The notes beneath the pieces were generated by a model. The model had not been told where the DNA came from and searched no databases. It was given only the letters and a program-made list of their open reading frames with translations. A DNA stretch of 64,000 nt, from assembly GCA_943330745.2 (NCBI GenBank), contig CALQIX020000001.1, positions 1 through 64,000 of the forward strand, given 5' to 3'. Shown one piece after another: positions 1 to 64,000 of the stretch. The number at the start of each line of letters is the position of its first letter. Within the stretch, counting starts at the first letter, position 1. The translations under genes and the position numbers were made by a program. The stretch is from Lishizhenia tianjinensis. Its GTDB lineage: Bacteria > Bacteroidota > Bacteroidia > Flavobacteriales_D > Crocinitomicaceae.

Positions 1-950
1 AACTCAGCTATTGCTTTAATATGATCTGGTGTTGTGCCACAACAACCACCGATTATATTTATCAATCCTTCATCTAAAAAATCTTTGATTTGTATAGCCA
101 TCATTTCAGGTGATTCATCGTATTTACCGAATTCGTTTGGCAAACCAGCATTGGGATGAGCGCTAACTGCAAAAGGTGATTTTTCATTTAATATTTGAAG
201 ATATGGACGCATCAAACTGGCACCTAAGGCACAATTCAATCCAATACTTAGCAAGGGCATATGAGACAATGAGATTAAAAATGCTTCGGTTGTTTGACCA
301 GTCAATGTTCTTCCACTTTGATCCGTAATAGTTCCGGAAACCATTATTGGGATTTTAACTCCTCTTTCATCAAACGCAACGTCAATTGCAAATAATGCTG
401 CTTTAGCATTCAAAGTATCAAAAATGGTTTCAACTAACAATACATCAACTCCTCCATCCATAAGGGCATTTACTTGATCCTTATACGCATCAACTAATTG
501 ATCAAATGAAATTGCGCGATAACCTGGGTCATTTACATCTGGTGAAATCGAGGCTGTTCTGTTTGTTGGACCAATCGATCCTGCCACAAAACGCGGTTTA
601 TCAGTAAACTCTTCGGCAACTTCCTTGGCTATTTTAGCGCTTTCAAAATTGATTTTATAAACGGCATCCTCCAAACTATAATCTGCCTGTGCGATCCATG
701 TCCCCGAAAATGTATTCGTTTCAACAATATCTGCTCCCGCTTGAAAATACTGACGATGAATGTCTTTGATGATTTCTGGTCGAGTAATGGAAAGTAAATC
801 GTTATTCCCTTTTAAAGACTTCGAATGATTTTCAAAAGCACCCTCCCGAAAGTCAAATTCTTCCAGTTTATGACGTTGAATCATTGTGCCCATGGCACCA
901 TCCAAAATAAGAATACGTTTTTCTAAGGCTAATTCGATAGCTGTTTTCAT
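1..950 (-). CDS. metH: Methionine synthase, homocysteine S-methyltransferase part (partial)
   Basis: The reading frame starts at ATG 950-948 and runs off the left edge after about 316 residues, so only the N-terminal part is visible. The start of the protein contains [10 protein letters not shown], followed by ETNTFSGT and [13 protein letters not shown], all typical of the homocysteine-binding barrel of cobalamin-dependent methionine synthase. GLNCALGA and the zinc-ligand motif [10 protein letters not shown] (about residues 300-309) supply the expected cysteines. The barrel transfers a methyl group to homocysteine to make methionine. Whether the gene is full-length metH or a split form carrying only this domain cannot be judged here. 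It lies directly downstream of a SAM-I riboswitch, which fits end-product control. Confidence 0.93.
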
Positions 951-997
951 TTTAAAAATTTTGCACTTAGAAGCAAGAGGAAACAGCGAACTGTCAA

Positions 998-1100
998 CTT
1001 ATCTCTTCCCAAATCAATGGGAAAGGAATTGGCACCTTTTCATTTATTAGCTAGGTTGCCAAGGTTTCATAGGGCCTATCCCTCCACCTTTCTTCATAAG
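998..1100 (-). promoter_or_regulatory. SAM-I (S-box) riboswitch controlling metH
   Basis: On the minus strand the RNA begins CTTATGAAGAAAGG and continues GGAGGGATAGGCCC, ATGAAACCTTGGCAACC and AAGGTGCCAATTCC, ending GATAAG. CTTAT (1100-1096) and ATAAG (1002-998) close helix P1. The GAGGGAnnGGCCCnnTGAAnCC and GGCAACC core and the later GGTGCCAATTCC segment match the S-box consensus. It lies 47 nt upstream of the methionine synthase start. No clear terminator hairpin is seen between aptamer and gene, so control may be at translation initiation; that part is inference. Confidence 0.95.
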
Positions 1101-1122
1101 TATATGTTAATGAACTTGAATG

Positions 1123-1152
1123 CAAAGATAATGAGAAATATTTTTATTCAAA
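1123..1152 (-). promoter_or_regulatory. Promoter of the SAM riboswitch-metH transcript
   Basis: On the minus strand a TTTG (1152-1149) is followed after 18 nt by TATCTTTG (1130-1123), matching the Bacteroidota -33/-7 pattern TTTG-N18-20-TAnnTTTG. Transcription would begin about 15-20 nt before the riboswitch P1 helix. Confidence 0.6.
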
Positions 1153-1231
1153 GCTATTTCACATATTTCTGGCCTCAAAAGTAATAAAGCATATTTATTT
1201 TGCATTAAGTACTTTTTACTAACTTTATACA

Positions 1232-1330
1232 ATGAAACTATTTGGCCTCATACAAAAATATTTCCCTGATGTATGGCAATATTTAGTGATTATCTTCATA
1301 TTCATAATTGCTGCATTTCTAATTTTATAA
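1232..1330 (+). CDS. Possible 32-residue single-pass membrane peptide
   Basis: A short open frame, ATG 1232 to TAA 1330, encodes a peptide that starts MKLFGLIQKYFPDVWQY and continues with an uninterrupted hydrophobic stretch of Leu/Val/Ile/Phe/Ala ending in ILIL. This is the profile of a small one-helix membrane protein. A TAACTTTA element (1220-1227), one base off the Bacteroidota -7 consensus, ends 4 nt before the ATG, the same spacing seen at several other genes here. It sits alone between metH and an exported protein. Many such ORFs are chance; conservation has not been tested. Confidence 0.35.
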   Translation: MKLFGLIQKYFPDVWQYLVIIFIFIIAAFLIL

Positions 1331-1342
1331 ATAGACTTTATC

Positions 1343-3682
1343 ATGAAAACAACCTATTTATTATTCGTTTTCACTTTGGTTCTTTACACCTGTAATGCAC
1401 AATTGAACGTAGACTCATTGTCGCACATTGATTATCAACAACTCCATGGAGCGAACCTCAATGATGTTTGGGGTTATGTGGATGAACTAGGGAATGAATA
1501 CGCAATTGTTGGCACTTCAAAAGGGACATCCATCGTAAACGTTACAAATCCTAATAGTCCAGTGGAAGTTTATTGGCTTCCTGGCTCTGAATCTATTTGG
1601 CGAGACCCCTGTGTTTATGGGAATTACGCCTATGTTACAACAGAAGCTGAGGACGGATTACAAATCATAGATTTATCTCCACTACCTCAGTCTACAAATC
1701 TAAACTCAACATTGTATACTGGTCCAATTGGATCTAGCTGGCAATCTGCTCATACCTGCTTTGTTGATGAAAATGGATTTGCCTATATTTTCGGTGCTAA
1801 TCGCGGAAATGGTGGAACAATTATCCTAGATGTAAATACCAATCCCATGAATCCAATTGAAGTGGGTGAATTTGATACTTGGTATATTCATGATGGATTT
1901 GTGCGCAATGACACCTTGTATGCTGCGCACATTTACGATGGATTTTATAGTTTAATTGATGTGACGTCAAAGGCAAATCCAGTTTTATTGGGGACCCAGA
2001 CCACACCAAGTAGTTTCACTCACAATATTTGGCCTTCAGCTAATGGTCAATTTGTTTTTACAACTGATGAAGTTTCAGGCGCATTTATTACTGTTTACGA
2101 CATTTCAAATCCTTCCAACATGATTGAAGTCGATCGAACACAACATTCTCCTGGGGCCGGAGTTATTCCCCATAATACGCATGTCATGGGAGATTATTTA
2201 ATCACGAGTTATTATTCGGATGGCATTGTGATACATGATATTACGCATCCAAATAATATTATCAAGGTAGGACAATATGACACCTATCCTGGTCAAACAA
2301 TCGGATTTGATGGGTGCTGGGGTGTTTATCCTTTTTTACCTTCAGGGACAATTCTTGCCGCCGACATTACAAAAGGACTTTTTATTTTGGGACCAACTTA
2401 TGAAAAAGCTTCGTATTTGGAAGGTACGGTTACCGACGTTAACACGAATTTACCCTTAGGCAATGTAAAAGTTCAACTGGTTGGAAACGATCAAATTGAA
2501 AATACGACGATAAATGGATTTTATGCTACAGGAATCTTAGGAACAGGAATGTATACCGTAACATTCAATAAAGTTGGGTATTATCCAAAAACAGAAATTA
2601 TTGATTTATTTCAAGGTACTGTAATTAATCTACAAACTCAATTAATCCCCATCCCTCCTTACAATCTTAATATACAAGTAGTTGAATCTGGCACATTGAT
2701 ACCTATTCCAAACGCTCAGATTAAATTAATTCATCCAGAAATTGAACACCTTGGCACAACAAACGCACTCGGTCAAGAAGCTTTAACTTTGTATTATCAA
2801 GATGGACAATCCTATCAGATAATGGTTGGAAAATGGGGTTTTATTACCTCTTGCATTGATTCTTTGATAACGGAAAATACAATTTCGTTAACAGTTGAAT
2901 TAGACAAAGGATTTTTTGATGATTTTGAATTTGATTTTGGATGGATCGAGTCCGGTGATGCTGAAACGGGAAAATGGGAACGGGGAATTCCAAATCCAAC
3001 AAATAATACGATGATTGGTGAAGATGCGCCATATGATTGTGGGAAAATCGGTTATGTTACTGGAAACGACCCCAACTTAAATCCCACTCATGATGATGTT
3101 CATAACGGTTATACAAAACTTACTTCTCCCCAAATGGATTTAACGGGATTAAGTAATCCACACATAAACTTTTCCAGTGCATTTTATTGTTTTTATGGAC
3201 CCGGTATTGTTGATGACACACTGAAAATAATTCTTTCAAATGGCACAGACCAAGTTGTTATTGATCAAATTGGAGGCCCACAAGATGAACTAATGTCCTA
3301 TTTATACAAAAGTATTCCAATTTCAGGATTAATTCCGATTAATTCAACCATGCAACTATCTGTATATATTTCAGATTTTACTCCTGATAATAATGTAACG
3401 GAAGCTGCATTTGACCATTTTAGTGTAACCGATTTTAGCACGAATGAATTACCTGAAATTGATTCCAAATCGTATAGAATTTATCCAAATCCGAGTAGTG
3501 AATATTTCATAATCGAAGGAATTACGTCAGAAGTAAATTTCCAATTATTTACAGCAGAAGGAACAATGTTATTGGATAGTTACCTCAGTGAAAAAAAAAA
3601 TCGATTGGATATATCCACCTTTCCGAAAGGACTTTATGTTATGGCTATTGGAAATCAAATCCTGAAGGTTATGAAATATTAA
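1343..3682 (+). CDS. Exported choice-of-anchor-B/LVIVD-repeat protein with T9SS sorting domain
   Basis: The 779-residue protein has an N-terminal signal peptide (residues 1-19, ending CNAQ). Residues about 40-355 carry a series of LVIVD-like blades, such as SIVNVTNPNSPVEV, SLIDVTSKANPVLLG, TVYDISNPSN and VIHDITHPNN; this arrangement is known from choice-of-anchor B proteins. Two carboxypeptidase-regulatory-like beta domains follow (about 355-435 and 440-515), the first opening with LEGTVTDVNTNLPLG. A jelly-roll-like segment beginning FDFGWIESGDAETGKWERG comes next. The last 70 residues, with YRIYPNPSSEYFIIEG and a short basic tail, form a type A T9SS sorting domain. The protein is probably secreted or attached to the cell surface; its ligand is unknown. 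Confidence 0.85.
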   Translation: MKTTYLLFVFTLVLYTCNAQLNVDSLSHIDYQQLHGANLNDVWGYVDELGNEYAIVGTSKGTSIVNVTNPNSPVEVYWLPGSESIWRDPCVYGNYAYVTTEAEDGLQIIDLSPLPQSTNLNSTLYTGPIGSSWQSAHTCFVDENGFAYIFGANRGNGGTIILDVNTNPMNPIEVGEFDTWYIHDGFVRNDTLYAAHIYDGFYSLIDVTSKANPVLLGTQTTPSSFTHNIWPSANGQFVFTTDEVSGAFITVYDISNPSNMIEVDRTQHSPGAGVIPHNTHVMGDYLITSYYSDGIVIHDITHPNNIIKVGQYDTYPGQTIGFDGCWGVYPFLPSGTILAADITKGLFILGPTYEKASYLEGTVTDVNTNLPLGNVKVQLVGNDQIENTTINGFYATGILGTGMYTVTFNKVGYYPKTEIIDLFQGTVINLQTQLIPIPPYNLNIQVVESGTLIPIPNAQIKLIHPEIEHLGTTNALGQEALTLYYQDGQSYQIMVGKWGFITSCIDSLITENTISLTVELDKGFFDDFEFDFGWIESGDAETGKWERGIPNPTNNTMIGEDAPYDCGKIGYVTGNDPNLNPTHDDVHNGYTKLTSPQMDLTGLSNPHINFSSAFYCFYGPGIVDDTLKIILSNGTDQVVIDQIGGPQDELMSYLYKSIPISGLIPINSTMQLSVYISDFTPDNNVTEAAFDHFSVTDFSTNELPEIDSKSYRIYPNPSSEYFIIEGITSEVNFQLFTAEGTMLLDSYLSEKKNRLDISTFPKGLYVMAIGNQILKVMKY

Positions 3683-3730
3683 TTGTGGAAGAAACTCAAA
3701 AATTTACAACCTTCAATTCCTAAAACAGTT

Positions 3731-3738
3731 TAACTTTG
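3731..3738 (+). promoter_or_regulatory. Promoter -7 element before the GT2 gene
   Basis: TAACTTTG is an exact TAnnTTTG -7 element 18 nt before ATG 3757. It also decides the start: a TTG at 3736 is in frame but lies inside this element, so the ATG at 3757 is the better start. No clear -33 box is seen. Confidence 0.5.
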
Positions 3739-3756
3739 GTTTCACAAAACGCTAAT

Positions 3757-4704
3757 ATGTCCTATAATTTATCCTTGGTAATACCATTATTCAACGAAGA
3801 CGAATCCCTACCCGAATTATATCATTGGATTAAAAAGGTTGTAGATAGCAATCAAATAACCTGTGAAATTATATTTATTGACGATGGAAGCAAGGATAAA
3901 TCTTGGTCAATAATCGAAAATTTAGCAGCCAACGACCCGTGTGTTAAAGGAATCAAGTTTCAACGAAATTATGGTAAATCACCGGCGCTTCAAGTTGGAT
4001 TTGAAAAGGCTCAAGGAGATGTTGTCATAACAATGGATGCAGATTTACAGGACTCACCAGACGAAATTCCAGAGTTGGTAAGAATGATTAATCAAGATGA
4101 CTTTGATGTTGTTTCTGGCTGGAAGAAAAAAAGACACGACCCATTAACAAAAACAATCCCAACCAAATTATACAATTGGGCTGCTAGACGAATAACTGGC
4201 ATTTATTTACATGATTTCAATTGCGGATTAAAAGCCTATAAGTTGTCCGTAGTCAAAAGCATTGAATTGTATGGTGACATGCATCGCTACATTCCCGCTC
4301 TAGCAAAATATGCAGGGTTTCATAAAATTGGTGAAAAAGTCGTACAACACCAGGCACGTAAGTTTGGTGTAACAAAATTTGGACTGAATCGATTTCTCAA
4401 TGGCCCCCTTGATTTAATGACGGTTGCCTTTATGGGGAAATTTGGTAAAAAGCCAATGCATTTTTTTGGTGCTCTGGGTACATTAATGTTTGTCATTGGA
4501 TTTGGGCTTGCTTTTTATCTAGGAATAGACAAGCTTTTCATCCACAAGACCGGGAAATTACTAGCCGAAAGAACAGAATTTTTTCTTGCTTTAATATCAA
4601 TGGTTATGGGAGTTCAATTTTTCTTAGCCGGATTTATTGCTGAATTAATAGGAAGGAACTCAAGCACAAGAAATCACTATTTGGTAGAAAAAGAATTAAA
4701 ATGA
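3757..4704 (+). CDS. Membrane glycosyltransferase family 2 (DPM1/GtrB-like)
   Basis: The 315-residue protein has a GT-A catalytic domain (about 1-230) with SLVIPLFNEDESLPEL at the N-terminus, FIDDGSKDKSW, and the metal/nucleotide-sugar motif TMDADLQDSPDEIPEL. Two C-terminal membrane helices follow (about 238-262 and 272-298). This layout is that of polyprenyl-phosphate glycosyltransferases, which load a sugar onto a lipid carrier at the inner face of the cytoplasmic membrane. The following phosphatase gene overlaps the stop codon by 4 nt, so the two are co-transcribed. The sugar donor cannot be read from sequence. Confidence 0.88.
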   Translation: MSYNLSLVIPLFNEDESLPELYHWIKKVVDSNQITCEIIFIDDGSKDKSWSIIENLAANDPCVKGIKFQRNYGKSPALQVGFEKAQGDVVITMDADLQDSPDEIPELVRMINQDDFDVVSGWKKKRHDPLTKTIPTKLYNWAARRITGIYLHDFNCGLKAYKLSVVKSIELYGDMHRYIPALAKYAGFHKIGEKVVQHQARKFGVTKFGLNRFLNGPLDLMTVAFMGKFGKKPMHFFGALGTLMFVIGFGLAFYLGIDKLFIHKTGKLLAERTEFFLALISMVMGVQFFLAGFIAELIGRNSSTRNHYLVEKELK

Positions 4705-5243
4705 TCAAAGAGTGGAATATTGATTCTTCTTGGTGCTTATTCTTAGATAGAGACGGGGTAATCAATGAAAGAATATGGAATGGATATGTATTAAACTATG
4801 AACAGTTCGTATTCAAAGCTAACTCTCTGAAAGCATTAAAGTTTCTAACTCATTATTTTTCACATACAATCATTGTTACGAATCAGCAATGTGTATCGAA
4901 AAATTTAATCACGATTAAAGAACTGGATGAGATTCACGATCAAATGCTAACGGAAATAACTGAACATGGCGGGAAAATCAATTCTATTTTTGCTGCCACA
5001 GAAGAAAAAGGAGAAATTCCATACCGTCGAAAACCTAACAAAAAAATGGGAATAGAAGCCCAAAATCAATTTCCGAACATTGATTTCACTAAATCGATTA
5101 TGGTTGGTGACACAGATTCCGATATCGAATTTGGCAAGAACCTTGGTATGAAAACAATTCTTATTAAATCAGATGAAAAAAATACTATTCAGGCAGATTT
5201 TAACATAAGTAACTTAATTGAACTAATTGATTTTATTAACTAA
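4701..5243 (+). CDS. HAD-IIIA phosphatase (GmhB-like histidinol/heptose phosphatase family)
   Basis: The 180-residue protein opens with LFLDRDGVINER, the DxDG nucleophile motif of HAD phosphatases. It has TNQ (motif II region) at about residue 57 and ends with a motif IV region MVGDTDSDIEFGKNLGMK. Size and motifs fit the HAD-IIIA family, which includes D-glycero-D-manno-heptose-1,7-bisphosphatase and histidinol phosphatase. The zinc-loop cysteines of classical GmhB are not evident, so the substrate is uncertain. Its start codon overlaps the glycosyltransferase stop (ATGA), suggesting a role in sugar activation or envelope glycan synthesis. Confidence 0.8.
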   Translation: MIKEWNIDSSWCLFLDRDGVINERIWNGYVLNYEQFVFKANSLKALKFLTHYFSHTIIVTNQQCVSKNLITIKELDEIHDQMLTEITEHGGKINSIFAATEEKGEIPYRRKPNKKMGIEAQNQFPNIDFTKSIMVGDTDSDIEFGKNLGMKTILIKSDEKNTIQADFNISNLIELIDFIN

Positions 5244-5256
5244 TAACTCTAAATAT

Positions 5257-6021
5257 ATGAAACTAAGCCATTTTTTTCTTTTCATGTCCTTACTATTTTC
5301 AACTATTTCATTTAGTCAAACGCTAAATCAAGTAGATAAGCAGGGAAAAAAACAAGGTATTTGGAAAAAGTATTATGAAAAAAGTGGCCGATTACTTTAT
5401 GAAGGGACATTTAAAGACGATAAGCCTTCTGGCGTTTTTCGATTTTATTATGAAGATGGAAGTAAAAAAGCGCTAGTTGACCATAATCTTTTATCTGGAA
5501 GGTCATTAGCTAATTATTTTCATCCCAATGGTCAACTCATGAGTGGCGGTATCTTCAGAAATCAATTGAAGGATTCAACGTGGGTAACTTTTACTGAAGG
5601 TGGGCTGGTTAGTGAAATAAGTAATTTCCAAAACAATGAACTTCATGGGCCAAGAACCACTTTTTATATTTCTGGTTTAGAAAATGCGACAGGAAGAATT
5701 CCTTACATCAAATCCAACTACAAAAATGGGAAATTAGACGGTGAGTATACTGAATTGTTTATGGATGGACGGAAAAAATTATATTGTTTTTATATTGATG
5801 GAAAACTCAATGGACTTTACATTGAATATCATCGCAATGGAAAAAAAAGTAGTTTAACTCGATATAAAAATGGAATAAAACATGGGTACTGCTCTGGGTA
5901 TGATGAAACGGAAAAAGAAATTGCGACAGCTTATTTTTACAAAGGGCGTCTTTTAGTAGGTAAAGAACTTGAAAAACAACTAAACTATTGTAAATCAAAA
6001 GGAATTGATCCGAATAATTAA
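5257..6021 (+). CDS. Exported YwqK/MORN-type repeat protein
   Basis: ATG 5257 is chosen over an upstream in-frame TTG at 5227 because it opens directly with a signal peptide, MKLSHFFLFMSLLFSTISFSQ. The rest of the 254-residue protein is a run of tryptophan/tyrosine-glycine repeats, for example GIWKKYYEKSG, GVFRFYYEDGSKKA, LANYFHPNGQLMSGG and GLYIEYHRNGKKSS. These are the repeats of the family annotated as YwqK-type antitoxin proteins. The annotation name is misleading: in Bacteroidota such proteins are exported and numerous, and no partner toxin is present here. A shorter relative lies at 24055-24537. Confidence 0.8.
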   Translation: MKLSHFFLFMSLLFSTISFSQTLNQVDKQGKKQGIWKKYYEKSGRLLYEGTFKDDKPSGVFRFYYEDGSKKALVDHNLLSGRSLANYFHPNGQLMSGGIFRNQLKDSTWVTFTEGGLVSEISNFQNNELHGPRTTFYISGLENATGRIPYIKSNYKNGKLDGEYTELFMDGRKKLYCFYIDGKLNGLYIEYHRNGKKSSLTRYKNGIKHGYCSGYDETEKEIATAYFYKGRLLVGKELEKQLNYCKSKGIDPNN

Positions 6022-6035
6022 ATTACTTATATTTG
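6005..6035 (+). promoter_or_regulatory. Promoter of lipoprotein gene 6040, predicted leaderless
   Basis: TTG (6005-6007), 20 nt, then TATATTTG (6028-6035) match the Bacteroidota consensus fully. Only TTTT separates the -7 element from ATG 6040, so the transcript should start at or next to the start codon. The -33 box lies inside the end of the preceding coding region. Confidence 0.65.
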
Positions 6036-6039
6036 TTTT

Positions 6040-6732
6040 ATGACGATTCGATTAAAATCATTTTATGCACTCATGCTGTTAAGTTTAATAGTGGTCGCTT
6101 GTTCGAAAAAAATAGACAATACACAAATTCAATTGCATACCGAATATTATGATTTGGCACCTGGAAGATTCATCGAATATGAAGCAACTGAAATAACTCA
6201 CAATTCAAATTCAGCAATACAACACGACACATTAAATTATTTTTTACGGGTTCAATTTGAAGATACTATTTATGATAATCTAGGAAGGCTCAATCGAAAA
6301 TATGTTCGCTATAAAAGATTTTCAATCAATGACAATTGGGTGATTTCAGATGTTTGGATGGCTTTTAAGGACAATAGTAATGTTGAATTGATTGAAGAAA
6401 ATGAACGAATAATCAAGCTTAAGTTCCCAGTTAATTCTTATACTAATTGGAATGCAAATGTTTTCAATAGTTCAAGCTCTTTGGAATGTTTTTATGAGCA
6501 AATTCATTCACCGAAAACTATTAATGGGTTGTTTTTTGATAGCACAGTAACGGTTAATCAAGGTTCGGATCGCAATTTAATTCGTTTCTATAAAAAACAA
6601 GAAGTTTATGCTAAAGGAATTGGATTGGTTTATAAATATTATAAAGATTTAAACATTTCGAATTTTGATACACTTTCAATTACAACCGGTAAAGAATTGT
6701 TTCTGAGACCAATACAGTACGGTATCCAATAA
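6040..6732 (+). CDS. Lipoprotein of unknown function
   Basis: The 230-residue product has a lipoprotein signal sequence, hydrophobic MLLSLIVVAC with Cys 21 as the acylated residue, followed by SKK. The remainder is rich in aromatic and charged residues and looks like a beta-rich periplasmic or outer-membrane-anchored protein; I recognise no named domain. Its own promoter overlaps the end of the preceding gene, and the next gene's ATG follows its stop codon directly, so it is probably transcribed with the downstream glycosyltransferase. Confidence 0.75.
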   Translation: MTIRLKSFYALMLLSLIVVACSKKIDNTQIQLHTEYYDLAPGRFIEYEATEITHNSNSAIQHDTLNYFLRVQFEDTIYDNLGRLNRKYVRYKRFSINDNWVISDVWMAFKDNSNVELIEENERIIKLKFPVNSYTNWNANVFNSSSSLECFYEQIHSPKTINGLFFDSTVTVNQGSDRNLIRFYKKQEVYAKGIGLVYKYYKDLNISNFDTLSITTGKELFLRPIQYGIQ

Positions 6733-7854
6733 ATGAAGCGAATCTCCATTTTCTCGGCCTTTCCTCCGTTCCGTGGTGGCATTTCTCACTTTAGTTCTAG
6801 ACTAACTAAGTCACTAGAAAAAAACCAAAGGGTACAAGCATACACTTTTAAAAAACAATACCCGAATTGGCTTTTTCCTGGAAAATCACAGTATGATTAT
6901 TATCAGAACACCGTTTTTCAAAATCCAGTTAAACGCATCGTAAGTACCTTTTCATTTCCTAGTTATTATGCATTTATTCGCAACATAAATAGAGACAACC
7001 CATCCATTTTTATCACCAATTATTGGATGACTTTTTTTGCTCCAATGATGGGGTTTGTTGCAAGGAAAATCAATACTAATACAAAAAAAATTGCGATAGT
7101 TCATAACTTAATCCCCCATGAAAAACGGTTTTTTGACAAAGCATTTAACGCTTATTTCTTAAAATCATATGATGGTTTTGTAGCGCTGTCTCAACATGTG
7201 TATAACGATATCACTAACTATGTAGAAAAGGAAAAAGTTATTTTACTTCCCCATCCGTCCTATGACCAATTTGGAGCGCGAATAAATAAACTTCAGGCCA
7301 GAAAAGACTTGCAAATCGATGAATCAAAAAACACCTTACTTTTCTTTGGAATTATTCGACATTACAAAGGGCTAGATTTATTAATTGATGCTTTTGGATC
7401 CCTTGATGATTCATATCAACTACTAATTGCTGGTGAAATTTATGGAAAAGATGATCAATTGATTCAAGCAATTCAAAAAAACGTTAATTCAAAACGTATA
7501 TTTTTCCGAAATGAGTTTGTTCCAGACGCTTCTATTCCAATATATTTTTCAGCAGCGGATTATTTAATTCTACCTTATCGATCGGGTACCCAAAGTGGGG
7601 TCGCATCCATTGCGCACACATACAATCTGCCAATAATTGCAACGAATACGGGAGGAATTACCGAAAATCTTTCAATCAACAAGGGAAGAATCATTGAGAG
7701 ACCCGAATCAATCTGCATACAACAAGCCATTGAACTAGCTTTTTCGGAGAGGATGTTACAAACAGAAGTTTCGGAAAAGGAATTATCAACCCTTAATTCT
7801 TGGGATGAATTTGCGGAGTTATTAGTTGATTTTGCGGATGGTATTTCTAAATAA
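6733..7854 (+). CDS. Glycosyltransferase family 4 (group 1)
   Basis: The 373-residue protein has a GT-B layout. The N-terminal Rossmann half starts RISIFSAFPPFRGGISHF. The C-terminal half contains LLFFGIIRHYKGLDLLIDAF (about residues 202-221) and LPYRSGTQSGVASIAH. In that last motif the usual E-x7-E of GT4 enzymes is replaced by a TQSGVA sequence, a variant seen in a known GT4 subgroup. It follows the lipoprotein gene with no spacer. It probably transfers a sugar to a lipid-linked or surface glycan in the cytoplasm; the substrate is unknown. Confidence 0.85.
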   Translation: MKRISIFSAFPPFRGGISHFSSRLTKSLEKNQRVQAYTFKKQYPNWLFPGKSQYDYYQNTVFQNPVKRIVSTFSFPSYYAFIRNINRDNPSIFITNYWMTFFAPMMGFVARKINTNTKKIAIVHNLIPHEKRFFDKAFNAYFLKSYDGFVALSQHVYNDITNYVEKEKVILLPHPSYDQFGARINKLQARKDLQIDESKNTLLFFGIIRHYKGLDLLIDAFGSLDDSYQLLIAGEIYGKDDQLIQAIQKNVNSKRIFFRNEFVPDASIPIYFSAADYLILPYRSGTQSGVASIAHTYNLPIIATNTGGITENLSINKGRIIERPESICIQQAIELAFSERMLQTEVSEKELSTLNSWDEFAELLVDFADGISK

Positions 7855-7886
7855 ACTCATCGATTTTGAATAATTAATTTTTTTTA

Positions 7887-7917
7887 TTGATTTTCACGAT
7901 GCAAAACTCTATATTTG
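7887..7917 (+). promoter_or_regulatory. secDF promoter
   Basis: TTG (7887-7889), 20 nt, TATATTTG (7910-7917) match the Bacteroidota promoter consensus. The start codon of secDF lies 32 nt downstream of the -7 element. Confidence 0.65.
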
Positions 7918-7949
7918 CAGGCTTAATTTGAAACTAACATAACTCTGTC

Positions 7950-10900
7950 ATGCGCAATAAAGGATTCTTTTGGTTTATAACTATCTTATTAACTGCTGTT
8001 TGTATTTATCAACTTTCTTTCACCTGGGTTGCAAGTAACGAAGAATCTCGTGCTGCAAAGCAAGCTCAACAGAAGGTAATAGAACTCAAGGCTCAAGCAG
8101 TTAAAACCGGAAACAAGGCTATGTTGCCTAATAATACAGAGGTTGATTTCTCCAAGCCTGAAGCGGAGGAAATAGCAAAAGCTGCTTTTATCAATCAAAT
8201 TTTAAAAGATAAATCGGAGAAATCTGTTTATCCTGTATTGGGTTCTACCTTCGAAGAAGTTAAAAAGAGAAGTTTGGCCTTCGGACTTGACCTTGTTGGA
8301 GGGATGAGTGTAACGCTGGAAATTTCTATTCCAGATTTACTTAAAAACTACGCAAGAAATCCAAGAGATATTAAATTCAAAAAGGTTTTTGTGGCAGCCT
8401 CCAATCGATATAAAAATGGAGGTGATTTCATCGATCTATTTTTAGATGAAAATAAAAAACAAAATAATGACTTAGCTGTCAAATTATTTAACTTGACAGA
8501 TATTGATGGATTGACAGGAAAATCATCCGATTCGGACGTAGAGAATTATTTTAGAAAAATTGCTTCTTCTTCAATGGATGGAGTTGAACAAATTATGAAC
8601 AAAAGGATTAATCAATTTGGTGTTGCTCAACCAAACATTCAAAAAGATCCATCTAAAAATCGATTATATATTGAACTTCCAGGAGTTCAAGATGAAACTA
8701 CTGTGGCTGCTAAATTACAATCTACAGCCAACCTTCAGTTTTATGAAACATATGTTTTCAATGATATCACTTCTCAATGGAGTCAAGCAGTTGCTTTATC
8801 GAAACAAGCTTATGATCCAACAAATAGTGAGGAAGAAGTTGTTGAAGACGATACTATAGTTGGTTCCGGAAATGCCACAGCGACAAAGGATTCCAAAGAC
8901 ACAGTAAAAAAAGCAGCTAAGAAAGATGACAAAACAGCTAATCTATCCACAAATCAAAAAGGGTTAGGTGATTTAATCAAAGGAAATGCAAATGATTTTG
9001 CTGTTGGTTCAGTGAAAGTAGCAGATAAAAGTAAAGCAGATGAGTTACTTAGAAGAGCTGACATCCTTTCCTTATTTCCTGAAGATTTGAAATTCATGTG
9101 GTCCGCAGAGCCAGAGAAAATGGACGAAAAATCCAAAGAAATGGGTTATCGTTTGTATGCTTGTAAAGTACCTGAAAGTGGAAAAGCGGATGTTGGTGGT
9201 AAAGACATCTTAAAAGCAAGTACTGGTTACGATTCTCAAAATGGTGACATTACGGTTGATCTTCAAATGACGAGTGAAGGTGCTGATAAATGGGCTAAAA
9301 TGACCGCTGAAAACGTAAATAAATTCATTGCAATTACAATGGACGATGTTGTTTACAGTGCGCCACGTGTTAATCAAGCAATTAATGGGGGTAACACACA
9401 AATCTCTGGTAATTTCACGGTTGAAGAAGCAAAAGATTTAGCTGGACTTTTAAATGGTGGTGCTTTACCGGCTCCTTGCGTTATTAAAGAACAGACAAAG
9501 GTTGGTCCAACGATTGGAGCGGAGAATACAAGGGCTGGATTAATTTCCTTCGGAATTGCCCTATTCGTTGTTTTCTTGTACATGTATTTCTATTATGGAA
9601 AATCTGGTCTTGTTGCAAATATTGCTTTAATTGCAAATATTTTCTTCATTTTTGGATGTTTAGCTAGTTTTGGAGCAGTGTTAACGTTGGCGGGTATCGC
9701 AGGTATCGTACTAACAATTGGTATGGCCGTGGATGCGAACGTACTTGTATACGAACGTATTCGGGAAGAATTAGCCAATGGCAAAGATCAGGCTACTGCA
9801 ATTGATACAGGATACAAAATGGCATTATCTTCAATCATTGATGCTAACGTAACCACATTGTTAACTGCAATTGTATTGAAAATATTTGGTTCAGGACCTA
9901 TTGAGTCTTTTGCAACCACATTAATTATTGGTATTTTCACTTCTGTATTTGCGGCATTAGTTATCTCCCGTCTGATTTTCATCTGGATGATGAATAAAAA
10001 CATGACCATTGAGTTTGATACAAAACTGACTAAAAACGCATTTAAAAACTTGAAAATCAACTTTATAGGCAAAAGAAAAATTTATTATTTAGTTTCTACA
10101 GTTTTAGTTGTTGGATCACTTGTTTTGGTTGCTACGAAAGGGCTTAAACCATCTGTTGAATTTTCTGGTGGTAGAACGTATGGAATCAAATTTGATAAAT
10201 CTGTTGCGAATGAAATTGAATTTGTTAAATCAAACTTGACTTCCTCATTCGGTGGAGCGTCTGTTGACATTAAAACGAAATCAAACAATTTCTTTATTGA
10301 AATTACAACCAACTATTTACTATCTGAAGATTCTGGTGAGGCAAAAGTTTTAGCGAAATTAAACGAAGGATTGGATAAATGTAAATCGAAACTAGGGAAT
10401 TATAAAATAGTAGAAAAAAGAAGTGTCTCATCAACCGTTTCAGGTGAGTTAATTACCTCCTCTTCCCTTGCTATCGGATTATCATTGGTAATGATTTTCG
10501 CCTATATCTTGCTACGATTCGGTAAATGGCAATATTCCTTTAGTGCAATTGCTGCATTGTTTCATGATGTGGTAATTGTATTAGGTGTTTTCTCTTTATT
10601 TAATGGAATTCTTCCTTTTAACATGGACGTTGATCAAGCATTTATTGCGGCAATCTTAACCGTAATCGGATATTCCATTAATGACACGGTGGTTGTATTT
10701 GATAGGATTCGAGAAGATCTATCTTGGAAAAAAGATACAGATTTAGCAACTGAAGTAAATGGAGCTCTAAACTCTACGTTGTCAAGAACAATTAATACTT
10801 CTATGACTACAATTGTCGTATTAATTGTGATTTTCTTATTAGGTGGGGCAGCAATTAAAGGTTTCGTTTTTGCTCTTTTAATAGGAATTGTTGTAGGAAC

Positions 10901-10961
10901 CTACTCATCGCTTTTGGTAGCGTCTCCAATGTTATTGGATTTGACGAAAAGCAAAAAATAA
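7950..10961 (+). CDS. secDF: Fused protein translocase subunit SecDF
   Basis: At 1003 residues this is a single-chain SecD-SecF fusion, usual in Bacteroidota. It uses the proton-motive force to pull exported proteins through SecYEG. The SecD half has one N-terminal helix (about 5-25), GLDLVGGM near residue 113, and the membrane signature GMAVDANVLVYERIREEL near residue 590. The SecF half has VEFSGGRTYGIKF near residue 738 and GYSINDTVVVFDRIRED near residue 908. The first periplasmic region carries a low-complexity acidic then lysine-rich insert (about 288-340), a probably disordered linker. The gene has its own promoter and converges with the next gene, only 3 nt apart. Confidence 0.96.
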   Translation: MRNKGFFWFITILLTAVCIYQLSFTWVASNEESRAAKQAQQKVIELKAQAVKTGNKAMLPNNTEVDFSKPEAEEIAKAAFINQILKDKSEKSVYPVLGSTFEEVKKRSLAFGLDLVGGMSVTLEISIPDLLKNYARNPRDIKFKKVFVAASNRYKNGGDFIDLFLDENKKQNNDLAVKLFNLTDIDGLTGKSSDSDVENYFRKIASSSMDGVEQIMNKRINQFGVAQPNIQKDPSKNRLYIELPGVQDETTVAAKLQSTANLQFYETYVFNDITSQWSQAVALSKQAYDPTNSEEEVVEDDTIVGSGNATATKDSKDTVKKAAKKDDKTANLSTNQKGLGDLIKGNANDFAVGSVKVADKSKADELLRRADILSLFPEDLKFMWSAEPEKMDEKSKEMGYRLYACKVPESGKADVGGKDILKASTGYDSQNGDITVDLQMTSEGADKWAKMTAENVNKFIAITMDDVVYSAPRVNQAINGGNTQISGNFTVEEAKDLAGLLNGGALPAPCVIKEQTKVGPTIGAENTRAGLISFGIALFVVFLYMYFYYGKSGLVANIALIANIFFIFGCLASFGAVLTLAGIAGIVLTIGMAVDANVLVYERIREELANGKDQATAIDTGYKMALSSIIDANVTTLLTAIVLKIFGSGPIESFATTLIIGIFTSVFAALVISRLIFIWMMNKNMTIEFDTKLTKNAFKNLKINFIGKRKIYYLVSTVLVVGSLVLVATKGLKPSVEFSGGRTYGIKFDKSVANEIEFVKSNLTSSFGGASVDIKTKSNNFFIEITTNYLLSEDSGEAKVLAKLNEGLDKCKSKLGNYKIVEKRSVSSTVSGELITSSSLAIGLSLVMIFAYILLRFGKWQYSFSAIAALFHDVVIVLGVFSLFNGILPFNMDVDQAFIAAILTVIGYSINDTVVVFDRIREDLSWKKDTDLATEVNGALNSTLSRTINTSMTTIVVLIVIFLLGGAAIKGFVFALLIGIVVGTYSSLLVASPMLLDLTKSKK

Positions 10962-10964
10962 TAC

Positions 10965-12335
10965 TTAAATTTCAATAATCTTTAGATCAGGCTTTTTAGT
11001 TAAAGCCTGATTAATTATTGTTTTATCGTCGTTTGTTTCCGTTTGAATTTTAATAAACCTATTCCAAAAAATCGGATCCAAGTTATTAAAATGATATGGA
11101 GCAAATCCAAACCCCCTGAACACTCCAGATTCTACCAAAATCAAACTTTTTTCATATTTCTCTCTCCCCTTGTCGATGATGTAAAAACTTTTACGTTCAA
11201 ACGTTAATTGATCGATAGCTTGTTGAACGCGATTGTTATATTCGACAGTGTTTTCAGAATCTATACAGGCACCATTGCAAGCGTCAATTTGGTGGTCAAA
11301 ACAAGCATTACTTATTGGCCTAGAGCCACAATATTTCTCACACAATTTGTATTCTGTACGCAAATATTCCAAATAATCCTTACCTTCTTTTTTAGAACTG
11401 AATTGAATAATCGGAAAACTTGAAGATTTAGAATTCAACTGGACATGCAAACGCAAGTAACCATTTAGTTCTAAATCATCATATAACCCATAGCTAAATT
11501 GATCTTTCTTCAATGCTCGATTATATTTTGGTTTATGATTTTTAATTAAGCTAGACTCATAAAGCAATGCTATCAATTCAGAACCCGTCAATTTATACTC
11601 CACACGAGCAATGTCTTTTATTAAAAGGTTTCCTTTTTCATTTTTGGTATTTCGCAAATGTTGCTCTATCCTACTTTTGATACTTTTACTTTTTCCAATA
11701 TAAATTAATTCATTGTGTTCACTATAAAAAAAATAAACTCCCGTCTTCGAAGGCAAATTATCGATTACCTCTAAGTCAAGAGACTCATGCAATAACTTTG
11801 GATTTAACTCATGTTGTATTAACCCACTCAACTTCACTGAATCAGTTTGATACATCAAATGAAATAAATGAGTTGTTGCCAAGGCGTCTCCACCTGCCCG
11901 ATGCCTTCCATTTAAGGCAATTCCTAATTCCCTCGTAATATTTCCTAAACTATATGATTCGTGACCTGGCAATATCAATCTTGCTGCGCGTACGGTGCAT
12001 AAATGAGGCAAACGAAAATCAAATCCCAAGCGTTTAAATTCACCCCGAACCACATTATAATCAAAAGAAACATTATGAGCTACAAAAACTGAATCAGTGC
12101 AAAATTCAATGACTTGTTTGGCTATTTCAAAAAACCGGGGAGCTTGAGCAACCATACCGTCTGAAATACCTGTTAACTTCACAATGAACTCAGGTATCCT
12201 TTCCTCTGGATTAACGAGTGTAATGAATTCATCGACTATTGATTCACCATCGAATTTGTAAAGCGCAATTTCAGTAATCTTAGATGACTTTGGACTTCCC
12301 CCAGTAGTCTCAACATCTATAATCACATACTTCAT
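10965..12335 (-). CDS. DEDDh exonuclease fused to a GIY-YIG nuclease domain
   Basis: The start is ATG 12335, giving 456 residues; an upstream in-frame ATG adds 27 residues but would lie upstream of the promoter. Residues 1-170 form a DnaQ-type 3'-5' exonuclease with D7, E9, D92 (NVSFDYN), H145 and D150 (HRAGGD). Residues about 195-275 are a GIY-YIG endonuclease domain with GVYFF (199) and YIGKSKSIKSRI (212). The C-terminal part contains four cysteines in CEKYCGSRPISNACFDHQID and CNGACID, resembling the metal-binding part of UvrC/Cho proteins. It probably acts in DNA repair, combining incision and exonuclease activity. Such fusions are known in several bacterial phyla. Confidence 0.88.
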   Translation of the reverse strand: MKYVIIDVETTGGSPKSSKITEIALYKFDGESIVDEFITLVNPEERIPEFIVKLTGISDGMVAQAPRFFEIAKQVIEFCTDSVFVAHNVSFDYNVVRGEFKRLGFDFRLPHLCTVRAARLILPGHESYSLGNITRELGIALNGRHRAGGDALATTHLFHLMYQTDSVKLSGLIQHELNPKLLHESLDLEVIDNLPSKTGVYFFYSEHNELIYIGKSKSIKSRIEQHLRNTKNEKGNLLIKDIARVEYKLTGSELIALLYESSLIKNHKPKYNRALKKDQFSYGLYDDLELNGYLRLHVQLNSKSSSFPIIQFSSKKEGKDYLEYLRTEYKLCEKYCGSRPISNACFDHQIDACNGACIDSENTVEYNNRVQQAIDQLTFERKSFYIIDKGREKYEKSLILVESGVFRGFGFAPYHFNNLDPIFWNRFIKIQTETNDDKTIINQALTKKPDLKIIEI

Positions 12336-12339
12336 AAAA

Positions 12340-12347
12340 CGAAGATA
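12340..12347 (-). promoter_or_regulatory. -7 element of the exonuclease/GIY-YIG gene, predicted leaderless
   Basis: On the minus strand TATCTTCG is followed by TTTT and then ATG 12335. One base differs from TAnnTTTG. The 4-nt gap predicts a leaderless mRNA. Confidence 0.45.
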
Positions 12348-12394
12348 TTCAAAAACTACAACAATCGAATCATCTGAAACAAAACTATTGTTCG

Positions 12395-12402
12395 TACTTT
12401 CG
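12395..12402 (+). promoter_or_regulatory. -7 element of the MFS gene, predicted leaderless
   Basis: TACTTTCG is followed by 4 nt and then TTG 12407, the most probable start codon of the transporter gene. It forms a divergent pair with the promoter at 12340-12347. Confidence 0.45.
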
Positions 12403-12406
12403 TAGC

Positions 12407-13582
12407 TTGAAAACAAGAAAGTACTTTAATTACGGTTCGAACTTTTGGTTAATGTCACTTTCCATGTTTTTTTTCATGATGAGTTTCAACCTTATTATGC
12501 CAGAGTTAAATGGTTATTTAACGGCACTTGGCAGCTCCGATCTTAAGGGATTGATTATTACTCTTTTCACTATTTCAGCCGGAATTTCCAGACCTTTTTC
12601 TGGTAAAATAGCCGATTTAGTAGGTCGTAAAACATCTATTTATATTGGTATCGTTATTTGTATTATAGTTTCAATCTCCTACCCCATCGCACAATCTTTA
12701 TTTTTCTTTTTTACACTTCGTTTTCTTCATGGCTTTAGTGCAGGATTTATGCCCACAGGTGCAACAGCATTAATAACGGATGTTTTACCGGAAAAATCAA
12801 GAGGGCAAGCAATGGGTATATGGGGAACATTCATTTCGCTAGGTATTGGAGTTGGTCAAGCATTAGGGTCATGGATATTTATGCAATCAAATTATACCGT
12901 ATTATTTGGGTTTTCTGGTTTAATTTGTCTCATTTCTCTTGTATTAGCTACATTCGTGAAAGAAACTCTAAGAGAAAAACAACCCTTTCGCCTTAACGTT
13001 ATTCGTGTTAAATGGAATGATATTGTTGAACCATCTGTATTTCCAGCTGCAGTGGTTATGTTTCTAACAGCTACTTCTTCAGGAATAATTTTCGTCATCA
13101 CCCCTGATATTTCAAATTTTCTGGGAATAAGCAATAAGGGTTGGTTTTTCGGAATCTATGTAATATCAACTATTTTAATTCGCCTTTTTTCAAGTTCCCT
13201 TTCCGATAGAATTGGACGGAGAAAGACTCTTCTCATAGGAAATCTATTTTTGATTACCGCGATGCTTTTGATTGGTTTATCTACGACTATAAACTCTTAT
13301 ACCTTTGCTGCAATTATTTTTGGATGCGCAACAGGAATTTCAAGCCCAACATTATTTGCTTGGACAGCTGATTTATCGCATTTAGACAGGAGGGGTGTTG
13401 GAGCTGGCACTATGTTTATCGCATTAGAAGGTGGAATTATGCTAGGATCCATTTCAACTTTATTGATCTATGACTCAACTCAAAACACAGTGCTTTATTC
13501 GTTTGTTTTTGGTGCTTTTCTAGCCTTAATAGCCTCAATCTACCTCATTTGGCACTTGCTCAATAGAAAATCCTTGTTTTGA
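12407..13582 (+). CDS. MFS transporter (drug/metabolite efflux type)
   Basis: The 391-residue protein has about twelve membrane helices and MFS loop motifs: RPFSGKIADLVGRKTS between helices 2 and 3 and SSSLSDRIGRRKT between helices 8 and 9. It also has FMPTGATALITDVLPEKSRG in the first half. The start is most likely TTG 12407, because the next in-frame ATG (12452) would cut into helix 1, and a -7 element sits 4 nt upstream. The family exports or imports small molecules with proton coupling; the substrate is not predictable. Its 3' end overlaps the convergent queuosine-precursor transporter gene by 48 nt. Confidence 0.85.
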   Translation: MKTRKYFNYGSNFWLMSLSMFFFMMSFNLIMPELNGYLTALGSSDLKGLIITLFTISAGISRPFSGKIADLVGRKTSIYIGIVICIIVSISYPIAQSLFFFFTLRFLHGFSAGFMPTGATALITDVLPEKSRGQAMGIWGTFISLGIGVGQALGSWIFMQSNYTVLFGFSGLICLISLVLATFVKETLREKQPFRLNVIRVKWNDIVEPSVFPAAVVMFLTATSSGIIFVITPDISNFLGISNKGWFFGIYVISTILIRLFSSSLSDRIGRRKTLLIGNLFLITAMLLIGLSTTINSYTFAAIIFGCATGISSPTLFAWTADLSHLDRRGVGAGTMFIALEGGIMLGSISTLLIYDSTQNTVLYSFVFGAFLALIASIYLIWHLLNRKSLF

Positions 13583-14278
13583 CAAGTATTTTTTAACAAA
13601 ATAATGTCCAACATAAATCAAAGGAGTCAATCCAATGGCAATGAAAATTTTCAACGAATAATTAGTGAACGCTAGACTGGAAAAGTCAGAAAATTGAATT
13701 TTACCAGGTAAAACGAAACCTACATATAAGACAATAAATGAATCGATTAATTGAGATAACAAGGTGCTCCCTGTACTTCTTAGCCAAATAAATCGATTGC
13801 CTGTACGTTTTTTAATCTTATCAAAGACAAAAGCATCTATTAATTGGGATACCAAAAACGCAATTATGCTCCCTACAATCACCATTTGAGCTTGACCAAA
13901 CACCTGATTGTATGCTTGATCTGAAGCTAAATCTGCACCTGGTAAACTGAATGCTGGAATACTAATGGTAATTCCAATGATCACAAAACAATAAGCAATC
14001 AAAACTGCAGTTATCCAAGATACTCTCCTCACTGCTTTTGGACCATAAAACTCATTTAGTAAATCAGTAAGTAAAAATACAATAGGCCACGGTAAAATTC
14101 CGATAATTGTTACAAAAGGTCCAATTTTCCAATCGCCTATCGAAAAGCTCAAAGGAATTTCGATTAACTTATTGCTTATTAATTCTGCCGTTACAGCATT
14201 GGTTACAAACAATCCAGTTAGAAAAACGAATAACCAAACACGTCTTTCACCCCATTGATTTTTAGATAATTGAGTCAT
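13535..14278 (-). CDS. Queuosine precursor transporter (VUT/YhhQ family)
   Basis: The 247-residue membrane protein has six or seven hydrophobic segments and the family signature FLLTDLLNEFYGPKAVRRV near residue 70. It also has a later conserved segment FLVSQLIDAFVFDKIKKRT and a second SQLIDSF near residue 190. VUT/YhhQ family members import queuine or 7-deazaguanine precursors for tRNA queuosine modification. It overlaps the MFS gene tail-to-tail. The QueD-like protein encoded at 62204 belongs to the same broad pathway but is not linked to it. Confidence 0.88.
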   Translation of the reverse strand: MTQLSKNQWGERRVWLFVFLTGLFVTNAVTAELISNKLIEIPLSFSIGDWKIGPFVTIIGILPWPIVFLLTDLLNEFYGPKAVRRVSWITAVLIAYCFVIIGITISIPAFSLPGADLASDQAYNQVFGQAQMVIVGSIIAFLVSQLIDAFVFDKIKKRTGNRFIWLRSTGSTLLSQLIDSFIVLYVGFVLPGKIQFSDFSSLAFTNYSLKIFIAIGLTPLIYVGHYFVKKYLSKQGFSIEQVPNEVD

Positions 14279-14328
14279 TTGTTGAAAAAAGCACTTTAAA
14301 TAGTTAAACCAAAATCACTAATTTTCAC

Positions 14329-14336
14329 TACTTTCG
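14329..14336 (+). promoter_or_regulatory. -7 element of the MerR gene, predicted leaderless
   Basis: TACTTTCG ends 5 nt before ATG 14342, matching the short spacing found at other starts in this window. Confidence 0.45.
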
Positions 14337-14341
14337 GGACA

Positions 14342-14719
14342 ATGAAAAAAGAAATCAGTATTGATTATTCAAAATTAACTAAATTGTACTACTCTATTAG
14401 TGAAGTAGCTCAATTATTTGAAGTGAATGCTTCTTTAATTCGTTTTTGGGAAAAAGAACTTGAGCTCGAACAACCAAAAAAAAACAAGAAAGGCAATCGA
14501 TTGTTTACCACTAGAGAAATCCAGACTATTCAAAAAATTTATAACCTGGTAAAAGTTCAAGGGTATAAATTAGACGCGGCAAAGCTTCAATTAAAAACAA
14601 GAAAGAAAAAAGAAGTGTTCAAAGAATCATTATTCGATTTGACACCAGAAGAGATCGTCATCGATCGATTGGAGAAAATCAAGTCCAAATTAATTCAATT
14701 AAAACATTCAAAAAACTAA
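14342..14719 (+). CDS. MerR-family transcriptional regulator
   Basis: The 125-residue protein has the MerR winged helix at residues about 15-80: YYSISEVAQLFEVNASLIRF, WEKELELEQPKKNKKGNRLF and TTREIQTIQKIYNLV. A short basic C-terminal part follows (RKKKEVF). There is no sensor domain such as a metal site or B12-binding domain. This short MerR type is common in Bacteroidota and usually single-copy; its targets are not known to me. The gene ends with a 4-nt overlap against the convergent pyruvate kinase gene. Confidence 0.85.
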   Translation: MKKEISIDYSKLTKLYYSISEVAQLFEVNASLIRFWEKELELEQPKKNKKGNRLFTTREIQTIQKIYNLVKVQGYKLDAAKLQLKTRKKKEVFKESLFDLTPEEIVIDRLEKIKSKLIQLKHSKN

Positions 14720-16179
14720 TCTAAATAACTTAGCTTCAGCATATTTGAACCTCCTAAATCCTCCAAAGGAATAGATGCAATATTCACAACAAGATCGCCT
14801 TCTTTCAGGAAGCCATTTTTTTTCATTAAGTACTTGATATCTGCAATTGTGTGATCTGTGCTAATTTGCTTGTTGTAATAAAACGCTTTTACGCCCCAAA
14901 TTAAACTTAATTGAGTAAGAATTTTAGGGTTGCTTGTAAAAATAAATATAGGTGCCTTAGGTCGCTGAGAGGCAATTTTATAAGCAGTGTATCCTGAAAA
15001 AGTCATAGTTAAAATTGCATTTGCCTCAACGCGTTGAGATAATCTGCAGGCATTGAAACAAATGGAATCAGCAATAAAACGATCATGAACCTTATTTGGC
15101 AATTCTTCTTTGTTAAAAATCCCCTCATGTTTTTCCATTTCCATTACGATATTACTCATGGTTTGAATTACCTGAATTGGATATTTGCCTACAGAAGTTT
15201 CTCCAGACAACATGACAGCATCCGCCCCATCTAAAACTGCATTAGCTACATCATTCACTTCTGCTCTGGTTGGAGTAAGGCTCGTTATCATACTCTCCAT
15301 CATTTGAGTAGCCACAATAATTGGCTTGGCTTGACGAATGGATTTTTGAATCAACATTTTTTGGATTAATGGGACTTGTTGATATGGGATTTCCACCCCT
15401 AAATCACCACGAGCGACCATTAAACCATCACTCTCACTGATAATATCATCCATATCCGCAACGGCTTCTGGTTTTTCAATTTTAGCAATTACCTTAGCAT
15501 TACTTCGTCTTTCGGAAATGATATGCTTTAACTCAATAATATCCCTAGCAGAACGAACAAATGACAAACCAATCCAATCAACCTCATTTTCAATAGCGAA
15601 TTCAAGATCTAATTTATCTTTCTCCGTAAGTGAAGGCAAAGAAATCGTTGTATTTGGAAAATTAACCCCTTTTTTTGACGAAAGAATTCCTCCATTAATT
15701 ATGAGCGTTCTAATTTCTTTTTCACCATCTGAAGCGATAACTTCTAAAACAATTTTTCCATCGTCCAACAAAATTCGCTCTCCAGACTTCACTTCTTTAG
15801 GTAATTGCGAATAATTAATAGAAAATCGATTTTCGTTACCAACTACCTTTTCAGTCACAATCGATATTGCGTTACCCGGTATAAGATTGACACCATTATT
15901 TTCCATTTCGTGCGTTCGTATTTTAGGACCTTGTAAATCTGCCAATAATGCCACATTTAAGCCTAATTCGATGTTTAACTCACGAACATTTCGAATTACT
16001 GTCGCATGATCTTCATATCCACCATGCGAAAAATTTAATCTACAAACATTTAACCCACTTAAAATCATCTCTCTCAATATCTCTTTTGGCATAGAGGCCG
16101 GACCAATTGTAGCTACGATTTTTGTTTTCTTACTAAGCGTAATTGGATTCATTCCAAATTGTGTTAACTCTTTTTCCAT
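14716..16179 (-). CDS. pyk: Pyruvate kinase
   Basis: The 487-residue enzyme converts phosphoenolpyruvate and ADP to pyruvate and ATP in glycolysis. Visible signatures are KIVATIGPAS near residue 20, CRLNFSHGG (substrate-binding Arg/Asn), the active-site helix VIAKIEKPEAVADMDDI, VARGDLGVEIP, and VANAVLDGADAVMLSGETSVGKYP. The C-terminal domain (about 355-487) is complete. The gene starts 4 nt after the IPExxxVDY gene stop, so the two form an operon, an arrangement typical of Flavobacteriia. Confidence 0.97.
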   Translation of the reverse strand: MEKELTQFGMNPITLSKKTKIVATIGPASMPKEILREMILSGLNVCRLNFSHGGYEDHATVIRNVRELNIELGLNVALLADLQGPKIRTHEMENNGVNLIPGNAISIVTEKVVGNENRFSINYSQLPKEVKSGERILLDDGKIVLEVIASDGEKEIRTLIINGGILSSKKGVNFPNTTISLPSLTEKDKLDLEFAIENEVDWIGLSFVRSARDIIELKHIISERRSNAKVIAKIEKPEAVADMDDIISESDGLMVARGDLGVEIPYQQVPLIQKMLIQKSIRQAKPIIVATQMMESMITSLTPTRAEVNDVANAVLDGADAVMLSGETSVGKYPIQVIQTMSNIVMEMEKHEGIFNKEELPNKVHDRFIADSICFNACRLSQRVEANAILTMTFSGYTAYKIASQRPKAPIFIFTSNPKILTQLSLIWGVKAFYYNKQISTDHTIADIKYLMKKNGFLKEGDLVVNIASIPLEDLGGSNMLKLSYLD

Positions 16180-16183
16180 GGTA

Positions 16184-16615
16184 TTAATTAAATTCTAAGT
16201 ATTGAAATGATTTATGTTTTTGATTGTCAAAAATAAAAGCTGCCAAAACGGTCTCTATTTTGCGTAAATCAGTAACAAATTGCTCAATTACAATCGCGTG
16301 ATTATTCGTTAAAAACAAAAAATAATCCATGTTTACTGCTTCAGGAATTAAAAAATCAAGGCCATTTTTATTTTTCAATAAATAATAACCCACACGATCT
16401 AATTCATCTTGATAACCGTAAACAGGAAACGAAATTTCTTCATTTTTCTTTTCATTGTAAACAATCAGTGGTTTTACAGCTTTGGTTAGATGTAGTCTTA
16501 ATGCAGCATTAATTGACCAAACCAAGCGATAATCTAATTGATGAGAAGAAATTCCAATTACTTCAAAATCTAGACCTTCGTCTAATTTCAAGAGGTATTT
16601 TTTCGTTTTTGTCAT
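16184..16615 (-). CDS. IPExxxVDY family protein
   Basis: The 143-residue protein shows the family motif in the variant form IPEAVNMDYFLFL near residue 96. It is a Bacteroidota-specific family of unknown function, usually encoded just upstream of pyruvate kinase, as here (4-nt gap). No signal peptide, membrane helix or catalytic motif is seen, so a cytoplasmic role is likely. A -7 element lies 9 nt upstream. Confidence 0.85.
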   Translation of the reverse strand: MTKTKKYLLKLDEGLDFEVIGISSHQLDYRLVWSINAALRLHLTKAVKPLIVYNEKKNEEISFPVYGYQDELDRVGYYLLKNKNGLDFLIPEAVNMDYFLFLTNNHAIVIEQFVTDLRKIETVLAAFIFDNQKHKSFQYLEFN

Positions 16616-16624
16616 AGACTCTTA

Positions 16625-16632
16625 CAAAAGTA
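16625..16632 (-). promoter_or_regulatory. -7 element of the IPExxxVDY-pyk operon
   Basis: TACTTTTG on the minus strand is an exact TAnnTTTG match ending 9 nt before ATG 16615. Confidence 0.5.
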
Positions 16633-16718
16633 ACCTTTCAGGTGCGACAAAGTGAAAAATAAATAAAAAACTTTAAACAATTATTTTTTAATGAATTGTT
16701 AAGATATTCAATACATTC

Positions 16719-16749
16719 TTTGAATAGTAAAAATAAAAGCTTAGTTTTG
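16719..16749 (+). promoter_or_regulatory. rpsO promoter
   Basis: TTTG (16719-16722), exactly 19 nt, TAGTTTTG (16742-16749): a full Bacteroidota consensus promoter. It leaves a 56-nt interval before the rpsO start, enough for a structured leader. Confidence 0.7.
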
Positions 16750-16805
16750 CATTCGATATTCTGAAAGACAGAAATCTACATAAAAATTATTTAAATAATA
16801 TTGGC

Positions 16806-17075
16806 ATGTATTTAACACCAGAGATTACAAAATCAATTTTCGCTAAGCATGGCGGAGGTGAAACAAACACTGGATCTATTGAAGGTCAGGTTGCATTATA
16901 TTCATTTCGTATCAGTCATTTAACTGAGCACTTGAAGAAAAATAGAAAAGATTACGGAACGCAAAGAGCGGTTCAACTTTTAGTTGGTAAACGTAGAAGT
17001 TTATTGGACTATTTGAAAAGAAAAGATATTGAAAAATATCGTGCTTTGATTAAAGAGTTAGGATTACGTCGATAA
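16806..17075 (+). CDS. rpsO: 30S ribosomal protein S15
   Basis: The 89-residue protein has the S15 size and signatures: HGGGETNTGSIEGQVALYS, RISHLTEHLKKNRKDYGTQR and LLVGKRRSLLDYLKRKD. S15 binds 16S rRNA early in assembly of the small-subunit platform. It has its own promoter and a terminator 26 nt past the stop. It lies upstream of pnp, the classical rpsO-pnp order, but here pnp has a separate promoter. Confidence 0.98.
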   Translation: MYLTPEITKSIFAKHGGGETNTGSIEGQVALYSFRISHLTEHLKKNRKDYGTQRAVQLLVGKRRSLLDYLKRKDIEKYRALIKELGLRR

Positions 17076-17101
17076 TTCTTAGCACAATTTTATTTAAGAG
17101 G

Positions 17102-17134
17102 GGACATTCGGCATTAGTCGTATGTCCTTTTTTT
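17102..17134 (+). terminator. Rho-independent terminator of rpsO
   Basis: GGACAT (17102-17107) pairs with ATGTCC (17122-17127), followed by a run of seven T (17128-17134). Confidence 0.7.
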
Positions 17135-17143
17135 GTTTGATGA

Positions 17144-17173
17144 TTTGAGGAAGAGTTTTATAGTTTAGCTTTG
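17144..17173 (+). promoter_or_regulatory. pnp promoter
   Basis: TTTG (17144-17147), 18 nt, TAGCTTTG (17166-17173) match the consensus; ATG of pnp is at 17203. Confidence 0.65.
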
Positions 17174-17202
17174 TACTCAAAAAAAAATGTAAATTAATAA
17201 AT

Positions 17203-19350
17203 ATGAATATAGGTTTAAAAAAATCGATCATTACCGGCGGCAAAGAAATCAGTGTCGAAACCGGTAAACTGGCTAAGCAGGCAGATGGATCGGTCGTAGT
17301 TCGAATGGGCGATACTATGTTACTTGCAACTGTTGTAGCAGCGAAAGACGCAAAAGATGGTGTAGATTTCTTGCCATTAACAGTAGATTATAAAGAAAAA
17401 TATGCAGCAGCTGGTCGTTTTCCTGGCGGATTCTTCAGAAGAGAAGCTCGTCCATCTGAAAGTGAAATCCTTGTAATGCGACTTGTAGATAGAGCATTAA
17501 GACCATTGTTTCCAGATGATTATCATGCCGAGGTTCAATTAATGATTCAGTTAATCTCCTATGATGGAATACATAGCCCTGACGCATTGTGTGGTTTAGC
17601 TGCTTCTTCAGCAATCGCAGTTTCCGATATTCCATTCAACGGACCAATGTCTGAAGTTAGAGTTGGAAGAATTAATGGCGAATTCGTGATTAACCCAACC
17701 ATGGCTGAAATGAAGGAGTCAGATATCGATATCATGATTGCTGGAACTATGAAAGACATTAATATGCTTGAAGGGGAAATGAAAGAAATTTCTGAAGGCG
17801 AATTAGTTGAAGTGTTCAAATTAGCTCATGCTGCAATTCAAGAACAATGTCAATTTCAATTAGACTTAGCAGCAGAGATTTCAACGGCGAACCCTAAAAG
17901 AGAATACAGTCATGAAAAACACAATGATGAAGTAAAAGCGAAAGTTTTTGAACTTGCTCTTGAAAAATGTAAGGACGTGGCTCGAATGGGTCTTGCTAAT
18001 AAAGCGAAAAGAACTGAATTGTTTGATACAATTAAGGAAGAAGTTAAAGCCAGTTTCAGTGAAGAAGAATTAGCGGATGTTAGCGGATTTATTTCTACTT
18101 ATTTTTCAGAAGTAAAGAAAAAAGCGGTACGTTGGGTTATGCTTCATGATAGCAAGCGTTTGGATGGTCGAAATTTTGATGAAATTCGTCCTATTTGGAG
18201 CGAAATCGATTATTTACCAGGTGCTCATGGTTCGGCAATTTTCACTCGTGGTGAGACTCAATCTTTAACTAGTTTAACTTTAGGTGGTAAAATGGATGAG
18301 CAACTAATTGACGGTGCAACATTTAGAGGTACTGAAAAATTTATGTTACATTATAACTTTCCTCCTTTTTCAACGGGTGAAGCAAAACCAATTCGTGGTA
18401 CATCACGAAGAGAAATCGGACATGGTAATTTGGCCTTACGCGCTTTAAAACCTGTACTACCTGCAGACAATCCATATACCATTCGAATTGTTTCTGATAT
18501 TTTAGAGTCAAACGGTTCGTCTTCAATGGCAACAGTTTGTGCTGGAACATTAGCTTTAATGGACGGAGGTATTAAAATCACTGCCCCAGTATCTGGTATT
18601 GCAATGGGATTAGTTGCTGACGATGGCAAATTTGCTATTCTTTCGGATATACTTGGCGACGAAGACCATTTAGGCGATATGGACTTTAAAGTAACTGGTA
18701 CTGAAAAAGGGATCACAGCTTGCCAAATGGACATCAAAGTTGACGGTCTTCCTTATGAAGTATTAACTCAAGCATTAATGCAAGCAAAAGCTGGACGTTT
18801 ACATATTCTTGAAAAAATCAAAGAAACGATTGCTGCTCCGAAAGAAGATTACAAACCACATACTCCACGCGTTGAGCAAGTAATTGTTCCAAACGAAATG
18901 ATTGGTGCAATTATCGGACCTGGTGGAAAAATCATACAAGGATTGCAAAAAGAAACAAATACAACAATTACGATAGAAGAATTAGCAAATGGTGAAGGCC
19001 AAGTTCAAATTCTATCTAATAATGGTGATGATATGGCTGAAGCTATTCGTAGAGTTAAAGCAATTGCGTTTCCCGCGCAAGTTGAAGAAGGCGAAGAGTA
19101 CGAAGGAAAAATTAAAGCCATTAAAGATTTCGGTTGTTTTGTTGAGATCATTCCAGGAACAGATGGCTTAATTCATATTTCTGAATTCAGCTGGGAACGG
19201 GTTCAAAACATGAACGATGTTTGTAAAGAAGGAGATTTATTGAAATTTAAAGTGGTTGGAAAAGATCCAAAAACTAAAAAATGGAAATTATCCAGAAGAA
19301 TATTGTTACCGAAGCCAGAGCGAATAGAAAGCGAATCAAGCGCGGAGTAA
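17203..19350 (+). CDS. pnp: Polyribonucleotide nucleotidyltransferase (PNPase)
   Basis: The 715-residue protein contains two RNase PH-like domains (about 1-220 and 310-545), a KH domain with [16 protein letters not shown] near residue 567, and an S1 RNA-binding domain with [17 protein letters not shown] near 630. [20 protein letters not shown] and [14 protein letters not shown] mark the catalytic second PH domain. It degrades RNA 3'-5' with phosphate and can add tails in the reverse reaction. It has its own promoter and terminator. Confidence 0.98.
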
Positions 19351-19370
19351 TATCTACTAAAACAAAATTA

Positions 19371-19398
19371 ACGATCCAATATCCTTGGGTCGTTTTTT
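19371..19398 (+). terminator. Rho-independent terminator of pnp
   Basis: ACGATCC (19371-19377) pairs with GGGTCGT (19387-19393), including one G-T pair, and is followed by a T run. Confidence 0.7.
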
Positions 19399-19453
19399 GT
19401 TTTTACCAACGCAAGATTTTGCAAATAATATCAACTAATTGAAAAAACAAACT

Positions 19454-20818
19454 ATGAAGAAAATTATTTTATCTGGATTACTTTTAACAAGTACATCCCT
19501 ATTTTCACAATTAAATCCGGTTATTACCTCTTGGTTACAAAACACCACAGGCACTTTAGGTAGCCACTATGTTTCAGGAAACTCTACCGTGATACAGGAT
19601 AACGTAGAGGTCAATGTTCAAACTGTTCAATATTCTACTAATTGGGCATATATAACCACTAACGGAATTCCAGCTTACCCTACAGGGCCTTTTTTAGATG
19701 GTAATCCATCACTGGCAACAGATCAAAATGCAATATTTAAAATCTCTTTGAATCCTGCACAAAATACAGGAACGTTAACGGCAACAACAGGTGGAAATAT
19801 TGGTATTTTTATAAATGGCGTAGCCTTGTTTGATTATCGTGATGGAGTTGCATGGAACACAGCTACAAATTCACTTTGCGGAGGATTACCCGGCATGTCT
19901 CCTTGCCCAGGTGGTCCTGGATCTTCGTTCCCTTGGAATCGTGATGCCATTCCTGCAGAAAAATTAGGTTTCGATTGCTCTAAAGGACATCCAGCTATGG
20001 GGAATTATCACCACCATCAAAATCCAAGCGCCTTTAATCTTGACCTCTCCGTTATCTCAACGATTTGTGATTTATATGCTGCAGATGGTTTGTATGCCAT
20101 TGATTCGACTGTACATTCTCCATTAATTGGATTTGCCTATGATGGTTTTCCTATTTATGGCGCTTATGGATACAAAAACACGGATGGAACTGGAGGAATT
20201 ACGCGTATAAAATCGGGATTTCAATTAAGAAATATTACTACAAGAACCCTTTGGGCTGATGGTACTGATGTTGCTGACGGCCCTGCGGTTAGCACTACCT
20301 ACCCTCTTGGATATTTTCGTGAAGATTACGAATTCCTTACTCACGCAGGGCAACCAGATTACCTAGATGCTCATAACGGACGTTTTTGCATTACTCCAGA
20401 GTATCCTAATGGAATATATTGCTATTTCGCTACAGTAGATGCGAATTGGAATTCCGCTTACCCGTATGTAGTTGGTCCTTATTTTTATGGAAATAAAACT
20501 GCATCTAAAGTTACTTCTATCACAGAAACTGTTACAACCTACACATCCACAGCATCTTTAAACGAAGCAGCTATTGAAGTGAGTGTTTACCCAAATCCAT
20601 CTAATGATTTATTAATCATACAATTAAACGGATTAAACAAAACAAATTCAACCATTGAATTAACAGACATGAATGGTCGATTAGTATCAAAACAAACAAT
20701 CCTTCAAGGAAGTACTATTGGATATTTGGATGTTTCAACAGTATATAAAGGCAATTATTTATTAAGAATTACCACTAATAATCAAACGAAAGTAATGGCA
20801 GTTTCCATAGGTAACTAA
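19454..20818 (+). CDS. YHYH-domain exported protein with T9SS sorting domain
   Basis: ATG 19454 is preferred to an in-frame TTG at 19439 because it begins a standard signal peptide, MKKIILSGLLLTSTSLFSQ. The 454-residue protein carries a YHYH domain: the MGNYHHHQNP segment near residue 186 and GFAYDGFPIYGAYGY near residue 230 are its hallmarks. The C-terminus (about 375-454), with VYPNPSNDLLIIQL and a final MAVSIGN, is a T9SS sorting domain. The histidine cluster suggests metal binding, but the function of YHYH proteins is not established. Probably secreted. Confidence 0.87.
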   Translation: MKKIILSGLLLTSTSLFSQLNPVITSWLQNTTGTLGSHYVSGNSTVIQDNVEVNVQTVQYSTNWAYITTNGIPAYPTGPFLDGNPSLATDQNAIFKISLNPAQNTGTLTATTGGNIGIFINGVALFDYRDGVAWNTATNSLCGGLPGMSPCPGGPGSSFPWNRDAIPAEKLGFDCSKGHPAMGNYHHHQNPSAFNLDLSVISTICDLYAADGLYAIDSTVHSPLIGFAYDGFPIYGAYGYKNTDGTGGITRIKSGFQLRNITTRTLWADGTDVADGPAVSTTYPLGYFREDYEFLTHAGQPDYLDAHNGRFCITPEYPNGIYCYFATVDANWNSAYPYVVGPYFYGNKTASKVTSITETVTTYTSTASLNEAAIEVSVYPNPSNDLLIIQLNGLNKTNSTIELTDMNGRLVSKQTILQGSTIGYLDVSTVYKGNYLLRITTNNQTKVMAVSIGN

Positions 20819-20841
20819 GCTAATTTTTTTCTTTTAAAAAT

Positions 20842-20870
20842 AAAACCGCTTCTAAACGAGGCGGTTTTTT
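20842..20870. terminator. Bidirectional terminator between YHYH and sodB-like genes
   Basis: AAAACCGC (20842-20849) pairs with GCGGTTTT (20861-20868), with T runs in both directions. It can serve both convergent genes. Confidence 0.7.
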
Positions 20871-20879
20871 AATTCATTC

Positions 20880-21890
20880 TTACAAAAGCCTATTAATTAC
20901 CTCATGAAACGAAGCATGAATAGCGGTAAGTTTCTTCATAATCACACCATTCGTCACCTTTTTGTTGGCTGATATAAAGGAATTCAACTCCATTGACTGC
21001 TTTTCTAGTTTCTCAAGTGACTTCACTATCAGTACTCTTTCATCTATTGTCAAAACGGGTATTTCAGAATTCTTCAATAAAAAAGCCTTGATCATTAATT
21101 CTTGGTGTCTATCCATTATTTGCGTAAAATCCTTTTTTTCAGCTGCATGAAATGTATTGGACATCACTTTATGAAACGCCTTTAGTTCTGGCCAATTATC
21201 TGATTTAATACTTATCAAAACAGTATCTTTTAATGCATCCTCATACTTTTGTGAAATAACCCCCCAATCAAGAATACTCCAAATAGCATAGATATAATCA
21301 TTTCGTTTGTTCTGATGTTTTAAGTAATAGGCATGCTCCCAAACATCAATACCAAGAATTGGAACCCCTCTTTCAGCAACAACGTCCATAATCGGGTTGT
21401 CTTGATTTCCGGTTGAAGTCACTTGCAATTTCCCTTCCTCATTCACAATTAACCAAGCCCAACCTGAGCCAAATCGGGACATAGCCGCTTGGTTCAATTT
21501 TGTTTTTAATGAATCCAATTTACCAAAAGTTTCTTCAATAGACTTCAATAATAATTCTGAAGGTTGAGAAGATGTTTTCGGAGTTAATATTTCCCAAAAC
21601 AAAGTATGATTATAATGCCCACCCGCATTATTTCTTATCGCATCAGATGCATTGCTAACATTTAATAATACTTTAGAAATCGACTTGTTTTCAAACGGAC
21701 TACCTGCAACCGCTTTATTCAAATTCGTAACGTACCCTTGATGATGTTTTGAATGGTGTATTTCCATGGTTTTCATATCAATAAAAGGCTCATATTCGGC
21801 ATATGTGAATTTTAAGTTTGGCAAAGAAAATTGCTGAGCAAACAAGACTATTTGAATAGAACTTAAAAGGAGAACGATAACATATTTCAT
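20880..21890 (-). CDS. Exported Fe/Mn superoxide dismutase with C-terminal extension
   Basis: The 336-residue protein begins with a signal peptide (about 1-19, ending LFAQQ), so it acts outside the cytoplasm. Residues about 20-218 are a complete SOD: MEIHHSKHHQGYV with metal His 45, GHYNHTLFWEIL, GSGWAWLIV and the metal pair in DVWEHAYYL. It converts superoxide to oxygen and hydrogen peroxide. A normal family member ends near residue 220 here; about 115 further, mostly helical and charged residues follow, with no motif I recognise. A TACCTTTG -7 element lies 13 nt upstream. Confidence 0.92.
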   Translation of the reverse strand: MKYVIVLLLSSIQIVLFAQQFSLPNLKFTYAEYEPFIDMKTMEIHHSKHHQGYVTNLNKAVAGSPFENKSISKVLLNVSNASDAIRNNAGGHYNHTLFWEILTPKTSSQPSELLLKSIEETFGKLDSLKTKLNQAAMSRFGSGWAWLIVNEEGKLQVTSTGNQDNPIMDVVAERGVPILGIDVWEHAYYLKHQNKRNDYIYAIWSILDWGVISQKYEDALKDTVLISIKSDNWPELKAFHKVMSNTFHAAEKKDFTQIMDRHQELMIKAFLLKNSEIPVLTIDERVLIVKSLEKLEKQSMELNSFISANKKVTNGVIMKKLTAIHASFHEVINRLL

Positions 21891-21903
21891 ATTGTAATTT
21901 TTT

Positions 21904-21911
21904 CAAAGGTA
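21904..21911 (-). promoter_or_regulatory. -7 element of the exported SOD gene
   Basis: TACCTTTG on the minus strand is an exact TAnnTTTG match ending 13 nt before ATG 21890; no clear -33 box. Confidence 0.5.
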
Positions 21912-22211
21912 CAATTTTAAAATCTCATCGAAAAGTGGCATTTATTCATTTGGAGCAGCGCAATATTCATTTGCCATTTTAATTCACTAAAGAAAAATTA
22001 GATTTGATACTAGGAAATAAGGAGAAAGAGTGGGTTATCTGAAATTTATTCTAACCGATCCTGCAAAATGATGCAGAAATAGTTTATAGTTTGATAACAG
22101 TTTAATAGTTTTAATCGTTTAGAATTAAGATAACCTGCTTCTTTTAACACGTGTTGCAGCATTTGTTAAAAGAAGTTTTTCAACTCATTTTTTAATTTAG
22201 GTTTTTGGTTT
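21912..22211. other. Intergenic region with one strong hairpin
   Basis: No credible coding region is seen in these 300 bases. The notable structure is a 12-bp perfect inverted repeat, CTTCTTTTAACA (22138-22149) and TGTTAAAAGAAG (22164-22175), followed by TTTTT. The loop contains the palindrome ACACGTGT. It could be the terminator of a short plus-strand transcript or an operator. A weaker CTGCA/TGCAG hairpin lies near 22060-22075. Confidence 0.4.
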
Positions 22212-22242
22212 AAAAACGGTTGTCTACTTGACAACCGTTTTT
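22212..22242 (-). terminator. Terminator hairpin overlapping the stop of the cyclase gene
   Basis: A 13-bp perfect stem, AAAAACGGTTGTC (22212-22224) with GACAACCGTTTTT (22230-22242) and a 5-nt loop. The minus-strand stop codon (22226-22224) lies at the stem-loop junction, so the last codons of the gene form part of the hairpin. Confidence 0.7.
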
Positions 22243-22994
22243 ATTTGATACAATACCGGCCTACTTGGACTAGCATCATTTTCAATTGGTGCAACTTGCA
22301 AGTCCAATACGTATTCTCCATCTGAAATTGCGTTTTCAACGAAAATCAATTCCGTTATCGTTCTTGTTAAATCCGGATAATTTGGCACATTCCAAAACCG
22401 ATGATGGAAAGCCAATTCACCGCCATCTAGTTCGCGATCTACGGAAGGCAAATCAGTTAAAAAATGAACTACTTTCATTTCGTCTAACAAATCAACAACC
22501 TCTTTTTCGAAATAAGGAGGATTAGTATCCGAATAATTTAAATGCTTCTTTTCTATCGAATTAGGTGTCACACGCACAATCAATGCTTCAATTTCACTCC
22601 TTGAATTAACGAGTTGATTTAGCTGATTTTTTGTAATCACATCATCAAATGTATTGTGTAGATCATTCCATATTTTTTCAGGTTCAATGGTAACCAAAAG
22701 TGCCGAAACAAGAAATTGCTTTAAGGATTGATTAATTGAAAAAACTTGTTCTGTAATATGCCCACAACATTCCGTGTGAGTACCGTGTCCATGAGGATTG
22801 AAAAAAATATTTCTAAAATTCACTCCACCTCCCTCTTGAATTGAGCCTAAAAACGCATCTGTTCGAACCGGTTCAATTGAGGGCGCATCTAAATACCAAG
22901 CACGAACCGAATCAGGTACGGCATTTACAGGAATAGAAATATCCAATGGTTCGGTTGTTTCAATATAATTTTCTTGAGAAAGAAATAATTTCAT
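22224..22994 (-). CDS. Cyclase/kynurenine formamidase-like family protein
   Basis: The start is taken as ATG 22994 (MKLFLSQENYIETTEPLDIS, 256 residues). Upstream extension to 23036 would run through the promoter. The family metal-binding motif is visible as HGHGTHTECCGHI near residue 66, a variant of HxGTHxDxPxH in which the usual aspartate is Glu. Members of this metal-dependent hydrolase family act on formylkynurenine or related amides; the substrate here is unknown. The gene is monocistronic, diverges from the prenyl synthase gene and ends inside its own terminator hairpin. Confidence 0.8.
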   Translation of the reverse strand: MKLFLSQENYIETTEPLDISIPVNAVPDSVRAWYLDAPSIEPVRTDAFLGSIQEGGGVNFRNIFFNPHGHGTHTECCGHITEQVFSINQSLKQFLVSALLVTIEPEKIWNDLHNTFDDVITKNQLNQLVNSRSEIEALIVRVTPNSIEKKHLNYSDTNPPYFEKEVVDLLDEMKVVHFLTDLPSVDRELDGGELAFHHRFWNVPNYPDLTRTITELIFVENAISDGEYVLDLQVAPIENDASPSRPVLYQIKTVVK

Positions 22995-22999
22995 GGTAA

Positions 23000-23007
23000 C
23001 GAAAATA
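23000..23007 (-). promoter_or_regulatory. -7 element of the cyclase gene, predicted leaderless
   Basis: TATTTTCG on the minus strand ends 5 nt before ATG 22994; one base off TAnnTTTG. Confidence 0.45.
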
Positions 23008-23061
23008 AGGAAAGTTATTCGAATAGTTTCAAACAATGCTGTTAACTTACTGTTTAAACCC

Positions 23062-23069
23062 TAACTTTG
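23062..23069 (+). promoter_or_regulatory. -7 element of the prenyl synthase gene, predicted leaderless
   Basis: TAACTTTG is an exact -7 match and is separated from ATG 23074 by only TGCT, predicting a leaderless transcript. Confidence 0.55.
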
Positions 23070-23073
23070 TGCT

Positions 23074-24045
23074 ATGGGTATTGTAGAACAAATTATAAAA
23101 CCTATTCAACATGAAATGGTTGAATTTGAGCATCGATTCAGAGAAAATATGCAATCGGAAGTTGCAATGTTGGACAAAGTCACCCATTACATCATTAAAC
23201 GAAAAGGGAAACAAGTACGCCCCATGTTTGTTTTTCTCACTGCAAAAATGCTTGGTGAAGTTTCCAACAAAACGTATGATGCTGCAACCTTAGTTGAATT
23301 GTTACACACCGCGACCTTAGTGCACGATGATGTTGTTGATGATGCGAATGAAAGAAGGGGCTTTTTTTCAATAAATGCTTTATGGAAAAACAAGGTAGCC
23401 GTTCTCGTTGGGGACTACATGCTTTCAAAAATTTTATTATTATCCATTGAAAAACAAAACCCTGATTTATTGGAAGTAGTTGCTCGATCGGTTAAAGAAA
23501 TGAGTGAAGGTGAGTTACTTCAAATTGAAAAAGCTAGATTACTTAATATTACAGAGGAAATTTATTTTGATGTTATCCGAAAAAAAACAGCGTCATTAAT
23601 TGCAACTTGTTGCGAAAGCGGTGCTTTGTCGGTAAATCAACCCGAAAATCGGGAAACTATGCGTTTATTTGGTGAAAATATTGGGATTGCATTTCAAATT
23701 AAAGATGATATTTTTGATTACGGTACACCAAATGATATTGGAAAACCGACTGGCTTAGATATTCGCGAAAGAAAATTAACCCTGCCCATAATTTATGCAT
23801 TGAATAATTCTACACCAGAAATAAAAAAAGAATTAACGTTAATCATTAAAAACAAAAATGAAAATCCAAAAGCAGTAAAACGCGCCGTGGAAATTGTAAT
23901 AGCCTGTGGGGGAATAGAATATGGTTATAAGAGAATGAGAGAATTTGCAGATAAGGCACTAGAATTAATTGCAGAATTCCCCACAAATGAGGCAAAAGCT
24001 TCGTTAGAACTATTGGTTAACTACACTATGAATCGAGAGAAATAA
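23074..24045 (+). CDS. Polyprenyl diphosphate synthase
   Basis: The 323-residue trans-prenyltransferase has both aspartate-rich motifs: VHDDVVDDANERRG (first DDxxD, near residue 86) and IKDDIFDYGTPNDIGKP (second, near residue 212). KRKGKQVRPMFVF and RKLTLPIIYAL are further family marks. It condenses isopentenyl diphosphate units, most likely to the octaprenyl-type chain used for the menaquinone side chain; the chain length is not provable from sequence. It is the first gene of a compact run continuing to 29521, and links functionally to the isoprenoid genes at 59-62 kb. Confidence 0.92.
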   Translation: MGIVEQIIKPIQHEMVEFEHRFRENMQSEVAMLDKVTHYIIKRKGKQVRPMFVFLTAKMLGEVSNKTYDAATLVELLHTATLVHDDVVDDANERRGFFSINALWKNKVAVLVGDYMLSKILLLSIEKQNPDLLEVVARSVKEMSEGELLQIEKARLLNITEEIYFDVIRKKTASLIATCCESGALSVNQPENRETMRLFGENIGIAFQIKDDIFDYGTPNDIGKPTGLDIRERKLTLPIIYALNNSTPEIKKELTLIIKNKNENPKAVKRAVEIVIACGGIEYGYKRMREFADKALELIAEFPTNEAKASLELLVNYTMNREK

Positions 24046-24054
24046 TTTAATCCT

Positions 24055-24537
24055 ATGAAAAAGCACTGTATTCTGATCCTATTATTTATTGTTAGTATAA
24101 CTGGTTGTTCAGAGGATGAACCAATTAAAAAAAATCCATTAATTGAAACAAAAGATGGAGTTGAGACAATTTGGTATCCGGGTAAAACACAGGTTAAATA
24201 TAGAAGAGAACACGATAAAAATAAAAAAAGACACGGTAAATGGATGTTGTATAATCCAGAAGGTAAAGTTATGTCTAGTTCATCATACGATCACGGGAAA
24301 AAAATAGGTGTTTGGTTGGTCAACTTTCCCAACGGTCAACTTCGTTATACAGGTGAATACCGAAATGATTTACAATTTGGGGTATGGGTGTTTTATAATG
24401 TTACCGGTAAAAAAGTGTTAGAAATTACCTATGACGAAAAAGGTAAAATACAAAAACAAGAGCGTTTTGAAGTTTCAAATACAAAAAAACCGGAAAAAGA
24501 TAGTACTAAGCAGTCCAAAAAGTCTACGACCAAATAA
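24055..24537 (+). CDS. Lipoprotein with YwqK/MORN-type repeats
   Basis: The 160-residue product has a lipoprotein signal (LLFIVSITGC, Cys 18). Three repeats follow, KRHGKWMLYNPEGKVMSS, KIGVWLVNFPNGQLRYTG and QFGVWVFYNVTGKKVLE. A lysine/threonine-rich tail ends the protein. It is a shorter relative of the protein at 5257-6021. It sits 9 nt after the prenyl synthase and 11 nt before dnaG, so it is likely co-transcribed, though the functional link is unclear. Confidence 0.78.
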   Translation: MKKHCILILLFIVSITGCSEDEPIKKNPLIETKDGVETIWYPGKTQVKYRREHDKNKKRHGKWMLYNPEGKVMSSSSYDHGKKIGVWLVNFPNGQLRYTGEYRNDLQFGVWVFYNVTGKKVLEITYDEKGKIQKQERFEVSNTKKPEKDSTKQSKKSTTK

Positions 24538-24548
24538 TTCTTTTCTAC

Positions 24549-26501
24549 TTGAGTAAAATCGCTCCACATATCATTGATGAAATCTTGCAGACATCTCGTA
24601 TTGAGGAGGTCATTGGCATATTTGTTAACTTAAAACGAGCAGGATCAAGTTTGAAAGGATTGAGTCCATTTACGGATGAAAAAACTCCTTCCTTTGTTGT
24701 TTCACCTGCTAAACAAATCTTTAAATGTTTTTCGACCGGTAAAGGTGGAACTGTTGTTTCTTTTCTGATGGAAAAAGAGCACTTCTCCTACCCGGAAGCA
24801 TTACGTTGGCTAGCCAATCGATATAACATTGCTATTCCTGAGGACAAAGAAGCAACGGCAGAAGAATTAGCTTTTTTAAATGAAAGAGATAGTTTATACA
24901 TCATCAATGATTTTGCTCGAAATCATTTCAAAGAAAATCTTGTTTCTTCTGATGAAGGTAAAGCAATCGGTTTATCCTATTTTGAAGAGCGCGGTTTCCG
25001 AAAAGATATTATTGAAAAGTTTCAATTAGGGTATTGTCTTAACAAAGGAGACGATTTCACCAAGGCGGCGGTAGATAAAGGATATAATTTAGAATATTTA
25101 GAAAAAGTTGGACTAGTTAAATCGAAGGATGATCGACATTTCGATTTTTTTAGAGGAAGAGTACTATTTCCAATTCATAGCGTAAGTGGTCGGGTACTTG
25201 GTTTCGGGGGAAGAACCTTAATAACCGATAAAAAAATTGCTAAGTATTTCAATTCTCCTGAAAGTGTAATTTACAATAAAAGTGAGATCTTATATGGTTT
25301 ATACTTCGCCAAAGGAGATATAATCAAATATGACAACTGTTTTTTGTGTGAAGGATATACTGATGTTATTTCAATGCATCAGGCCGGAATAACTAATGTA
25401 GTTGCATCTTCAGGAACTTCCTTAACTAAAGATCAAATTAAATTAATTCGTCGCTATACACCCAATATTACCATTTTATATGACGGCGATTCTGCTGGAA
25501 TAAAAGCTTCATTTCGTGGGATAGATTTAATTCTTGAGGAAGGAATGAATGTAAAAGTAGTCCTCTTTCCTGATGGAGAAGACCCAGATTCATTTGCTAA
25601 AAAAAGTAGTTCTATTGAATTGGAGCAATATCTTAAGGAAAATACACAGGATTTTATTTCATTTAAAGCAGGAATCTTACTAGGTGAATCAAGCAATGAT
25701 CCCCTGAAAAAAGCTGAATTGATTCGAGACATAGTTCATTCTGTATCGTTGATTCCAAATTCAATAACTCGATCGGTCTATGTTCAGCAAATCGCGACTT
25801 TGTTTCACATTGACGAAGCTGTAATTTCGAATGAATTATTGAGGTTAAGAAAAGGGATTGTAGCAAAACAATTTGATGCGCCTGATATTTTAGATGTTCC
25901 GGTTGAAAAGCAGCCACTAATAAGCGATTTTATTGCTGGAAAAACAGATTCAAAAGATTTTCATCATGAGTTTGAAATCATTCGTTTGTTGCTAAAATAC
26001 GGGACATTTGAAATGAAAATCAATCAAAATGAAGAGCTGATTTCGACCAGTGTAATTGAATTTATTTGCCAGGAAATAACCCGAGATGAACTCAGTTTTG
26101 AGTCTCCAATTCATGCTTCTATTTTCGCCATTTATTTGGATGGACTAGCAGAAAACACACTTTATTCGGCTAGTTTTTTTAAGCGAATGGAGGATCAATC
26201 AATTGTGGCGTTTGTTTCTGACATTGAAAGCAATGAATATGAATTAAGCAACCGATGGTTAACGAAATATAAAATCGAAACAAAAACAGAATTGGATCAA
26301 TTGTATGAAACAGTTATTGATTCTATTTATCATTTTAAATCGAAAAAAATTGATTTAAAAATTCAAGAAATTCAAATTGAATTGCAATCGAATTCTTCAT
26401 TAAGTGATGAAGAAATGTTAATTTTACTTGCTGAACACATGAAATACGAACGTGTAAAACGTGTTTTTGCCGATAAACTAGGAAGAATAATACTTAAATA
26501 A
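24549..26501 (+). CDS. dnaG: DNA primase lacking canonical zinc ligands
   Basis: The 650-residue enzyme makes RNA primers for replication. TTG 24549 is the probable start, since the sequence from there matches the primase N-terminus. The zinc-binding domain (about 1-100) keeps its fold-defining sequence, but three of four ligands are changed: S39 and T42 in LKGLSPFTDEKTPSF, and C60 and T63 in KCFSTGKGG. The Toprim domain has FLCEGYTDVISMHQ near residue 265 and the metal site ILYDGDSAGIKA near 310. A C-terminal helicase-interaction region follows. Ligand loss is, to my knowledge, common in Flavobacteriia. Its stop codon overlaps the next start (TAATG). Confidence 0.95.
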   Translation: MSKIAPHIIDEILQTSRIEEVIGIFVNLKRAGSSLKGLSPFTDEKTPSFVVSPAKQIFKCFSTGKGGTVVSFLMEKEHFSYPEALRWLANRYNIAIPEDKEATAEELAFLNERDSLYIINDFARNHFKENLVSSDEGKAIGLSYFEERGFRKDIIEKFQLGYCLNKGDDFTKAAVDKGYNLEYLEKVGLVKSKDDRHFDFFRGRVLFPIHSVSGRVLGFGGRTLITDKKIAKYFNSPESVIYNKSEILYGLYFAKGDIIKYDNCFLCEGYTDVISMHQAGITNVVASSGTSLTKDQIKLIRRYTPNITILYDGDSAGIKASFRGIDLILEEGMNVKVVLFPDGEDPDSFAKKSSSIELEQYLKENTQDFISFKAGILLGESSNDPLKKAELIRDIVHSVSLIPNSITRSVYVQQIATLFHIDEAVISNELLRLRKGIVAKQFDAPDILDVPVEKQPLISDFIAGKTDSKDFHHEFEIIRLLLKYGTFEMKINQNEELISTSVIEFICQEITRDELSFESPIHASIFAIYLDGLAENTLYSASFFKRMEDQSIVAFVSDIESNEYELSNRWLTKYKIETKTELDQLYETVIDSIYHFKSKKIDLKIQEIQIELQSNSSLSDEEMLILLAEHMKYERVKRVFADKLGRIILK

Positions 26502-27628
26502 TGTTTTCAACTACCATTTTCAATTTAGGACCTTACCAAATTTGCTTGTGGAATATTATTTTACTTTCATTTATCTTTCTTATTGCAGTGATTTTACGAC
26601 GCGTTATTCATCGATTATTGAAACGATATTTGACAAATGCCAATATTCGGGTAGAAGGTAGAAGAGTTACCTGGTTAAAACTTCTTAGTCAAAGCGTTTA
26701 TTTATTCGCATTATATATTGGAATTATTAGTTTAAAATTCAATAATCCTGGGGTTACTTTTACCGATTTTTTGAATTACAATTTACTTTCATTTTCCAAA
26801 TTCAATTTAAATTTTTACCATTGTTTATTGTTGGTTTCCATATTTTTTGGAGCAAAAATGCTAGTCAACATTGTCAAATTATATATCTCTAGAAAATTTC
26901 GAGAAAACTCCCAATACGATAAAGGTTCTGAATATGTATACAATCAAATTGCCAAATATGTCATTTATGTGTTTAGCGTATTGATTGGTTTTCAGGTTCT
27001 TGATATTGATTTAACGCTTCTACTTACCGGTTCAGCTGCATTACTTGTTGGACTTGGTCTAGGACTTCAAGATGTTTTCAAAGATATGATCGCTGGTATC
27101 GTATTACTTTTTGAAGGAAATGTAAGAGTGGGTGACATTGTTGAAATCAATGGAAACGGCAAATCTTCAGGAATCATTGCGAAGATCATTAAAATCAATG
27201 TAAGAACCACCCAAATAGAAACAAGAGAAGGAAATGTACTTATTATTCCAAATACAAGGCTAACTCAAGACAATGTAGAAAATTGGAGCCATGGGTCGGA
27301 ATTATCACGTTTTACCATTCCTATTACAGTTGCTTATGGGTGTAATACCGAATTGGTTACTCGTTTATTAAAACAAGCTGCTTTGGCTCATCCCAAGGTT
27401 AAGAAAAATCAACCCGTCATCGTACGTTTATCTGGATTTGGTGAAAATGGATTAGAAATGGAATTGATTTTCTGGGCAGATCAAAGCTGGGATATCAACA
27501 ATTACAAATCAGAAATACGATTTGAAATTGACAGATTGTTTAGGGAATATAAAATCATTATTCCTTACCCGCAACGCGTAGTTCATCACAATGGACAAAA
27601 TACTGATTTTATTCAACCCGGAATATGA
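26501..27628 (+). CDS. MscS-type mechanosensitive ion channel
   Basis: The 375-residue membrane protein has about five hydrophobic helices. The pore-lining helix is followed by a beta domain: SAALLVGLGLGLQDVFKDMI, GIVLLFEGNVRVGDIVEI and VRTTQIETREGNVLIIPN, all MscS signatures. It opens under membrane tension to release solutes during osmotic downshock. The ATG overlaps the dnaG stop by one base and the stop overlaps the DUF1015 start by 4 nt, so these genes are translationally coupled. Confidence 0.9.
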   Translation: MFSTTIFNLGPYQICLWNIILLSFIFLIAVILRRVIHRLLKRYLTNANIRVEGRRVTWLKLLSQSVYLFALYIGIISLKFNNPGVTFTDFLNYNLLSFSKFNLNFYHCLLLVSIFFGAKMLVNIVKLYISRKFRENSQYDKGSEYVYNQIAKYVIYVFSVLIGFQVLDIDLTLLLTGSAALLVGLGLGLQDVFKDMIAGIVLLFEGNVRVGDIVEINGNGKSSGIIAKIIKINVRTTQIETREGNVLIIPNTRLTQDNVENWSHGSELSRFTIPITVAYGCNTELVTRLLKQAALAHPKVKKNQPVIVRLSGFGENGLEMELIFWADQSWDINNYKSEIRFEIDRLFREYKIIIPYPQRVVHHNGQNTDFIQPGI

Positions 27629-28860
27629 TACAAATCGCTCCTTTTAAGGCAGTTCGACCAGTGCGTGACAAAGTTCATTTAGTTGCAACAAGACCTTATT
27701 ACACGTATAAAAAAAACGTACTCAAGGCGAAGTTAGAAGAAAATCCTTTCACCTTTCTTCGTATTATCAATCCTGAATTTAATTCTGAGCGAAAAACCAA
27801 ACCGAACTCAATTGAACGGTTTGTGCATGTAAGGGATAAATATGCTGATTTTTTAGAAAAGAATATACTCATTCGCGACAATCAACTCTCCCTATATTTA
27901 TATCAACAAACTAAAAACGGACATAAATTTACAGGAATTATTGCCGGTGCAAGTATTGATGATTATGAGACAGGTAAAATCAAAAAACATGAAGCAACTT
28001 TGACTTCACGCGAGGAAATGTTTGTCAATTATTTGAATATTGTTGGATATAATGCTGAACCGGTGTTGCTTTCCCATCCTGCTCATGATAATTTGGAGAT
28101 TATGTTAATGCGTTTGATGCAGGAAAGACCCGAATATGAATTTACAACTACGGATGAAGTTACACATGAACTTTGGGTCATAACCGGACAAGATATTTTA
28201 ACTATTCAAGATTATTTCGCTGAAATGGAAGGGTTGTATATTGCCGACGGTCATCATCGCTCTGCTTCTTCTGCGGGATTAAGAAATATACGCAGGCAAG
28301 CAGGAAAAAATCAATTTGAAAACGAAAATTATTTTCTTGCTTTTTTGATGGATGAACGAAAAATGCAAATTTTGGAATTCAATAGATTGGTGAAAACCCT
28401 AAACAATTTTTCACCCGCAGAATTATTAATCAAAATCAATAAAATTGGAGCATTAACCCAATTAAATCATGCCCAAAAGCCATCACATGAGCATCAGATT
28501 ACATTTTATCTTGATTCAACTTGGTATGCTTTAAATATCGACAAATCTCTTATTCCCGTTGGAGACCCGGTAAAATGTTTAGATACAGATTTACTTACTG
28601 AATTAATCTTAAAACCGATTTTAGGAATAAACGATTTAAAAACAGACGACAATATTGGTTTTGTCAGCGGGGCAGAATCAATTGAGCATATTGAGGGAAT
28701 GGTAGATTCCGGTAAATTTAATTTGGCCTTTATCCTCTACCCTATTTCTATAAATCAAGTAAAAGCAGTGGCAGATGCTAATGGCATTATGCCCCCAAAA
28801 TCAACGTGGGTAGAACCTAAACTACGTAGTGGTTTGACGATATATAATATCAATGAGTAA
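27625..28860 (+). CDS. DUF1015 family protein
   Basis: The 411-residue protein matches DUF1015 (COG4198): IAPFKAVRPVRDKVHLVATR at the start, LYLYQQTKNGHKFTGIIAGA near 91, the central GLYIADGHHRSASSAGLR near 208, and a C-terminal MPPKSTWVEPKLRSGL. The GHHR segment suggests a nucleotide- or phosphate-handling site, but the activity is not established. It overlaps both neighbours, which places it in the dnaG-yggS run. Confidence 0.87.
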   Translation: MIQIAPFKAVRPVRDKVHLVATRPYYTYKKNVLKAKLEENPFTFLRIINPEFNSERKTKPNSIERFVHVRDKYADFLEKNILIRDNQLSLYLYQQTKNGHKFTGIIAGASIDDYETGKIKKHEATLTSREEMFVNYLNIVGYNAEPVLLSHPAHDNLEIMLMRLMQERPEYEFTTTDEVTHELWVITGQDILTIQDYFAEMEGLYIADGHHRSASSAGLRNIRRQAGKNQFENENYFLAFLMDERKMQILEFNRLVKTLNNFSPAELLIKINKIGALTQLNHAQKPSHEHQITFYLDSTWYALNIDKSLIPVGDPVKCLDTDLLTELILKPILGINDLKTDDNIGFVSGAESIEHIEGMVDSGKFNLAFILYPISINQVKAVADANGIMPPKSTWVEPKLRSGLTIYNINE

Positions 28861-29521
28861 TTTTTTAGCTTATAATCTCACCGAGATACTGAAATCAATT
28901 CCGAAACACGTGACACTTGTTGCTGTTTCGAAAACTAAGCCTATTGAGAATATTCAGAATTTGTATGATGCTGGGCAACGCATTTTCGGTGAAAATCGGG
29001 TTCAAGAACTGGAAGAAAAACATCAAGCCTTACCGAAAGATATTCAGTGGCATTTGATTGGTCATTTGCAGCGAAACAAAGTTAAATACATCGCTCCTTT
29101 TGTTGCACTGATTCATTCCATTGATAGTGAACGATTACTTGATGAAGTAAACATTCAGGCAAAGAAAAACCACCGAAAAATAAAAGTGCTACTTCAATTT
29201 TACATAGCTCAAGAGGAAACTAAATTCGGTTTTGATATAGAAGAAACAAAGGAATTATTTACAAGGAAATCACCGGAAACGTTTGATTCGATTGAATTTT
29301 GTGGCGTTATGGGAATGGCTAGTTTTTCGAATGATGAAAATCAAGTTCGAAAAGAATTCAAAAACTTAAAAGTGATTTTTGATCAATTAAAATCAACCTA
29401 TTTTTCCAATTCATCCTCATTTTCCGAAATTTCTATGGGAATGAGTGGTGATTATCAATTAGCCATTGAAGAAGGCAGTACCATGGTTCGTGTGGGAAGT
29501 TCTTTGTTTGGAAAAAGGTAA
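28853..29521 (+). CDS. yggS: PLP homeostasis protein (YggS/PLPBP family)
   Basis: The 222-residue protein is an alanine-racemase-like single-domain PLP binder. VAVSKTKPIENI near residue 23 carries the PLP-lysine. RIFGENRVQEL, WHLIGHLQRNKVKYI, and the C-terminal SMGMSGDYQLAIEEGSTMVR and VGSSLFGKR are all diagnostic. It buffers cellular pyridoxal phosphate and affects amino-acid and keto-acid pools. It overlaps the DUF1015 gene by 8 nt and is the last gene in the run. Confidence 0.93.
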   Translation: MSNFLAYNLTEILKSIPKHVTLVAVSKTKPIENIQNLYDAGQRIFGENRVQELEEKHQALPKDIQWHLIGHLQRNKVKYIAPFVALIHSIDSERLLDEVNIQAKKNHRKIKVLLQFYIAQEETKFGFDIEETKELFTRKSPETFDSIEFCGVMGMASFSNDENQVRKEFKNLKVIFDQLKSTYFSNSSSFSEISMGMSGDYQLAIEEGSTMVRVGSSLFGKR

Positions 29522-29700
29522 TATTACACCTTTTAAATTCTCAATTATCCAACCAAACGAAACTACCTTCAATCTTATCAACGCAGGTTAAATCAATTTT
29601 GTAAGGAATAACAAAGAACACTTTTTTTTAATTGATAATCAATGTATTATGTTTTTAATCATCTAATAATACAAGTAATCGCATCTATAATCGTCTAAGT

Positions 29701-29722
29701 TAAGCGTAGGCAACTATGCTTA
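29701..29722 (+). promoter_or_regulatory. 5'-leader hairpin with GNRA-type loop before the TonB receptor gene
   Basis: TAAGCGTAG (29701-29709) pairs with CTATGCTTA (29714-29722) across a GCAA loop, with one G-T pair. It ends 16 nt before ATG 29739. No T run follows, so it is not a terminator; it could influence translation or stability of the mRNA. Confidence 0.4.
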
Positions 29723-29738
29723 TTGTAAAAAACAATAT

Positions 29739-32078
29739 ATGTATCGATTGATTTTTCTGTCTTTGATTTTTCCAACCTTTTTTTTCGCTCAAAACAATTT
29801 TCAAACCATTCGCGGAAACATTCTTGATAAACATGCTCAAACGCCTATAACAGGTGCTTCTGTTCAAATTATTTCGATCCAAAAAGGAACAACAGCAGAT
29901 TCAGATGGAAACTATGAGTTGACAAATATCCCGCCTGATCGCTATGAATTAAAAGTGGCTTACGTGGGTTATAAAACAATCATCGTCCCGAATGTTATCG
30001 TTACCTCTGGAAAAGAGGTTATCCTAGATTTTGCGATGGAAGAAGAGCTAACTCAAATGGGAGAAGTTACTATTGAAGGGAAGAATAAAGGAGAGACCTC
30101 GAATAAATTAGCTAGTATAAGTGCGCGAGCTTTTTCTATGGAAGAGGTAAATCGCTATGCAGGAGGGAGAAATGATCCAGCTCGATTGGCTGCTAATTTT
30201 GCCGGAGTGAGTGCACCAGATGACAGTAGAAATGATATCGTAATTCGTGGCAATTCTCCCGTTGGTGTTTTATGGCGTATCGATGGAATGAACGTAACGA
30301 ACCCAAATCATTTTGCTTCGGTTGGAACAACTGGTGGAGCTGTTAGCGCATTGAATACAAACCTCCTAAAAAACTCTGATTTCTTCACATCTGCTTTTCC
30401 TGCTGAATTTGGAAATTCAACTTCTGGTGTTTTTGATCTTGGATTTAGAAATGGAAATACAAAGAAAAGAGAAACAACCTTTCAAGCTGGGGTGATAACC
30501 GGATTAGAATTAACCACCGAAGGGCCTTTCAGTAAAAAAAGTGACGCTTCTTATTTAATAGGATATCGATACTCATTGGCAGGAATTGCTCAAGCTGCTG
30601 GGGTAAATATTGGCACCACTGCTACCCCATCTTATCAAGATTTCTCATTTAAATTCTCCAGTGGAAATACAAAATTGGGTAAATTTTCCTTGTTTGGAAT
30701 TTTAGCTTCCAGTACCATAAACATCGGTGGTGGTCCAAATAATTCATTGTATGGAAATCATGTTGATTTTTCAAGCAAAATTGGAATCAGTGGATTGAAT
30801 CATCACAAACAAATCAACTCCAAATCTTTTATCTCTTCCACTTTAGGAATAAACTATTCAAGTAATGATCAAACTTCCTACGATGTTGACCATATGACGG
30901 ATAGTAGTTTTATAAGAGAAACCAATAATGTTGCTAAAACCAGCTATTTTATTTCAAGTAATTACAATTACAAAATCAATTCAAGACTTTTTGTGAAAGT
31001 TGGGGTAATTGATGAGATTATTGGATTAGACTTAAATTTTCAAACAAAAAACCACATTTTTGAACCAATCAAACAAATTTGGGATTATCAAGGGTATACC
31101 AACCTAGCTCAGGCGTATGCGCATGTAAAATATTCTATTTCATCTAAATTAATAGTGAATACAGGAATTCATTCGCAATTTTTATCGCTGAATAATTCTT
31201 CATCTGTGGAACCAAGATTGGGTTTAATTTATAATGTAACAAACAAAAGCAGTTTGAATTTCGGCTATGGTTTGCACGCTCAAATGCAACCAATCAATGT
31301 GTATTTTTTACAAACCGAAGATGTTAACGGGAATATCTTTTACAACAACAAGAACTTAGATTTCACCAAAAGTCACCACCTCGTTTTAGGATACAATATT
31401 CAACCAGTTAAAGATTGGCGAATTAAATCTGAGGTGTATTATCAATCCATTTACAATGTTCCAGTGAATTCATTTTCTAGCAATTATTCCATGTTAAATA
31501 CCGGCGCAACATTTAGAACGGATTTAACCGATAGTTTGGTAAACAATGGCACGGGAACCAACTATGGAATAGAACTAACCGTTGAGAAATTCTTTAATCG
31601 CGGGTATTACGGTTTATTTACCTCTTCCATTTACAATTCCACTTATAAAGGAAGCGATGGAGTTGAACGAAATACGGCTTTCAATGGAAAATACGTTTTT
31701 AACCTTCTGGCGGGAAAAGAATGGAAATTGGGAGCTGAAAAACGAAATCGATTTTCTATTGATATGAAATTCACGAACGCGGGTGGAAGAGCTTACACCC
31801 CAATAGATTTGGATATGTCAAACCTTGTTGGGCATGAGGTTTTATCAACAGATGTGTATTCTAGTTTTTACAACCAATATTATCGGTTAGATTTCAAAGC
31901 AGGATTTACTCTGAATAGCGGCAAACGAAAAATAGCACAAACATTCTTTTTAGATCTTCAAAATATAACGAACCATAAGAATGTGTTTTCGCAAAGCTAT
32001 GATAACCAATCGCAGAGCCTTAGAACGACCAACCAACTCGGTTTTTTCCCTAATCTAGTATATAAAATTCAGTTTTAA
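29739..32078 (+). CDS. TonB-dependent outer-membrane receptor with carboxypeptidase-like domain
   Basis: The 779-residue protein has a signal peptide (1-18). A carboxypeptidase-regulatory-like domain (about 22-105) follows: IRGNILDKHAQTPITGASVQ, then YELKVAYVGYKT. The plug domain (about 120-235) has NDIVIRGNSPVGVLWRIDGM and PAEFGNSTSGVFDLGF. A long beta-barrel ends in an aromatic residue (VYKIQF), as expected for outer-membrane insertion. It should import a substrate energised by TonB; no SusD partner or other substrate clue is adjacent. It converges with aroE with a 4-nt overlap. Confidence 0.9.
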   Translation: MYRLIFLSLIFPTFFFAQNNFQTIRGNILDKHAQTPITGASVQIISIQKGTTADSDGNYELTNIPPDRYELKVAYVGYKTIIVPNVIVTSGKEVILDFAMEEELTQMGEVTIEGKNKGETSNKLASISARAFSMEEVNRYAGGRNDPARLAANFAGVSAPDDSRNDIVIRGNSPVGVLWRIDGMNVTNPNHFASVGTTGGAVSALNTNLLKNSDFFTSAFPAEFGNSTSGVFDLGFRNGNTKKRETTFQAGVITGLELTTEGPFSKKSDASYLIGYRYSLAGIAQAAGVNIGTTATPSYQDFSFKFSSGNTKLGKFSLFGILASSTINIGGGPNNSLYGNHVDFSSKIGISGLNHHKQINSKSFISSTLGINYSSNDQTSYDVDHMTDSSFIRETNNVAKTSYFISSNYNYKINSRLFVKVGVIDEIIGLDLNFQTKNHIFEPIKQIWDYQGYTNLAQAYAHVKYSISSKLIVNTGIHSQFLSLNNSSSVEPRLGLIYNVTNKSSLNFGYGLHAQMQPINVYFLQTEDVNGNIFYNNKNLDFTKSHHLVLGYNIQPVKDWRIKSEVYYQSIYNVPVNSFSSNYSMLNTGATFRTDLTDSLVNNGTGTNYGIELTVEKFFNRGYYGLFTSSIYNSTYKGSDGVERNTAFNGKYVFNLLAGKEWKLGAEKRNRFSIDMKFTNAGGRAYTPIDLDMSNLVGHEVLSTDVYSSFYNQYYRLDFKAGFTLNSGKRKIAQTFFLDLQNITNHKNVFSQSYDNQSQSLRTTNQLGFFPNLVYKIQF

Positions 32079-32806
32079 AGATTTCCGTTCCAAATCTCCC
32101 AACTTTTCAAGGCTTGTTCTTTCAGCATTGATTCGCCATTAAGAATTGTGGCACCATTTTCTTGTGCTTTCAGTAAAAATTGAGATTTAGGAGGATTGTA
32201 AACCAAATCAACGATTAAATGATCTTCTGTTAGTTGAACCCATGGAATGGGTAATTCATCCGTAACATTGGGATATGTACCAATGGGAGTGCAATTTACC
32301 CACAGTTTGCATCCCTGAAGCATGTGTTCATTTAAGTCATCATAGGAAAAAATCGAAGCTCCTTTTTTGGAAGAAGAAATAAAATATACTTGAACTCCCA
32401 AATTTGTTAAGACATGAGCTACCGCTTTCGATGCTCCTCCTGTTCCAAAAATCAATGCTCGTTCATGTAAATTCGTAAAAAAAGGCTTTATCGATTGAGC
32501 AAATCCAAACGCATCGGTATTGTGACCAATGCATTTCCCATCAACAAACTGAATGGTATTTACGGCTCCAATAATTCTTGCTTCTTCGCTTACCTCATCT
32601 AAATAAGGAATAATGGATTCTTTGTAAGGAAAGGTAACGTTCAATCCAGCCAAGTCTGATTGAAGGATTTTTTGAACCTCCTCAATTTCGTTTATTTCAA
32701 AATTTGAATAATCAGCGTCAATCTGATGTTCTAAAAAACAATTCGTAAAAAATCCCTTTGAAAAAGAATGAGAAAGTGATTTACCAAGTAGGCCGTATTT
32801 GTTCAT
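32075..32806 (-). CDS. aroE: Shikimate dehydrogenase
   Basis: The 243-residue enzyme reduces 3-dehydroshikimate with NADPH in aromatic amino-acid synthesis. Marks are GKSLSHSFSKGFF for substrate binding, NVTFPYKESIIPYLD with the catalytic lysine, GHNTDAFGF, the nucleotide-binding ALIFGTGGASKAVAHVL, and NGESMLKEQALKSWEIW at the end. At 243 residues it is slightly shorter than the usual 270, as is common for this family in Bacteroidota. Confidence 0.93.
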   Translation of the reverse strand: MNKYGLLGKSLSHSFSKGFFTNCFLEHQIDADYSNFEINEIEEVQKILQSDLAGLNVTFPYKESIIPYLDEVSEEARIIGAVNTIQFVDGKCIGHNTDAFGFAQSIKPFFTNLHERALIFGTGGASKAVAHVLTNLGVQVYFISSSKKGASIFSYDDLNEHMLQGCKLWVNCTPIGTYPNVTDELPIPWVQLTEDHLIVDLVYNPPKSQFLLKAQENGATILNGESMLKEQALKSWEIWNGNL

Positions 32807-32839
32807 TTATATTATTTCTTAATATCTCTATTTTATCCA

Positions 32840-33005
32840 CTTTTCTTTTTCCGAAAAAGAAAAGTTAGCAAAAGAAAACTCGGTGCTATTTATTATTCTA
32901 TGCATTTCACTTTTGAAATTTGACCTTTTCAGTGATCACCTTCGGTGCTACTTTATGGTGCCCAAATTTCAATTCGCTTCATTTTTTCATAATAAAAGGC
33001 ACCAT
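32840..33005. repeat. Palindromic intergenic element between aroE and purK
   Basis: The block starts with an almost perfect palindrome, CTTTTCTTTTTC (32840-32851) and GAAAAAGAAAAG (32853-32864). It contains two copies of CGGTGCTA (32881 and 32944 regions) and an inverted repeat ATGGTGCC (32955-32962) with GGCACCAT (32998-33005). No coding capacity is credible. The texture resembles small interspersed elements found in flavobacterial genomes, but this window holds only one copy. Confidence 0.35.
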
Positions 33006-33022
33006 GGAATAAAATCCAATAT

Positions 33023-34165
33023 CTATTTACCAACTGCCTTAATCGTATTCTTTAATCTTTCTGCTTTTTGTTTCAATTCAGTAGTTGACGGTGCTGTGAT
33101 GGTGAAATGTCCCATTTTTCGGAATTCTTTCACTTTTTCCTTGCCATAAATATGTATGTAAATCCCTGTTTCTGCCAATAAAACCTCCATACCTTGATAA
33201 TAAGCTGTTCCATTAGAATTAGGCTCTCCCAAGATATTAATCATGGCTCCGGGTTGAATCAAATCAGTTTCGCCGAGAGGCAAATTCAAAATGCTTCTGA
33301 GGTGTTGTTCAAACTGCGAAGTCACATTACATTCAATCGTATGGTGACCGCTGTTGTGTGGTCGAGGAGCAATTTCATTCACCAATAATTCCCCCTCTTT
33401 CGTCAAGAAAAATTCAACCGCCAATATCCCAACCATATCCAATTTCTGAATGATGTCAACCGCCATAAGTTGAGCTTCTTGCTCCATATCAGCCGAAATT
33501 TCAGCAGGAGAAAATAAAAACTCAACCAAATTCGCTTGCGGATTAAATTCACATTCTACGGTAGGATAGGAAATTACTTCCCCATTTTTGTTTCGCGCCA
33601 CAATAACCGCCAATTCCTTTTCGAAATCAACAAATTTTTCTAACACCGTCGGTGCATCGAAGGATTTATCAAAATCTGATGAAGATTGCATGATTTGAAC
33701 TCCTTTTCCGTCATATCCACCGGTTCTTAGTTTCTGTGCAAAAGGAAGAAAATCAGCATGTTGATTAATTTCACCTGATTCAATTAAACGAAAATCCGCT
33801 GTTGGAATTCCGTGATCCGCATAAAATTGCTTCTGAATACCTTTGTCGCGAATGATACGTAAAACCCGTGGTTGAGGAAAGACAGACACTCCTCCCCTTT
33901 CCAATTCCTCTAAGGCTTCTATGTTTACATTCTCAATTTCTACGGTAATGAGGTCTTTATCTTTTCCAAAATGAAGTACCGTTTCATAATCTGTTATTGA
34001 GCCACAAACAAATTCATGCGAAATCTTGCTGCAAGGCGCCTCCGGATCTGAATCTAAAGTATAGACATGAACATTCCAATTGATTGCCTCTTGAATAATC
34101 ATTCGACCCAATTGTCCCGCTCCGAGAATCCCTAATTTAAAATCTTTTCCGTACCACGTCTTCAT
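33023..34165 (-). CDS. purK: 5-(carboxyamino)imidazole ribonucleotide synthase
   Basis: The 380-residue ATP-grasp enzyme carboxylates AIR in purine synthesis. Marks are LGILGAGQLGRMI at the N-terminus, LRTGGYDGKGVQI for ATP binding, VLEKFVDFEKELAVIVARN, and LVNEIAPRPHNSGHHTIE for metal and phosphate binding. It starts 3 nt after the proS stop, so the two form an operon. Its partner purE is not adjacent but lies 10 kb away at 43772-44251. Confidence 0.96.
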   Translation of the reverse strand: MKTWYGKDFKLGILGAGQLGRMIIQEAINWNVHVYTLDSDPEAPCSKISHEFVCGSITDYETVLHFGKDKDLITVEIENVNIEALEELERGGVSVFPQPRVLRIIRDKGIQKQFYADHGIPTADFRLIESGEINQHADFLPFAQKLRTGGYDGKGVQIMQSSSDFDKSFDAPTVLEKFVDFEKELAVIVARNKNGEVISYPTVECEFNPQANLVEFLFSPAEISADMEQEAQLMAVDIIQKLDMVGILAVEFFLTKEGELLVNEIAPRPHNSGHHTIECNVTSQFEQHLRSILNLPLGETDLIQPGAMINILGEPNSNGTAYYQGMEVLLAETGIYIHIYGKEKVKEFRKMGHFTITAPSTTELKQKAERLKNTIKAVGK

Positions 34166-34168
34166 ACA

Positions 34169-35641
34169 TTAATACGCTTTAGCAAAAATTACCCGACCCG
34201 TTGATGGATTTCCAGTAACCATACATTTTCCTTCTTCCAGAACTTGATCCAAGGCAATGCATCGAATGGTTGCTTGTGTCTCTTCCTTCACTTTCGATTC
34301 TGTTTCAGCAGTACCGTCCCAATGTGCCAATATGAATCCACCTTTTTCGATTTCAACCTTAAATTCTTCGTACGTTTCCACGGTGCGCGTATTTACTTCA
34401 CGATGCGCTAGTGCTTTGTTAAACAATGAAGTCTGGATATCATGCAACAAGTTTTCAATAAACTCCTCAATTCCCTCCATGGATACCACCGTTTTTTCTT
34501 TGGTATCACGACGAGCTACTTCCACTACATTATTCGCCATGTCTCTTGGTCCTAATGCCAAACGAACCGGAACACCTTTTACTTCATATTCCGCAAATTT
34601 CCATCCCGGTCTACGATTATCGTCATCGTCAATTTTGAACGAAATTCCTTTTGCTTTTAACAATACCGCCCATTCTTCAAATTTGGCCACAATAGACGCT
34701 TTTTCTTCATCTGAACGATAAATTGGAATTGCTACCACTTGCAGCGGAGCTAATTTTGGCGGAACAACCAATCCTTCGTCATCCGAATGGGTCATAATCA
34801 AGGCTCCCATCAATCGTGTTGAAACACCCCAAGAAGTTGCCCAAACAAAATCCAATTTACCTTCTTTATCGGCAAATTTCACCTCAAATGCTTTTGCGAA
34901 ATTTTGACCTAGAAAATGAGAAGTTCCTGCCTGAAGTGCCTTACCATCCTGCATCATTGCCTCAATACACAACGTGTCTTCTGCACCAGCAAAACGTTCG
35001 GAAGCTGTTTTTCTACCTTTGATCACTGGCATTGCCATATATTGTTCAGCAAATTCGGCATACACATCCAGCATCAACTCAGCCTCTTTAATTGCCTCAT
35101 CTTTTGTTGCATGAGCAGTGTGTCCTTCTTGCCAAAGAAATTCAGTTGTTCGTAAAAACAAACGAGTACGCATTTCCCAACGCACCACATTCGCCCACTG
35201 ATTTATTAGAATGGGTAAATCTCGATATGATTGAATCCAATTTTTATAGGAATTCCAGATGATTGTTTCAGAAGTTGGTCGAACAATTAATTCTTCCTCC
35301 AATTTTGCCTCCGGATCTACAATTACGCCACTTCCATCCTCTGCGTTTTTCAACCGATAATGCGTAACAACAGCACATTCCTTGGCAAAACCATCCACGT
35401 GCGAAGCTTCCTTACTCAAGTACGATTTTGGAATAAAAAGAGGGAAATACGCATTTGAATGACCTGTTTCTTTAAAACGACGATCTAACACATCGCGCAT
35501 ATTTTCCCAAATAGCATATCCGTAGGGTTTGATTACCATGCAGCCGCGAACATCCGAATGCTCAGCTAAATCAGCCCTATAAACTAAATCATTGTACCAC
35601 TTGGAATAATCTTCTGCGCGTGTTGTTTTCTGTTGAGACAT
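34169..35641 (-). CDS. proS: Prolyl-tRNA synthetase (archaeal/eukaryote-like type)
   Basis: The 490-residue class II synthetase charges tRNA-Pro. It is the short ProS type without the bacterial editing insertion: [17 protein letters not shown], the [11 protein letters not shown] motif 2 region, [10 protein letters not shown], and [19 protein letters not shown] near motif 3. It has an anticodon domain (about 290-400, with [20 protein letters not shown]) and the C-terminal zinc-like domain typical of this type, ending [18 protein letters not shown] -7 element lies 19 nt upstream; purK follows. Confidence 0.96.
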
Positions 35642-35660
35642 ATTTTTTCAAATTTGTCAG

Positions 35661-35668
35661 CAAAGGTA
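35661..35668 (-). promoter_or_regulatory. -7 element of the proS-purK operon
   Basis: TACCTTTG on the minus strand, an exact TAnnTTTG match, 19 nt before ATG 35641. Confidence 0.5.
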
Positions 35669-35733
35669 GTTATTGATAATGGAAAAATGCGAAAACGAAC
35701 CGGTTGAAAGACATCTTTTATGAAATCTGGGTG

Positions 35734-36360
35734 TTAACACCCGCCTCCAAGTGCTGCATAAATGTATTCCACTTTTCCATTAAATTCCACGCGCAATACT
35801 CCTTTCGATTCGCCTGATTCAATTCCACGATCTGTTTCAGCACCAAAAAACTCAATTTTTACTTGTGGATGCTCAAACCGAAAATATTTACCATCATCTT
35901 CCGACATTGTCAATGTGTAAGAAAGACCTTTAATTTTCACTTTAAATTTTGATCCTGTTGAATGGTCATCATAACTATCGATGCTTAAAAGTCCATCAAC
36001 TCCATAAATCCCATAGAAACAACCATCAGTTTCATCTTGCCAAGACATAGGATCCAATATTGTAGACTTAAACATTTTAGTTTCGACAAAGGCAGCATTC
36101 ACCCAGCCAGTTACATCAACCTCTTCAGTAGTTTCGCTTAAATCAAAAGCATTAGTTGAGTGGCGCACTTTAATCCAACCTTCTGCCCAATCATTGGCAT
36201 ACAACAATTCTGTTTCATTGGGTAAAGAAAATAACACATTACTGGATGTGGTTGGTTCTGAACGAAGGTTCAATCCACTATTGCTCGTTTTAACTTTGAT
36301 TTGTGCAAAAGAGCTTGAAACAAAAAGAAATGCAAAAAACAGGTTAAAGAAGGTTTTCAT
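35734..36360 (-). CDS. Exported SH3-domain protein
   Basis: The 208-residue protein has a signal peptide, MKTFFNLFFAFLFVSSSFAQ, and a bacterial SH3 domain (about 22-90) with SGLNLRSEPTTSSNVLFSLP and WAEGWIKVRH. The C-terminal half is unrecognised and ends in two cysteines near the tail (ALGGGC). Bacterial SH3 domains commonly bind peptidoglycan or peptides. It is monocistronic and diverges from the VF530 gene. Confidence 0.75.
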   Translation of the reverse strand: MKTFFNLFFAFLFVSSSFAQIKVKTSNSGLNLRSEPTTSSNVLFSLPNETELLYANDWAEGWIKVRHSTNAFDLSETTEEVDVTGWVNAAFVETKMFKSTILDPMSWQDETDGCFYGIYGVDGLLSIDSYDDHSTGSKFKVKIKGLSYTLTMSEDDGKYFRFEHPQVKIEFFGAETDRGIESGESKGVLRVEFNGKVEYIYAALGGGC

Positions 36361-36437
36361 TTTTTAAAATTTATTTTGTTAAAATTACAAATTAATACAT
36401 TTACTTTGTTTTGTCAAATTTCAAAATTGAAGTTCTC

Positions 36438-36704
36438 ATGTCCGAAACGAATCAATCGCAAACGAATAATCCTCTTCACGGTATCACACTGGAGCGAATG
36501 GTGAAGGAGCTGCAGTATAAATTTGGTTGGGACGGTTTGGGGTATCACATACGAATCAATTGTTTTTTGAAAGATCCTAGTTTGAAATCGAGTTTGAAAT
36601 TCTTACGCAAAACACCTTGGGCACGAGAAAAGGTAGAGAAACTATATTTAGATAGGATAATCAGTGAAAACGACTATATTTCGAACAATAAAGAAACAGA
36701 ATAA
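36438..36704 (+). CDS. VF530 family DNA-binding protein
   Basis: ATG 36438 (88 residues) is preferred to a TTG at 36411. The single small domain, [36 protein letters not shown] and [19 protein letters not shown], matches the VF530 family, described from structure as a double-helical DNA-binding fold. It lies 31 nt upstream of the photolyase gene in the same direction and may be co-transcribed. A TACTTTG -7-like element lies at 36402-36408. Confidence 0.85.
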
Positions 36705-36735
36705 ACAATTTCATTGAATTCCTTGTTCAATAAGC

Positions 36736-38049
36736 ATGTATAAAAAATCTATTTTTTGGCATCGGAGAGACATTCGGATCGAAGATAACGCAGGACTATT
36801 CAAAGCATTAAATCAAAGTGAAGAAGTTCAAGCCATTTTTATTTTCGATCGTGAAATCCTTAATCTGCTTCCGAAAAATGATCAGCGTGTATTATTTATC
36901 CATCAAGAAATTGAAAAGTTAAAGAAAGTGTATATTGACCTTGGAAGTGATTTAGTGGTTTATTTTGGAAATCCAATTGAATTGATTCCGGAAATTGCCC
37001 TTGAACATGAAGCACAAGCTGTTTTCACAAATCGTGATTACGAACCATATGCTACACAACGAGATCAATTATTATTCGAAAAATTAGAGAAAGAAGGCAT
37101 AAAATTTATTGGAACGAAAGATCACGTCATTTTTGAAAAAGCTGAAATCACAAAAGACGACGGTAAACCTTATACGATTTTCACTCCTTATTCCAAAAAA
37201 TGGAAAGCAACAGTAACTGAAATTCAATTGGAATCCCATCCAATGGAAAATCTTCTTTTTAAACTGATTCAAACTGAGAAAAAAAGTAACTTATTAACAC
37301 TTGAATCTATTGGTTTTGACAGCACTCAAACAGTAGAATTCCCATCCGAAAAACGAAATAAAGACATCATTAGTTCATATACTGAAAATCGTAATTTCCC
37401 AGCATTAAACGGTACATCTAAAATAAGTTTGCACCTACGTTTTGGCACTATTTCTATTCGTGAGTTAGCGCGTGAAGCTCTTTCATTAAACGAAACATTT
37501 TTAAACGAACTCATCTGGAGGGATTTTTATCAAATGATTATCCATTGGTTTCCTCATTCGGCCAAGAACTCCTTCAAGACGCAATACGATCGCATTCAAT
37601 GGGAACAAAACGAAGCACATTTCAATGCGTGGTGCGCGGGAAAAACAGGTTATCCGATTGTGGATGCTGGAATGCGCGAATTAAACTCAACAGGATTCAT
37701 GCATAACCGCGTTCGGATGGTAGTTGCAAGTTTTCTCACAAAACATTTATTGATTGACTGGCGCCTCGGTGAAGGTTATTTTGCCGAAAAACTATTGGAT
37801 TTCGAATTAGCAAGTAATTCTGGAGGTTGGCAATGGGCGGCGGGTTGTGGTTGCGATGCAGCGCCCTATTTTCGCGTATTCAACCCTACTGCACAACAAG
37901 AGAAGTTCGATAAACAGTTTGAGTACATTAAAAAATGGGTTCCTGAATTTGGAACACCGGATTATCCTGAACCAATTATAGATCATAAATTTGCCAGAGA
38001 ACGCGTGTTGGCGAGGTATAAGGAAGCATTAGATACATCTACCCCGTAG
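36736..38049 (+). CDS. Deoxyribodipyrimidine photolyase/cryptochrome
   Basis: The 437-residue flavoprotein uses blue light to repair pyrimidine dimers. The antenna-binding alpha/beta domain (1-130) begins FWHRRDIRIEDNAGLFKAL. The FAD-binding helical domain has LNELIWRDFYQMI, CAGKTGYPIVDAGMREL, NRVRMVVASFLTKHLLIDWR and the SGGWQWAAGCGCDAAPYFR signature. The retained tryptophan in that signature supports a real photolyase. Together with the carotenoid cluster it points to life in illuminated water; that is inference. Confidence 0.93.
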   Translation: MYKKSIFWHRRDIRIEDNAGLFKALNQSEEVQAIFIFDREILNLLPKNDQRVLFIHQEIEKLKKVYIDLGSDLVVYFGNPIELIPEIALEHEAQAVFTNRDYEPYATQRDQLLFEKLEKEGIKFIGTKDHVIFEKAEITKDDGKPYTIFTPYSKKWKATVTEIQLESHPMENLLFKLIQTEKKSNLLTLESIGFDSTQTVEFPSEKRNKDIISSYTENRNFPALNGTSKISLHLRFGTISIRELAREALSLNETFLNELIWRDFYQMIIHWFPHSAKNSFKTQYDRIQWEQNEAHFNAWCAGKTGYPIVDAGMRELNSTGFMHNRVRMVVASFLTKHLLIDWRLGEGYFAEKLLDFELASNSGGWQWAAGCGCDAAPYFRVFNPTAQQEKFDKQFEYIKKWVPEFGTPDYPEPIIDHKFARERVLARYKEALDTSTP

Positions 38050-38122
38050 GTTGAAGTTTAATGCTTTACATATTATGAGAATATTTCAAAATTGAAACAC
38101 CTTTATTTTAGTGAAATAATTG

Positions 38123-38130
38123 TATATTTG
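38123..38130 (+). promoter_or_regulatory. -7 element of the structured RNA locus
   Basis: TATATTTG, an exact -7 match, sits 74 nt after the photolyase stop. A transcript would start near 38136, just before the first hairpin. Confidence 0.55.
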
Positions 38131-38135
38131 TTTAT

Positions 38136-38430
38136 CCTAACGAGGAAATCTTATCCATGACGATTTTTTAAATTAAAAAAATGTCAGGATAACCCTGATA
38201 AAATAGAATCTATTTTCATCAGCTCGTAGGGGAATACTCAATGGAGTATTTGGTTAATGTAAAAAAATAGCGTTTGCTAAACGTCCTGTGCCGTAAAAGT
38301 CGAAATTCTATGTAAGACAGGGAAGTTAAAGTGAAACGCTCATGCCATAGGCGTGGGCGTTGCTTTGCTTTGTCTTACTGGGCTTCGACTCCCATCGGTA
38401 CAAGCTAAGGCAACTGTCCCACGCTTTTTT
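38136..38430 (+). ncRNA. Candidate structured RNA, about 295 nt, family not recognised
   Basis: Between a consensus -7 element and a T-run terminator lies a segment with no meaningful ORF but five nested or successive helices. H1: TTATCC 38151-38156 with GGATAA 38187-38192, plus inner TGAC/GTCA. H2: 38196-38221. H3: AATACTC 38233-38239 with GAGTATT 38244-38250. H4: AGCGTTT 38269-38275 with AAACGCT 38334-38340, enclosing CCTGT 38285/ACAGG 38317. H5: GCGTGGG 38351-38357 with CCCACGC 38418-38424, with inner GTTGC/GCAAC, GCTT/AAGC and TGGG/CCCA. It does not fit tmRNA, RNase P RNA or a riboswitch class I know. It could be a trans-acting sRNA, or a leader of the LamG gene at 38480. Confidence 0.6.
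38351..38430 (+). terminator. Long bulged terminator arm of the structured RNA
   Basis: A 74-nt stem-loop with segments GCGTGGG/CCCACGC, GTTGC/GCAAC, GCTT/AAGC, TAC/GTA and TGGG/CCCA is closed by the loop CTTCGACT. Six T follow (38425-38430), then ATTTTTG. It would end transcription about 50 nt before the LamG gene. Confidence 0.55.
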
Positions 38431-38479
38431 ATTTTTGTAAAAACTCACTGTGGGACGAGTGAAACTAAAACTTTTAAAA

Positions 38480-39838
38480 ATGAAAAAAGTTATGTTTACA
38501 GCCTTTGCAGTTGGGCTTAGTTTAACTGCAAATTTTTGGGCGCAAGTACCAAGTTATGTACCAACAAATGGATTAGTTGGTTATTGGCCGTTTAACGGAA
38601 ATGCGAATGATGAGAGTGGGAATGGTAATAATGGGACAGTGAATGGCGCTACGTTGACAACGGATCGAAATGGAGTTGCGAATAAGGCGTATAGTTTTGA
38701 TGGGATTGATGATTTTATTGATTTTGTGAACAGTTCAGTGCCTACAGGTGTTTCTTCTAGAACGATTAGTCTGTGGTTTTATGTAATTAGTTATCCTCAA
38801 GACCAACAGGGATATTATTTCTATTCTCAAGGAATAACAACGATTCCGAACAGTGGTCAATCTCACAACCTTGTTTTGATTAGAAATAATTCAAATCCGA
38901 CAGCAGGCCCTATATATCTTGCTTACACTGCCTCACATTCGACTGAAATACAGGCAAATTTTCAACCAGTAATATCAAATTGGTATCATTTAGTTGGTGT
39001 GTACGAACAGGGGCTAGCTAAACTATTTCTTAACTCAAATTTATTATCGCAATTATCCGTTCCATTTTGGAATACTGCAAATAATAATTTCGTAATTGGC
39101 AGACGGGCAGATCCTGACGACTATTGTGAAGGCAAAATCGACGACATCGGCATCTGGAATCGGGCTTTAACCGAATGTGAAATTCAAGACTTATATAATT
39201 CCCAAATTAATTCTATAGCTGGTTCAATATCTGTAGCTCCAAACCCTGCTTCAATTGGTTCAAATGTAACCTTATTAACTGCTCCAAACTCAACCAATGT
39301 TCAGTGGCAAAGTAATCCGTCCAACTATGGCTGGCAAAATGTTCCAGCTAATTCAAGTTATAGTGGTGGAACAACAAATACATTAACTGTAAATAATGTT
39401 CAGTTGTCAAATCATAACCAACCTTTTCGTTTGATTGGTTCTAATGGAAACTGCACAGACACTTCCAACATTGCAACTATCCAAATTGCTGATACGTGTA
39501 TTACAACTGTTTATGACACCCTTCTAACCACCGTAACTGACACACTCATCATAAACACGACTTTGAGTTTACCAGCACCAAACAACGAGAATACTATTTT
39601 AATTTATCCCAACCCAGCAAGTGATCATATTACTATTGATAATGGAAACTATGCAGCAATGGCTGGTTATACAATTAAAATTGAGAACAATGCAGGTCAG
39701 CAGGTCTTCCAAAGTGCCATCAACCAAGCGCAATTCTATGTGGATTTGAGTACTTGGTCAGGTAACGGATTGTATTTTGTTCACCTCATCGATCCGCAAA
39801 ATAATACGGTGACGGTGAGAAAAATTGTGTTGCAATGA
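38480..39838 (+). CDS. LamG-domain secreted protein with T9SS sorting domain
   Basis: ATG 38480 (452 residues) starts the signal peptide MKKVMFTAFAVGLSLTANFW; an upstream in-frame GTG at 38450 does not. Residues about 28-235 are a LamG/concanavalin-like domain: GLVGYWPFNGNANDESGNGN, YSFDGIDDFIDF and the closing GKIDDIGIWNRALTECEIQ. An Ig-like segment (about 240-335) and the C-terminal T9SS domain (about 375-452, ILIYPNPASDHITID) follow. Probably a secreted carbohydrate- or surface-binding protein. Its 3' end is duplicated downstream. Confidence 0.85.
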   Translation: MKKVMFTAFAVGLSLTANFWAQVPSYVPTNGLVGYWPFNGNANDESGNGNNGTVNGATLTTDRNGVANKAYSFDGIDDFIDFVNSSVPTGVSSRTISLWFYVISYPQDQQGYYFYSQGITTIPNSGQSHNLVLIRNNSNPTAGPIYLAYTASHSTEIQANFQPVISNWYHLVGVYEQGLAKLFLNSNLLSQLSVPFWNTANNNFVIGRRADPDDYCEGKIDDIGIWNRALTECEIQDLYNSQINSIAGSISVAPNPASIGSNVTLLTAPNSTNVQWQSNPSNYGWQNVPANSSYSGGTTNTLTVNNVQLSNHNQPFRLIGSNGNCTDTSNIATIQIADTCITTVYDTLLTTVTDTLIINTTLSLPAPNNENTILIYPNPASDHITIDNGNYAAMAGYTIKIENNAGQQVFQSAINQAQFYVDLSTWSGNGLYFVHLIDPQNNTVTVRKIVLQ

Positions 39839-39874
39839 TAAATGGTTGAAACCATTTTTAATGTGTGATTCTTC

Positions 39875-39906
39875 AAATAGGGTCGGGATTAATCCCGACC
39901 CTATTT
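39875..39906. terminator. Perfect 32-bp palindromic terminator
   Basis: The bases from AAATAGGG to CCCTATTT form a perfect palindrome with TTAA at the centre, giving a strong hairpin in both directions downstream of the LamG gene. Confidence 0.65.
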
Positions 39907-39938
39907 GTTTAAATGTGTTTGGATTATCCATTTCAATG

Positions 39939-40009
39939 GATTTCATTTCGTTTACCCTTAGATCCGCAAAATAATGCAGTGACGGTGAGGAAAATTGTGT
40001 TGAAATGAT
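39939..40009 (+). pseudogene. Remnant of a T9SS-domain gene 3' end
   Basis: From GGATTTCATTTCGTT (39939) to TGA 40009 the sequence resembles the last codons of the LamG gene (GGATTGTATTTTGTT onward). The final 15 codons are intact in frame, but nothing coding precedes them. It is best explained by deletion or recombination between two neighbouring paralogues. Confidence 0.65.
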
Positions 40010-40049
40010 AAATGGTTGAAACCATTTTTAATGTGTGATTCTTCAAATA

Positions 40050-40078
40050 GGGTCGGATTTTTTCGACCCTAATTTTTT
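40050..40078 (+). terminator. Terminator hairpin of the lost paralogue
   Basis: GGGTCG (40050-40055) pairs with CGACCC (40064-40069), followed by TAATTTTTT. It corresponds in position to the palindrome after copy 1 but has diverged. Confidence 0.5.
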
Positions 40079-40150
40079 GAGTAAAATTCAAGAAATTATT
40101 TTACGTTTACTTTTAAAACCCTTATTATACATAGGATTAAACCTCTAAAT

Positions 40151-40310
40151 ATGTAAAGTATAAAACTCAAATTATGTAAAATAAAAATTTCTAAAAATGC
40201 AAAGTAAAATACTTATAATATGTAAAGTAATATTTTTATATTATGTAAAGTAAATAATTCAAATTATGTAAAATAAAAACCTCATAATATGTAAAATAAA
40301 TCCTATATTT
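40151..40310 (+). repeat. Seven 23-bp tandem repeats upstream of the ATPase gene
   Basis: Units with the core TATGTAAARTA start at about 40151, 40174, 40197, 40219, 40242, 40265 and 40288, a constant 23-bp period; the third has AATGCAAAGTA. Two more degenerate units may precede (near 40105 and 40128). The last unit runs into the TATATTTG promoter of the next gene. The spacing is about two helical turns, so a protein could bind every unit on one face of the DNA. Confidence 0.8.
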
Positions 40311-40311
40311 G
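40304..40311 (+). promoter_or_regulatory. -7 element of the AAA ATPase gene
   Basis: TATATTTG, exact match, 8 nt before ATG 40320, directly after the last 23-bp repeat. Confidence 0.6.
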
Positions 40312-40319
40312 TAGTTCAA

Positions 40320-41585
40320 ATGAAAGAGCAACACCCATATAAAGAAAGACTTACAGACAAAGAATTACTTAGAAAGTTAGATTCTGCAGGTGCATTGTTA
40401 ATTCGTGGTATGAAAGCGTGTGGAAAAACCGAATCAGCAAAGCAATATTCAAAGAGTGTTTTGGCATTGGACCAAGATGAACAAGTACCGTTATTAATGT
40501 CAACTTCGCCGCAGCGTTTGTTATTGGGCGAAACACCAAGACTAATCGATGAATGGCAGGAACATCCAAAAATCTGGAATTATGTTCGTCATGAAGTGGA
40601 TAAACGAAAAGAAAGTGCACAATTCATTTTAACAGGTTCAGCAAATCCGGAGGAGAGCGTTAAGATGCATTCTGGTGCAGGTCGTTTTACGATATTGGAT
40701 ATGCGAACAATGAGTTGGCAAGAAATGGGTTATTCTACTGGGAAAATAAGTTTAAAAAAACTGTTTAGAGGTGAAAAAATAGACATCTACGATGAACCAA
40801 CTGACTTAGAATTCATTATTGATCGAATTATTACAGGTGGTTTCCCGGGGTTAATGAATAAAAACATTCGACAAGCGAGGGACATGAATAGAGCGTATGT
40901 TGATTTATTGGCAGAAGTAGACATGAGTCGTTTATCAAACACCAAACGTGACCCCATAAAGATTAAAAATTTATTGCGTTCATTGGCTCGAAATACAGCA
41001 ACAATGGTTGACATTAAAACCTTGGAAGCTGATATTCGTCAACGGGATTTCAAAGACATCTCACGCCCAACCATATACGACTACTTAGATGCTTTAGATC
41101 GTTTAATGATTACCGAAAATCAACCAGCATGGAGTACTCACATTCGATCTTCCTCTACTTTAAGAAAAGCAGCTAAACGCCATTTCACTGATGCGGCACT
41201 TGCTGTTGCAGCACTTGGATTGAAAAAAGAAGCTTTATTAAAAGACCTGAAATTTGTTGGATTTTTATTTGAGTCACTTGCTGTGCACGAATTGCGGGTA
41301 TACGCTCAAGTGAGCGATGCAAAAGTATATCACTATCACGATTCAAGTGGTTTAGAGGTTGATGCCATTGTGCAGAAATATAATGGTGATTGGTGTGCTT
41401 TTGAAATAAAACTTGGAACGGGTCAGATTGAAGAAGCAGCCAAGAGTTTAAAGAAATTTGTTTCTATTTTAGACACGAAAAGTGTAGCCTTGCCGAAATC
41501 ATTGAATATCATTACTGGAACAGGTATTAGCTATACGAGAAACGACGGAATTAATGTGATTTCACTGGCTTCTCTTGGTGCTTAA
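40320..41585 (+). CDS. AAA_14/DUF4143-type ATP-binding protein
   Basis: The 421-residue protein has a Walker A in LLIRGMKACGKTESAKQYS (about residues 22-40) and LIDEWQEHPKIWNYVR as Walker B (near 78). FILTGSANPEES follows as sensor 1. The DUF4143 part (about 195-400) ends in a nuclease-like VDAIVQKYNGDWCAFEIKLG, which resembles the conserved core of PD-(D/E)xK folds. Family members are common, mobile and of unclear role; links to toxin-antitoxin or defence functions have been suggested. It is preceded by a 23-bp repeat array and flanked by a gene remnant, fitting an accessory insertion. Confidence 0.85.
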   Translation: MKEQHPYKERLTDKELLRKLDSAGALLIRGMKACGKTESAKQYSKSVLALDQDEQVPLLMSTSPQRLLLGETPRLIDEWQEHPKIWNYVRHEVDKRKESAQFILTGSANPEESVKMHSGAGRFTILDMRTMSWQEMGYSTGKISLKKLFRGEKIDIYDEPTDLEFIIDRIITGGFPGLMNKNIRQARDMNRAYVDLLAEVDMSRLSNTKRDPIKIKNLLRSLARNTATMVDIKTLEADIRQRDFKDISRPTIYDYLDALDRLMITENQPAWSTHIRSSSTLRKAAKRHFTDAALAVAALGLKKEALLKDLKFVGFLFESLAVHELRVYAQVSDAKVYHYHDSSGLEVDAIVQKYNGDWCAFEIKLGTGQIEEAAKSLKKFVSILDTKSVALPKSLNIITGTGISYTRNDGINVISLASLGA

Positions 41586-42370
41586 TTTTTAACCCCAACA
41601 ATTCGATATATCATAGGAATAGCTTGAGGAATGTGATCAAAAATAAATTTATCGTCAGCGATTTGTTTCATATTGGCGAAACAATTAAACGGCGAATAAT
41701 CCATCTCTGAAAATTCTTGGATGGAAATTCCTGCTCGTATCAATGTATTCAAGATCTCCCCTATTCCGTGATTCCATGAAATCGTTTGGGTTTTAATTGG
41801 TGCGTTTCGATCTGCATATGTCCCTTCAATTTCTTCAATAATCGGTTCGCTATTAAAATAATCGTATTCTATTTTTTGAACATCGTTATCAAATGTCCAA
41901 ATAAAGGGATGAAAATCAACCATGATAAACTTTCCACCTGGCACCAACGCTTTTTTAATTGTTTCTGCCCAGGATTTGAGTTCTGGTAACCAACCAATTG
42001 TACCGTATGAAGTAAAAACAATATCAAATTGACCGATTAAGTCGTCTGGAAGTGAATATACATCTGAACAAATAAAGCCTGCATTGAGTCCCAATTGATC
42101 ATTGATCTTAACCGCATTTTCAATTGCCACATTGGAAAAATCTAAACCTGTAACTATTGCTCCCATTCGAGCCAATGACAGAGTATCTTGACCAAAATGA
42201 CATTGTAAATGCAATATTCTTTTTCCTCTTACATCTCCCAATACATCTAATTCAGGTTTTTTGAGTGAATTTTTTCCTTCCAAAAAAGTTGTTTGGTCGT
42301 AAAAATCGGATGTAAGATGAACTAATGTTTTATCATTCCATGCCTTTTGATTGATCTTCAGGTAGTTCAT
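41582..42370 (-). CDS. Class I SAM-dependent methyltransferase
   Basis: The 262-residue protein has the SAM-binding motif GKRILHLQCHFGQDTLSLAR (near residue 48), then GLDFSNVAIENA and the acidic SDVYSLPD. FDIVFTSYGTIGWLPELKSW and PGGKFIMVDFHPF mark the following strands. The substrate is unknown; relatives act on small molecules. Its 5' end overlaps the upstream membrane-protein gene by 38 nt and its 3' end overlaps the convergent ATPase gene by 4 nt. Confidence 0.87.
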   Translation of the reverse strand: MNYLKINQKAWNDKTLVHLTSDFYDQTTFLEGKNSLKKPELDVLGDVRGKRILHLQCHFGQDTLSLARMGAIVTGLDFSNVAIENAVKINDQLGLNAGFICSDVYSLPDDLIGQFDIVFTSYGTIGWLPELKSWAETIKKALVPGGKFIMVDFHPFIWTFDNDVQKIEYDYFNSEPIIEEIEGTYADRNAPIKTQTISWNHGIGEILNTLIRAGISIQEFSEMDYSPFNCFANMKQIADDKFIFDHIPQAIPMIYRIVGVKN

Positions 42371-43031
42371 TTTTTATTTCTTCGTAATTATCAAATTCAT
42401 CATCATTTTCTTTTCTTGAATTTCCGGCCTTAAAACTACCAGATACGTTCATAAAAGGCTTACCTGAAATTAAAAACATGATTCCATTGGTGATTTTTAG
42501 TAAAATACCAAGTAAAAAGAAGAACCCAATAAGTTTAAAAATAAACCCAATTATAGGTGTTTTTTCCAAACCGGTTACTTGCTCATAAAACCAAAGCGCG
42601 ATAGGATTTTTCGCAAATTCAGGAAAGAAGAAAAGTGAGGCATAAACCACAAATGCAACACCAACCACAATAATTTCTGCTTTTCGATTGAAACGAGTTT
42701 TAGATACTACGCTCAACATTCCAGAAAATCGATCCATCATAGCAGCCTGCTTTTGATCTTTTTGCATTTGACCAATAAAATATAGAAGTAAAATCAACCC
42801 TGAAATAATCATATTAAACCAATCAATTCCATTCTGACTAGAATCCATCCCATATAGAAAAAGAACATTGACCAAGAAAACTGATTTCACTCCTTTGGAA
42901 AAATACACCTCTCCAATTGATTTCTTTCTACCTCCTGACAACAAGGAAATTAATAAATTGATGAAAAACCAAATAAATCCATAAATGGCAAGTAATACAC
43001 CGATTTTAAAAATCAATTCAATAATTTGCAT
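42333..43031 (-). CDS. Membrane protein of unknown function
   Basis: The 232-residue product has five hydrophobic segments, at about residues 6-30, 48-62, 70-88, 118-138 and 158-185. A charged C-terminus contains DDEFDNYEEIKNELPED. No domain is recognised. It shares one base with the upstream gene and overlaps the downstream methyltransferase gene, so the three minus-strand genes 43729-41582 form an operon. Confidence 0.65.
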   Translation of the reverse strand: MQIIELIFKIGVLLAIYGFIWFFINLLISLLSGGRKKSIGEVYFSKGVKSVFLVNVLFLYGMDSSQNGIDWFNMIISGLILLLYFIGQMQKDQKQAAMMDRFSGMLSVVSKTRFNRKAEIIVVGVAFVVYASLFFFPEFAKNPIALWFYEQVTGLEKTPIIGFIFKLIGFFFLLGILLKITNGIMFLISGKPFMNVSGSFKAGNSRKENDDEFDNYEEIKNELPEDQSKGME

Positions 43032-43729
43032 TAGTTTTTCAGTCCTTTAAAATGTTCGTATTTGTCTTTGATAAAAAGATAGAGTTCCATCTCCGTAGAT
43101 GTTTTTAAGAAATTTTCCGACAAATTTAGAAATGAAATGAAATCATCAAACTCATCTTCATTTAATTCAATAATATCACTCGCGACATATAATCGAAGTA
43201 ACTCTTGAACCACTTTCCGTTTATTATCCTTGTATTCTTGTTCTGCTATCCAGCGTTTATTTTGTTCTTTCTTAGAAAAAGCTTGATACAAGGCCGTTAT
43301 TGGACTTTGTAAAAGTTCTACCCCTGTTACTAATCGAGTTTCACGCATGGCCAAAGCTTCTCGTTCTTCTCTAATTTCATTCAACGTTTTCAAGGGCTTG
43401 ATTATCATTTCAGTCAATTCCTGAGGTTTCTGAACCAGGTATATTTTTTGTTTCGATTGACAATTTGAATCTGCTTTTACACGAAAGCCGTAAATAACAT
43501 AACCCTTTACAGAAATTGAAATGCTGTCATTGTTTTTAGTATACGCCGAAAAATAACCATTGGGTTGACCAAAAACACCTTGTCCAGTATTACGGTTTAC
43601 AATCATTAAATTGTAGAATGACTGAATGCCCATCGAGTCAATAACTTGTCCTGTCAACAATACGCGCTCGCATTTTTGCCCAAAATTAATAAAGGGAATA
43701 ACAAAAAACAATATGAATAGATAGCGCAT
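43031..43729 (-). CDS. Exported protein with carboxypeptidase-regulatory-like domain
   Basis: The 232-residue protein has a signal peptide (MRYLFILFFVIPFINFGQ). A beta domain (about 22-100) begins RVLLTGQVIDSMGIQSFYNL and includes VFGQPNGYFSAYTKNNDSIS, the pattern of carboxypeptidase-regulatory-like/DUF4480-type modules. The charged helical rest is unrecognised. It is probably periplasmic or at the outer membrane. A TACCTTTC element lies just upstream (43732-43739). Confidence 0.7.
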   Translation of the reverse strand: MRYLFILFFVIPFINFGQKCERVLLTGQVIDSMGIQSFYNLMIVNRNTGQGVFGQPNGYFSAYTKNNDSISISVKGYVIYGFRVKADSNCQSKQKIYLVQKPQELTEMIIKPLKTLNEIREEREALAMRETRLVTGVELLQSPITALYQAFSKKEQNKRWIAEQEYKDNKRKVVQELLRLYVASDIIELNEDEFDDFISFLNLSENFLKTSTEMELYLFIKDKYEHFKGLKN

Positions 43730-43771
43730 GTGAAAGGTATAAACAATTACTTAACCAAAAACTGTTTTCAG

Positions 43772-44251
43772 CTACAATTTATTGCGTGATTCTTCCACTT
43801 TAGCTTTCAATTCTTCGCGATATGCCTCCATTTTAGCAAAAATAGTTGCATCAAATGCCGCAATCATTCGAGCGGCTAACAACCCTGCATTCTTGGCTCC
43901 ATTCAAGGCTACTGTTGCTACAGGAATTCCACTTGGCATTTGCAAGATCGATAAAATAGAGTCCCACCCGTCGATGGAATTGGACGATTTAATTGGAACA
44001 CCAATTACGGGTAGTGAAGTTAGTGAAGCAGTCATTCCCGGCAAATGCGCCGCACCACCAGCACCCGCGATTATCACAGAAATACCTTTTTCATGTGCCG
44101 TTTTAGCATAATCCAACATTCTTTCAGGAGTACGATGCGCTGAAACAATATCTAGTTCAGTTTGGATTCCAAATTCTTGTAAAACATCTTTTGCTTCCTG
44201 CATAACAGGCAGATCAGAAATGCTACCCATTATTATTCCTACTTTCGCCAT
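43772..44251 (-). CDS. purE: N5-carboxyaminoimidazole ribonucleotide mutase
   Basis: The 159-residue enzyme moves the carboxyl group of N5-CAIR to C4 in purine synthesis. It has the PurE marks [48 protein letters not shown] and [10 protein letters not shown]. It overlaps the tatA gene by 29 nt, an unusual pairing, while purK lies 10 kb away. Confidence 0.97.
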
Positions 44252-44708
44252 CTGATTCAGTTTTAGTAATTTGAATATTGCTTTTGCTTTCTATTAATTC
44301 TGAAGGATTTAATTCATCCAAACTTAATTCAGTATTATCCATCTCCAAGTTTTGTTCAATGGATTGGTTTATGTTCTGAGCTCCTTCGTTTAAATTAGCA
44401 CTTCCATAATGAACGGTCTCATTGATATCGACCAACACTTGATCCAAGGGCTGTTTGATCTCTTCTTCCGTTTGTTGTATGAATGCATTCAAATTCAAAT
44501 CCTTTTTCACATCCAAACCAGATTTTTTTATTTCTTCTTGCAAATCTGCCGAAGCATTGCGAATTTCTTTCATTGTTCGACCTAAAGTACGAGCCATTGT
44601 TGGAATACTTTTAGAACCAAAAAAAATAAGAATAACTAAAAAAATGACTAAAATTTCAGTTCCTGAAACGTCACTTAGAAAAAGGGGATAAAAAATTTGC
44701 GTTAACAC
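44223..44708 (-). CDS. tatA: Sec-independent translocase TatA/TatB-type protein
   Basis: GTG 44708 (161 residues) is the likely start; it follows a TATTTTTG -7 element by 4 nt, whereas the longer TTG frame begins inside that element. One N-terminal membrane helix, [16 protein letters not shown], is followed by the hinge [19 protein letters not shown] and an amphipathic helix. A long acidic C-terminal tail ends the protein. This is the TatA/B architecture, forming the pore or receptor for folded, twin-arginine-tagged proteins. The long tail is more TatB-like; no tatC is adjacent. Confidence 0.88.
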
Positions 44709-44712
44709 AAAA

Positions 44713-44720
44713 CAAAAATA
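44713..44720 (-). promoter_or_regulatory. -7 element of tatA-purE, predicted leaderless
   Basis: TATTTTTG on the minus strand, an exact TAnnTTTG match, then TTTT and GTG 44708. It selects the GTG start. Confidence 0.55.
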
Positions 44721-44850
44721 CAATTTATCGGAGAGTTGGCAACTTTACCAACGGCCTCTTTCGTTAAATCGTGTTATATTTCTTACGGATTTCTTTTGTT
44801 TTGTAGTTTATTGTTGTGTTTTTACACCTTTCAAATTCATTTGAATTGGT

Positions 44851-44858
44851 TATCTTCG
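44851..44858 (+). promoter_or_regulatory. -7 element of the thiolase gene
   Basis: TATCTTCG lies 18 nt before ATG 44877; one base off consensus. Confidence 0.4.
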
Positions 44859-44876
44859 CGCATCAAAACAAAGATT

Positions 44877-46058
44877 ATGTCAAAAAAAGAAGTGTATATT
44901 ATTTCAGCGGTTAGAACACCAATGGGTTCTTTTCTTGGGGCTTTTGCTTCAATTCCCGCAACTCAACTTGGTTCAATAGCAATTAAAGGCGCATTAGAAA
45001 AATCGGCAGTTCCCGTGGATGCGATCGATGAAGTTTTTATGGGTAATGTACTTCAAGCGGGTACTGGACAAGCACCTGCACGTCAAGCAGCCTTAGGAGC
45101 TGGTTTAAACCAAAATGTTCCTTGTACTACAATAAATAAAGTATGTGCTTCAGGTATGAAATCCATCATGTTGGGAGCTCAATCCATTTTAGCAGGACAC
45201 AACCATATTGTAATTGCAGGAGGTATGGAAAACATGTCACAAACCCCACATTATTTAGACGGAAGAGGCGGGACCAAATTTGGTAATATTGGCATGTTAG
45301 ATGGCATTACGAAAGACGGTTTATTAGACGTATACAGCAAAGTACCTATGGGAAATTGTGCTGAATTGTGCGCGAAAGAATATAATATCACACGAGAAGA
45401 CCAAGATAATTTTGCAATTACTTCTTACACTCGTGCCGCAGCTGCATGGAATTCAGGTAAATTCAATAATGAAATAGTTCCTGTTTCTGTTCCACAGCGC
45501 AAGGGAGAGCCTATTTTAGTAAACGAAGATGAAGAATACAAAAATGTATTTTTAGATAAAATACCATCTTTACGCCCAGCATTTGATAAAGACGGAACAA
45601 TCACAGCTGCCAATGCATCTACGTTGAATGATGGAGCTTCTGCGTTGGTATTGGCTTCTGCTGAAGCAGTTGAAAAATATGGTTTAAGTCCTATTGCGAA
45701 AATAGTTAGCTATGCAGATGCTGCTCAAGCACCTGAATGGTTTACTACCTCTCCTTCCATAGCTGTTCCAAAAGCTTTAGAAAAAGCGGGTTTAAGCACT
45801 TCTGATGTAGATTACTGGGAATTAAATCAAGCATTTTCTGTAGTTGGATTAGCAAATATGAAAATTCTAGGATTAGATCCTTCGAAAGTTGATGTGAATG
45901 GTGGAGCTGTTGCTTTAGGTCATCCACTTGGAAATTCAGGATCACGAGTGATTGTAACATTGATCAATGTACTAAAACAAAACAACGCTAAAATTGGTGG
46001 AGCAGCTATCTGTAATGGTGGTGGTGGTGCATCAGCAATGATTATTGAAAACATCTAA
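44877..46058 (+). CDS. Acetyl-CoA C-acyltransferase (thiolase)
   Basis: ATG 44877 (393 residues) is the start; longer in-frame extensions do not match the family. The acyl-accepting cysteine is C90 in NKVCASGMKSIMLGAQ. The second catalytic residues are in GGAVALGHPLGNSGSR (His) and AICNGGGGASAMI (Cys). The enzyme joins two acetyl-CoA or cleaves 3-ketoacyl-CoA, serving acetoacetyl-CoA metabolism or beta-oxidation; the sequence alone does not decide between these. It is transcribed alone and ends at a strong terminator facing the retron operon. Confidence 0.94.
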   Translation: MSKKEVYIISAVRTPMGSFLGAFASIPATQLGSIAIKGALEKSAVPVDAIDEVFMGNVLQAGTGQAPARQAALGAGLNQNVPCTTINKVCASGMKSIMLGAQSILAGHNHIVIAGGMENMSQTPHYLDGRGGTKFGNIGMLDGITKDGLLDVYSKVPMGNCAELCAKEYNITREDQDNFAITSYTRAAAAWNSGKFNNEIVPVSVPQRKGEPILVNEDEEYKNVFLDKIPSLRPAFDKDGTITAANASTLNDGASALVLASAEAVEKYGLSPIAKIVSYADAAQAPEWFTTSPSIAVPKALEKAGLSTSDVDYWELNQAFSVVGLANMKILGLDPSKVDVNGGAVALGHPLGNSGSRVIVTLINVLKQNNAKIGGAAICNGGGGASAMIIENI

Positions 46059-46083
46059 TCTATTTTTTAATTTTAGATAAGTG

Positions 46084-46111
46084 AATCCCCGTAATTACGG
46101 GGATTTTTTTT
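46084..46111 (+). terminator. Terminator of the thiolase gene
   Basis: AATCCCCGT (46084-46092) pairs with ACGGGGATT (46097-46105) around AATT, followed by a T run to 46111. Confidence 0.75.
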
Positions 46112-46130
46112 GTACAGTTCAAATTTCTAT

Positions 46131-47165
46131 TCAACTAAATCGTTGATTATTTACCATGTTTACGAAAGACTGAACACCCATTACATGTTTTAAAAACTTA
46201 TTCTGATCCCGTTCAGCTGGTTGGCCCTCGATGGAATAATGCCTTTGAGTGGCAGTTTCTAATCCATTCTTTGCTAAATCATCTATCATGGCGCGCAATT
46301 TCTTTTTCACCTTTCGATCTACTGTTAGTTTATGATTCACCACAACTCCTGTAATCTTCTGTTTTTTATTGTTCCCAGCGCATCGAAGTTTTTTCACGTT
46401 AATGGAGAAGTTTTCTGATTTGATTGTTTCAATTAAATCCAATATTTTTTCATCAGAAATATACTCTTCTCCTGAAAAGGTTAGATCATCTGCATAACGC
46501 GTATACGTTAACCCATGATTTTGAGCCTTGGCTTGTAATTTTTCATCTAATTCCAATGAGCATAAATTTGCCAATACTGGAGAGGTTGGCGCACCCGTTG
46601 GTAATGCCCCTTTATACGTACATAGAAGTGCTAATGCTGTTGCGATTTGATCAGTTAATCCCCAAGAAAGAAATAAACCCTTCACTTTTCTAGATGGAAT
46701 TGATGAGAAATAGTTTTCTAAATCAATAGATAAAATCCGGTTTTTGTTTAAATGAGGCATAGCATTCGTTACGATGGAACGATGAACCTGAAAAGATTTT
46801 GGAATAAATCCATGAACATTTTCGGGTAATTGAAAACTATAAACTGACTGAATATATAAATTGAGCTTTCGCTGTATCTTCATTAATTCCTTATCCGGTT
46901 GAAAAATCAATCGAGGTTTGCCTTTCTTTTTGGGAATAGTAAACTCTTTATAATTGGGCGAATTAATCAACTGCTCTAACTTTAATGGAGAGCATTGTAA
47001 AAAAAGGGATAATTCCAACCAAGTTGAAATACTGAGAAATGCCAATGCCCTTCCCTCCAAAACTGAATTTGAAAAGGAAGGGATGATACCATTAGACGTA
47101 CAAATCATGCGTCTAATTTCCGCAGCGTGTAAATCTCTTTTTTCAAGTAACAAGGTGAATTTCAT
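46131..47165 (-). CDS. Retron-class reverse transcriptase
   Basis: The 344-residue protein has all core RT motifs: IPKKKGKPRLIFQPDKEL (motif 1, about 77-94), ILSIDLENYFSSIP (first catalytic Asp, 148), LPTGAPTSPVLANL (188-201) and YTRYADDLTFSG (YADD 224-227). Two retron-specific marks are visible: NAMPH (134-138), fitting region X NAxxH, and ITGVVVN (271-277), fitting the VTG of region Y. No group II intron maturase or endonuclease domain is present. It would copy part of the adjacent RNA into multicopy single-stranded DNA. It is the last gene of the minus-strand operon, 40 nt downstream of the candidate msr-msd RNA. Confidence 0.9.
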   Translation of the reverse strand: MKFTLLLEKRDLHAAEIRRMICTSNGIIPSFSNSVLEGRALAFLSISTWLELSLFLQCSPLKLEQLINSPNYKEFTIPKKKGKPRLIFQPDKELMKIQRKLNLYIQSVYSFQLPENVHGFIPKSFQVHRSIVTNAMPHLNKNRILSIDLENYFSSIPSRKVKGLFLSWGLTDQIATALALLCTYKGALPTGAPTSPVLANLCSLELDEKLQAKAQNHGLTYTRYADDLTFSGEEYISDEKILDLIETIKSENFSINVKKLRCAGNNKKQKITGVVVNHKLTVDRKVKKKLRAMIDDLAKNGLETATQRHYSIEGQPAERDQNKFLKHVMGVQSFVNMVNNQRFS

Positions 47166-47204
47166 AAACTACTACTAAAAAACTAACTAAGTTATTTTCA
47201 TTTT

Positions 47205-47352
47205 AAAAACTGCCGGTCGCTATCTTAGGTGGCGTATTCGGGAATGCGAAGCATTCACGCATACGGAGTACTGAATACCTCTCTTTTATCTTGGATTGCG
47301 GAGCACAATCGCTTATCGTACCATGCGACACATAGGTTGAACCGGCAGTTAA
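47205..47352 (-). ncRNA. Candidate retron msr-msd RNA
   Basis: The minus-strand RNA is bounded by a perfect 10-nt inverted repeat, AACTGCCGGT (47350-47341, a1) and ACCGGCAGTT (47217-47208, a2), as expected for a retron. Between them lie a short hairpin near CCTATG/CATGG (47336-47321) and GATTGTG/CGCAATC with loop CTC (47310-47294). A longer imperfect hairpin, CGTAT...GAATGC/GCATTC...ATACG (47265-47233), is the probable msd arm. The RNA begins 2 nt after the stop of the DnaB-like gene and ends 40 nt before the RT start. The usual AGC priming context next to a1 is not obvious. Confidence 0.75.
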
Positions 47353-48411
47353 TTAAAACGGAGCATCTTCTTCTTCAATTTCCCTTAATCGATCTGGAGA
47401 AAATTGGATTTTTCTTTCAAATGGAACAAAAGGTATAATTCCTCCGAAAGGTAAATTATGTTTAACCTGAACACTGCCAATGTAACCATTTCGATTTTTC
47501 GCAACATCAATTTCCATGATATTCTTGGTAGAGTCTCCATTCTCATCCTCATTAAAACCATAGTATTCAGGCCGGTACAAAAAGAGTACTTTATCTGCAT
47601 CTTGTTCAAAAGAGCCAGACTCACGCAAATCGCTCAGAACAGGACGTTTATCTCCACCCCGATATTCACAGCTTCTACTCAATTGACAAGTAACCATAAT
47701 ACAAACATTCTTTTCTCGAGCCAATTTTTTTAACTCACGACTTATGTACCCTAATTCCAATTCACGCTGATGTCGGTAGCGATTTGATTCCATTAATTGT
47801 AAAAAATCAATAAAGATTGCTTTGACACCCATTTCATCAATGTATCGATTACAATAAGACTTAAATGCCAGCATACTTTTGGATGTTTCATCACTTATGT
47901 ATATCGGCAAATTCTCTATTTCATTCTTGACTCTTTCAATCAATTTCCATTGCTCCGATGAAATGTTTTTCTTTTTAAATTCGCTGTAATTAATTTCGGT
48001 TAAGGAGGAAATTAAACTATGAACGAAGTTATCTTTGCCTGTATCCAATGCAAAATACAATACAGGGAATTTTCGCGCACCTTCTAACATCATGTATTGC
48101 AGAAATTTAGATTTTCCCATTCCAGGTCTTGCTCCAATCAAGATAAACTCACCCATGCCAAATCCACCGGTAATATCATCCAAATTAGAAATCCCGCTTT
48201 TATATTCAAACTCTCTATTTTCAGCCTGTAAATAATTGAGTGAATCATGAATCAATTCACTTAATTTGCTCGATTCCTTTAATTCGTTAATTAAAAGAAA
48301 TTCATTTTCTTGTAATACTTGAGCAATTTTTTCATGAACGTATGCATCTGAAAAAGAACCGTTTTCTAATACTTCTAACAATTTTTTTCGAAATATTCTA
48401 TTTATTTCCAT
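47353..48411 (-). CDS. DnaB-type RecA-like ATPase without the DnaB N-terminal domain
   Basis: The 352-residue protein is essentially the helicase C-terminal domain of DnaB. Walker A is GARPGMGKS (93-101), Walker B is KAIFIDFLQLM, and CQLSRSCEYRGGDKRPVLSD, LRESGSFEQDADKVLFLYR and VAKNRNGYIGSVQV match DnaB closely. The first 70 residues are a short helical segment instead of the DnaG-binding domain. In the strand after Walker A the usual SLE catalytic glutamate appears as ALD (FALDTGK), which may alter hydrolysis. As the gene beside the RNA and RT, it is a candidate retron effector or processing factor; that is inference. Confidence 0.85.
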   Translation of the reverse strand: MEINRIFRKKLLEVLENGSFSDAYVHEKIAQVLQENEFLLINELKESSKLSELIHDSLNYLQAENREFEYKSGISNLDDITGGFGMGEFILIGARPGMGKSKFLQYMMLEGARKFPVLYFALDTGKDNFVHSLISSLTEINYSEFKKKNISSEQWKLIERVKNEIENLPIYISDETSKSMLAFKSYCNRYIDEMGVKAIFIDFLQLMESNRYRHQRELELGYISRELKKLAREKNVCIMVTCQLSRSCEYRGGDKRPVLSDLRESGSFEQDADKVLFLYRPEYYGFNEDENGDSTKNIMEIDVAKNRNGYIGSVQVKHNLPFGGIIPFVPFERKIQFSPDRLREIEEEDAPF

Positions 48412-48440
48412 AGGTGTTTTTGGTTTTATTCGATGTAAGA

Positions 48441-49082
48441 TTATTCTTTATCGTCGTCAAAAAACATAGCACTCGAGTTACCACTATTTTTACTGTGTTC
48501 ATAGTTTCGCACCGATTGACTAACCTTAAACATCATGGAACGGTATTCAGAACGATCAAATGAAGCCACATTTTCGGACTTAATGTTCAGTCGATCCGTC
48601 ATAACACGCGCATTGATTCCAGCACCTAAAAAAGTAAATAGCCATTTATCTGTGGCATTTAGCTCTTCAATCATTTTAGATATTTGCTCATACGTATAAA
48701 ACTGAGAAGCATTTTCATGACCATCTGTAAGAATGAGAACTACAACAGTTGCTAAATTCTCGTTTATTTCTTTACCAAATTTTTCTTGTATCGCATCAAC
48801 TGATTTACCAATCGCGTCAAGTAATGCGGTTGTTGATCCTGGTTGATAATTCTCTCTGGTCAATAAAGGAATATTTGCAACATTTGCAAAGCGAATGATA
48901 TCCGTAACCACATCCTCGAAATAAGTCACCGAAACCACATATTCATTTTCCGGAAAATCTTCTTTTAATTTTTTAATGGTTGTTAATTGAGCGTTAAATC
49001 CTTCGATGGTTTGATTTTCCAATCCTGCCATAGACCCACTTTGATCCACGATAAAGTGGTAAATTGTTTTTTTGTTTTTCAT
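48441..49082 (-). CDS. VWA-domain protein with complete MIDAS
   Basis: The 213-residue cytoplasmic protein is a single von Willebrand A domain. The metal-ion-dependent adhesion site is complete: DQSGSM (D13, S15, S17), the threonine in GSTTALLDAI (near 84), and TDGHENAS (D120). No signal peptide or membrane helix is seen, so it probably mediates metal-dependent protein interaction inside the cell, like the VWA parts of MoxR/VWA or Ro60 systems. It lies 29 nt upstream of the DnaB-like gene in the sigma-54 operon. Confidence 0.85.
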   Translation of the reverse strand: MKNKKTIYHFIVDQSGSMAGLENQTIEGFNAQLTTIKKLKEDFPENEYVVSVTYFEDVVTDIIRFANVANIPLLTRENYQPGSTTALLDAIGKSVDAIQEKFGKEINENLATVVVLILTDGHENASQFYTYEQISKMIEELNATDKWLFTFLGAGINARVMTDRLNIKSENVASFDRSEYRSMMFKVSQSVRNYEHSKNSGNSSAMFFDDDKE

Positions 49083-49091
49083 ATTATTTGT

Positions 49092-49553
49092 TTATTTATT
49101 TGTTATGTAATTAAAAGCAGCTTTAGCGTTTGTCATCTTATAGGTATAGATTTTATTGGCACAGGAACTTTCATTTATTCTTACTTTCATAGTACTAGCT
49201 GCTTTAAAGACTTCTAAGAAGCCTGGTTCTGATTCCATATCCCATGTAATGTAAACTACATCAGATGTACTTCCTTTATAGCCCTTAAATTCAAATTTAT
49301 TGTCTACACCATTAGCTACTAATTCTACATCAACTTTTGGGTCTTCATCACAATAATCACCACCACTTATTTCAAGTACAACAGCACTGTCTATTAATAA
49401 CATATATGCTTCAGCACCATTATTTCCTGGTGTGTATGCAAGTTTAAATGGCTTTTCAAATCCATTTTTTATTGTTTTAAAAGACCATTGAGCATTTAGA
49501 GTTCCTGCCGTTAATACACCCAATGCTAAAAAAATACTTTTCTTCATTATCAT
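49092..49553 (-). CDS. Small exported protein of unknown function
   Basis: The 153-residue product has a signal peptide (MKKSIFLALGVLTAGTLNAQ). Either ATG 49553 or ATG 49547 may be the start. The mature part is about 130 residues, beta-rich, with cysteines in GGDYCDEDP and NESSCANKIY that may form a disulphide. I recognise no domain. It is odd to find an exported protein inside an otherwise cytoplasmic operon; spacing of 12 nt and 9 nt to its neighbours argues that it belongs to it. Confidence 0.7.
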   Translation of the reverse strand: MIMKKSIFLALGVLTAGTLNAQWSFKTIKNGFEKPFKLAYTPGNNGAEAYMLLIDSAVVLEISGGDYCDEDPKVDVELVANGVDNKFEFKGYKGSTSDVVYITWDMESEPGFLEVFKAASTMKVRINESSCANKIYTYKMTNAKAAFNYITNK

Positions 49554-49565
49554 TAAATTTTGTTC

Positions 49566-50039
49566 TTAATTCATTTTTATGTATCGATCTAAGCACTCGT
49601 CGCATAGGTTTGGATGCCTAATTGAAAAGATTTGTCCGTCTTTGAAGTCAAAAGCAAAACAAAATACCACTTCATTTCTATCCTTATTTTCGGGAGAGCC
49701 TAATTTGATATTGAAGTCATCCATATCATCTTCGAAAGGATTAAAATCGGGATAACGAAATTCCAAGACCGGTTGACAAGGAAGAGAATCTATACTAAAC
49801 CCTTGTTTCACTTCCATATGAAATCCTTTTTCTATTCTTCTTACTTTCTTTAGACAAGAAAAAAGATAAGACAATGCAGCCTGCTTCTTCATTTTAGAAA
49901 AAAATACACCCTTTTCGTGCATTAAACTTTCCAACTCTTCCAAGTCTCTGTTTAAAAATGCACATTTAAATTGAGTCAAAACCGAGGCGTTCTCTAGTTT
50001 TTCTTTTTCTGAAATTTGCTTTACATCTAATTGATTCAT
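49566..50039 (-). CDS. Unknown protein, possibly NTF2-like
   Basis: The 157-residue cytoplasmic product is the first gene after the sigma-54 promoter. The opening helices ASVLTQFKCAFLNRDLEELE and the following GVFFSKMKKQAALSYL resemble the start of NTF2/SnoaL-like cone folds, but this is a weak, pattern-based guess. A C-terminal CDEC motif (NLCDECLDRYIK) could bind metal or form a disulphide. No other feature is recognised. Confidence 0.65.
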   Translation of the reverse strand: MNQLDVKQISEKEKLENASVLTQFKCAFLNRDLEELESLMHEKGVFFSKMKKQAALSYLFSCLKKVRRIEKGFHMEVKQGFSIDSLPCQPVLEFRYPDFNPFEDDMDDFNIKLGSPENKDRNEVVFCFAFDFKDGQIFSIRHPNLCDECLDRYIKMN

Positions 50040-50101
50040 ATCAAAAAAGGTTATTTATTTCTTATCTACAACCATGTTTTTTGTAACGGTCGCACTGCTT
50101 T

Positions 50102-50118
50102 GACAAAGGATGTGCCAA
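50102..50118 (-). promoter_or_regulatory. Sigma-54 (-24/-12) promoter of the retron operon
   Basis: On the minus strand TTGGCAC is followed by ATCCT and TTGT, aligning with YTGGCAC-N5-TTGCW. The -24 half is perfect and one -12 base differs (TTGT for TTGC). It lies 63 nt upstream of ATG 50039 and faces away from a sigma-54 activator gene that starts 112 nt on the other side, the classical divergent layout. Confidence 0.75.
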
Positions 50119-50229
50119 TACTGTTTTTCTATAATATTTACGATTTTATACAATTTTTAATATCATATATTACATTTATATATTAATTTTTTATATATTT
50201 AAAATATTTCTAAACAAATACGACTTTAA
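50119..50229. promoter_or_regulatory. Very AT-rich spacer, candidate activator-binding region
   Basis: These 111 bases between the -24 box and the activator start are almost entirely A/T, with several overlapping TATATT/AATATA-type motifs (50155-50210). Sigma-54 activators bind 80-200 bp upstream of the promoter, so the enhancer sites should lie here or in the start of the activator gene. No single palindrome stands out. Confidence 0.35.
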
Positions 50230-51666
50230 ATGAAAATTCTAGTTTCGTGGCACGCATACACGCATGATTTTGATAACGGGAAGGTTGTTGAAGATGGTCC
50301 AACCAATTCATTTCATCGTTATTTTTTCAAACACGAAAAGCATATTCTACTATCCGCAAAAAAAGACGATGACCTACGCGCATTACATTTACGCTCCCAT
50401 TTAGTGAAGTCTTATCCTGATCGAACGATAGAAATTCGTTATATGGATCTTACTGACCCTATTGATCATGCTGAAATACAATCTAAAATTCATCCCTTTT
50501 TAGCGGAATTAAAGGATGAAGAAATAGACGTTTTTATTTCACCAGGAACACCAGCGATGCAAGTGGTTTGGTATTTAGCACACATGAGTTTAAACTTAAA
50601 AACAACCCTTTATCAAACAAGACCTGCAAAATTCACGGTGAAAAAAGATCGTCCGGAATTGATTAAAATTTCTATGGAACGTTCGGCAATTGGATTGACC
50701 GCTTTATATCATCAACAAGACATAAAAAAATCAAGTTCTGATAATTATTTCACCACACCAGGAATTGCACGTATTTATGAAAACGCACGTAAAGTTGCTT
50801 TAACAGATGAAGTATCTGTTTTAATATTAGGGGCAAGTGGGACGGGGAAAGAAAACCTAGCCAAATACATCCACACAAACTCCATTCGATCCACCAAACC
50901 CTACATTGCAATAAATTGTTCAGCATTTAGCGACTCACTTCTTGAATCTCGCTTGTTCGGATACAAAAAGGGAGCCTTTACAGGAGCAGATAGAGATAGT
51001 GAAGGGCTTTTTGAGGTTGCTAATGAAGGAACTTTATTTCTGGATGAAATCGGTGATATTTCGCCTTACATGCAACAATCTTTGCTTCGAGTATTGCAAG
51101 AAAAAGAAATTATGCCACTAGGAGGAAAAGCAAAAAAAATTGATGTGCGTATTATCGCAGCAACCAATCAAAATCTTGTGAAGCGATGCGAAGAAGGAGT
51201 TTTTCGTTGGGACTTATACTATCGTTTATCCGTTGTTGAACTTGACTTACCTACCCTTCTTCAACGCGGAAAAGGTGATTTAAAGCAAATGATAGATTTC
51301 TTTCTCACTCAGAAGAAAAAGCAATTGCGCAAACCAAATAAATTATCTATCACCAAACCAGCCTTGGAAATACTATTGAACTATTCTTATCCTGGAAACA
51401 TTCGAGAATTAGAAAATATAATTTCTAGACTTTATGTTTTCAATGAAGAAAAAGTAACTGAGGATGTATTACCAAAACGACTGAAACAAGAATCAACCAA
51501 TCAACCCATGAATTGGGAGCACATTGAAAAAGAACATATTAAAAAAGTTTTAACTCATTTTCAAGGCAACAAAAGACAAACGGCATTAGCAATCGGATGG
51601 ACGATTAATACCTTGAATGCCAAGATTGAAAAATATGATCTACTTGATTTCATTACGAAAAAATAA
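50230..51666 (+). CDS. RtcR-like sigma-54-dependent activator with CARF-like sensor domain
   Basis: The 478-residue regulator has three parts. Residues 1-150 resemble the RtcR N-terminal domain: YMDLTDPIDHAEIQSKIHPF, then VFISPGTPAMQVVWYLAHM, where SPGTPAMQ (104-111) corresponds to the CARF ligand loop. Residues about 175-400 are the AAA+ domain with Walker A GASGTGKE (201-208), the sigma-54-contact loop GAFTGA (248-253) and Walker B TLFLDEIGD. Residues about 440-478 form a Fis-type helix-turn-helix (NKRQTALAIGWTINTLNAKI). RtcR proteins normally control RNA-repair genes in response to RNA ends; here no rtcA or rtcB is nearby, and the divergent operon is the obvious target. Confidence 0.9.
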   Translation: MKILVSWHAYTHDFDNGKVVEDGPTNSFHRYFFKHEKHILLSAKKDDDLRALHLRSHLVKSYPDRTIEIRYMDLTDPIDHAEIQSKIHPFLAELKDEEIDVFISPGTPAMQVVWYLAHMSLNLKTTLYQTRPAKFTVKKDRPELIKISMERSAIGLTALYHQQDIKKSSSDNYFTTPGIARIYENARKVALTDEVSVLILGASGTGKENLAKYIHTNSIRSTKPYIAINCSAFSDSLLESRLFGYKKGAFTGADRDSEGLFEVANEGTLFLDEIGDISPYMQQSLLRVLQEKEIMPLGGKAKKIDVRIIAATNQNLVKRCEEGVFRWDLYYRLSVVELDLPTLLQRGKGDLKQMIDFFLTQKKKQLRKPNKLSITKPALEILLNYSYPGNIRELENIISRLYVFNEEKVTEDVLPKRLKQESTNQPMNWEHIEKEHIKKVLTHFQGNKRQTALAIGWTINTLNAKIEKYDLLDFITKK

Positions 51667-51720
51667 CATCTATTTATCCAATTTTTTAGTTAAATAATTT
51701 CAGAATGATTTTATATGCCT

Positions 51721-51728
51721 TATTTTTG
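51721..51728 (+). promoter_or_regulatory. -7 element of gene 51762
   Basis: TATTTTTG, an exact match to TAnnTTTG, 33 nt before ATG 51762. Confidence 0.5.
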
Positions 51729-51761
51729 CGCTCAACAACAATTATTTATTAAAAACTACTT

Positions 51762-53015
51762 ATGAAACAAAATTTATTTATTCTGTTTTTTACTTTAACG
51801 GGATTTCTTTTCGGACAAAACATAAAATCGGAGGATTTGAAATACAATTATGTCAAATTACCAACAAATCCAATTCAGCCAAAGGTTGCGAATTATCAAT
51901 CTTCTTTATCTTCATCATCAGACGAAGAAAATGCGAAGATTTTAGCTCAATATGAAAAAGATAAAGCACAAGCAGATGCGGATTACGAGAGAGAAATGGC
52001 TGAATACCCCGTAAAAGTAAAAGCTGCCGATGAGAAATTCGAAAAAGCAATGGCTGAGTATAATGACAAGTCGTTAGCGAAAAAAATCCTTGAAAAACAA
52101 TTATTGAATGAAAATACAAAACCTGTTAAGGATTATGTTCCACAACCATATAAAAGAACCGTATCGAAACCAGATATTAAAACAGTTTACGATTACCCTT
52201 CTTTGGCTTCTACGTATTTGAAACTAGATGGTTTTTCAAAAGGAACGGATAATGCCTTGACATACCACGTAAATATGCAAGGTTTTGAGCACTCGCAACC
52301 TACAGTAAAAACAGAAATTAAAAAAGAATCAAAAATCGTAAATGGTACATCCACTACTGTCGATGTTACTTATTATTGGCTTGAATTCACGTACAGGAAT
52401 CAAATGAGTGTGCGTGTTGCTAACGCAGCGAACCAAGACATTTATTTCGTTGCACCAACAGAATTAGCTGAATTTAAAACATACAAAACTACTTCTAGTA
52501 AAACAGCTCCATCAAGTGATTATGTAGCTCTTTTCAGAACAGTTGAAGAAAAAGTATTAAAAGATAATCTTACATTAATTAATCATTTGGTAAACGATCG
52601 AATTGGATATGAAATCACCGAGCGTGAAACATCTTTAGACTATGTAAAATCGAAAAAAGATGAATACCAAGATGTTACAGATGCATACAATGATCAATTA
52701 TTAGGATTGAAATCGTTGATTACCAATGAAACTGTTGCGAAAGAGAAATTGAATAAAGCAGCTACCCAATGGACAACCATCTTGAAAGAATCTGATGTAG
52801 CAAACAAAAAGGCTCGTATTGACAAAGATGTTACGATTTCAATTTATTTCAACTTGTTAGAGTGCTATTTTGCATTAAGAAATACAGCAGATGCAGAAAT
52901 GGTATTATCCACGCTTGACAGATTGGACATTTCAAATCGTGAGAGAAAACTAAAAGAAAAATACGCTGCTCTTTTCTTAGATTTAACTGCTCGTAAAGTT
53001 GCGAATGGTTTATAA
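51762..53015 (+). CDS. Exported coiled-coil protein of unknown function
   Basis: The 417-residue protein has a signal peptide (MKQNLFILFFTLTGFLFGQ). A strongly helical, charged segment (about 58-115) contains ILAQYEKDKAQADADYEREM and EYPVKVKAADEKFEKAMAEY, a likely coiled coil. The middle (about 140-250) is beta-rich, and the C-terminus contains NLLECYFALRNTADAEMVLS, like a TPR helix pair. No named family is recognised. It has its own promoter and terminator. Confidence 0.7.
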   Translation: MKQNLFILFFTLTGFLFGQNIKSEDLKYNYVKLPTNPIQPKVANYQSSLSSSSDEENAKILAQYEKDKAQADADYEREMAEYPVKVKAADEKFEKAMAEYNDKSLAKKILEKQLLNENTKPVKDYVPQPYKRTVSKPDIKTVYDYPSLASTYLKLDGFSKGTDNALTYHVNMQGFEHSQPTVKTEIKKESKIVNGTSTTVDVTYYWLEFTYRNQMSVRVANAANQDIYFVAPTELAEFKTYKTTSSKTAPSSDYVALFRTVEEKVLKDNLTLINHLVNDRIGYEITERETSLDYVKSKKDEYQDVTDAYNDQLLGLKSLITNETVAKEKLNKAATQWTTILKESDVANKKARIDKDVTISIYFNLLECYFALRNTADAEMVLSTLDRLDISNRERKLKEKYAALFLDLTARKVANGL

Positions 53016-53038
53016 TATAACCCATTAATCTATTCGAA

Positions 53039-53071
53039 AAACACTGCTTTTAGCGGTGTTTTTTTTTTGTT
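53039..53071 (+). terminator. Terminator of gene 51762
   Basis: ACACTGC (53041-53047) pairs with GCGGTGT (53053-53059), with one G-T pair, followed by a run of T to about 53067. Confidence 0.65.
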
Positions 53072-53215
53072 TAAGAAATTATTTAATCGAAAGAGGAATA
53101 ATCAAAAGGAAAGATTAATTAATCGATTCCGAAAAGCATTTTATTTATTAATCTATTGAGAATAAATCATTCTCTACAAACTAATAAATTGATGGATAAC
53201 ACAAGGCAACATTGC

Positions 53216-54253
53216 CTATTTCGACCAATAACGATTGGCATTTCTAAAACTCTTAGTATCATTGAAGCGAATTCCTTCTTGTTTAAAAACTTGATGAGAT
53301 TTTTTCACACTCATTTGGCGTATATAGAAAGGTTCGTTTACCACAAAATGATGAATGGAATGTGTAGATCCAAAATTAAAACAAAACAACTGAAAAGGCC
53401 AGGTCCACCATTTATTTAAGACTTGAGTTTGCTGCAAAATATTCCCCTCCTCGATATCTCCGTAATAATGCATATTTGATGTGATAAAATGCAGACAAAA
53501 TTGACGGATTAGGTTCGGTAAAACAAAAATATAAATTATCGGATTTGAGATAGAGAAGAATAAACTTGTCCAGTTGGTGGGCGAAAACAAACAAAAATAG
53601 ATTAGTGAATAAAGAACAATCCAGAAGTAAAAAAGAAAATGTAATGGGATTCCAAAAGGGAGTAACCCGAATAAAACGGTACTTTTCAATTTTTTTGAAT
53701 CCTTTTCTGAAAATTTTCCAAGTTGCTTTTCTTTTTTAATTTCATTTTTTAATCTCCGCACCCGAAAAAGAAAACCCAGTACTAAATCAGGTGTAATTAA
53801 TAAACGCAAAAGACTCCATTTTTCTCCATTCGTCACTCCCCTTTCCTCAATGTCTATTGGTTGACCTGAATGCTGATGATGATTATAATGCCAGTATTTT
53901 CTAATCCAAGGATTCAATGTTAAAGGTCTAAAAAACCAAACCGTAAAAAGCATGATATCGTGTATGATTTTCACTTTTTTGAAATAGAGTCCATGAATTA
54001 AGTCATGCTCAAGTTCATGTAAAATTGAGTTCCAAAAAGCAATAGTCAAAACAAGAAGAAAGGTATTCATTGCGCCAACGAACCAAAGGTAGGTAGAAAG
54101 AAGAATTCCTAAAACGCTTAAAATCATCAAGGCCAACCCTATAAAATTTTGAAACTTAAGAAATTTAAATTTTATCCTTAGCCGATCGTGTTCTTGCTGC
54201 AGTTGTGCAGTGATACGTCGAATTTTTAGTATATCTATATCGGAAATATTCAT
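53216..54253 (-). CDS. Membrane fatty acid desaturase family protein
   Basis: ATG 54253 gives 345 residues. Three histidine boxes mark a di-iron membrane desaturase/hydroxylase: HELEHDLIHG (near 95), HYNHHQHSG (near 135) and THSIHHFVV (near 300). Four hydrophobic segments flank them. Members introduce double bonds or hydroxyl groups into acyl chains, and some act on carotenoids; the carotenoid genes lie 5 kb away on the other strand, so an involvement is possible but unproven. Confidence 0.85.
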   Translation of the reverse strand: MNISDIDILKIRRITAQLQQEHDRLRIKFKFLKFQNFIGLALMILSVLGILLSTYLWFVGAMNTFLLVLTIAFWNSILHELEHDLIHGLYFKKVKIIHDIMLFTVWFFRPLTLNPWIRKYWHYNHHQHSGQPIDIEERGVTNGEKWSLLRLLITPDLVLGFLFRVRRLKNEIKKEKQLGKFSEKDSKKLKSTVLFGLLPFGIPLHFLFYFWIVLYSLIYFCLFSPTNWTSLFFSISNPIIYIFVLPNLIRQFCLHFITSNMHYYGDIEEGNILQQTQVLNKWWTWPFQLFCFNFGSTHSIHHFVVNEPFYIRQMSVKKSHQVFKQEGIRFNDTKSFRNANRYWSK

Positions 54254-54353
54254 TCCGACAAAAATCAGCATTTTATTTTAAAACAAAACTAAACTTTTCC
54301 CCAACTTTTGCACTTGATATCATTTTGATTCCTTTTGGAATGCTATAAAAACA

Positions 54354-54388
54354 AAAACCCCGTAAAATGAAGATTTTTACGGGGTTTT
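54354..54388. terminator. Strong terminator downstream of tRNA-Ser
   Basis: A 14-bp perfect stem, AAAACCCCGTAAAA (54354-54367) with TTTTACGGGGTTTT (54375-54388). It lies 23 nt past the tRNA 3' end on the minus strand and is symmetric enough to work both ways. Confidence 0.75.
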
Positions 54389-54410
54389 GATTTCTTTTGA
54401 AATCTTTCAG

Positions 54411-54495
54411 CGGAGAATGTAGGATTCGAACCTACGGTACCTTGCGGTACAACAGTTTTCAAGACTGCCGCAATCGACCACTCTGCCAATTCTCC
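54411..54495 (-). tRNA. tRNA-Ser (anticodon TGA)
   Basis: The minus-strand 85-nt sequence folds as a serine tRNA. The acceptor stem is GGAGAAT/ATTCTCC with discriminator G, and the anticodon stem-loop is CAGT-CTTGAAA-ACTG. The long variable arm TGTACC-GCAA-GGTACC is typical of tRNA-Ser, and the T arm is GTAGG-TTCGAAT-CCTAC. The CCA end is not encoded. It reads UCA and wobble UCN codons. Confidence 0.97.
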
Positions 54496-54624
54496 GAGGC
54501 AAAAGTACTAAAGTTTTGAAAACTGACAATAGTTTTATTTAAAAAAGGTCAAAAAAGTTATTCCTTGTTAAATCCGAACAGAACTCCATTTTATTTGTTT
54601 ATCCTTGCTATAAATTAAATTATA

Positions 54625-55401
54625 ATGAAAAATACTGCATTAATTACAGGAGCTTCCAGCGGAATTGGCAAAGAACTTGCAAGAATTCATGCTAAAAACA
54701 ATGGCGATTTAATTTTAGTTGCCAGAAGATTAAACTTGCTTGAATCTCTTAAAGCAGAACTTGAAAATAAGTACTCAATTCAAGTAATTATTATTGAATT
54801 GGATTTGACGGAGAAGGATGCTGTAACCAATTTGATTGATTCAATAAAACAAAAAAACATAACGATCAACTATTTATTTAACAATGCCGGTTTTGGTGGT
54901 TATGGTGATTTTGTGGAGCGTGAAATAAAACAAGATCTAGAAATGATTCAATTAAATGTTACCGCTCTGGTAGAATTAACACATGGAATAGCGAATCAAA
55001 TGATAGAAAATGGTGGTGGGAAAATTCTAAATACAGCAAGTACTGCTGGATTTTTACCAGGACCACTACAAGCAACCTATTTTGCTACAAAAGCATTTGT
55101 TGTTTCCTTTTCTCAAGCGTTAAATCAAGAACTTAGATCTAAAAAGATAAGTATTACGGCTCTTTGTCCGGGACCTGTTCAAACTGAATTTATTGCTGTT
55201 GCTGGGATGTCAAAAAGCAAGATGTTTCAAAGGGCTAAATCAGCTGAATACACAGCAAATAAGGGCTATAATGCAATGATGAATGATAAACTCATTTGTA
55301 TTTCAGAACCCTCTTTAAATTTCCTGATAAATTACATGCTTTGGATGGTTCCTCGACGAATGGTATTGAAAATGGTTGACCGCATGCAACGAATCCATTA
55401 A
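54625..55401 (+). CDS. SDR family oxidoreductase
   Basis: The 258-residue short-chain dehydrogenase has the cofactor motif TGASSGIGKELARIH at the N-terminus, FNNAGFGGYG (NNAG motif), the catalytic serine in NTASTAGFLPGP and YFATKAFVVSF (YxxxK). ALCPGPVQTEF follows. It reduces or oxidises a carbonyl or hydroxyl group with NAD(P)H; the substrate is unknown. It ends with a 4-nt overlap against the convergent sterol-desaturase-type gene. Confidence 0.9.
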   Translation: MKNTALITGASSGIGKELARIHAKNNGDLILVARRLNLLESLKAELENKYSIQVIIIELDLTEKDAVTNLIDSIKQKNITINYLFNNAGFGGYGDFVEREIKQDLEMIQLNVTALVELTHGIANQMIENGGGKILNTASTAGFLPGPLQATYFATKAFVVSFSQALNQELRSKKISITALCPGPVQTEFIAVAGMSKSKMFQRAKSAEYTANKGYNAMMNDKLICISEPSLNFLINYMLWMVPRRMVLKMVDRMQRIH

Positions 55402-56417
55402 AGACTTGTATGATTTTTAGGATTAAATAACGAAATCATTCCACTGCAAATAAAAACACCAGTTATCCCAATTAGAAAAGCTATCCAATTGGGTAACAAA
55501 TGCAACGAAAGTGTTAAATATCCAATTAAAAATATTAAAAATCCGATAATTATCCGAACGCTGTGATGTACAATTGGAATGGTATATAAACGTGGCATGT
55601 CAGGAGTCTGTGCCTCAGGACCAAGAAAAAGTAAAAGAATTGCCTTTTTTAAATTGAATTCTTTAAAATTTCGAAACAGTTTTAGGATAAACACCAATTG
55701 AATATGAAAAGGGTCTTGTTGTTCAACTGGTTTCGTTAACCCATATTCAATCTGTTTCTCATCAACATGATAAGTCCCAAACATACGATCCCAAATTGTG
55801 AACATTCCCCCATAATTTGTGTCTAAATGTTCATGCACGGAAGAATGATGGATTTGGTGAAATTTTGGCGTAACAAATACTTTTTCCCAGCCTTTGAATT
55901 CAGGCCAAAGCTCGCTGTGTAAAATATATTGATAAAAAGCATTAAGCGCGTTAGCAAGAATGATATCCTCAGGAGTTAGTCCAAGCAAAACCAAGGAACT
56001 ATAAACAAAAATTCGCACAAAAAAACCAAAGGGTGATATCGCAAAATTGACAGAAAAATTATATTCGATACTTTGATGATGTATCAAATGAGCTGCCCAA
56101 ATAAGCGAAACTCGATGCGAAAGTCGATGATAAACATACCACATTATGTCTACTGCCACGAAAGTAATTACAAACGCCAGCCACCGATTTTCAATTGAAT
56201 CAAGCAAACGCCAAGGCATTAAGGCCGTAAAAAAATAAATCCCGAAATTAATCGTCATTATTCCAATCAACCTTTCCACCATTCCTAATCCTAAATTTAA
56301 TACTGTTTGATGGATTGAAATTGTATTTCTTTTCTTGATTTTTAAGATCAATACTTCCAGACCAAACATGGATAATCCTAAGATTAATATGATAATGTCA
56401 GAGTAATTTAATTCCAT
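55398..56417 (-). CDS. Sterol desaturase/fatty acid hydroxylase superfamily protein
   Basis: The 339-residue membrane protein has the di-iron histidine motifs YHRLSHRVSLIWAAHLIHHQ (about 93-112) and FHQIHHSSVHEHLDTNYGGM (about 185-204). WDRMFGTYHVDE follows. Five or more hydrophobic segments surround them. The family hydroxylates or desaturates sterols, acyl chains or ether lipids. It is larger than CrtZ carotenoid hydroxylases and closer to the ERG3/alkylglycerol-monooxygenase type, so a lipid substrate is more likely. A TAATTTCG -7 element lies at 56441-56434. Confidence 0.87.
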   Translation of the reverse strand: MELNYSDIIILILGLSMFGLEVLILKIKKRNTISIHQTVLNLGLGMVERLIGIMTINFGIYFFTALMPWRLLDSIENRWLAFVITFVAVDIMWYVYHRLSHRVSLIWAAHLIHHQSIEYNFSVNFAISPFGFFVRIFVYSSLVLLGLTPEDIILANALNAFYQYILHSELWPEFKGWEKVFVTPKFHQIHHSSVHEHLDTNYGGMFTIWDRMFGTYHVDEKQIEYGLTKPVEQQDPFHIQLVFILKLFRNFKEFNLKKAILLLFLGPEAQTPDMPRLYTIPIVHHSVRIIIGFLIFLIGYLTLSLHLLPNWIAFLIGITGVFICSGMISLFNPKNHTSL

Positions 56418-56562
56418 AATTTTCTTTTGAAACGAAATTAATCACCAGAAACAATATGCCGTTATTGAATGCAGCAAGTAATCAAATTTCACTTACGAAA
56501 TTCGCAATTTATTTTCAATACTTGCTTTGGAAATGTAAAAAGTATAAAACATTAACACAATT

Positions 56563-58629
56563 TTACAATTGCTTGATTTTAAACTCAGTCCTTCTATTTT
56601 TTGCTCGATTTAGATCTGATGAATTAGAAAATTTTGGCTTACTTTCCCCTAATCCTCTTATCGTTAATCGTTTTACATCTATACCTTTGGCTATTAAAAA
56701 TTCTTGGACAGATTTACACCGCGATTCTGACAACATTAGATTCACTTTATCATCTCCTAGGTCATCGGTATGTCCTTGAATTTCAATTTGAATTGTTGGA
56801 TTATTGATTAAATATCGTGCAAAACCTTCTAATGTTATTTGAGATTTTTTGGTTAACTCAAAAGAACTTGGATCAAATAATAAATTCTCAATCTCATAAT
56901 TACTTCCCTCTTTCAGTTTTTCAACCTTTAATGGTTCTACATGAATACTAACTTCTTTTGAATTTAATTTTTCTTTCTCAATAAGCTGAGAATCAAACGA
57001 ATGCCCCTCTTTAGAAACAGTGATTAAAACATCTTGTTTCACACCTTGTTCAACCTTAACGGCGGCTGCATATTTCCCGTCATTTCCATTAACTCGAATT
57101 TTCTCAACAACACCGGACTCCATATAATTAATTTCAACTTGTGCGTCCGTAATTGGTTTTCCGCCTTCATCTTTTAATTCTCCTTTGATTATTACGACTT
57201 CTTTTGGTCGGGCTTCCTCGTAGAGTTCAAATGAAAAAATATTCCAATCACTTTGGTTTCTTCCTGAGTAGTATGCTTGCTTTCCATCCGTTGAAACAAA
57301 TAAACCGATTTCATCTCCCTCTGTATTTATCGGTGATCCAATATTTTTAGGCTTGGTCCATTTCCCGTTTTCGCGCCTCATGTAAAAAACATCTAATCCA
57401 CCAAATCCTTTCCGTTCTTTACTACAGGAGGAAACAAAATAAAAAGTTTCTCCATCTTGATGAAAGAAAGGGCTTTTATCTTTACCGGGTGAATTAGCTT
57501 CATAAAAAGGAACTGCTTGTTTCCAATTACCATTCTCATCGCGTTCTGACATGTAAATGTCATTATCTTGAGAATCTGCGCGAGTTGTTGCAAAGAATAA
57601 AATTTTACCATCTGACGATAAGCAGGGTTGACCTTCCCAGCCATCTGATGTATTTATAGTTTTACCTAAATTTACCAACGGTGACCATGAAAAATCATTT
57701 CCTCCTTGTCCAGTTCTATTAAATATCGTACTGTATAAATCACAATTTAAATATGATTTCCCATTTACATCTTCCGACTTACAGGCGCAAATAATCATTT
57801 CTTTGTTATCAACAGATAGCGAAGCTGCACCATAATTCGTGAATGTGCCATTATTGAAAGGAGATTTTAGTGCTTCGCCAGTAGAAAAATCAAATTGAAT
57901 CGTTTTACGAGATGAAAATGAAAATTCTTCTACTACACTTCCTTTAATATCTCCAAGCGTACGCTTGTCCAACTTTCTCGTATAAAAAATCAATTCATTA
58001 TCAGGGGAAATCATCGGGAAATATTCGTCATTTCCTGAACTCACATTTCGAACCATTTTTGATTCAAACGGAACCTTATTGGAATAAAAAGCTTTTTCTT
58101 CTTCAAATTGTTGAATATACTTTTCATAAACTGCCTTTGTTTTTTCAAATTCTGTATCTGGTTCTATGAAATTATTATTGCTTTCTGTATATTTTTTCAT
58201 CCAATCTATTGCCATATCTACTTCATTGTTTTGCAAAGAGAGAGATACAATTTCAGTTATTACATGACCAGAATACGTTGGACAACATTTTAAACCCTTT
58301 ACAAAAGCTTGTCTCGCCGTTTTTAGCATGCGCAAACCTCGATCTGGCGTGAATTCGGTTTTTATCAATCGCATGCCCTCTTTTTTAATTTCTTCCGCAT
58401 AAAAAAAATATAAAAAAGCATTTTCTGGACTCATTTTTATTGCCTCACCAATTACTTCTACACGTTTGGAATAATCATTGATCTTTTTAGAATTGTCAAT
58501 CAATTTCATGATTTTTTTCGGAGGCTTTAAACAATTCTCATCCAAATCATTTTCTTCTTGTTGGCCATAAATGGGAGTTGATATAAAGAGAATAAATCCA
58601 CAAAAAAATGTAAGAAATTCAATACGCAT
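56563..58629 (-). CDS. OmpA-family outer-membrane protein with TPR, PD40 and carboxypeptidase-like domains
   Basis: ATG 58629 (688 residues) begins the signal peptide MRIEFLTFFCGFILFISTPI. Residues about 30-180 are helical repeats of TPR type; about 195-470 hold WD40-like PD40 blades (YFPMISPDNELIFYTRK, QPCLSSDGKILFFATTR, KSPFFHQDGETFYFVSS). About 480-570 form a carboxypeptidase-regulatory-like domain (IIKGELKDEGGKPITDAQVE). About 585-688 are an OmpA peptidoglycan-binding domain (IEIQGHTDDLGDDKVNLML, LSESRCKSVQEFLIAKGI). This architecture is typical of Bacteroidota envelope proteins, some linked to gliding/T9SS as in PorE/SprE-like proteins. It probably anchors the outer membrane to peptidoglycan. 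Confidence 0.9.
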   Translation of the reverse strand: MRIEFLTFFCGFILFISTPIYGQQEENDLDENCLKPPKKIMKLIDNSKKINDYSKRVEVIGEAIKMSPENAFLYFFYAEEIKKEGMRLIKTEFTPDRGLRMLKTARQAFVKGLKCCPTYSGHVITEIVSLSLQNNEVDMAIDWMKKYTESNNNFIEPDTEFEKTKAVYEKYIQQFEEEKAFYSNKVPFESKMVRNVSSGNDEYFPMISPDNELIFYTRKLDKRTLGDIKGSVVEEFSFSSRKTIQFDFSTGEALKSPFNNGTFTNYGAASLSVDNKEMIICACKSEDVNGKSYLNCDLYSTIFNRTGQGGNDFSWSPLVNLGKTINTSDGWEGQPCLSSDGKILFFATTRADSQDNDIYMSERDENGNWKQAVPFYEANSPGKDKSPFFHQDGETFYFVSSCSKERKGFGGLDVFYMRRENGKWTKPKNIGSPINTEGDEIGLFVSTDGKQAYYSGRNQSDWNIFSFELYEEARPKEVVIIKGELKDEGGKPITDAQVEINYMESGVVEKIRVNGNDGKYAAAVKVEQGVKQDVLITVSKEGHSFDSQLIEKEKLNSKEVSIHVEPLKVEKLKEGSNYEIENLLFDPSSFELTKKSQITLEGFARYLINNPTIQIEIQGHTDDLGDDKVNLMLSESRCKSVQEFLIAKGIDVKRLTIRGLGESKPKFSNSSDLNRAKNRRTEFKIKQL

Positions 58630-58773
58630 AAGGAGTAATTTAACAATCTGATTATATCGATTTAATGAAGAAAAGTTACAGAAATAATTCAAATGGTAAG
58701 TATAATTAAAATAAAAACATAAGTAACTGAATTATAAACACTTACGTTATAAACAAAAATATTTTTTAAAAAT

Positions 58774-58835
58774 GTTTAACTTTTTTACCATTTGTTTAAA
58801 CAATTCTGTTTAATTTTGACTTATAAAAGTTAAAC
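58774..58835. promoter_or_regulatory. Promoter and operator-like palindromes of the carotenoid operon
   Basis: A TAATTTTG -7 element (58811-58818) is surrounded by repeated sites. GTTTAACTTTT (58774-58784) and AAAAGTTAAAC (58825-58835) are perfect inverted copies of each other. The 12-bp palindrome TTGTTTAAACAA (58792-58803) lies between them. All share a GTTTAA half-site. A dimeric repressor bound here would cover the promoter. No matching regulator gene is adjacent. Confidence 0.55.
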
Positions 58836-58849
58836 AAAAAACTGAATTT

Positions 58850-59362
58850 ATGTCAACAGTTGAATTTAATGATGCGTTAGTAAGTATGGAAGATAACTTA
58901 CAATCATTTGCTTTGGGTTTTACCAGAAACAAGGAAGATGCACAAGACTTGACGCAGGAAACAATGCTCAAGGCCATCACATATAGAAATTATTACACCC
59001 CTCAAACCAATTTCAAGGCATGGGTTTTTACGATTATGCGTAATATTTTCATCAATCAATACCGTCGGAAAGTAAAGTCCGGAACAATTTTCGATAATTC
59101 TAAAGATTTATATTTAATTTCAAATTCAGCCGGTCACAATGAAACTCCATTGGAAATTATTGCTACAAAAAATATTAATAGACAAATAAATTTTTTGAAC
59201 GAAGAATATAAAGTTCCATTTGAATTGCATTTCCAAGGGTTTAAGTATAAGGAAATTGCGGATCGATTAGGTATTCCTATAGGTACTGTCAAAAGCAGAA
59301 TTTTTATAGCACGTAAAAAATTAATAGATTTATTACCAGAATACACGTATCTTGCGAACTAA
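58850..59362 (+). CDS. ECF-type RNA polymerase sigma factor
   Basis: The 170-residue protein has region 2 (about 10-75) with LGFTRNKEDAQDLTQETMLK and FKAWVFTIMRNIFINQYRRK, and region 4 (about 110-160) with YKEIADRLGIPIGTVKSRIF. No anti-sigma gene is adjacent. It is the first gene of the carotenoid operon, its stop codon being followed directly by the crtI start, so it probably governs expression of these genes, perhaps with its own autoregulation. The same order occurs in other flavobacterial carotenoid clusters. Confidence 0.92.
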   Translation: MSTVEFNDALVSMEDNLQSFALGFTRNKEDAQDLTQETMLKAITYRNYYTPQTNFKAWVFTIMRNIFINQYRRKVKSGTIFDNSKDLYLISNSAGHNETPLEIIATKNINRQINFLNEEYKVPFELHFQGFKYKEIADRLGIPIGTVKSRIFIARKKLIDLLPEYTYLAN

Positions 59363-60835
59363 ATGAATAGAAAAATCACCATAATAGGTTCTGGAATTTC
59401 TAGCCTAGCGGCATCATCATTGCTCGCAAAAGAAGGTTTTGATGTTACAATTCTAGAAAAAAATGATACGATAGGTGGTAGGGCTAGACAATTTTCAACA
59501 GATGGTTTTGTTTTTGATATGGGACCGAGTTGGTATTGGATGCCCGATGTTTTCGAAAGGTACTACAATTTATTCAACTATAAAACTTCTGATTTTTATG
59601 AACTGAAAAGGCTCGATCCTTCGTATAGAGTTTATTGGAATGATAATTCTTATACGAATGTACCAGCAACAATTGAAGGAATGGAAGCTTGGTTTGAAGA
59701 ACTAGAGCCTGGGAGTTCTGTTCAATTAACAAAATTCTTAAAAGAAGCAAAGTACAAATATGAAGTTGGGATGCAAGAACTTGTATTCAAGCCCAGTAGG
59801 TCATTAATGGAATTTGCAGACATGCGTATTTTAACGGGTTTATTTAACATGCATTTACTTTCATCCTTTACCGGATATATTCGCAAATATTTTAAGCATC
59901 CAAAAATTCTTTCTCTTTTAGAATTTCCAATATTGTTTCTTGGCGCCATGCCGAGTGAAACGCCAGCGCTTTATTCATTAATGAATTATGCCGACATATC
60001 ACTTGGAACATGGTATCCCATGGGAGGAATGCATAAGTTCATAGAAGCATTCGAGAAAATTGCTCTTGAACAAGGAGTGAAATTTAAGACAAATACAGAG
60101 GTGACTGGATTTGAATATGACAACAAAAAAATTACCCGTGTACAAACCAACCAAGGCGATTTTGAAACCGATATTGTTGTTTCAGGAGCAGATTATCAAC
60201 ATACAGAAAGTAAACTATTGAAAGAAAAGTCCAATTACTCAGAAAGTTATTGGGACAAGCGAACCATGGCACCATCTTGCTTACTTTTTTATATTGGTAT
60301 CAATAAACGAGTAGAAAATTTGGAACACCATAATTTATTTTTCGATGAAGATTTCACAAAACATGCGGAGGAAATTTACAAAGATCCCAAATGGCCTACT
60401 TCTCCCCTATTCTATTTAAGTGTGCCTTCTTTAACAGACAATAGTGTTGCTCCTGAAGGGCATGAAAATTTATTCTTACTGATTCCAATTGCTCCTGATC
60501 TTGAAGACAAGGAAGAAATCAGAGAAAAATATTTTGAGCTTCTATTGGATCGTATTGAGAAAAAAACTGGAAATATAATTCGTGATAATATCGTTTATAA
60601 GCGTTCATTCTCTATTAAAGATTTTAAGTCTGATTACAATGCCTTTAAAGGAAACGCTTATGGTTTGGCAAATACATTAAAACAAACAGCTATTCTTAAG
60701 CCTTCCTTAAAAAATAAAAAACTAACAAATTTGTATTATACGGGACAACTAACTGTACCAGGGCCTGGTGTTCCTCCTTCCATAATTTCTGGTGAGGTTG
60801 TCGCAAAAGAAATAATACGAGAGCATTCTATTTAA
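59363..60835 (+). CDS. crtI: Phytoene desaturase (CrtI)
   Basis: The 490-residue flavoprotein begins with the FAD-binding motif KITIIGSGISSLAASSLLAK and NDTIGGRARQF, and ends with the second dinucleotide-type signature YYTGQLTVPGPGVPPSIISG. Length and both motifs fit bacterial CrtI, which inserts four double bonds into phytoene to give lycopene. The ATG abuts the sigma factor stop codon; crtB follows after 8 nt. Confidence 0.93.
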   Translation: MNRKITIIGSGISSLAASSLLAKEGFDVTILEKNDTIGGRARQFSTDGFVFDMGPSWYWMPDVFERYYNLFNYKTSDFYELKRLDPSYRVYWNDNSYTNVPATIEGMEAWFEELEPGSSVQLTKFLKEAKYKYEVGMQELVFKPSRSLMEFADMRILTGLFNMHLLSSFTGYIRKYFKHPKILSLLEFPILFLGAMPSETPALYSLMNYADISLGTWYPMGGMHKFIEAFEKIALEQGVKFKTNTEVTGFEYDNKKITRVQTNQGDFETDIVVSGADYQHTESKLLKEKSNYSESYWDKRTMAPSCLLFYIGINKRVENLEHHNLFFDEDFTKHAEEIYKDPKWPTSPLFYLSVPSLTDNSVAPEGHENLFLLIPIAPDLEDKEEIREKYFELLLDRIEKKTGNIIRDNIVYKRSFSIKDFKSDYNAFKGNAYGLANTLKQTAILKPSLKNKKLTNLYYTGQLTVPGPGVPPSIISGEVVAKEIIREHSI

Positions 60836-60843
60836 CACGTTTT

Positions 60844-61680
60844 ATGAAACAAATTTTTGATAATCTAAGTCAGGAAATTAGTCGCGTTACAACTCAGCGA
60901 TACAGCACCTCTTTTTCATTAGGAATTCGATTTTTACATGCTGATTTACACAAACCGATTTATTCAATTTATGGTTTTGTTCGTTTTGCGGATGAAATTG
61001 TTGATACATTTCATGGATTTGACAAGGCAAAATTATTGGCTGATTTCAAGTCACAGACTTATGAATCAATACAAGATGGTATTTCACTAAATCCAATTTT
61101 GAACAGTTTTCAATGGGCGGTAAATAAATACCAAATTCCATTGGATTTGATTGAAACTTTTCTAAAATCTATGGAAATGGATTTAGATAAAAATATGTAT
61201 GATAAATATGGCTACGAAGAATATATCTTAGGTTCTGCTGAAGTTGTTGGGTTGATGTGCCTCAAAGTATTTGTTGACGGAGATTCTCAAGAATATGAGC
61301 GTTTGAAACCTTTGGCAATGAAACTTGGATCTGCGTTTCAAAAAATAAATTTCCTGCGCGATTTGAAAGCTGATTATCATGACTTGGGAAGAACTTATTT
61401 TCCTGGAATAGATTTAAATGAATTTAATTCAGGAGTAAAACAAGAAATTGAAGCAGATATTGAAACTGATTTCCGATTGGGATATGAAGGGATAAAACAA
61501 CTCCCAAAGAAAGCACGCTTTGGGGTTTATGTAGCTTATATTTATTATTACAAATTGTTTAATAAAATTAAAGGCACACCTGCTCATACAATTTTAAATG
61601 AACGAATTCGTATTCCCAATAACAAAAAGTTACGCATTCTGTTGTCGTCCTACGTTAAGCATAACTTAAATTTACTTTAA
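60844..61680 (+). CDS. crtB: Phytoene synthase (CrtB)
   Basis: The 278-residue enzyme condenses two geranylgeranyl diphosphates. The aspartate-rich motifs are FVRFADEIVDTFHGFD (near residue 41) and KINFLRDLKADYHDLGRTYF (near residue 172), both as in squalene/phytoene synthases. It lies between crtI and idi in the same operon. No lycopene cyclase gene is present in this window. Confidence 0.95.
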   Translation: MKQIFDNLSQEISRVTTQRYSTSFSLGIRFLHADLHKPIYSIYGFVRFADEIVDTFHGFDKAKLLADFKSQTYESIQDGISLNPILNSFQWAVNKYQIPLDLIETFLKSMEMDLDKNMYDKYGYEEYILGSAEVVGLMCLKVFVDGDSQEYERLKPLAMKLGSAFQKINFLRDLKADYHDLGRTYFPGIDLNEFNSGVKQEIEADIETDFRLGYEGIKQLPKKARFGVYVAYIYYYKLFNKIKGTPAHTILNERIRIPNNKKLRILLSSYVKHNLNLL

Positions 61681-61683
61681 TTG

Positions 61684-62217
61684 ATGGATCAGTTAATTCT
61701 TGTTGATTCAAACGATAACGAAATCGGTACAATGGGAAAAATGGAAGCCCATCAAAAAGGACTCTTACACCGTGCATTTTCCGTTTTTCTTTTCAACTCT
61801 TCAGGTGAAATGTTAGTGCAACAACGTGCAGATTCAAAATACCACTCTCCTGGATTGTGGACCAATGCATGCTGTAGTCATCCTGCACCAAATGAAACAG
61901 TGATGGATGCAAGTCAAAGAAGATTAATGGAAGAATTAGGCATATCAACTTTTTTAGCTCATTCATTTTATTTTGAATATCGTACAGAATTTGAAAATGG
62001 TCTAATTGAAAATGAATTAGACCATGTATTAGTTGGCTACACCAATGAAAACCCTATTTTAAATCCCTCTGAAGCTAAAGCATTCCAATGGGTTTCATTG
62101 CAAAATTTAACGTCTGATATACAAAACTCACCAGAAAAATATACCATTTGGTTCAAAATAATTATGACTCAACATTTCGAGAAAATTCAAAAAGAACTTT
62201 GCCATGCGCGTTTGTAG
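61684..62217 (+). CDS. idi: Isopentenyl-diphosphate delta-isomerase type I
   Basis: ATG 61684 (177 residues) is preferred to the TTG one codon upstream. The Nudix-fold enzyme interconverts IPP and DMAPP. Marks are LLHRAFSVFLFNSSGEMLVQ and LWTNACCSHPAPNE with the active-site cysteine (TNxCCSHP), then the Nudix-like RRLMEELGI and YRTEFENGLIENELDHV. Placing idi in the crt operon raises DMAPP supply for carotenoids. It overlaps the next gene by 14 nt. Confidence 0.95.
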   Translation: MDQLILVDSNDNEIGTMGKMEAHQKGLLHRAFSVFLFNSSGEMLVQQRADSKYHSPGLWTNACCSHPAPNETVMDASQRRLMEELGISTFLAHSFYFEYRTEFENGLIENELDHVLVGYTNENPILNPSEAKAFQWVSLQNLTSDIQNSPEKYTIWFKIIMTQHFEKIQKELCHARL

Positions 62218-62605
62218 AAAAGCTAATTTTAATGCAGCACACCGATTATTTCGAGCTGATTGGACTGATGAAAAAAACCAAGCTGTTTTTGGTAAATGTA
62301 ACAATCCCAACTTTCATGGTCATAACTACACACTGGAGGTATGGATTGATGGTGAAATAGATCCTGAGACTGGTTATGTCATTGACCTTAAAATCGTTAA
62401 GGATCTTATCAAATCTGAAATCCAAGAGCGCTTTGATCATCGTAACTTAAACTTAGATTGTCCTGAATTTGCTGATTTAATCCCTACAGCAGAAAACATT
62501 TCAGTAGTTTGCTTTAATTTATTGCGGACAAAATTAGATCGCAAATATGGTTTAACTATACGTCTTTGGGAAACCGAAAACAATGTTGTGGAATATAATG
62601 GTTAG
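62204..62605 (+). CDS. queD: 6-carboxytetrahydropterin synthase/PTPS family (QueD-like)
   Basis: The 133-residue protein carries the zinc histidines in NFNAAHRLFRADW (His 13) and NFHGHNYTLEVW (HGHNY), the catalytic cysteine in FGKCNNPN, ERFDHRNLNLD, and a C-terminal VRLWET-like ending (TIRLWETENNVVEYNG). The family converts dihydroneopterin triphosphate to 6-carboxytetrahydropterin (queuosine) or to pyruvoyltetrahydropterin. A pterin enzyme in the carotenoid operon is unexpected for function but common in flavobacterial clusters. It overlaps idi by 14 nt. Confidence 0.9.
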   Translation: MRVCRKANFNAAHRLFRADWTDEKNQAVFGKCNNPNFHGHNYTLEVWIDGEIDPETGYVIDLKIVKDLIKSEIQERFDHRNLNLDCPEFADLIPTAENISVVCFNLLRTKLDRKYGLTIRLWETENNVVEYNG

Positions 62606-62673
62606 TAAAAGTCATTTGATTTGTTAGAAAACAAATTTCTAATTCTTACATCCATTTTTTTTAACCAAATTTG

Positions 62674-64000
62674 TTGAAAATAACACCCGTGATAAAATTC
62701 ATCTTATTTATTTCGATTTATCTTTCCTCCTCAATTTTACTTAGCCAAAAAGGAGACAGTCTTTTCATTTCTTCCATTTACAAAGAAGCACTGACTAAAG
62801 GAGAATCGCACGAAAATTTACGAAAACTGTGTAAAGATATAGGCAACCGTTTATCTGGTTCTGCAGCCGCCCAAATGGCCGTTGAATGGGGAAAAAACAC
62901 GATGGAAAATTATGGTTTCGATTCAGTTTATTTACAAAAAATTATGGTTCCGCATTGGGATAGAGGCACTACAGAACGCGCCTGGATTCAAGTTGAGAAA
63001 GAACAAATTTCATTGAATATTCTTGCACTAGGTGGGTCTGTTTCAACCAATGGTTTAATGAAAGGTGATGTAATCGAATTTACAAGTTTAAATGAATTAA
63101 AGAAGGCTACAACATCCCAAGTACAAGGTAAAATTGTTTTTATTAATCAACTCATGGCTGATGAAGAAATTAATACTTTTAAGGCGTATGGAGGGTGTAG
63201 TTCAATCCGATTAAAAGGAGCAATTGAAGCCGGTAAATTAGGGGCAAAAGCTGTATTGATTCGTTCATTAGGTCTAGCCATTGATGACCATCCGCATACA
63301 GGAGTTATGTCTTATGATAGTTCTGTGAAGAAAATTCCAGCCGCTGCGCTATCTACACAAGACGCTGATTTATTATCCACTAAATTGAAAACATTCAAAT
63401 TAAAGCTTGCTTTGGAGATGAATTGCAGAACCTTAGAAGATGAGCCTTCTTATAATGTCATTGCTGAAATTAGAGGAAAAAAGGCACCCAAAGAGATTAT
63501 AACATTTGGTGGTCATTTAGATTCGTGGGATACAGGAGAAGGCGCTCATGATGATGGAGCTGGGGTTGTGCATTGTATGGAAGCATTGCGGATTTTAACA
63601 AAATTGAATTATGTTCCCGAACATACCTTGCGTGTAGTTTTGTTTATGAATGAAGAAAATGGAAATATGGGAGGAAAAGGCTACGCTAGTTTTTCTGCTA
63701 CCAAAGGTGAAAAGCAAATAGCTGCCTTAGAAAGTGATCGAGGTGGATTTGCCCCAAGAGGATTTGCCTGCGATGGTTCGTCAAATCAAGTGAAATTTCT
63801 TGAATCATTGGCTCATTTTTTCAAACCCTATGAGTTACATGTTTTTGAAAAAGGATATGGCGGGGTGGATATTGGTCCGCTGAAAAATCAATTTCCGGGA
63901 ATTCCATTATTTGGTTTTGTGCCAGATTCGCAACGCTATTTTGACTTTCATCACACTCCGAATGATGTTTTTGAAAATGTAAATAAACGAGAACTTGAAC
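62674..64000 (+). CDS. Exported M28-family metallopeptidase (partial)
   Basis: The frame runs off the right edge after about 442 residues. The start is TTG 62674 or GTG 62689; the first gives a better signal peptide, MKITPVIKFILFISIYLSSS. Residues about 130-255 form a PA-like domain (GKIVFINQLM, then GAIEAGKLGAKAVLIRS). The peptidase domain has FGGHLDSWDTGEGAHDDGAG with metal His and Asp, FMNEENGNMGGKGY with the catalytic Glu pair, and LESDRGGF. A final FDFHHTPNDVFE gives the last histidine. It is an exported zinc aminopeptidase or carboxypeptidase Q-like enzyme. Confidence 0.9.
   Translation, partial: MKITPVIKFILFISIYLSSSILLSQKGDSLFISSIYKEALTKGESHENLRKLCKDIGNRLSGSAAAQMAVEWGKNTMENYGFDSVYLQKIMVPHWDRGTTERAWIQVEKEQISLNILALGGSVSTNGLMKGDVIEFTSLNELKKATTSQVQGKIVFINQLMADEEINTFKAYGGCSSIRLKGAIEAGKLGAKAVLIRSLGLAIDDHPHTGVMSYDSSVKKIPAAALSTQDADLLSTKLKTFKLKLALEMNCRTLEDEPSYNVIAEIRGKKAPKEIITFGGHLDSWDTGEGAHDDGAGVVHCMEALRILTKLNYVPEHTLRVVLFMNEENGNMGGKGYASFSATKGEKQIAALESDRGGFAPRGFACDGSSNQVKFLESLAHFFKPYELHVFEKGYGGVDIGPLKNQFPGIPLFGFVPDSQRYFDFHHTPNDVFENVNKRELE

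Follow-up and report, generated by a model that had tools for sequence, protein, structure and literature searches.

The window analyzed here, a stretch of 64,000 nucleotides from Lishizhenia tianjinensis, contains about 295 nt (38136-38430) between a DNA photolyase gene and a LamG gene that a sequence-only reading had described as a structured RNA locus of unrecognised family, too large and complex for a simple leader. This raises the question whether the segment encodes an RNA of its own or belongs to the gene behind it, and what its structure might do.

A structured RNA between photolyase and LamG genes

Pfam supports both neighbors, the upstream DNA photolyase as well as the LamG protein. 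Folding of the + strand of 38136-38436 yielded -104.5 kcal/mol compared with -66.9 ± 4.9 kcal/mol for 100 shuffled sequences (z -7.6), none of which was as stable, while a z-score of -5.8 was obtained for the - strand. The claim of a structured RNA was thereby borne out, as conservation and covariation in relatives, which had been suggested as a check, were both found as well (see below). The long-range pairs and the T-run (38425-38436) are present, and the -7 element is an exact one (TATATTTG, 38123-38130). No + strand ORF of at least 40 amino acids lies fully within the segment and a 55-codon GTG frame overlaps its 3' end, in agreement with the proposed lack of a meaningful ORF. The T9SS-domain gene expected about 50 nt past the end starts with the ATG at 38480, 49 nt after 38430, and Por_Secre_tail was found in its product.

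The genome of the window harbors two more close copies and one distant copy of the element. In a first alignment of 11 copies, drawn from five genomes that belong to a single genus, the common part comprised 38262-38430 plus the stretch on to the ATG. Regarding the extent of about 295 nt, the segment is indeed structured, but only the core at 38262-38430 is conserved in the ten other copies first compared, together with a hairpin at 38445-38462 beyond the proposed end. About 100 nt of the proposed 295 (38155-38253) are an insertion peculiar to the window copy, of which no second copy was found in the window's genome; in the C3 sister copy the promoter directly adjoins the core. The family is described as a structured RNA of roughly 170-220 nt. 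The window copy has the following parts (R1 and R2 are the two covariance models introduced below):

38123-38130, + strand: -7 promoter element TATATTTG (TAnnTTTG, Bacteroidota -7 type), by direct reading
38135-38146, + strand: short 5' hairpin UCCU-AACG-AGGA (UCCC-AACG-GGGA at the equivalent spot in sister copies)
38155-38253, + strand: copy-specific insert of ~99 nt with local hairpins, ends approximate, missing from the C3 sister copy
38262-38430, + strand: conserved RNA core, model positions 1-167, with covariation (181.3 bits with R1, 161.6 bits with R2)
38269-38278, + strand: segment 1, the 5' strand of P1 (partners 38409-38413 and 38421-38425; alternative partner segment 2)
38298-38304, + strand: loop L1 (AGTCGAA), 5' strand of the loop-loop helix (partner 38384-38390)
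38335-38346, + strand: segment 2, 5' strand of the apical helix P4 and putative antiterminator (partner 38350-38361)
38350-38359, + strand: segment 3 (GGCGTGGGCG), which pairs with segment 2 in the rod but with segment 4 in the terminator
38380-38393, + strand: local hairpin GGG-[L2]-CCC, with L2 at 38384-38390; its third pair covaries (z 12.3)
38414-38420, + strand: P1 bulge CTGTCCC, second pseudoknot partner of the downstream hairpin loop
38418-38425, + strand: segment 4 (CCCACGCT), 3' arm of the terminator and 3' strand of P1
38425-38436, + strand: T-tract of the terminator, conserved in position among copies
38445-38462, + strand: downstream hairpin, whose loop GGGAC (38452-38456) pairs with GTCCC (38416-38420)
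38480-39838, + strand: LamG/T9SS gene, proposed to be regulated (ATG 38480-38482; Laminin_G_3 and Por_Secre_tail by Pfam)

Judged from the -7 element, the transcript is expected to start at the 5' hairpin (38135-38146). Behind the LamG gene, the window contains an AAA_14/DUF4143 ATPase gene (40320-41585, + strand).

Distribution in Bacteroidota

A covariance model (R1) was built from the 11 copies and matched 12 of the 86 genomes of the genus and 22 of the 299 genomes of the order. A second model (R2), built from 48 matches, detected the element in 110 of the 395 genomes sampled from the class, covering 66 of 196 genera, and in 37 of the 296 genomes of a phylum sample, six of these lying outside the class. 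The number of carriers within the genus was still 12 of 86 with R2, with 36 copies. As a model-free check, 257 billion bases of named genomes were searched with a pattern that fixes 25 bases around three segments, which gave 43 stretches. All 41 of them that carry Bacteroidota titles were confirmed by R2, while the remaining two, from a Lysobacteraceae bin and from Streptomyces, were not. Flavobacterium, Chitinophaga, Pedobacter and Capnocytophaga are among the named carriers. No phage or plasmid sequence matched the element in a BLAST search.

For the analyses described below, 212 copies were collected (sets A6, A7 and A8). As 117 further places were picked by hand from among the matches listed in the class and phylum searches, these copies are not a random sample. 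Set A6 corresponds to an effective number of ~64 sequences at 85% identity; it does not include L047, L062 lies below its cut-off, and a few copies stop at contig ends. Antisense self-matches (12 of 61 rows) were dropped. At two further places (G000:C25:121-156, L004, and G014:C139, L013), the promoter and 5' hairpin of the module occur without the RNA core and are apparent relics.

The rod fold and the loop-loop helix

The RNA can fold into a rod of 53 base pairs. In 94 sequences, 93.6% of its cells hold standard pairs compared with 69.5% after shuffling, a number that comes, like the other pair counts of the rod, from an alignment fitted to the structure model, which favors the rod. Double changes were found at 46 of the 53 pairs, and the covariation score was 0.649 compared with 0.09-0.11 for slid partners. 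Among the pairs outside the loop-loop helix, 1195 G-U but only 181 A-C combinations were counted in the 212 copies, and therefore the + strand RNA is the selected molecule.

The loop-loop helix between L1 and L2 is far stricter. It was paired to 99.8% in the 94 sequences, with zero G-U, and in the 212 copies (A6 columns 47-53 with 167-174) 1475 Watson-Crick pairs were counted together with 3 G-U, 2 A-C and 4 other combinations. Its sequence varies freely, with 91 different 7-mers, and the other helices taken together do admit G-U. A kissing interaction of two hairpin loops would be the simplest explanation for this strict Watson-Crick pairing. The top covarying pair outside the rod, 164:177 (z 12.3), closes a local hairpin GG-N-[L2]-N'-CC that encloses the second loop. 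This pair, the helix between segments 3 and 4, the T-tract and the second pseudoknot described below were not built into the covariance model.

A competing putative terminator helix and a second pseudoknot

A bulged terminator arm with a T run had been proposed for the 3' end. The end is indeed terminator-like, but the terminator is formed by a competing helix between segments 3 and 4 and not just by the P1 arm. This helix is paired to 98.3% and shows double changes at 6 of its 8 pairs. It has 7 or more pairs in a row in all but 10 of the 212 copies (202 copies). Complementary swaps include GGGGUGGG/UCCACCCC, GGCACGGG/CUCGUGCC and GCAUGGG/CCCAUGC. The helix crosses or overlaps bases of P1, P2, P3, P4 and the loop-loop helix and thus excludes the nested rod. 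A T-tract was found in 189 of the 212 copies compared with 30 of 210 control windows (23 copies are without it by the criterion used), and the T fraction is 0.77-0.95 at positions 3 to 8 behind the helix against a background of 0.30. A G+C-rich stem, a U-tract directly behind it and a gene farther downstream make up the layout of an intrinsic-terminator attenuator, which is present here. It had been considered that the T-run is peculiar to close relatives, as distant copies read CTGATTT; this was rejected, the T-tract being conserved with a small offset. Likewise, a doubt on the terminator owing to the bulged P1 was dropped once the helix between segments 3 and 4 was found.

Segments 1 and 2 are also able to pair (91.9%). 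In the window copy, the rod (-66.7 kcal/mol) was compared with the two-hairpin fold (-52.2 kcal/mol), and the 3' half alone forms the terminator hairpin (-34.4 kcal/mol). With a difference of 14.5 kcal/mol in favor of the rod in the window, any switching has to be kinetic or assisted.

In many copies, the P1 bulge can pair with the loop of the hairpin that lies beyond the terminator, in front of the ATG. When the bulge was compared with the downstream region of the same copy, a score of 12.84 was obtained versus 11.10 ± 0.14 for shuffled partners (211 of the 212 copies), and complementary swaps such as CAGUUCC/GGAACUG, GAGUCUC/GAGACUC, GACCCC/GGGGUC and CGAGCCU/AGGCUCG occur. Among the 211 copies, this second pseudoknot was not seen in those of the methyltransferase and SusC types.

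Gene context and promoter

The next ORF lies on the same strand in 199 of the 212 copies and on the opposite strand in 9, and 4 copies have none. A start codon 45-55 nt past the core is the commonest spacing (74 of the 199 codirectional copies); the ORF caller is crude and some distances below 10 nt are wrong starts. In the first set, the gene was readable in ten of the 11 copies, the eleventh (G014) stopping at a contig end, and, counted from the start of GTCCCACGC, the start codon lies ~62 nt downstream. The ten genes share one kind of signal peptide, and nine of them also the same LamG beginning. Of 211 copies, 153 have the motif TAnnTTTG in the 110 nt upstream of them, compared with 17.0 ± 3.6 for shuffled sequences and with 15 of 209 for a control stretch. 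With this orientation and the constant spacing of the first copies, the idea of a free-standing locus beyond a simple leader did not hold; instead, the RNA is, as far as can be read from its position, the leader of the LamG/T9SS gene at 38480.

The downstream proteins have no common theme. A Pfam scan of 144 of them, from which most LamG-type proteins, those below 75 amino acids and most of the own genus were excluded, revealed 131 families, none in more than 12 proteins: TonB plug domain (12), type III methyltransferase models (8), DNA methylase domain (7), response regulator domain (4), sigma-70 region 4 (4) and RibD_C (3). Because the genes lack a theme, one metabolite as signal is not suggested. 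The design of the 3' part tracks the gene type: long spacers precede SusC-like and sigma genes, with start codons 220-380 nt distant in SusC-type copies, and a short hairpin adjacent to the ATG precedes methyltransferase genes, the start codon following after 22-26 nt in most copies of this type. In one small genome (G627), seven copies with promoter, core and hairpin in common stand in front of unrelated genes. The fourth LamG paralogue of the window's genome (G000:C26:47369, L275) has a short leader without the RNA and, as one of four paralogues does without it, the RNA module is optional.

The LamG/T9SS protein encoded at 38480-39838 and its paralogues are nearly identical in the signal peptide and the first 50-60 residues and diverge in the rest, resembling in sequence a mosaic family of surface proteins. 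In a subgroup of copies (L097, L106 and L179), a small ORF of ~70-95 codons lies behind the RNA, followed in L097 and L106 by a response-regulator gene; no Pfam match was obtained for the small protein of L106.

A putative transcription attenuator

The RNA is almost certainly a conserved cis-acting leader of some kind. With moderate confidence, we propose from the sequence features that it works as a transcription attenuator. It looks built to act in a riboswitch-like manner, two incompatible folds deciding on transcription of the gene behind. The computations show that the element is conserved, codirectional with the next gene and set at a preferred spacing from it, that it has a promoter and a T-tract, that both folds covary and that there is a second pseudoknot. 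In the proposed four-segment switch, pairing of 1 with 2 and of 3 with 4 (terminator) would alternate with pairing of 2 with 3 and of 1 with 4 (rod, antiterminator). RNA polymerase would start at the TAnnTTTG promoter and make the 5' half first. If this half stays folded on itself (1:2), segment 3 would be free to pair with segment 4, and the terminator with its T-tract would end transcription. If the 5' half engages the 3' half instead (L1:L2, P2, P3, 2:3 and 1:4), the rod would withhold segment 3 and permit read-through. In the read-through RNA, the loop of the hairpin before the ATG could then compete for segment 4 by pairing with it, and might in this way fix the rod in place or modulate translation. 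From this arrangement we infer that switching between the folds takes place in vivo, with the rod as the ON state, and that the choice is made by a ligand, a protein or some other general signal; it might also be set by the speed of transcription. Only attenuated transcription would be expected to yield a discrete RNA of ~295 nt. Points against an attenuator are the greater stability of the rod in the window, the 23 of 212 copies lacking a T-tract, the 10 of 212 lacking a 7-pair helix between segments 3 and 4, the second pseudoknot not being seen in the methyltransferase and SusC types, the LamG paralogue at C26 without the RNA, the restriction to 12 of 86 genus genomes and the themeless downstream genes.

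Part of these observations could be accommodated by a leader that acts exclusively after transcription, on translation, mRNA stability or ribosome recruiting, with the T-tract as a mere spacer. The near-constant distance of the start codon (45-55 nt for the largest group of copies, 22-26 nt for most of those of the methyltransferase type) and the hairpin with a covarying pseudoknot between core and ATG would suit such a role; a covarying G+C-rich helix that abuts a conserved T-tract is, however, the signature of an intrinsic terminator, and SusC-type start codons lie 220-380 nt away, so that this explanation appears rather unlikely. An independent trans-acting small RNA that stands before genes by chance would equally have its own promoter, a terminator-like end and a strong structure, but it would explain neither the 199 of 212 copies codirectional with the next ORF and their preferred spacing nor a second pseudoknot that reaches past the terminator to sequence by the start codon, and we regard it as improbable.

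The processive modification of RNA polymerase by an antitermination RNA, without any ligand sensing, might be considered by analogy, as a polymerase-directed element would fit downstream genes that are themeless and in many cases accessory (methyltransferases, surface proteins). Against it, many targets are short single ORFs, and the link to the polymerase is one of analogy. Because the RNA carries its own terminator, read-through is moreover already settled within the leader, which weakens this explanation, and its chance is estimated to be just as small as that of a trans-acting RNA. Least probable is a repeated DNA palindrome, for instance a mobile element of the REP or MITE type, whose RNA would have no function. 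The scattered multi-copy occurrence (12 of 86 genus genomes), the seven G627 copies with common flanks before unrelated genes and the existence of a core-less promoter relic are reminiscent of such elements. The excess of G-U (1195) over A-C (181) is nevertheless an asymmetry of RNA, the orientation depends on the neighboring gene (199 same, 9 opposite, 4 without ORF), promoter and T-tract are conserved, and features outside the palindrome covary. For the attenuator, an extension is proposed tentatively, as one possibility among several: a phylum-wide switch that reads one general signal, e.g. a nucleotide messenger, and forms a portable promoter-plus-switch module, set repeatedly before accessory genes of Bacteroidota that are not related to each other. 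Its targets would be surface proteins, methyltransferases, receptors and regulators, and the loop-loop helix would keep the fold of each copy private.

Relation to known RNAs

In line with the description as an unrecognised family, Rfam 15 gave no match over the element in the window, neither at the gathering score nor at E-values up to 10. Further loci were scanned at the gathering score (15 + 20) and with permissive E-values (12 + 8), and no credible match over the element was obtained. Ligand-sensing riboswitches with terminator platforms combine a conserved 5' UTR core with mutually exclusive terminator and antiterminator, and one core can carry varying 3' platforms. The RNA resembles them in its conserved structured core in 5' UTRs, in the mutually exclusive and covarying folds of its expression platform (segments 3:4 versus the rod) and in its varying 3' platforms. 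It is unlike them in that no Rfam riboswitch model matches it and its target genes share no pathway; target genes tied to one metabolite were absent among the 131 Pfam families of the 144 proteins. Attenuators of the trp-leader type pair segments 1:2 and 3:4 or, alternatively, 2:3, with 3:4 as terminator. The same four-segment logic with a terminating 3:4 helix is found here, but the fold competing with it is a rod that comprises 53 model base pairs and has a loop-loop helix. A conserved leader peptide was not seen in an unsystematic look at the RNA. In the cobalamin riboswitch, side loops emanate from a junction, and the loop of a hairpin farther downstream pairs with the core. Both traits recur in the RNA, with different sequences and partners and without a match in cmscan.

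The Pedo-repair RNA (RF01715; Weinberg 2010, PMC2864571) is of similar length (211 model positions) and occurs in Pedobacter, a Bacteroidota genus. Its model did not match R2-positive loci at permissive E-values, which is weak evidence, since it matched no genome above the cut-off (0 of 149 class genomes); R2 does not recognize its one weak match, which lies in a Pedobacter genome. Pedo-repair may be a narrow member of the RNA family. Flavo-1 RNA (RF01705) is likewise a widespread Bacteroidota motif of unknown function, but comprises 76 nt; its only match in the scanned loci was at L078 (1053-1128), ~370 nt upstream of the core.

A literature search covering article texts did not find the RNA described, and passages of PMC2864571, PMC9723704, PMC7366714, PMC11109978, PMC8632094 and PMC8040213 hold no description of it. 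According to PMC9723704, F. psychrophilum has 64 structured 5' regions, and some copies may be among these. Palindromic Bacteroidetes candidates of 80-132 bp are reported in PMC8040213. As no Rfam family fits and text searches returned no description, the RNA is called an apparently new family of a known kind, with the lack of a gene theme and the strict loop-loop helix as unusual traits. That an RNA carried by over a quarter of the class genomes sampled is absent from Rfam 15 marks a large gap among the catalogued bacterial RNAs. The gene-adjacent switches can be tested in named organisms, the pairing rules being sufficient for the design of mutants, and the signal, once found, could reveal joint control of surface, defence and nutrient-uptake genes in Bacteroidota.

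Elsewhere in the window, a SAM riboswitch (RF00162; 996-1102, - strand, 85.6 bits) and an S15-Flavobacteria ribosomal leader (RF03161; 16742-16808, + strand, 61 bits) were detected.

Follow-up and report, generated by a model that had tools for sequence, protein, structure and literature searches.

A candidate msr-msd RNA between a DnaB-like ATPase gene and a retron-type reverse transcriptase gene in Bacteroidota

A structured RNA with the anatomy of a retron lies between a DnaB-like ATPase gene and a retron-type reverse transcriptase (RT) gene in the window, the whole 64,000-nucleotide stretch of DNA analysed here, and it is the comparative evidence, not the folding energy of a single sequence, that decides that this element is real. 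We consider it likely that the RNA is the msr-msd of a retron, a type of defence element of bacteria, that is partnered by a DnaB-like ring ATPase and works by the mechanism set out below. Most probably the RT uses the RNA as primer and template for a small DNA, and from the comparisons that follow we infer priming at G47331, production of msDNA and a role in phage defence.

Gene order and layout of the RNA

The locus (source genome, 3.06 Mb) is transcribed from the minus strand in the order 157-aa gene, 153-aa gene, vWA gene, DnaB-like gene, RNA, RT. The first gene of the operon (49566..50039) encodes a member of a 157-aa protein family and is followed by genes for a 153-aa protein that is common to the two sister species only (49092..49553) and for a vWA-domain protein with homologues at 7 of 50 loci (48441..49082); PADLOC models gave no match for either of the latter two. 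The DnaB-like ATPase/helicase (47353..48411) has 352 aa and consists of DnaB_C without DnaB_N, an assignment based on domain, fold and neighbourhood comparison, while the 344-aa RT (46131..47165) was identified by PADLOC retron RT models, its match to the Ec86 RT, its motifs and its place in an RT tree.

The perfect 10-nt inverted repeat on which the original prediction of an msr-msd RNA rested is present (AACTGCCGGT at 47208-47217 and ACCGGCAGTT at 47341-47350, with 123 nt between them), and its arms reach 17 nt if mismatches are allowed. Between the arms are the two short hairpins and the longer imperfect one (47233-47265) that had been described, and a1 does start 2 nt past the preceding stop codon, the TAA of the DnaB-like gene (47353-47355, minus strand). 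The predicted limits of 47205-47352 hold for the element as such, but the exact arms lie 2-3 nt further in. The functional RNA strand is the minus strand, that of the DnaB-like gene and the RT; the plus-strand RNA, which folds slightly better, was rejected, as the genes and the conserved elements read on the minus strand. The folding energy of the coding strand is modestly unusual for this single sequence (z -2.2).

Read 5′ to 3′ on the minus strand, the RNA opens with a1, the 5′ arm of the outer stem (AACTGCCGGT plus a G-U pair, 47340..47350), which covaries with a2 in 41 loci. The 5′ side of an inner, putative priming helix (CUAU, 47332..47335; CUUAU, AUUAU, UUUAU, ACCAU and others in relatives, with U-A, C-G and A-U exchanges) follows, and directly 3′ of it stands an invariant G (47331), a candidate for the 2′-OH priming (branching) guanosine by its position and by analogy with retrons. 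Two msr hairpins come next: P2 (GTCG...CGAT, 47315..47329), with 72% of cells paired the weakest of the four helices, and P3 (GATTG-TGCTCCG-CAATC, 47294..47310), the most conserved element, with 96.6% of cells paired, the consensus GGTTG-TGTTCCTG-CAACC and double changes in 2 of 5 pairs. The msd hairpin (CGTATGCGTGAATGC-TTC-GCATTCCCGAATACG, 47233..47265) varies in sequence among relatives and is usually folded; the mean z of the msd region is -2.0 over 44 loci and -0.8 in the window itself. The RNA closes with AAG|AUAG (47220..47226), which holds the 3′ side of the inner helix and the presumed first template bases and in which AUA is invariant in 41 loci, and with a2, the 3′ arm of the outer stem (47208..47218), which covaries with a1.

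Conservation, covariation and model search

The RNA is 95-99% identical to that of the two sister species; at one related locus (L003) its conservation was set against a synonymous divergence of ∼0.3 in the flanking genes. The same structure, in different sequence, recurs in ∼40 further loci. Covariation was counted on a MAFFT alignment of 41 loci, covering 22 pairs in four helices. Across these loci 93.2% of the cells are paired, versus 28-52% when the partners are slid by 1-3 columns, and double changes occur in 14 of the 22 pairs (53 cells; shuffled mean 11.2). The covariation score of 0.223, versus 0.122 ± 0.006 in shuffled alignments, was reached in 0 of 500 shuffles. Relatedness among the loci is not removed by the shuffle controls and is kept by the slid controls. 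The outer stem and P3 were also found independently by RNAalifold, and 14 of the 19 pairs concerned carry double changes. Compensatory changes in a1/a2 had been named in advance as the evidence to look for, and 8 of the 9 counted a1/a2 pairs carry double compensatory changes; the inner helix covaries as well. Likewise, the expectation that homologous RTs have the repeat upstream was borne out: among genomes of the order, the 30 closest homologues of the RT all have it, in a gap of ∼150-240 nt between the DnaB-like gene and the RT. Together, the covariation and the repeat upstream of homologous RTs support reading the sequence as a putative msr-msd.

A covariance model of the RNA, R1, scores 91 bits (E = 2.5e-17) in the window and has no other significant match in the genome. 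In 399 genomes of the order it gave 36 matches in 35 genomes, all adjoining a DnaB-like gene. This includes the matches for which the first search had found no RT (G161, G322, G351 and G357), which lie at contig ends with the DnaB-like gene adjoining. Weak matches in the right place were obtained in distant members (L111, 8e-5; L052, 0.07; L058, 0.09; L059, 0.57). R1 did not match at the RTs of type I-C, XI or XII loci, and Rfam covariance models found nothing at the position of the RNA up to an E of 5.

Two loci deserve separate mention. In L002 the RT protein differs from that of the window by 9%, in contrast to a near-identical dnaB-like gene (99.1%) and RNA (99%), hinting at recombination or at an RT that alone evolves faster. 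One genome, G346, carries two distinct loci with a DnaB-like gene and a retron, one typical (L004) and one diverged (L243).

An invariant guanosine ends a second, inner helix

A second short helix lies within a1/a2, formed in the window by 5′ CUAU|G ... AAG|AUAG 3′. Each sequence has ...AUG between a1 and the first hairpin and ...GAU just before a2, and the pairs of the inner helix change together, from CUAU/AUAG in the window to CUUAU/AUAAG, AUUAU/AUAAU and UUUAU/AUAAA in relatives and ACCAU/AUGGU in the distant L111. The helix has 5.2 pairs on average, versus a mean of 4.1 when partners are re-dealt, and 5.2 was reached in 0 of 2000 trials. The a1/a2 stem is thus longer than originally seen, interrupted, and ends at the invariant G. 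This residue, G47331 in the window, sits at the end of the second helix, 9 nt inside a1, and a G occupies the candidate priming position in 44 of 44 sequences.

In retrons the priming G stands directly 3′ of the stem, in UAGC, CAGC or CAGA contexts; CAGA and ACGC are known as variants, and one retron has no apparent G (PMC6868368). By its position directly 3′ of the stem, G47331 would correspond to the retron priming guanosine, while its context does not: the (T)AGC type, common but not universal in retrons, is replaced by UAUG. The original prediction was right that no AGC stands next to a1, and its absence is explained by the inner helix, which ends at a G set in UAUG, not UAGC. Its suggestion that the branching G may sit elsewhere gains support from the invariant G that ends the second helix. 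The AUG within UUAUG was also considered as a start codon and rejected, its open reading frames being 2-53 codons long and of mixed phase.

The reverse transcriptases form one branch with DnaB-like partners

The best PADLOC models for the RT are RT-Protease_XI (1e-83), RT-TIR_XII (4e-79) and RT_XIII (1.5e-78), and the best match among solved structures (PDB) is the Ec86 RT (1e-39). The protein has NAMPH in region X (NAxxH), YADD, and ITG opening region Y (VTG in most relatives). Its dN/dS of 0.12-0.29 against the two sister species indicates purifying selection. With 344 aa it has no fused effector domain of the kind that defines types I-C, XI and XII.

The 30 RT homologues that matched best in the 399 genomes of the order, with identities down to 38%, all follow directly on a DnaB-like ORF. 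When the RT alignment was run against the whole database, further loci came from Chitinophagales, Bacteroidales, Cytophagales and Flavobacterium branchiophilum, as well as from single MAGs labelled Verrucomicrobia and Rhizobium, labels that may be wrong. Searching viral contigs with the alignment gave one retron with a DnaB-like partner, L111, on a mobile element; with a single RT the viral contigs gave no match, and plasmids and phages yielded generic dnaB or distant retron RTs only.

In a maximum-likelihood tree, 44 of 44 RTs with a DnaB-like partner fall in one branch (47 rows, SH-aLRT 96), and the partnership requires 4 changes on the tree versus 33.6 in shuffles. The three RTs of this branch without a DnaB-like gene are L047 and L058, both cut upstream by a contig end, and L105, a long branch. 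Other branches hold the RT-Toprim, RT-TIR and RT-protease fusions (types I-C, XI and XII). At L105:697-7367, in a Bacteroidetes MAG, a retron-related RT is immediately followed by cas1 and cas2 and has another cas1 upstream; the literature mentions a CRISPR RT related to retrons in Haliscomenobacter hydrossis (PMC8934634).

The DnaB-like partner

A DnaB-like gene adjoins the RNA and RT in every locus of the clade whose contig reaches far enough. The AlphaFold model (pLDDT 80) has the DnaB fold by Foldseek (E. coli DnaB, 3e-24). The protein has retained both Walker motifs, A and B, as well as QLSRS and, in the arginine-finger region, KNR; the Walker motifs and the arginine-finger region are preserved in nearly all members. 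Of 17 members, 12 have Asp in place of the H1a glutamate. A dN/dS of 0.05-0.08 against the two sister species indicates purifying selection. PADLOC gave only one match for this protein, mad8 (1.8e-6), and no retron effector model (types I-XIII, PADLOC 2.0). The acidic ...xPF end of most members was considered as mimicry of an SSB tail and rejected, since host DnaB ends in ...ESAPF and the tail is thus inherited.

Members of the main clade have no N-terminal collar. The N-terminal domain of DnaB is still present in two deep members, L052 and L059, so a full-length DnaB was apparently captured and its collar domain trimmed later. In two deep members the Walker A lysine is replaced (GIGIT in L059, 3418-4845; GMGRT in L111, 3943-4794), and L059 also lacks the Walker B aspartate, suggesting ATPase-dead versions; ATPase activity may therefore not be needed everywhere.

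A sliding-clamp-like accessory protein at some loci

In six relatives (L004, L005, L011, L012, L016 and L021) an ORF of 187-201 aa overlaps the RT or begins at most 24 nt after it; it lies just 3′ of the RT at L004:2498-3058, L016:2442-2999, L012:2483-3076 and L021:2480-3082. A relative of it stands upstream of dnaB in L050 (290-877). This accessory protein has no Pfam match, and its sequence profile gave only chance matches in the PDB. For a model of moderate quality (pLDDT 62; ∼80 for residues 14-120; three sequences), essentially all of the matches listed are bacterial beta clamps, at 1e-5 to 3e-4, which predicts a sliding-clamp (DnaN) fold of a single domain. It is suggestive that a modelled clamp-like accessory, a DnaB-like protein and a polymerase would resemble a set of replisome parts. 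The window itself was searched for the accessory protein, which is absent from it.

A sigma-54 activator next to the operon

Divergent from the operon, on the plus strand, is a gene for a sigma-54 activator with an RtcR-type (CARF) domain (50230..51666; RtcR 5.6e-7, Sigma54_activat 7e-62), in which the RtcR-type domain, the sigma-54 AAA+ domain and the Fis HTH are all above Pfam cut-offs. A candidate sigma-54 -24/-12 promoter, TGGCAC-N5-TTGTC (TGGCACATCCTTTGTC, 50102..50117, minus strand), faces the retron operon 78 nt before its first gene, with a spacing shared with relatives; within the 64 kb, this match alone is not significant. Of 27 dereplicated loci of the family, 11 have TGG-N8-TTG at 38-55 nt before dnaB, where 0.44 would be expected; none of 15 other loci has it.

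Of 50 loci with a DnaB-like gene and a retron, 18 have an activator homologue no more than 7 kb away. The activator is found in 29-30 of 35 retron genomes of the order versus 5 of 35 retron-free genomes of the genus, a comparison that ignores kinship and in which the count of 30 holds at the E cut-off and includes one partial match of 44% (G351). In the retron-free L284, L286, L287 and L288 the same regulator and promoter stand before nothing but members of the 157-aa gene family and other small genes, and the retron thus seems to have joined a pre-existing regulon. For RtcR itself, the activating ligands are tRNA 5′ fragments that end in a cyclic phosphate (PMC7790460). The neighbouring RtcR-type activator probably raises expression of the operon.

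Proposed mechanism and alternatives

In the mechanism that we propose, the RNA would be excised from a dnaB-RNA-RT transcript, and the RT would prime on the 2′-OH of G47331 and copy the msd from about position 47224. The product would be a branched RNA-DNA with a DNA of ∼60-70 nt, whose predicted cDNA start is 5′-CTTAGGTGGCG... (plus strand from ∼47224, ± 2 nt); DNA linked 2′-5′ to G47331 would begin 5′-CTTAGGTGG.... The particle of RT and msDNA would control the DnaB-like ATPase, a protein of an ssDNA-binding ring ATPase family and the most likely effector, which a phage replication signal may release or set off. The DnaB-like protein would then act at replication forks and halt replication, either by loading on ssDNA or as a competitor of the helicase of host or phage for contacts with the loader or clamp loader. 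Our argument for the DnaB-like protein as effector is its constant position.

That position could also be read in another way. In an otherwise identical retron, the DnaB-like protein may be a structural or remodelling subunit, such as a ring that threads msDNA or an ssDNA sensor, with toxicity arising from the vWA or 157-aa gene or from a passive replication block. We hold this to be unlikely, though it has more in its favour than the readings discussed after it: L059 and L111 have no Walker A lysine, most members have Asp for the catalytic H1a glutamate, and the vWA and 157-aa genes recur. However, these two genes are absent from most loci, whereas the DnaB-like gene is constant, and nearly all members have intact Walker A and B motifs and an intact arginine-finger region. 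Distinctly less probable is that synthesis starts in another way, with a different nucleotide or a protein side chain as primer or template-free in the manner of certain DRT systems, which would make the RNA a retron-like scaffold or template rather than a 2′-5′ branched msr-msd. The UAUG context in place of AGC would fit this, as would the protein priming or template-free synthesis reported for other defence RTs (PMC12483538, PMC13275509). Yet the RT has the retron motifs of regions X and Y and groups with retron RTs, the invariant G stands directly 3′ of the stem as in retrons, and the template side, AAG|AUA, is fixed.

The remaining two alternatives deny the RNA a part in reverse transcription. 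A cis-acting mRNA structure between dnaB and the RT (an attenuator, a translational control element or a processing stem) would suit the presumed polycistronic transcript and the T-rich stretch after a1/a2, but we think it very improbable: an inner helix with an invariant G and two msr-type hairpins is the anatomy of a retron, not of a terminator, the ends of the element are fixed and its middle arm is free to vary, and members of the RT family use an upstream RNA of such a layout. The modest z of the coding strand (only -2.2) is what speaks for a chance inverted repeat, which conservation in the sister species and the model search contradict and the covariation count excludes; its probability is negligible. 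Counted against the msr-msd reading itself are the UAUG context, the lack of an Rfam match, the msd z of -0.8 in the window and the pairing of P2 in only 72% of cells.

We also entertain a bolder version of the preferred reading, doubtful as a whole: a retron built of replisome parts, in which a collarless DnaB-like ring, the RT with its msDNA and, where present, a single clamp-fold protein would form one particle. This would watch a replication fork or mimic one, and would poison replication in phage or host. Such a retron would prime at the UAUG guanosine and be induced by an RtcR-like sensor, coupling RNA damage to DNA sensing within a single defence operon.

Relation to known systems

The locus combines a retron-type RT, a structured ncRNA with a1/a2 5′ of the RT and a conserved partner gene, the features by which retrons are recognized. 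Known retron effectors are mostly nucleases, hydrolases, proteases, TIR, Toprim and membrane proteins, and few retrons have been characterised in Bacteroidota. A retron type partnered by a DnaB-like protein across Bacteroidota, distinct in RNA class, priming context and partner, is apparently undescribed. Literature searches, which had the main 2020 retron census outside their range, found no paper on such a system for retron and DnaB and none for retron and RtcR; judged by PADLOC models, a DnaB retron is not known from that census, and the claim of novelty is conditional on it. A relative of the replicative helicase as effector would suggest a new way of stopping phage replication, and UAUG priming, if true, would widen the retron priming rules used in genome editing. 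If real, the link to sigma-54 and an RtcR-type activator would make this the first retron controlled by an RNA-damage-type switch. Further members of the type can easily be found in Bacteroidota with R1 and the RT/DnaB pair.

The activator resembles RtcR, a CARF-domain sigma-54 activator of RNA repair that controls rtcBA, in its domain order (RtcR-type, sigma-54 AAA+, Fis HTH) and in being divergent from a sigma-54-like promoter; unlike with RtcR, the domain match is weak (5.6e-7) and the operon is a retron, with no rtcA or rtcB. The DnaB-like protein shares the DnaB_C fold, the Walker motifs and the acidic ...PF C-terminus with host DnaB of the same genome (L191), from which main-clade members differ in having no DnaB_N collar/primase domain, a length of ∼350 versus ∼500 aa and mostly Asp for the H1a Glu. 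By PADLOC models and tree, the nearest relatives of the RT belong to types I-C (RT-Toprim), XI (RT-protease) and XII (RT-TIR), whose effectors are fused to the RT, whereas here the genes are separate and the partner lies upstream. As in Retron-Eco1 (Ec86) and canonical msr-msd RNAs, there are a1/a2, a candidate priming G 3′ of the stem, msr hairpins and an msd arm, and as in Ec86 the RNA is 5′ of an RT with NAxxH, YADD and a VTG-type triplet. In contrast to these systems, an internal loop splits the outer stem into a1/a2 and an inner helix of 4-6 bp, the putative priming context is UAUG rather than UAGC, CAGC or CAGA, and the partner, a nucleoside deoxyribosyltransferase-like protein in Ec86, is here DnaB-like.
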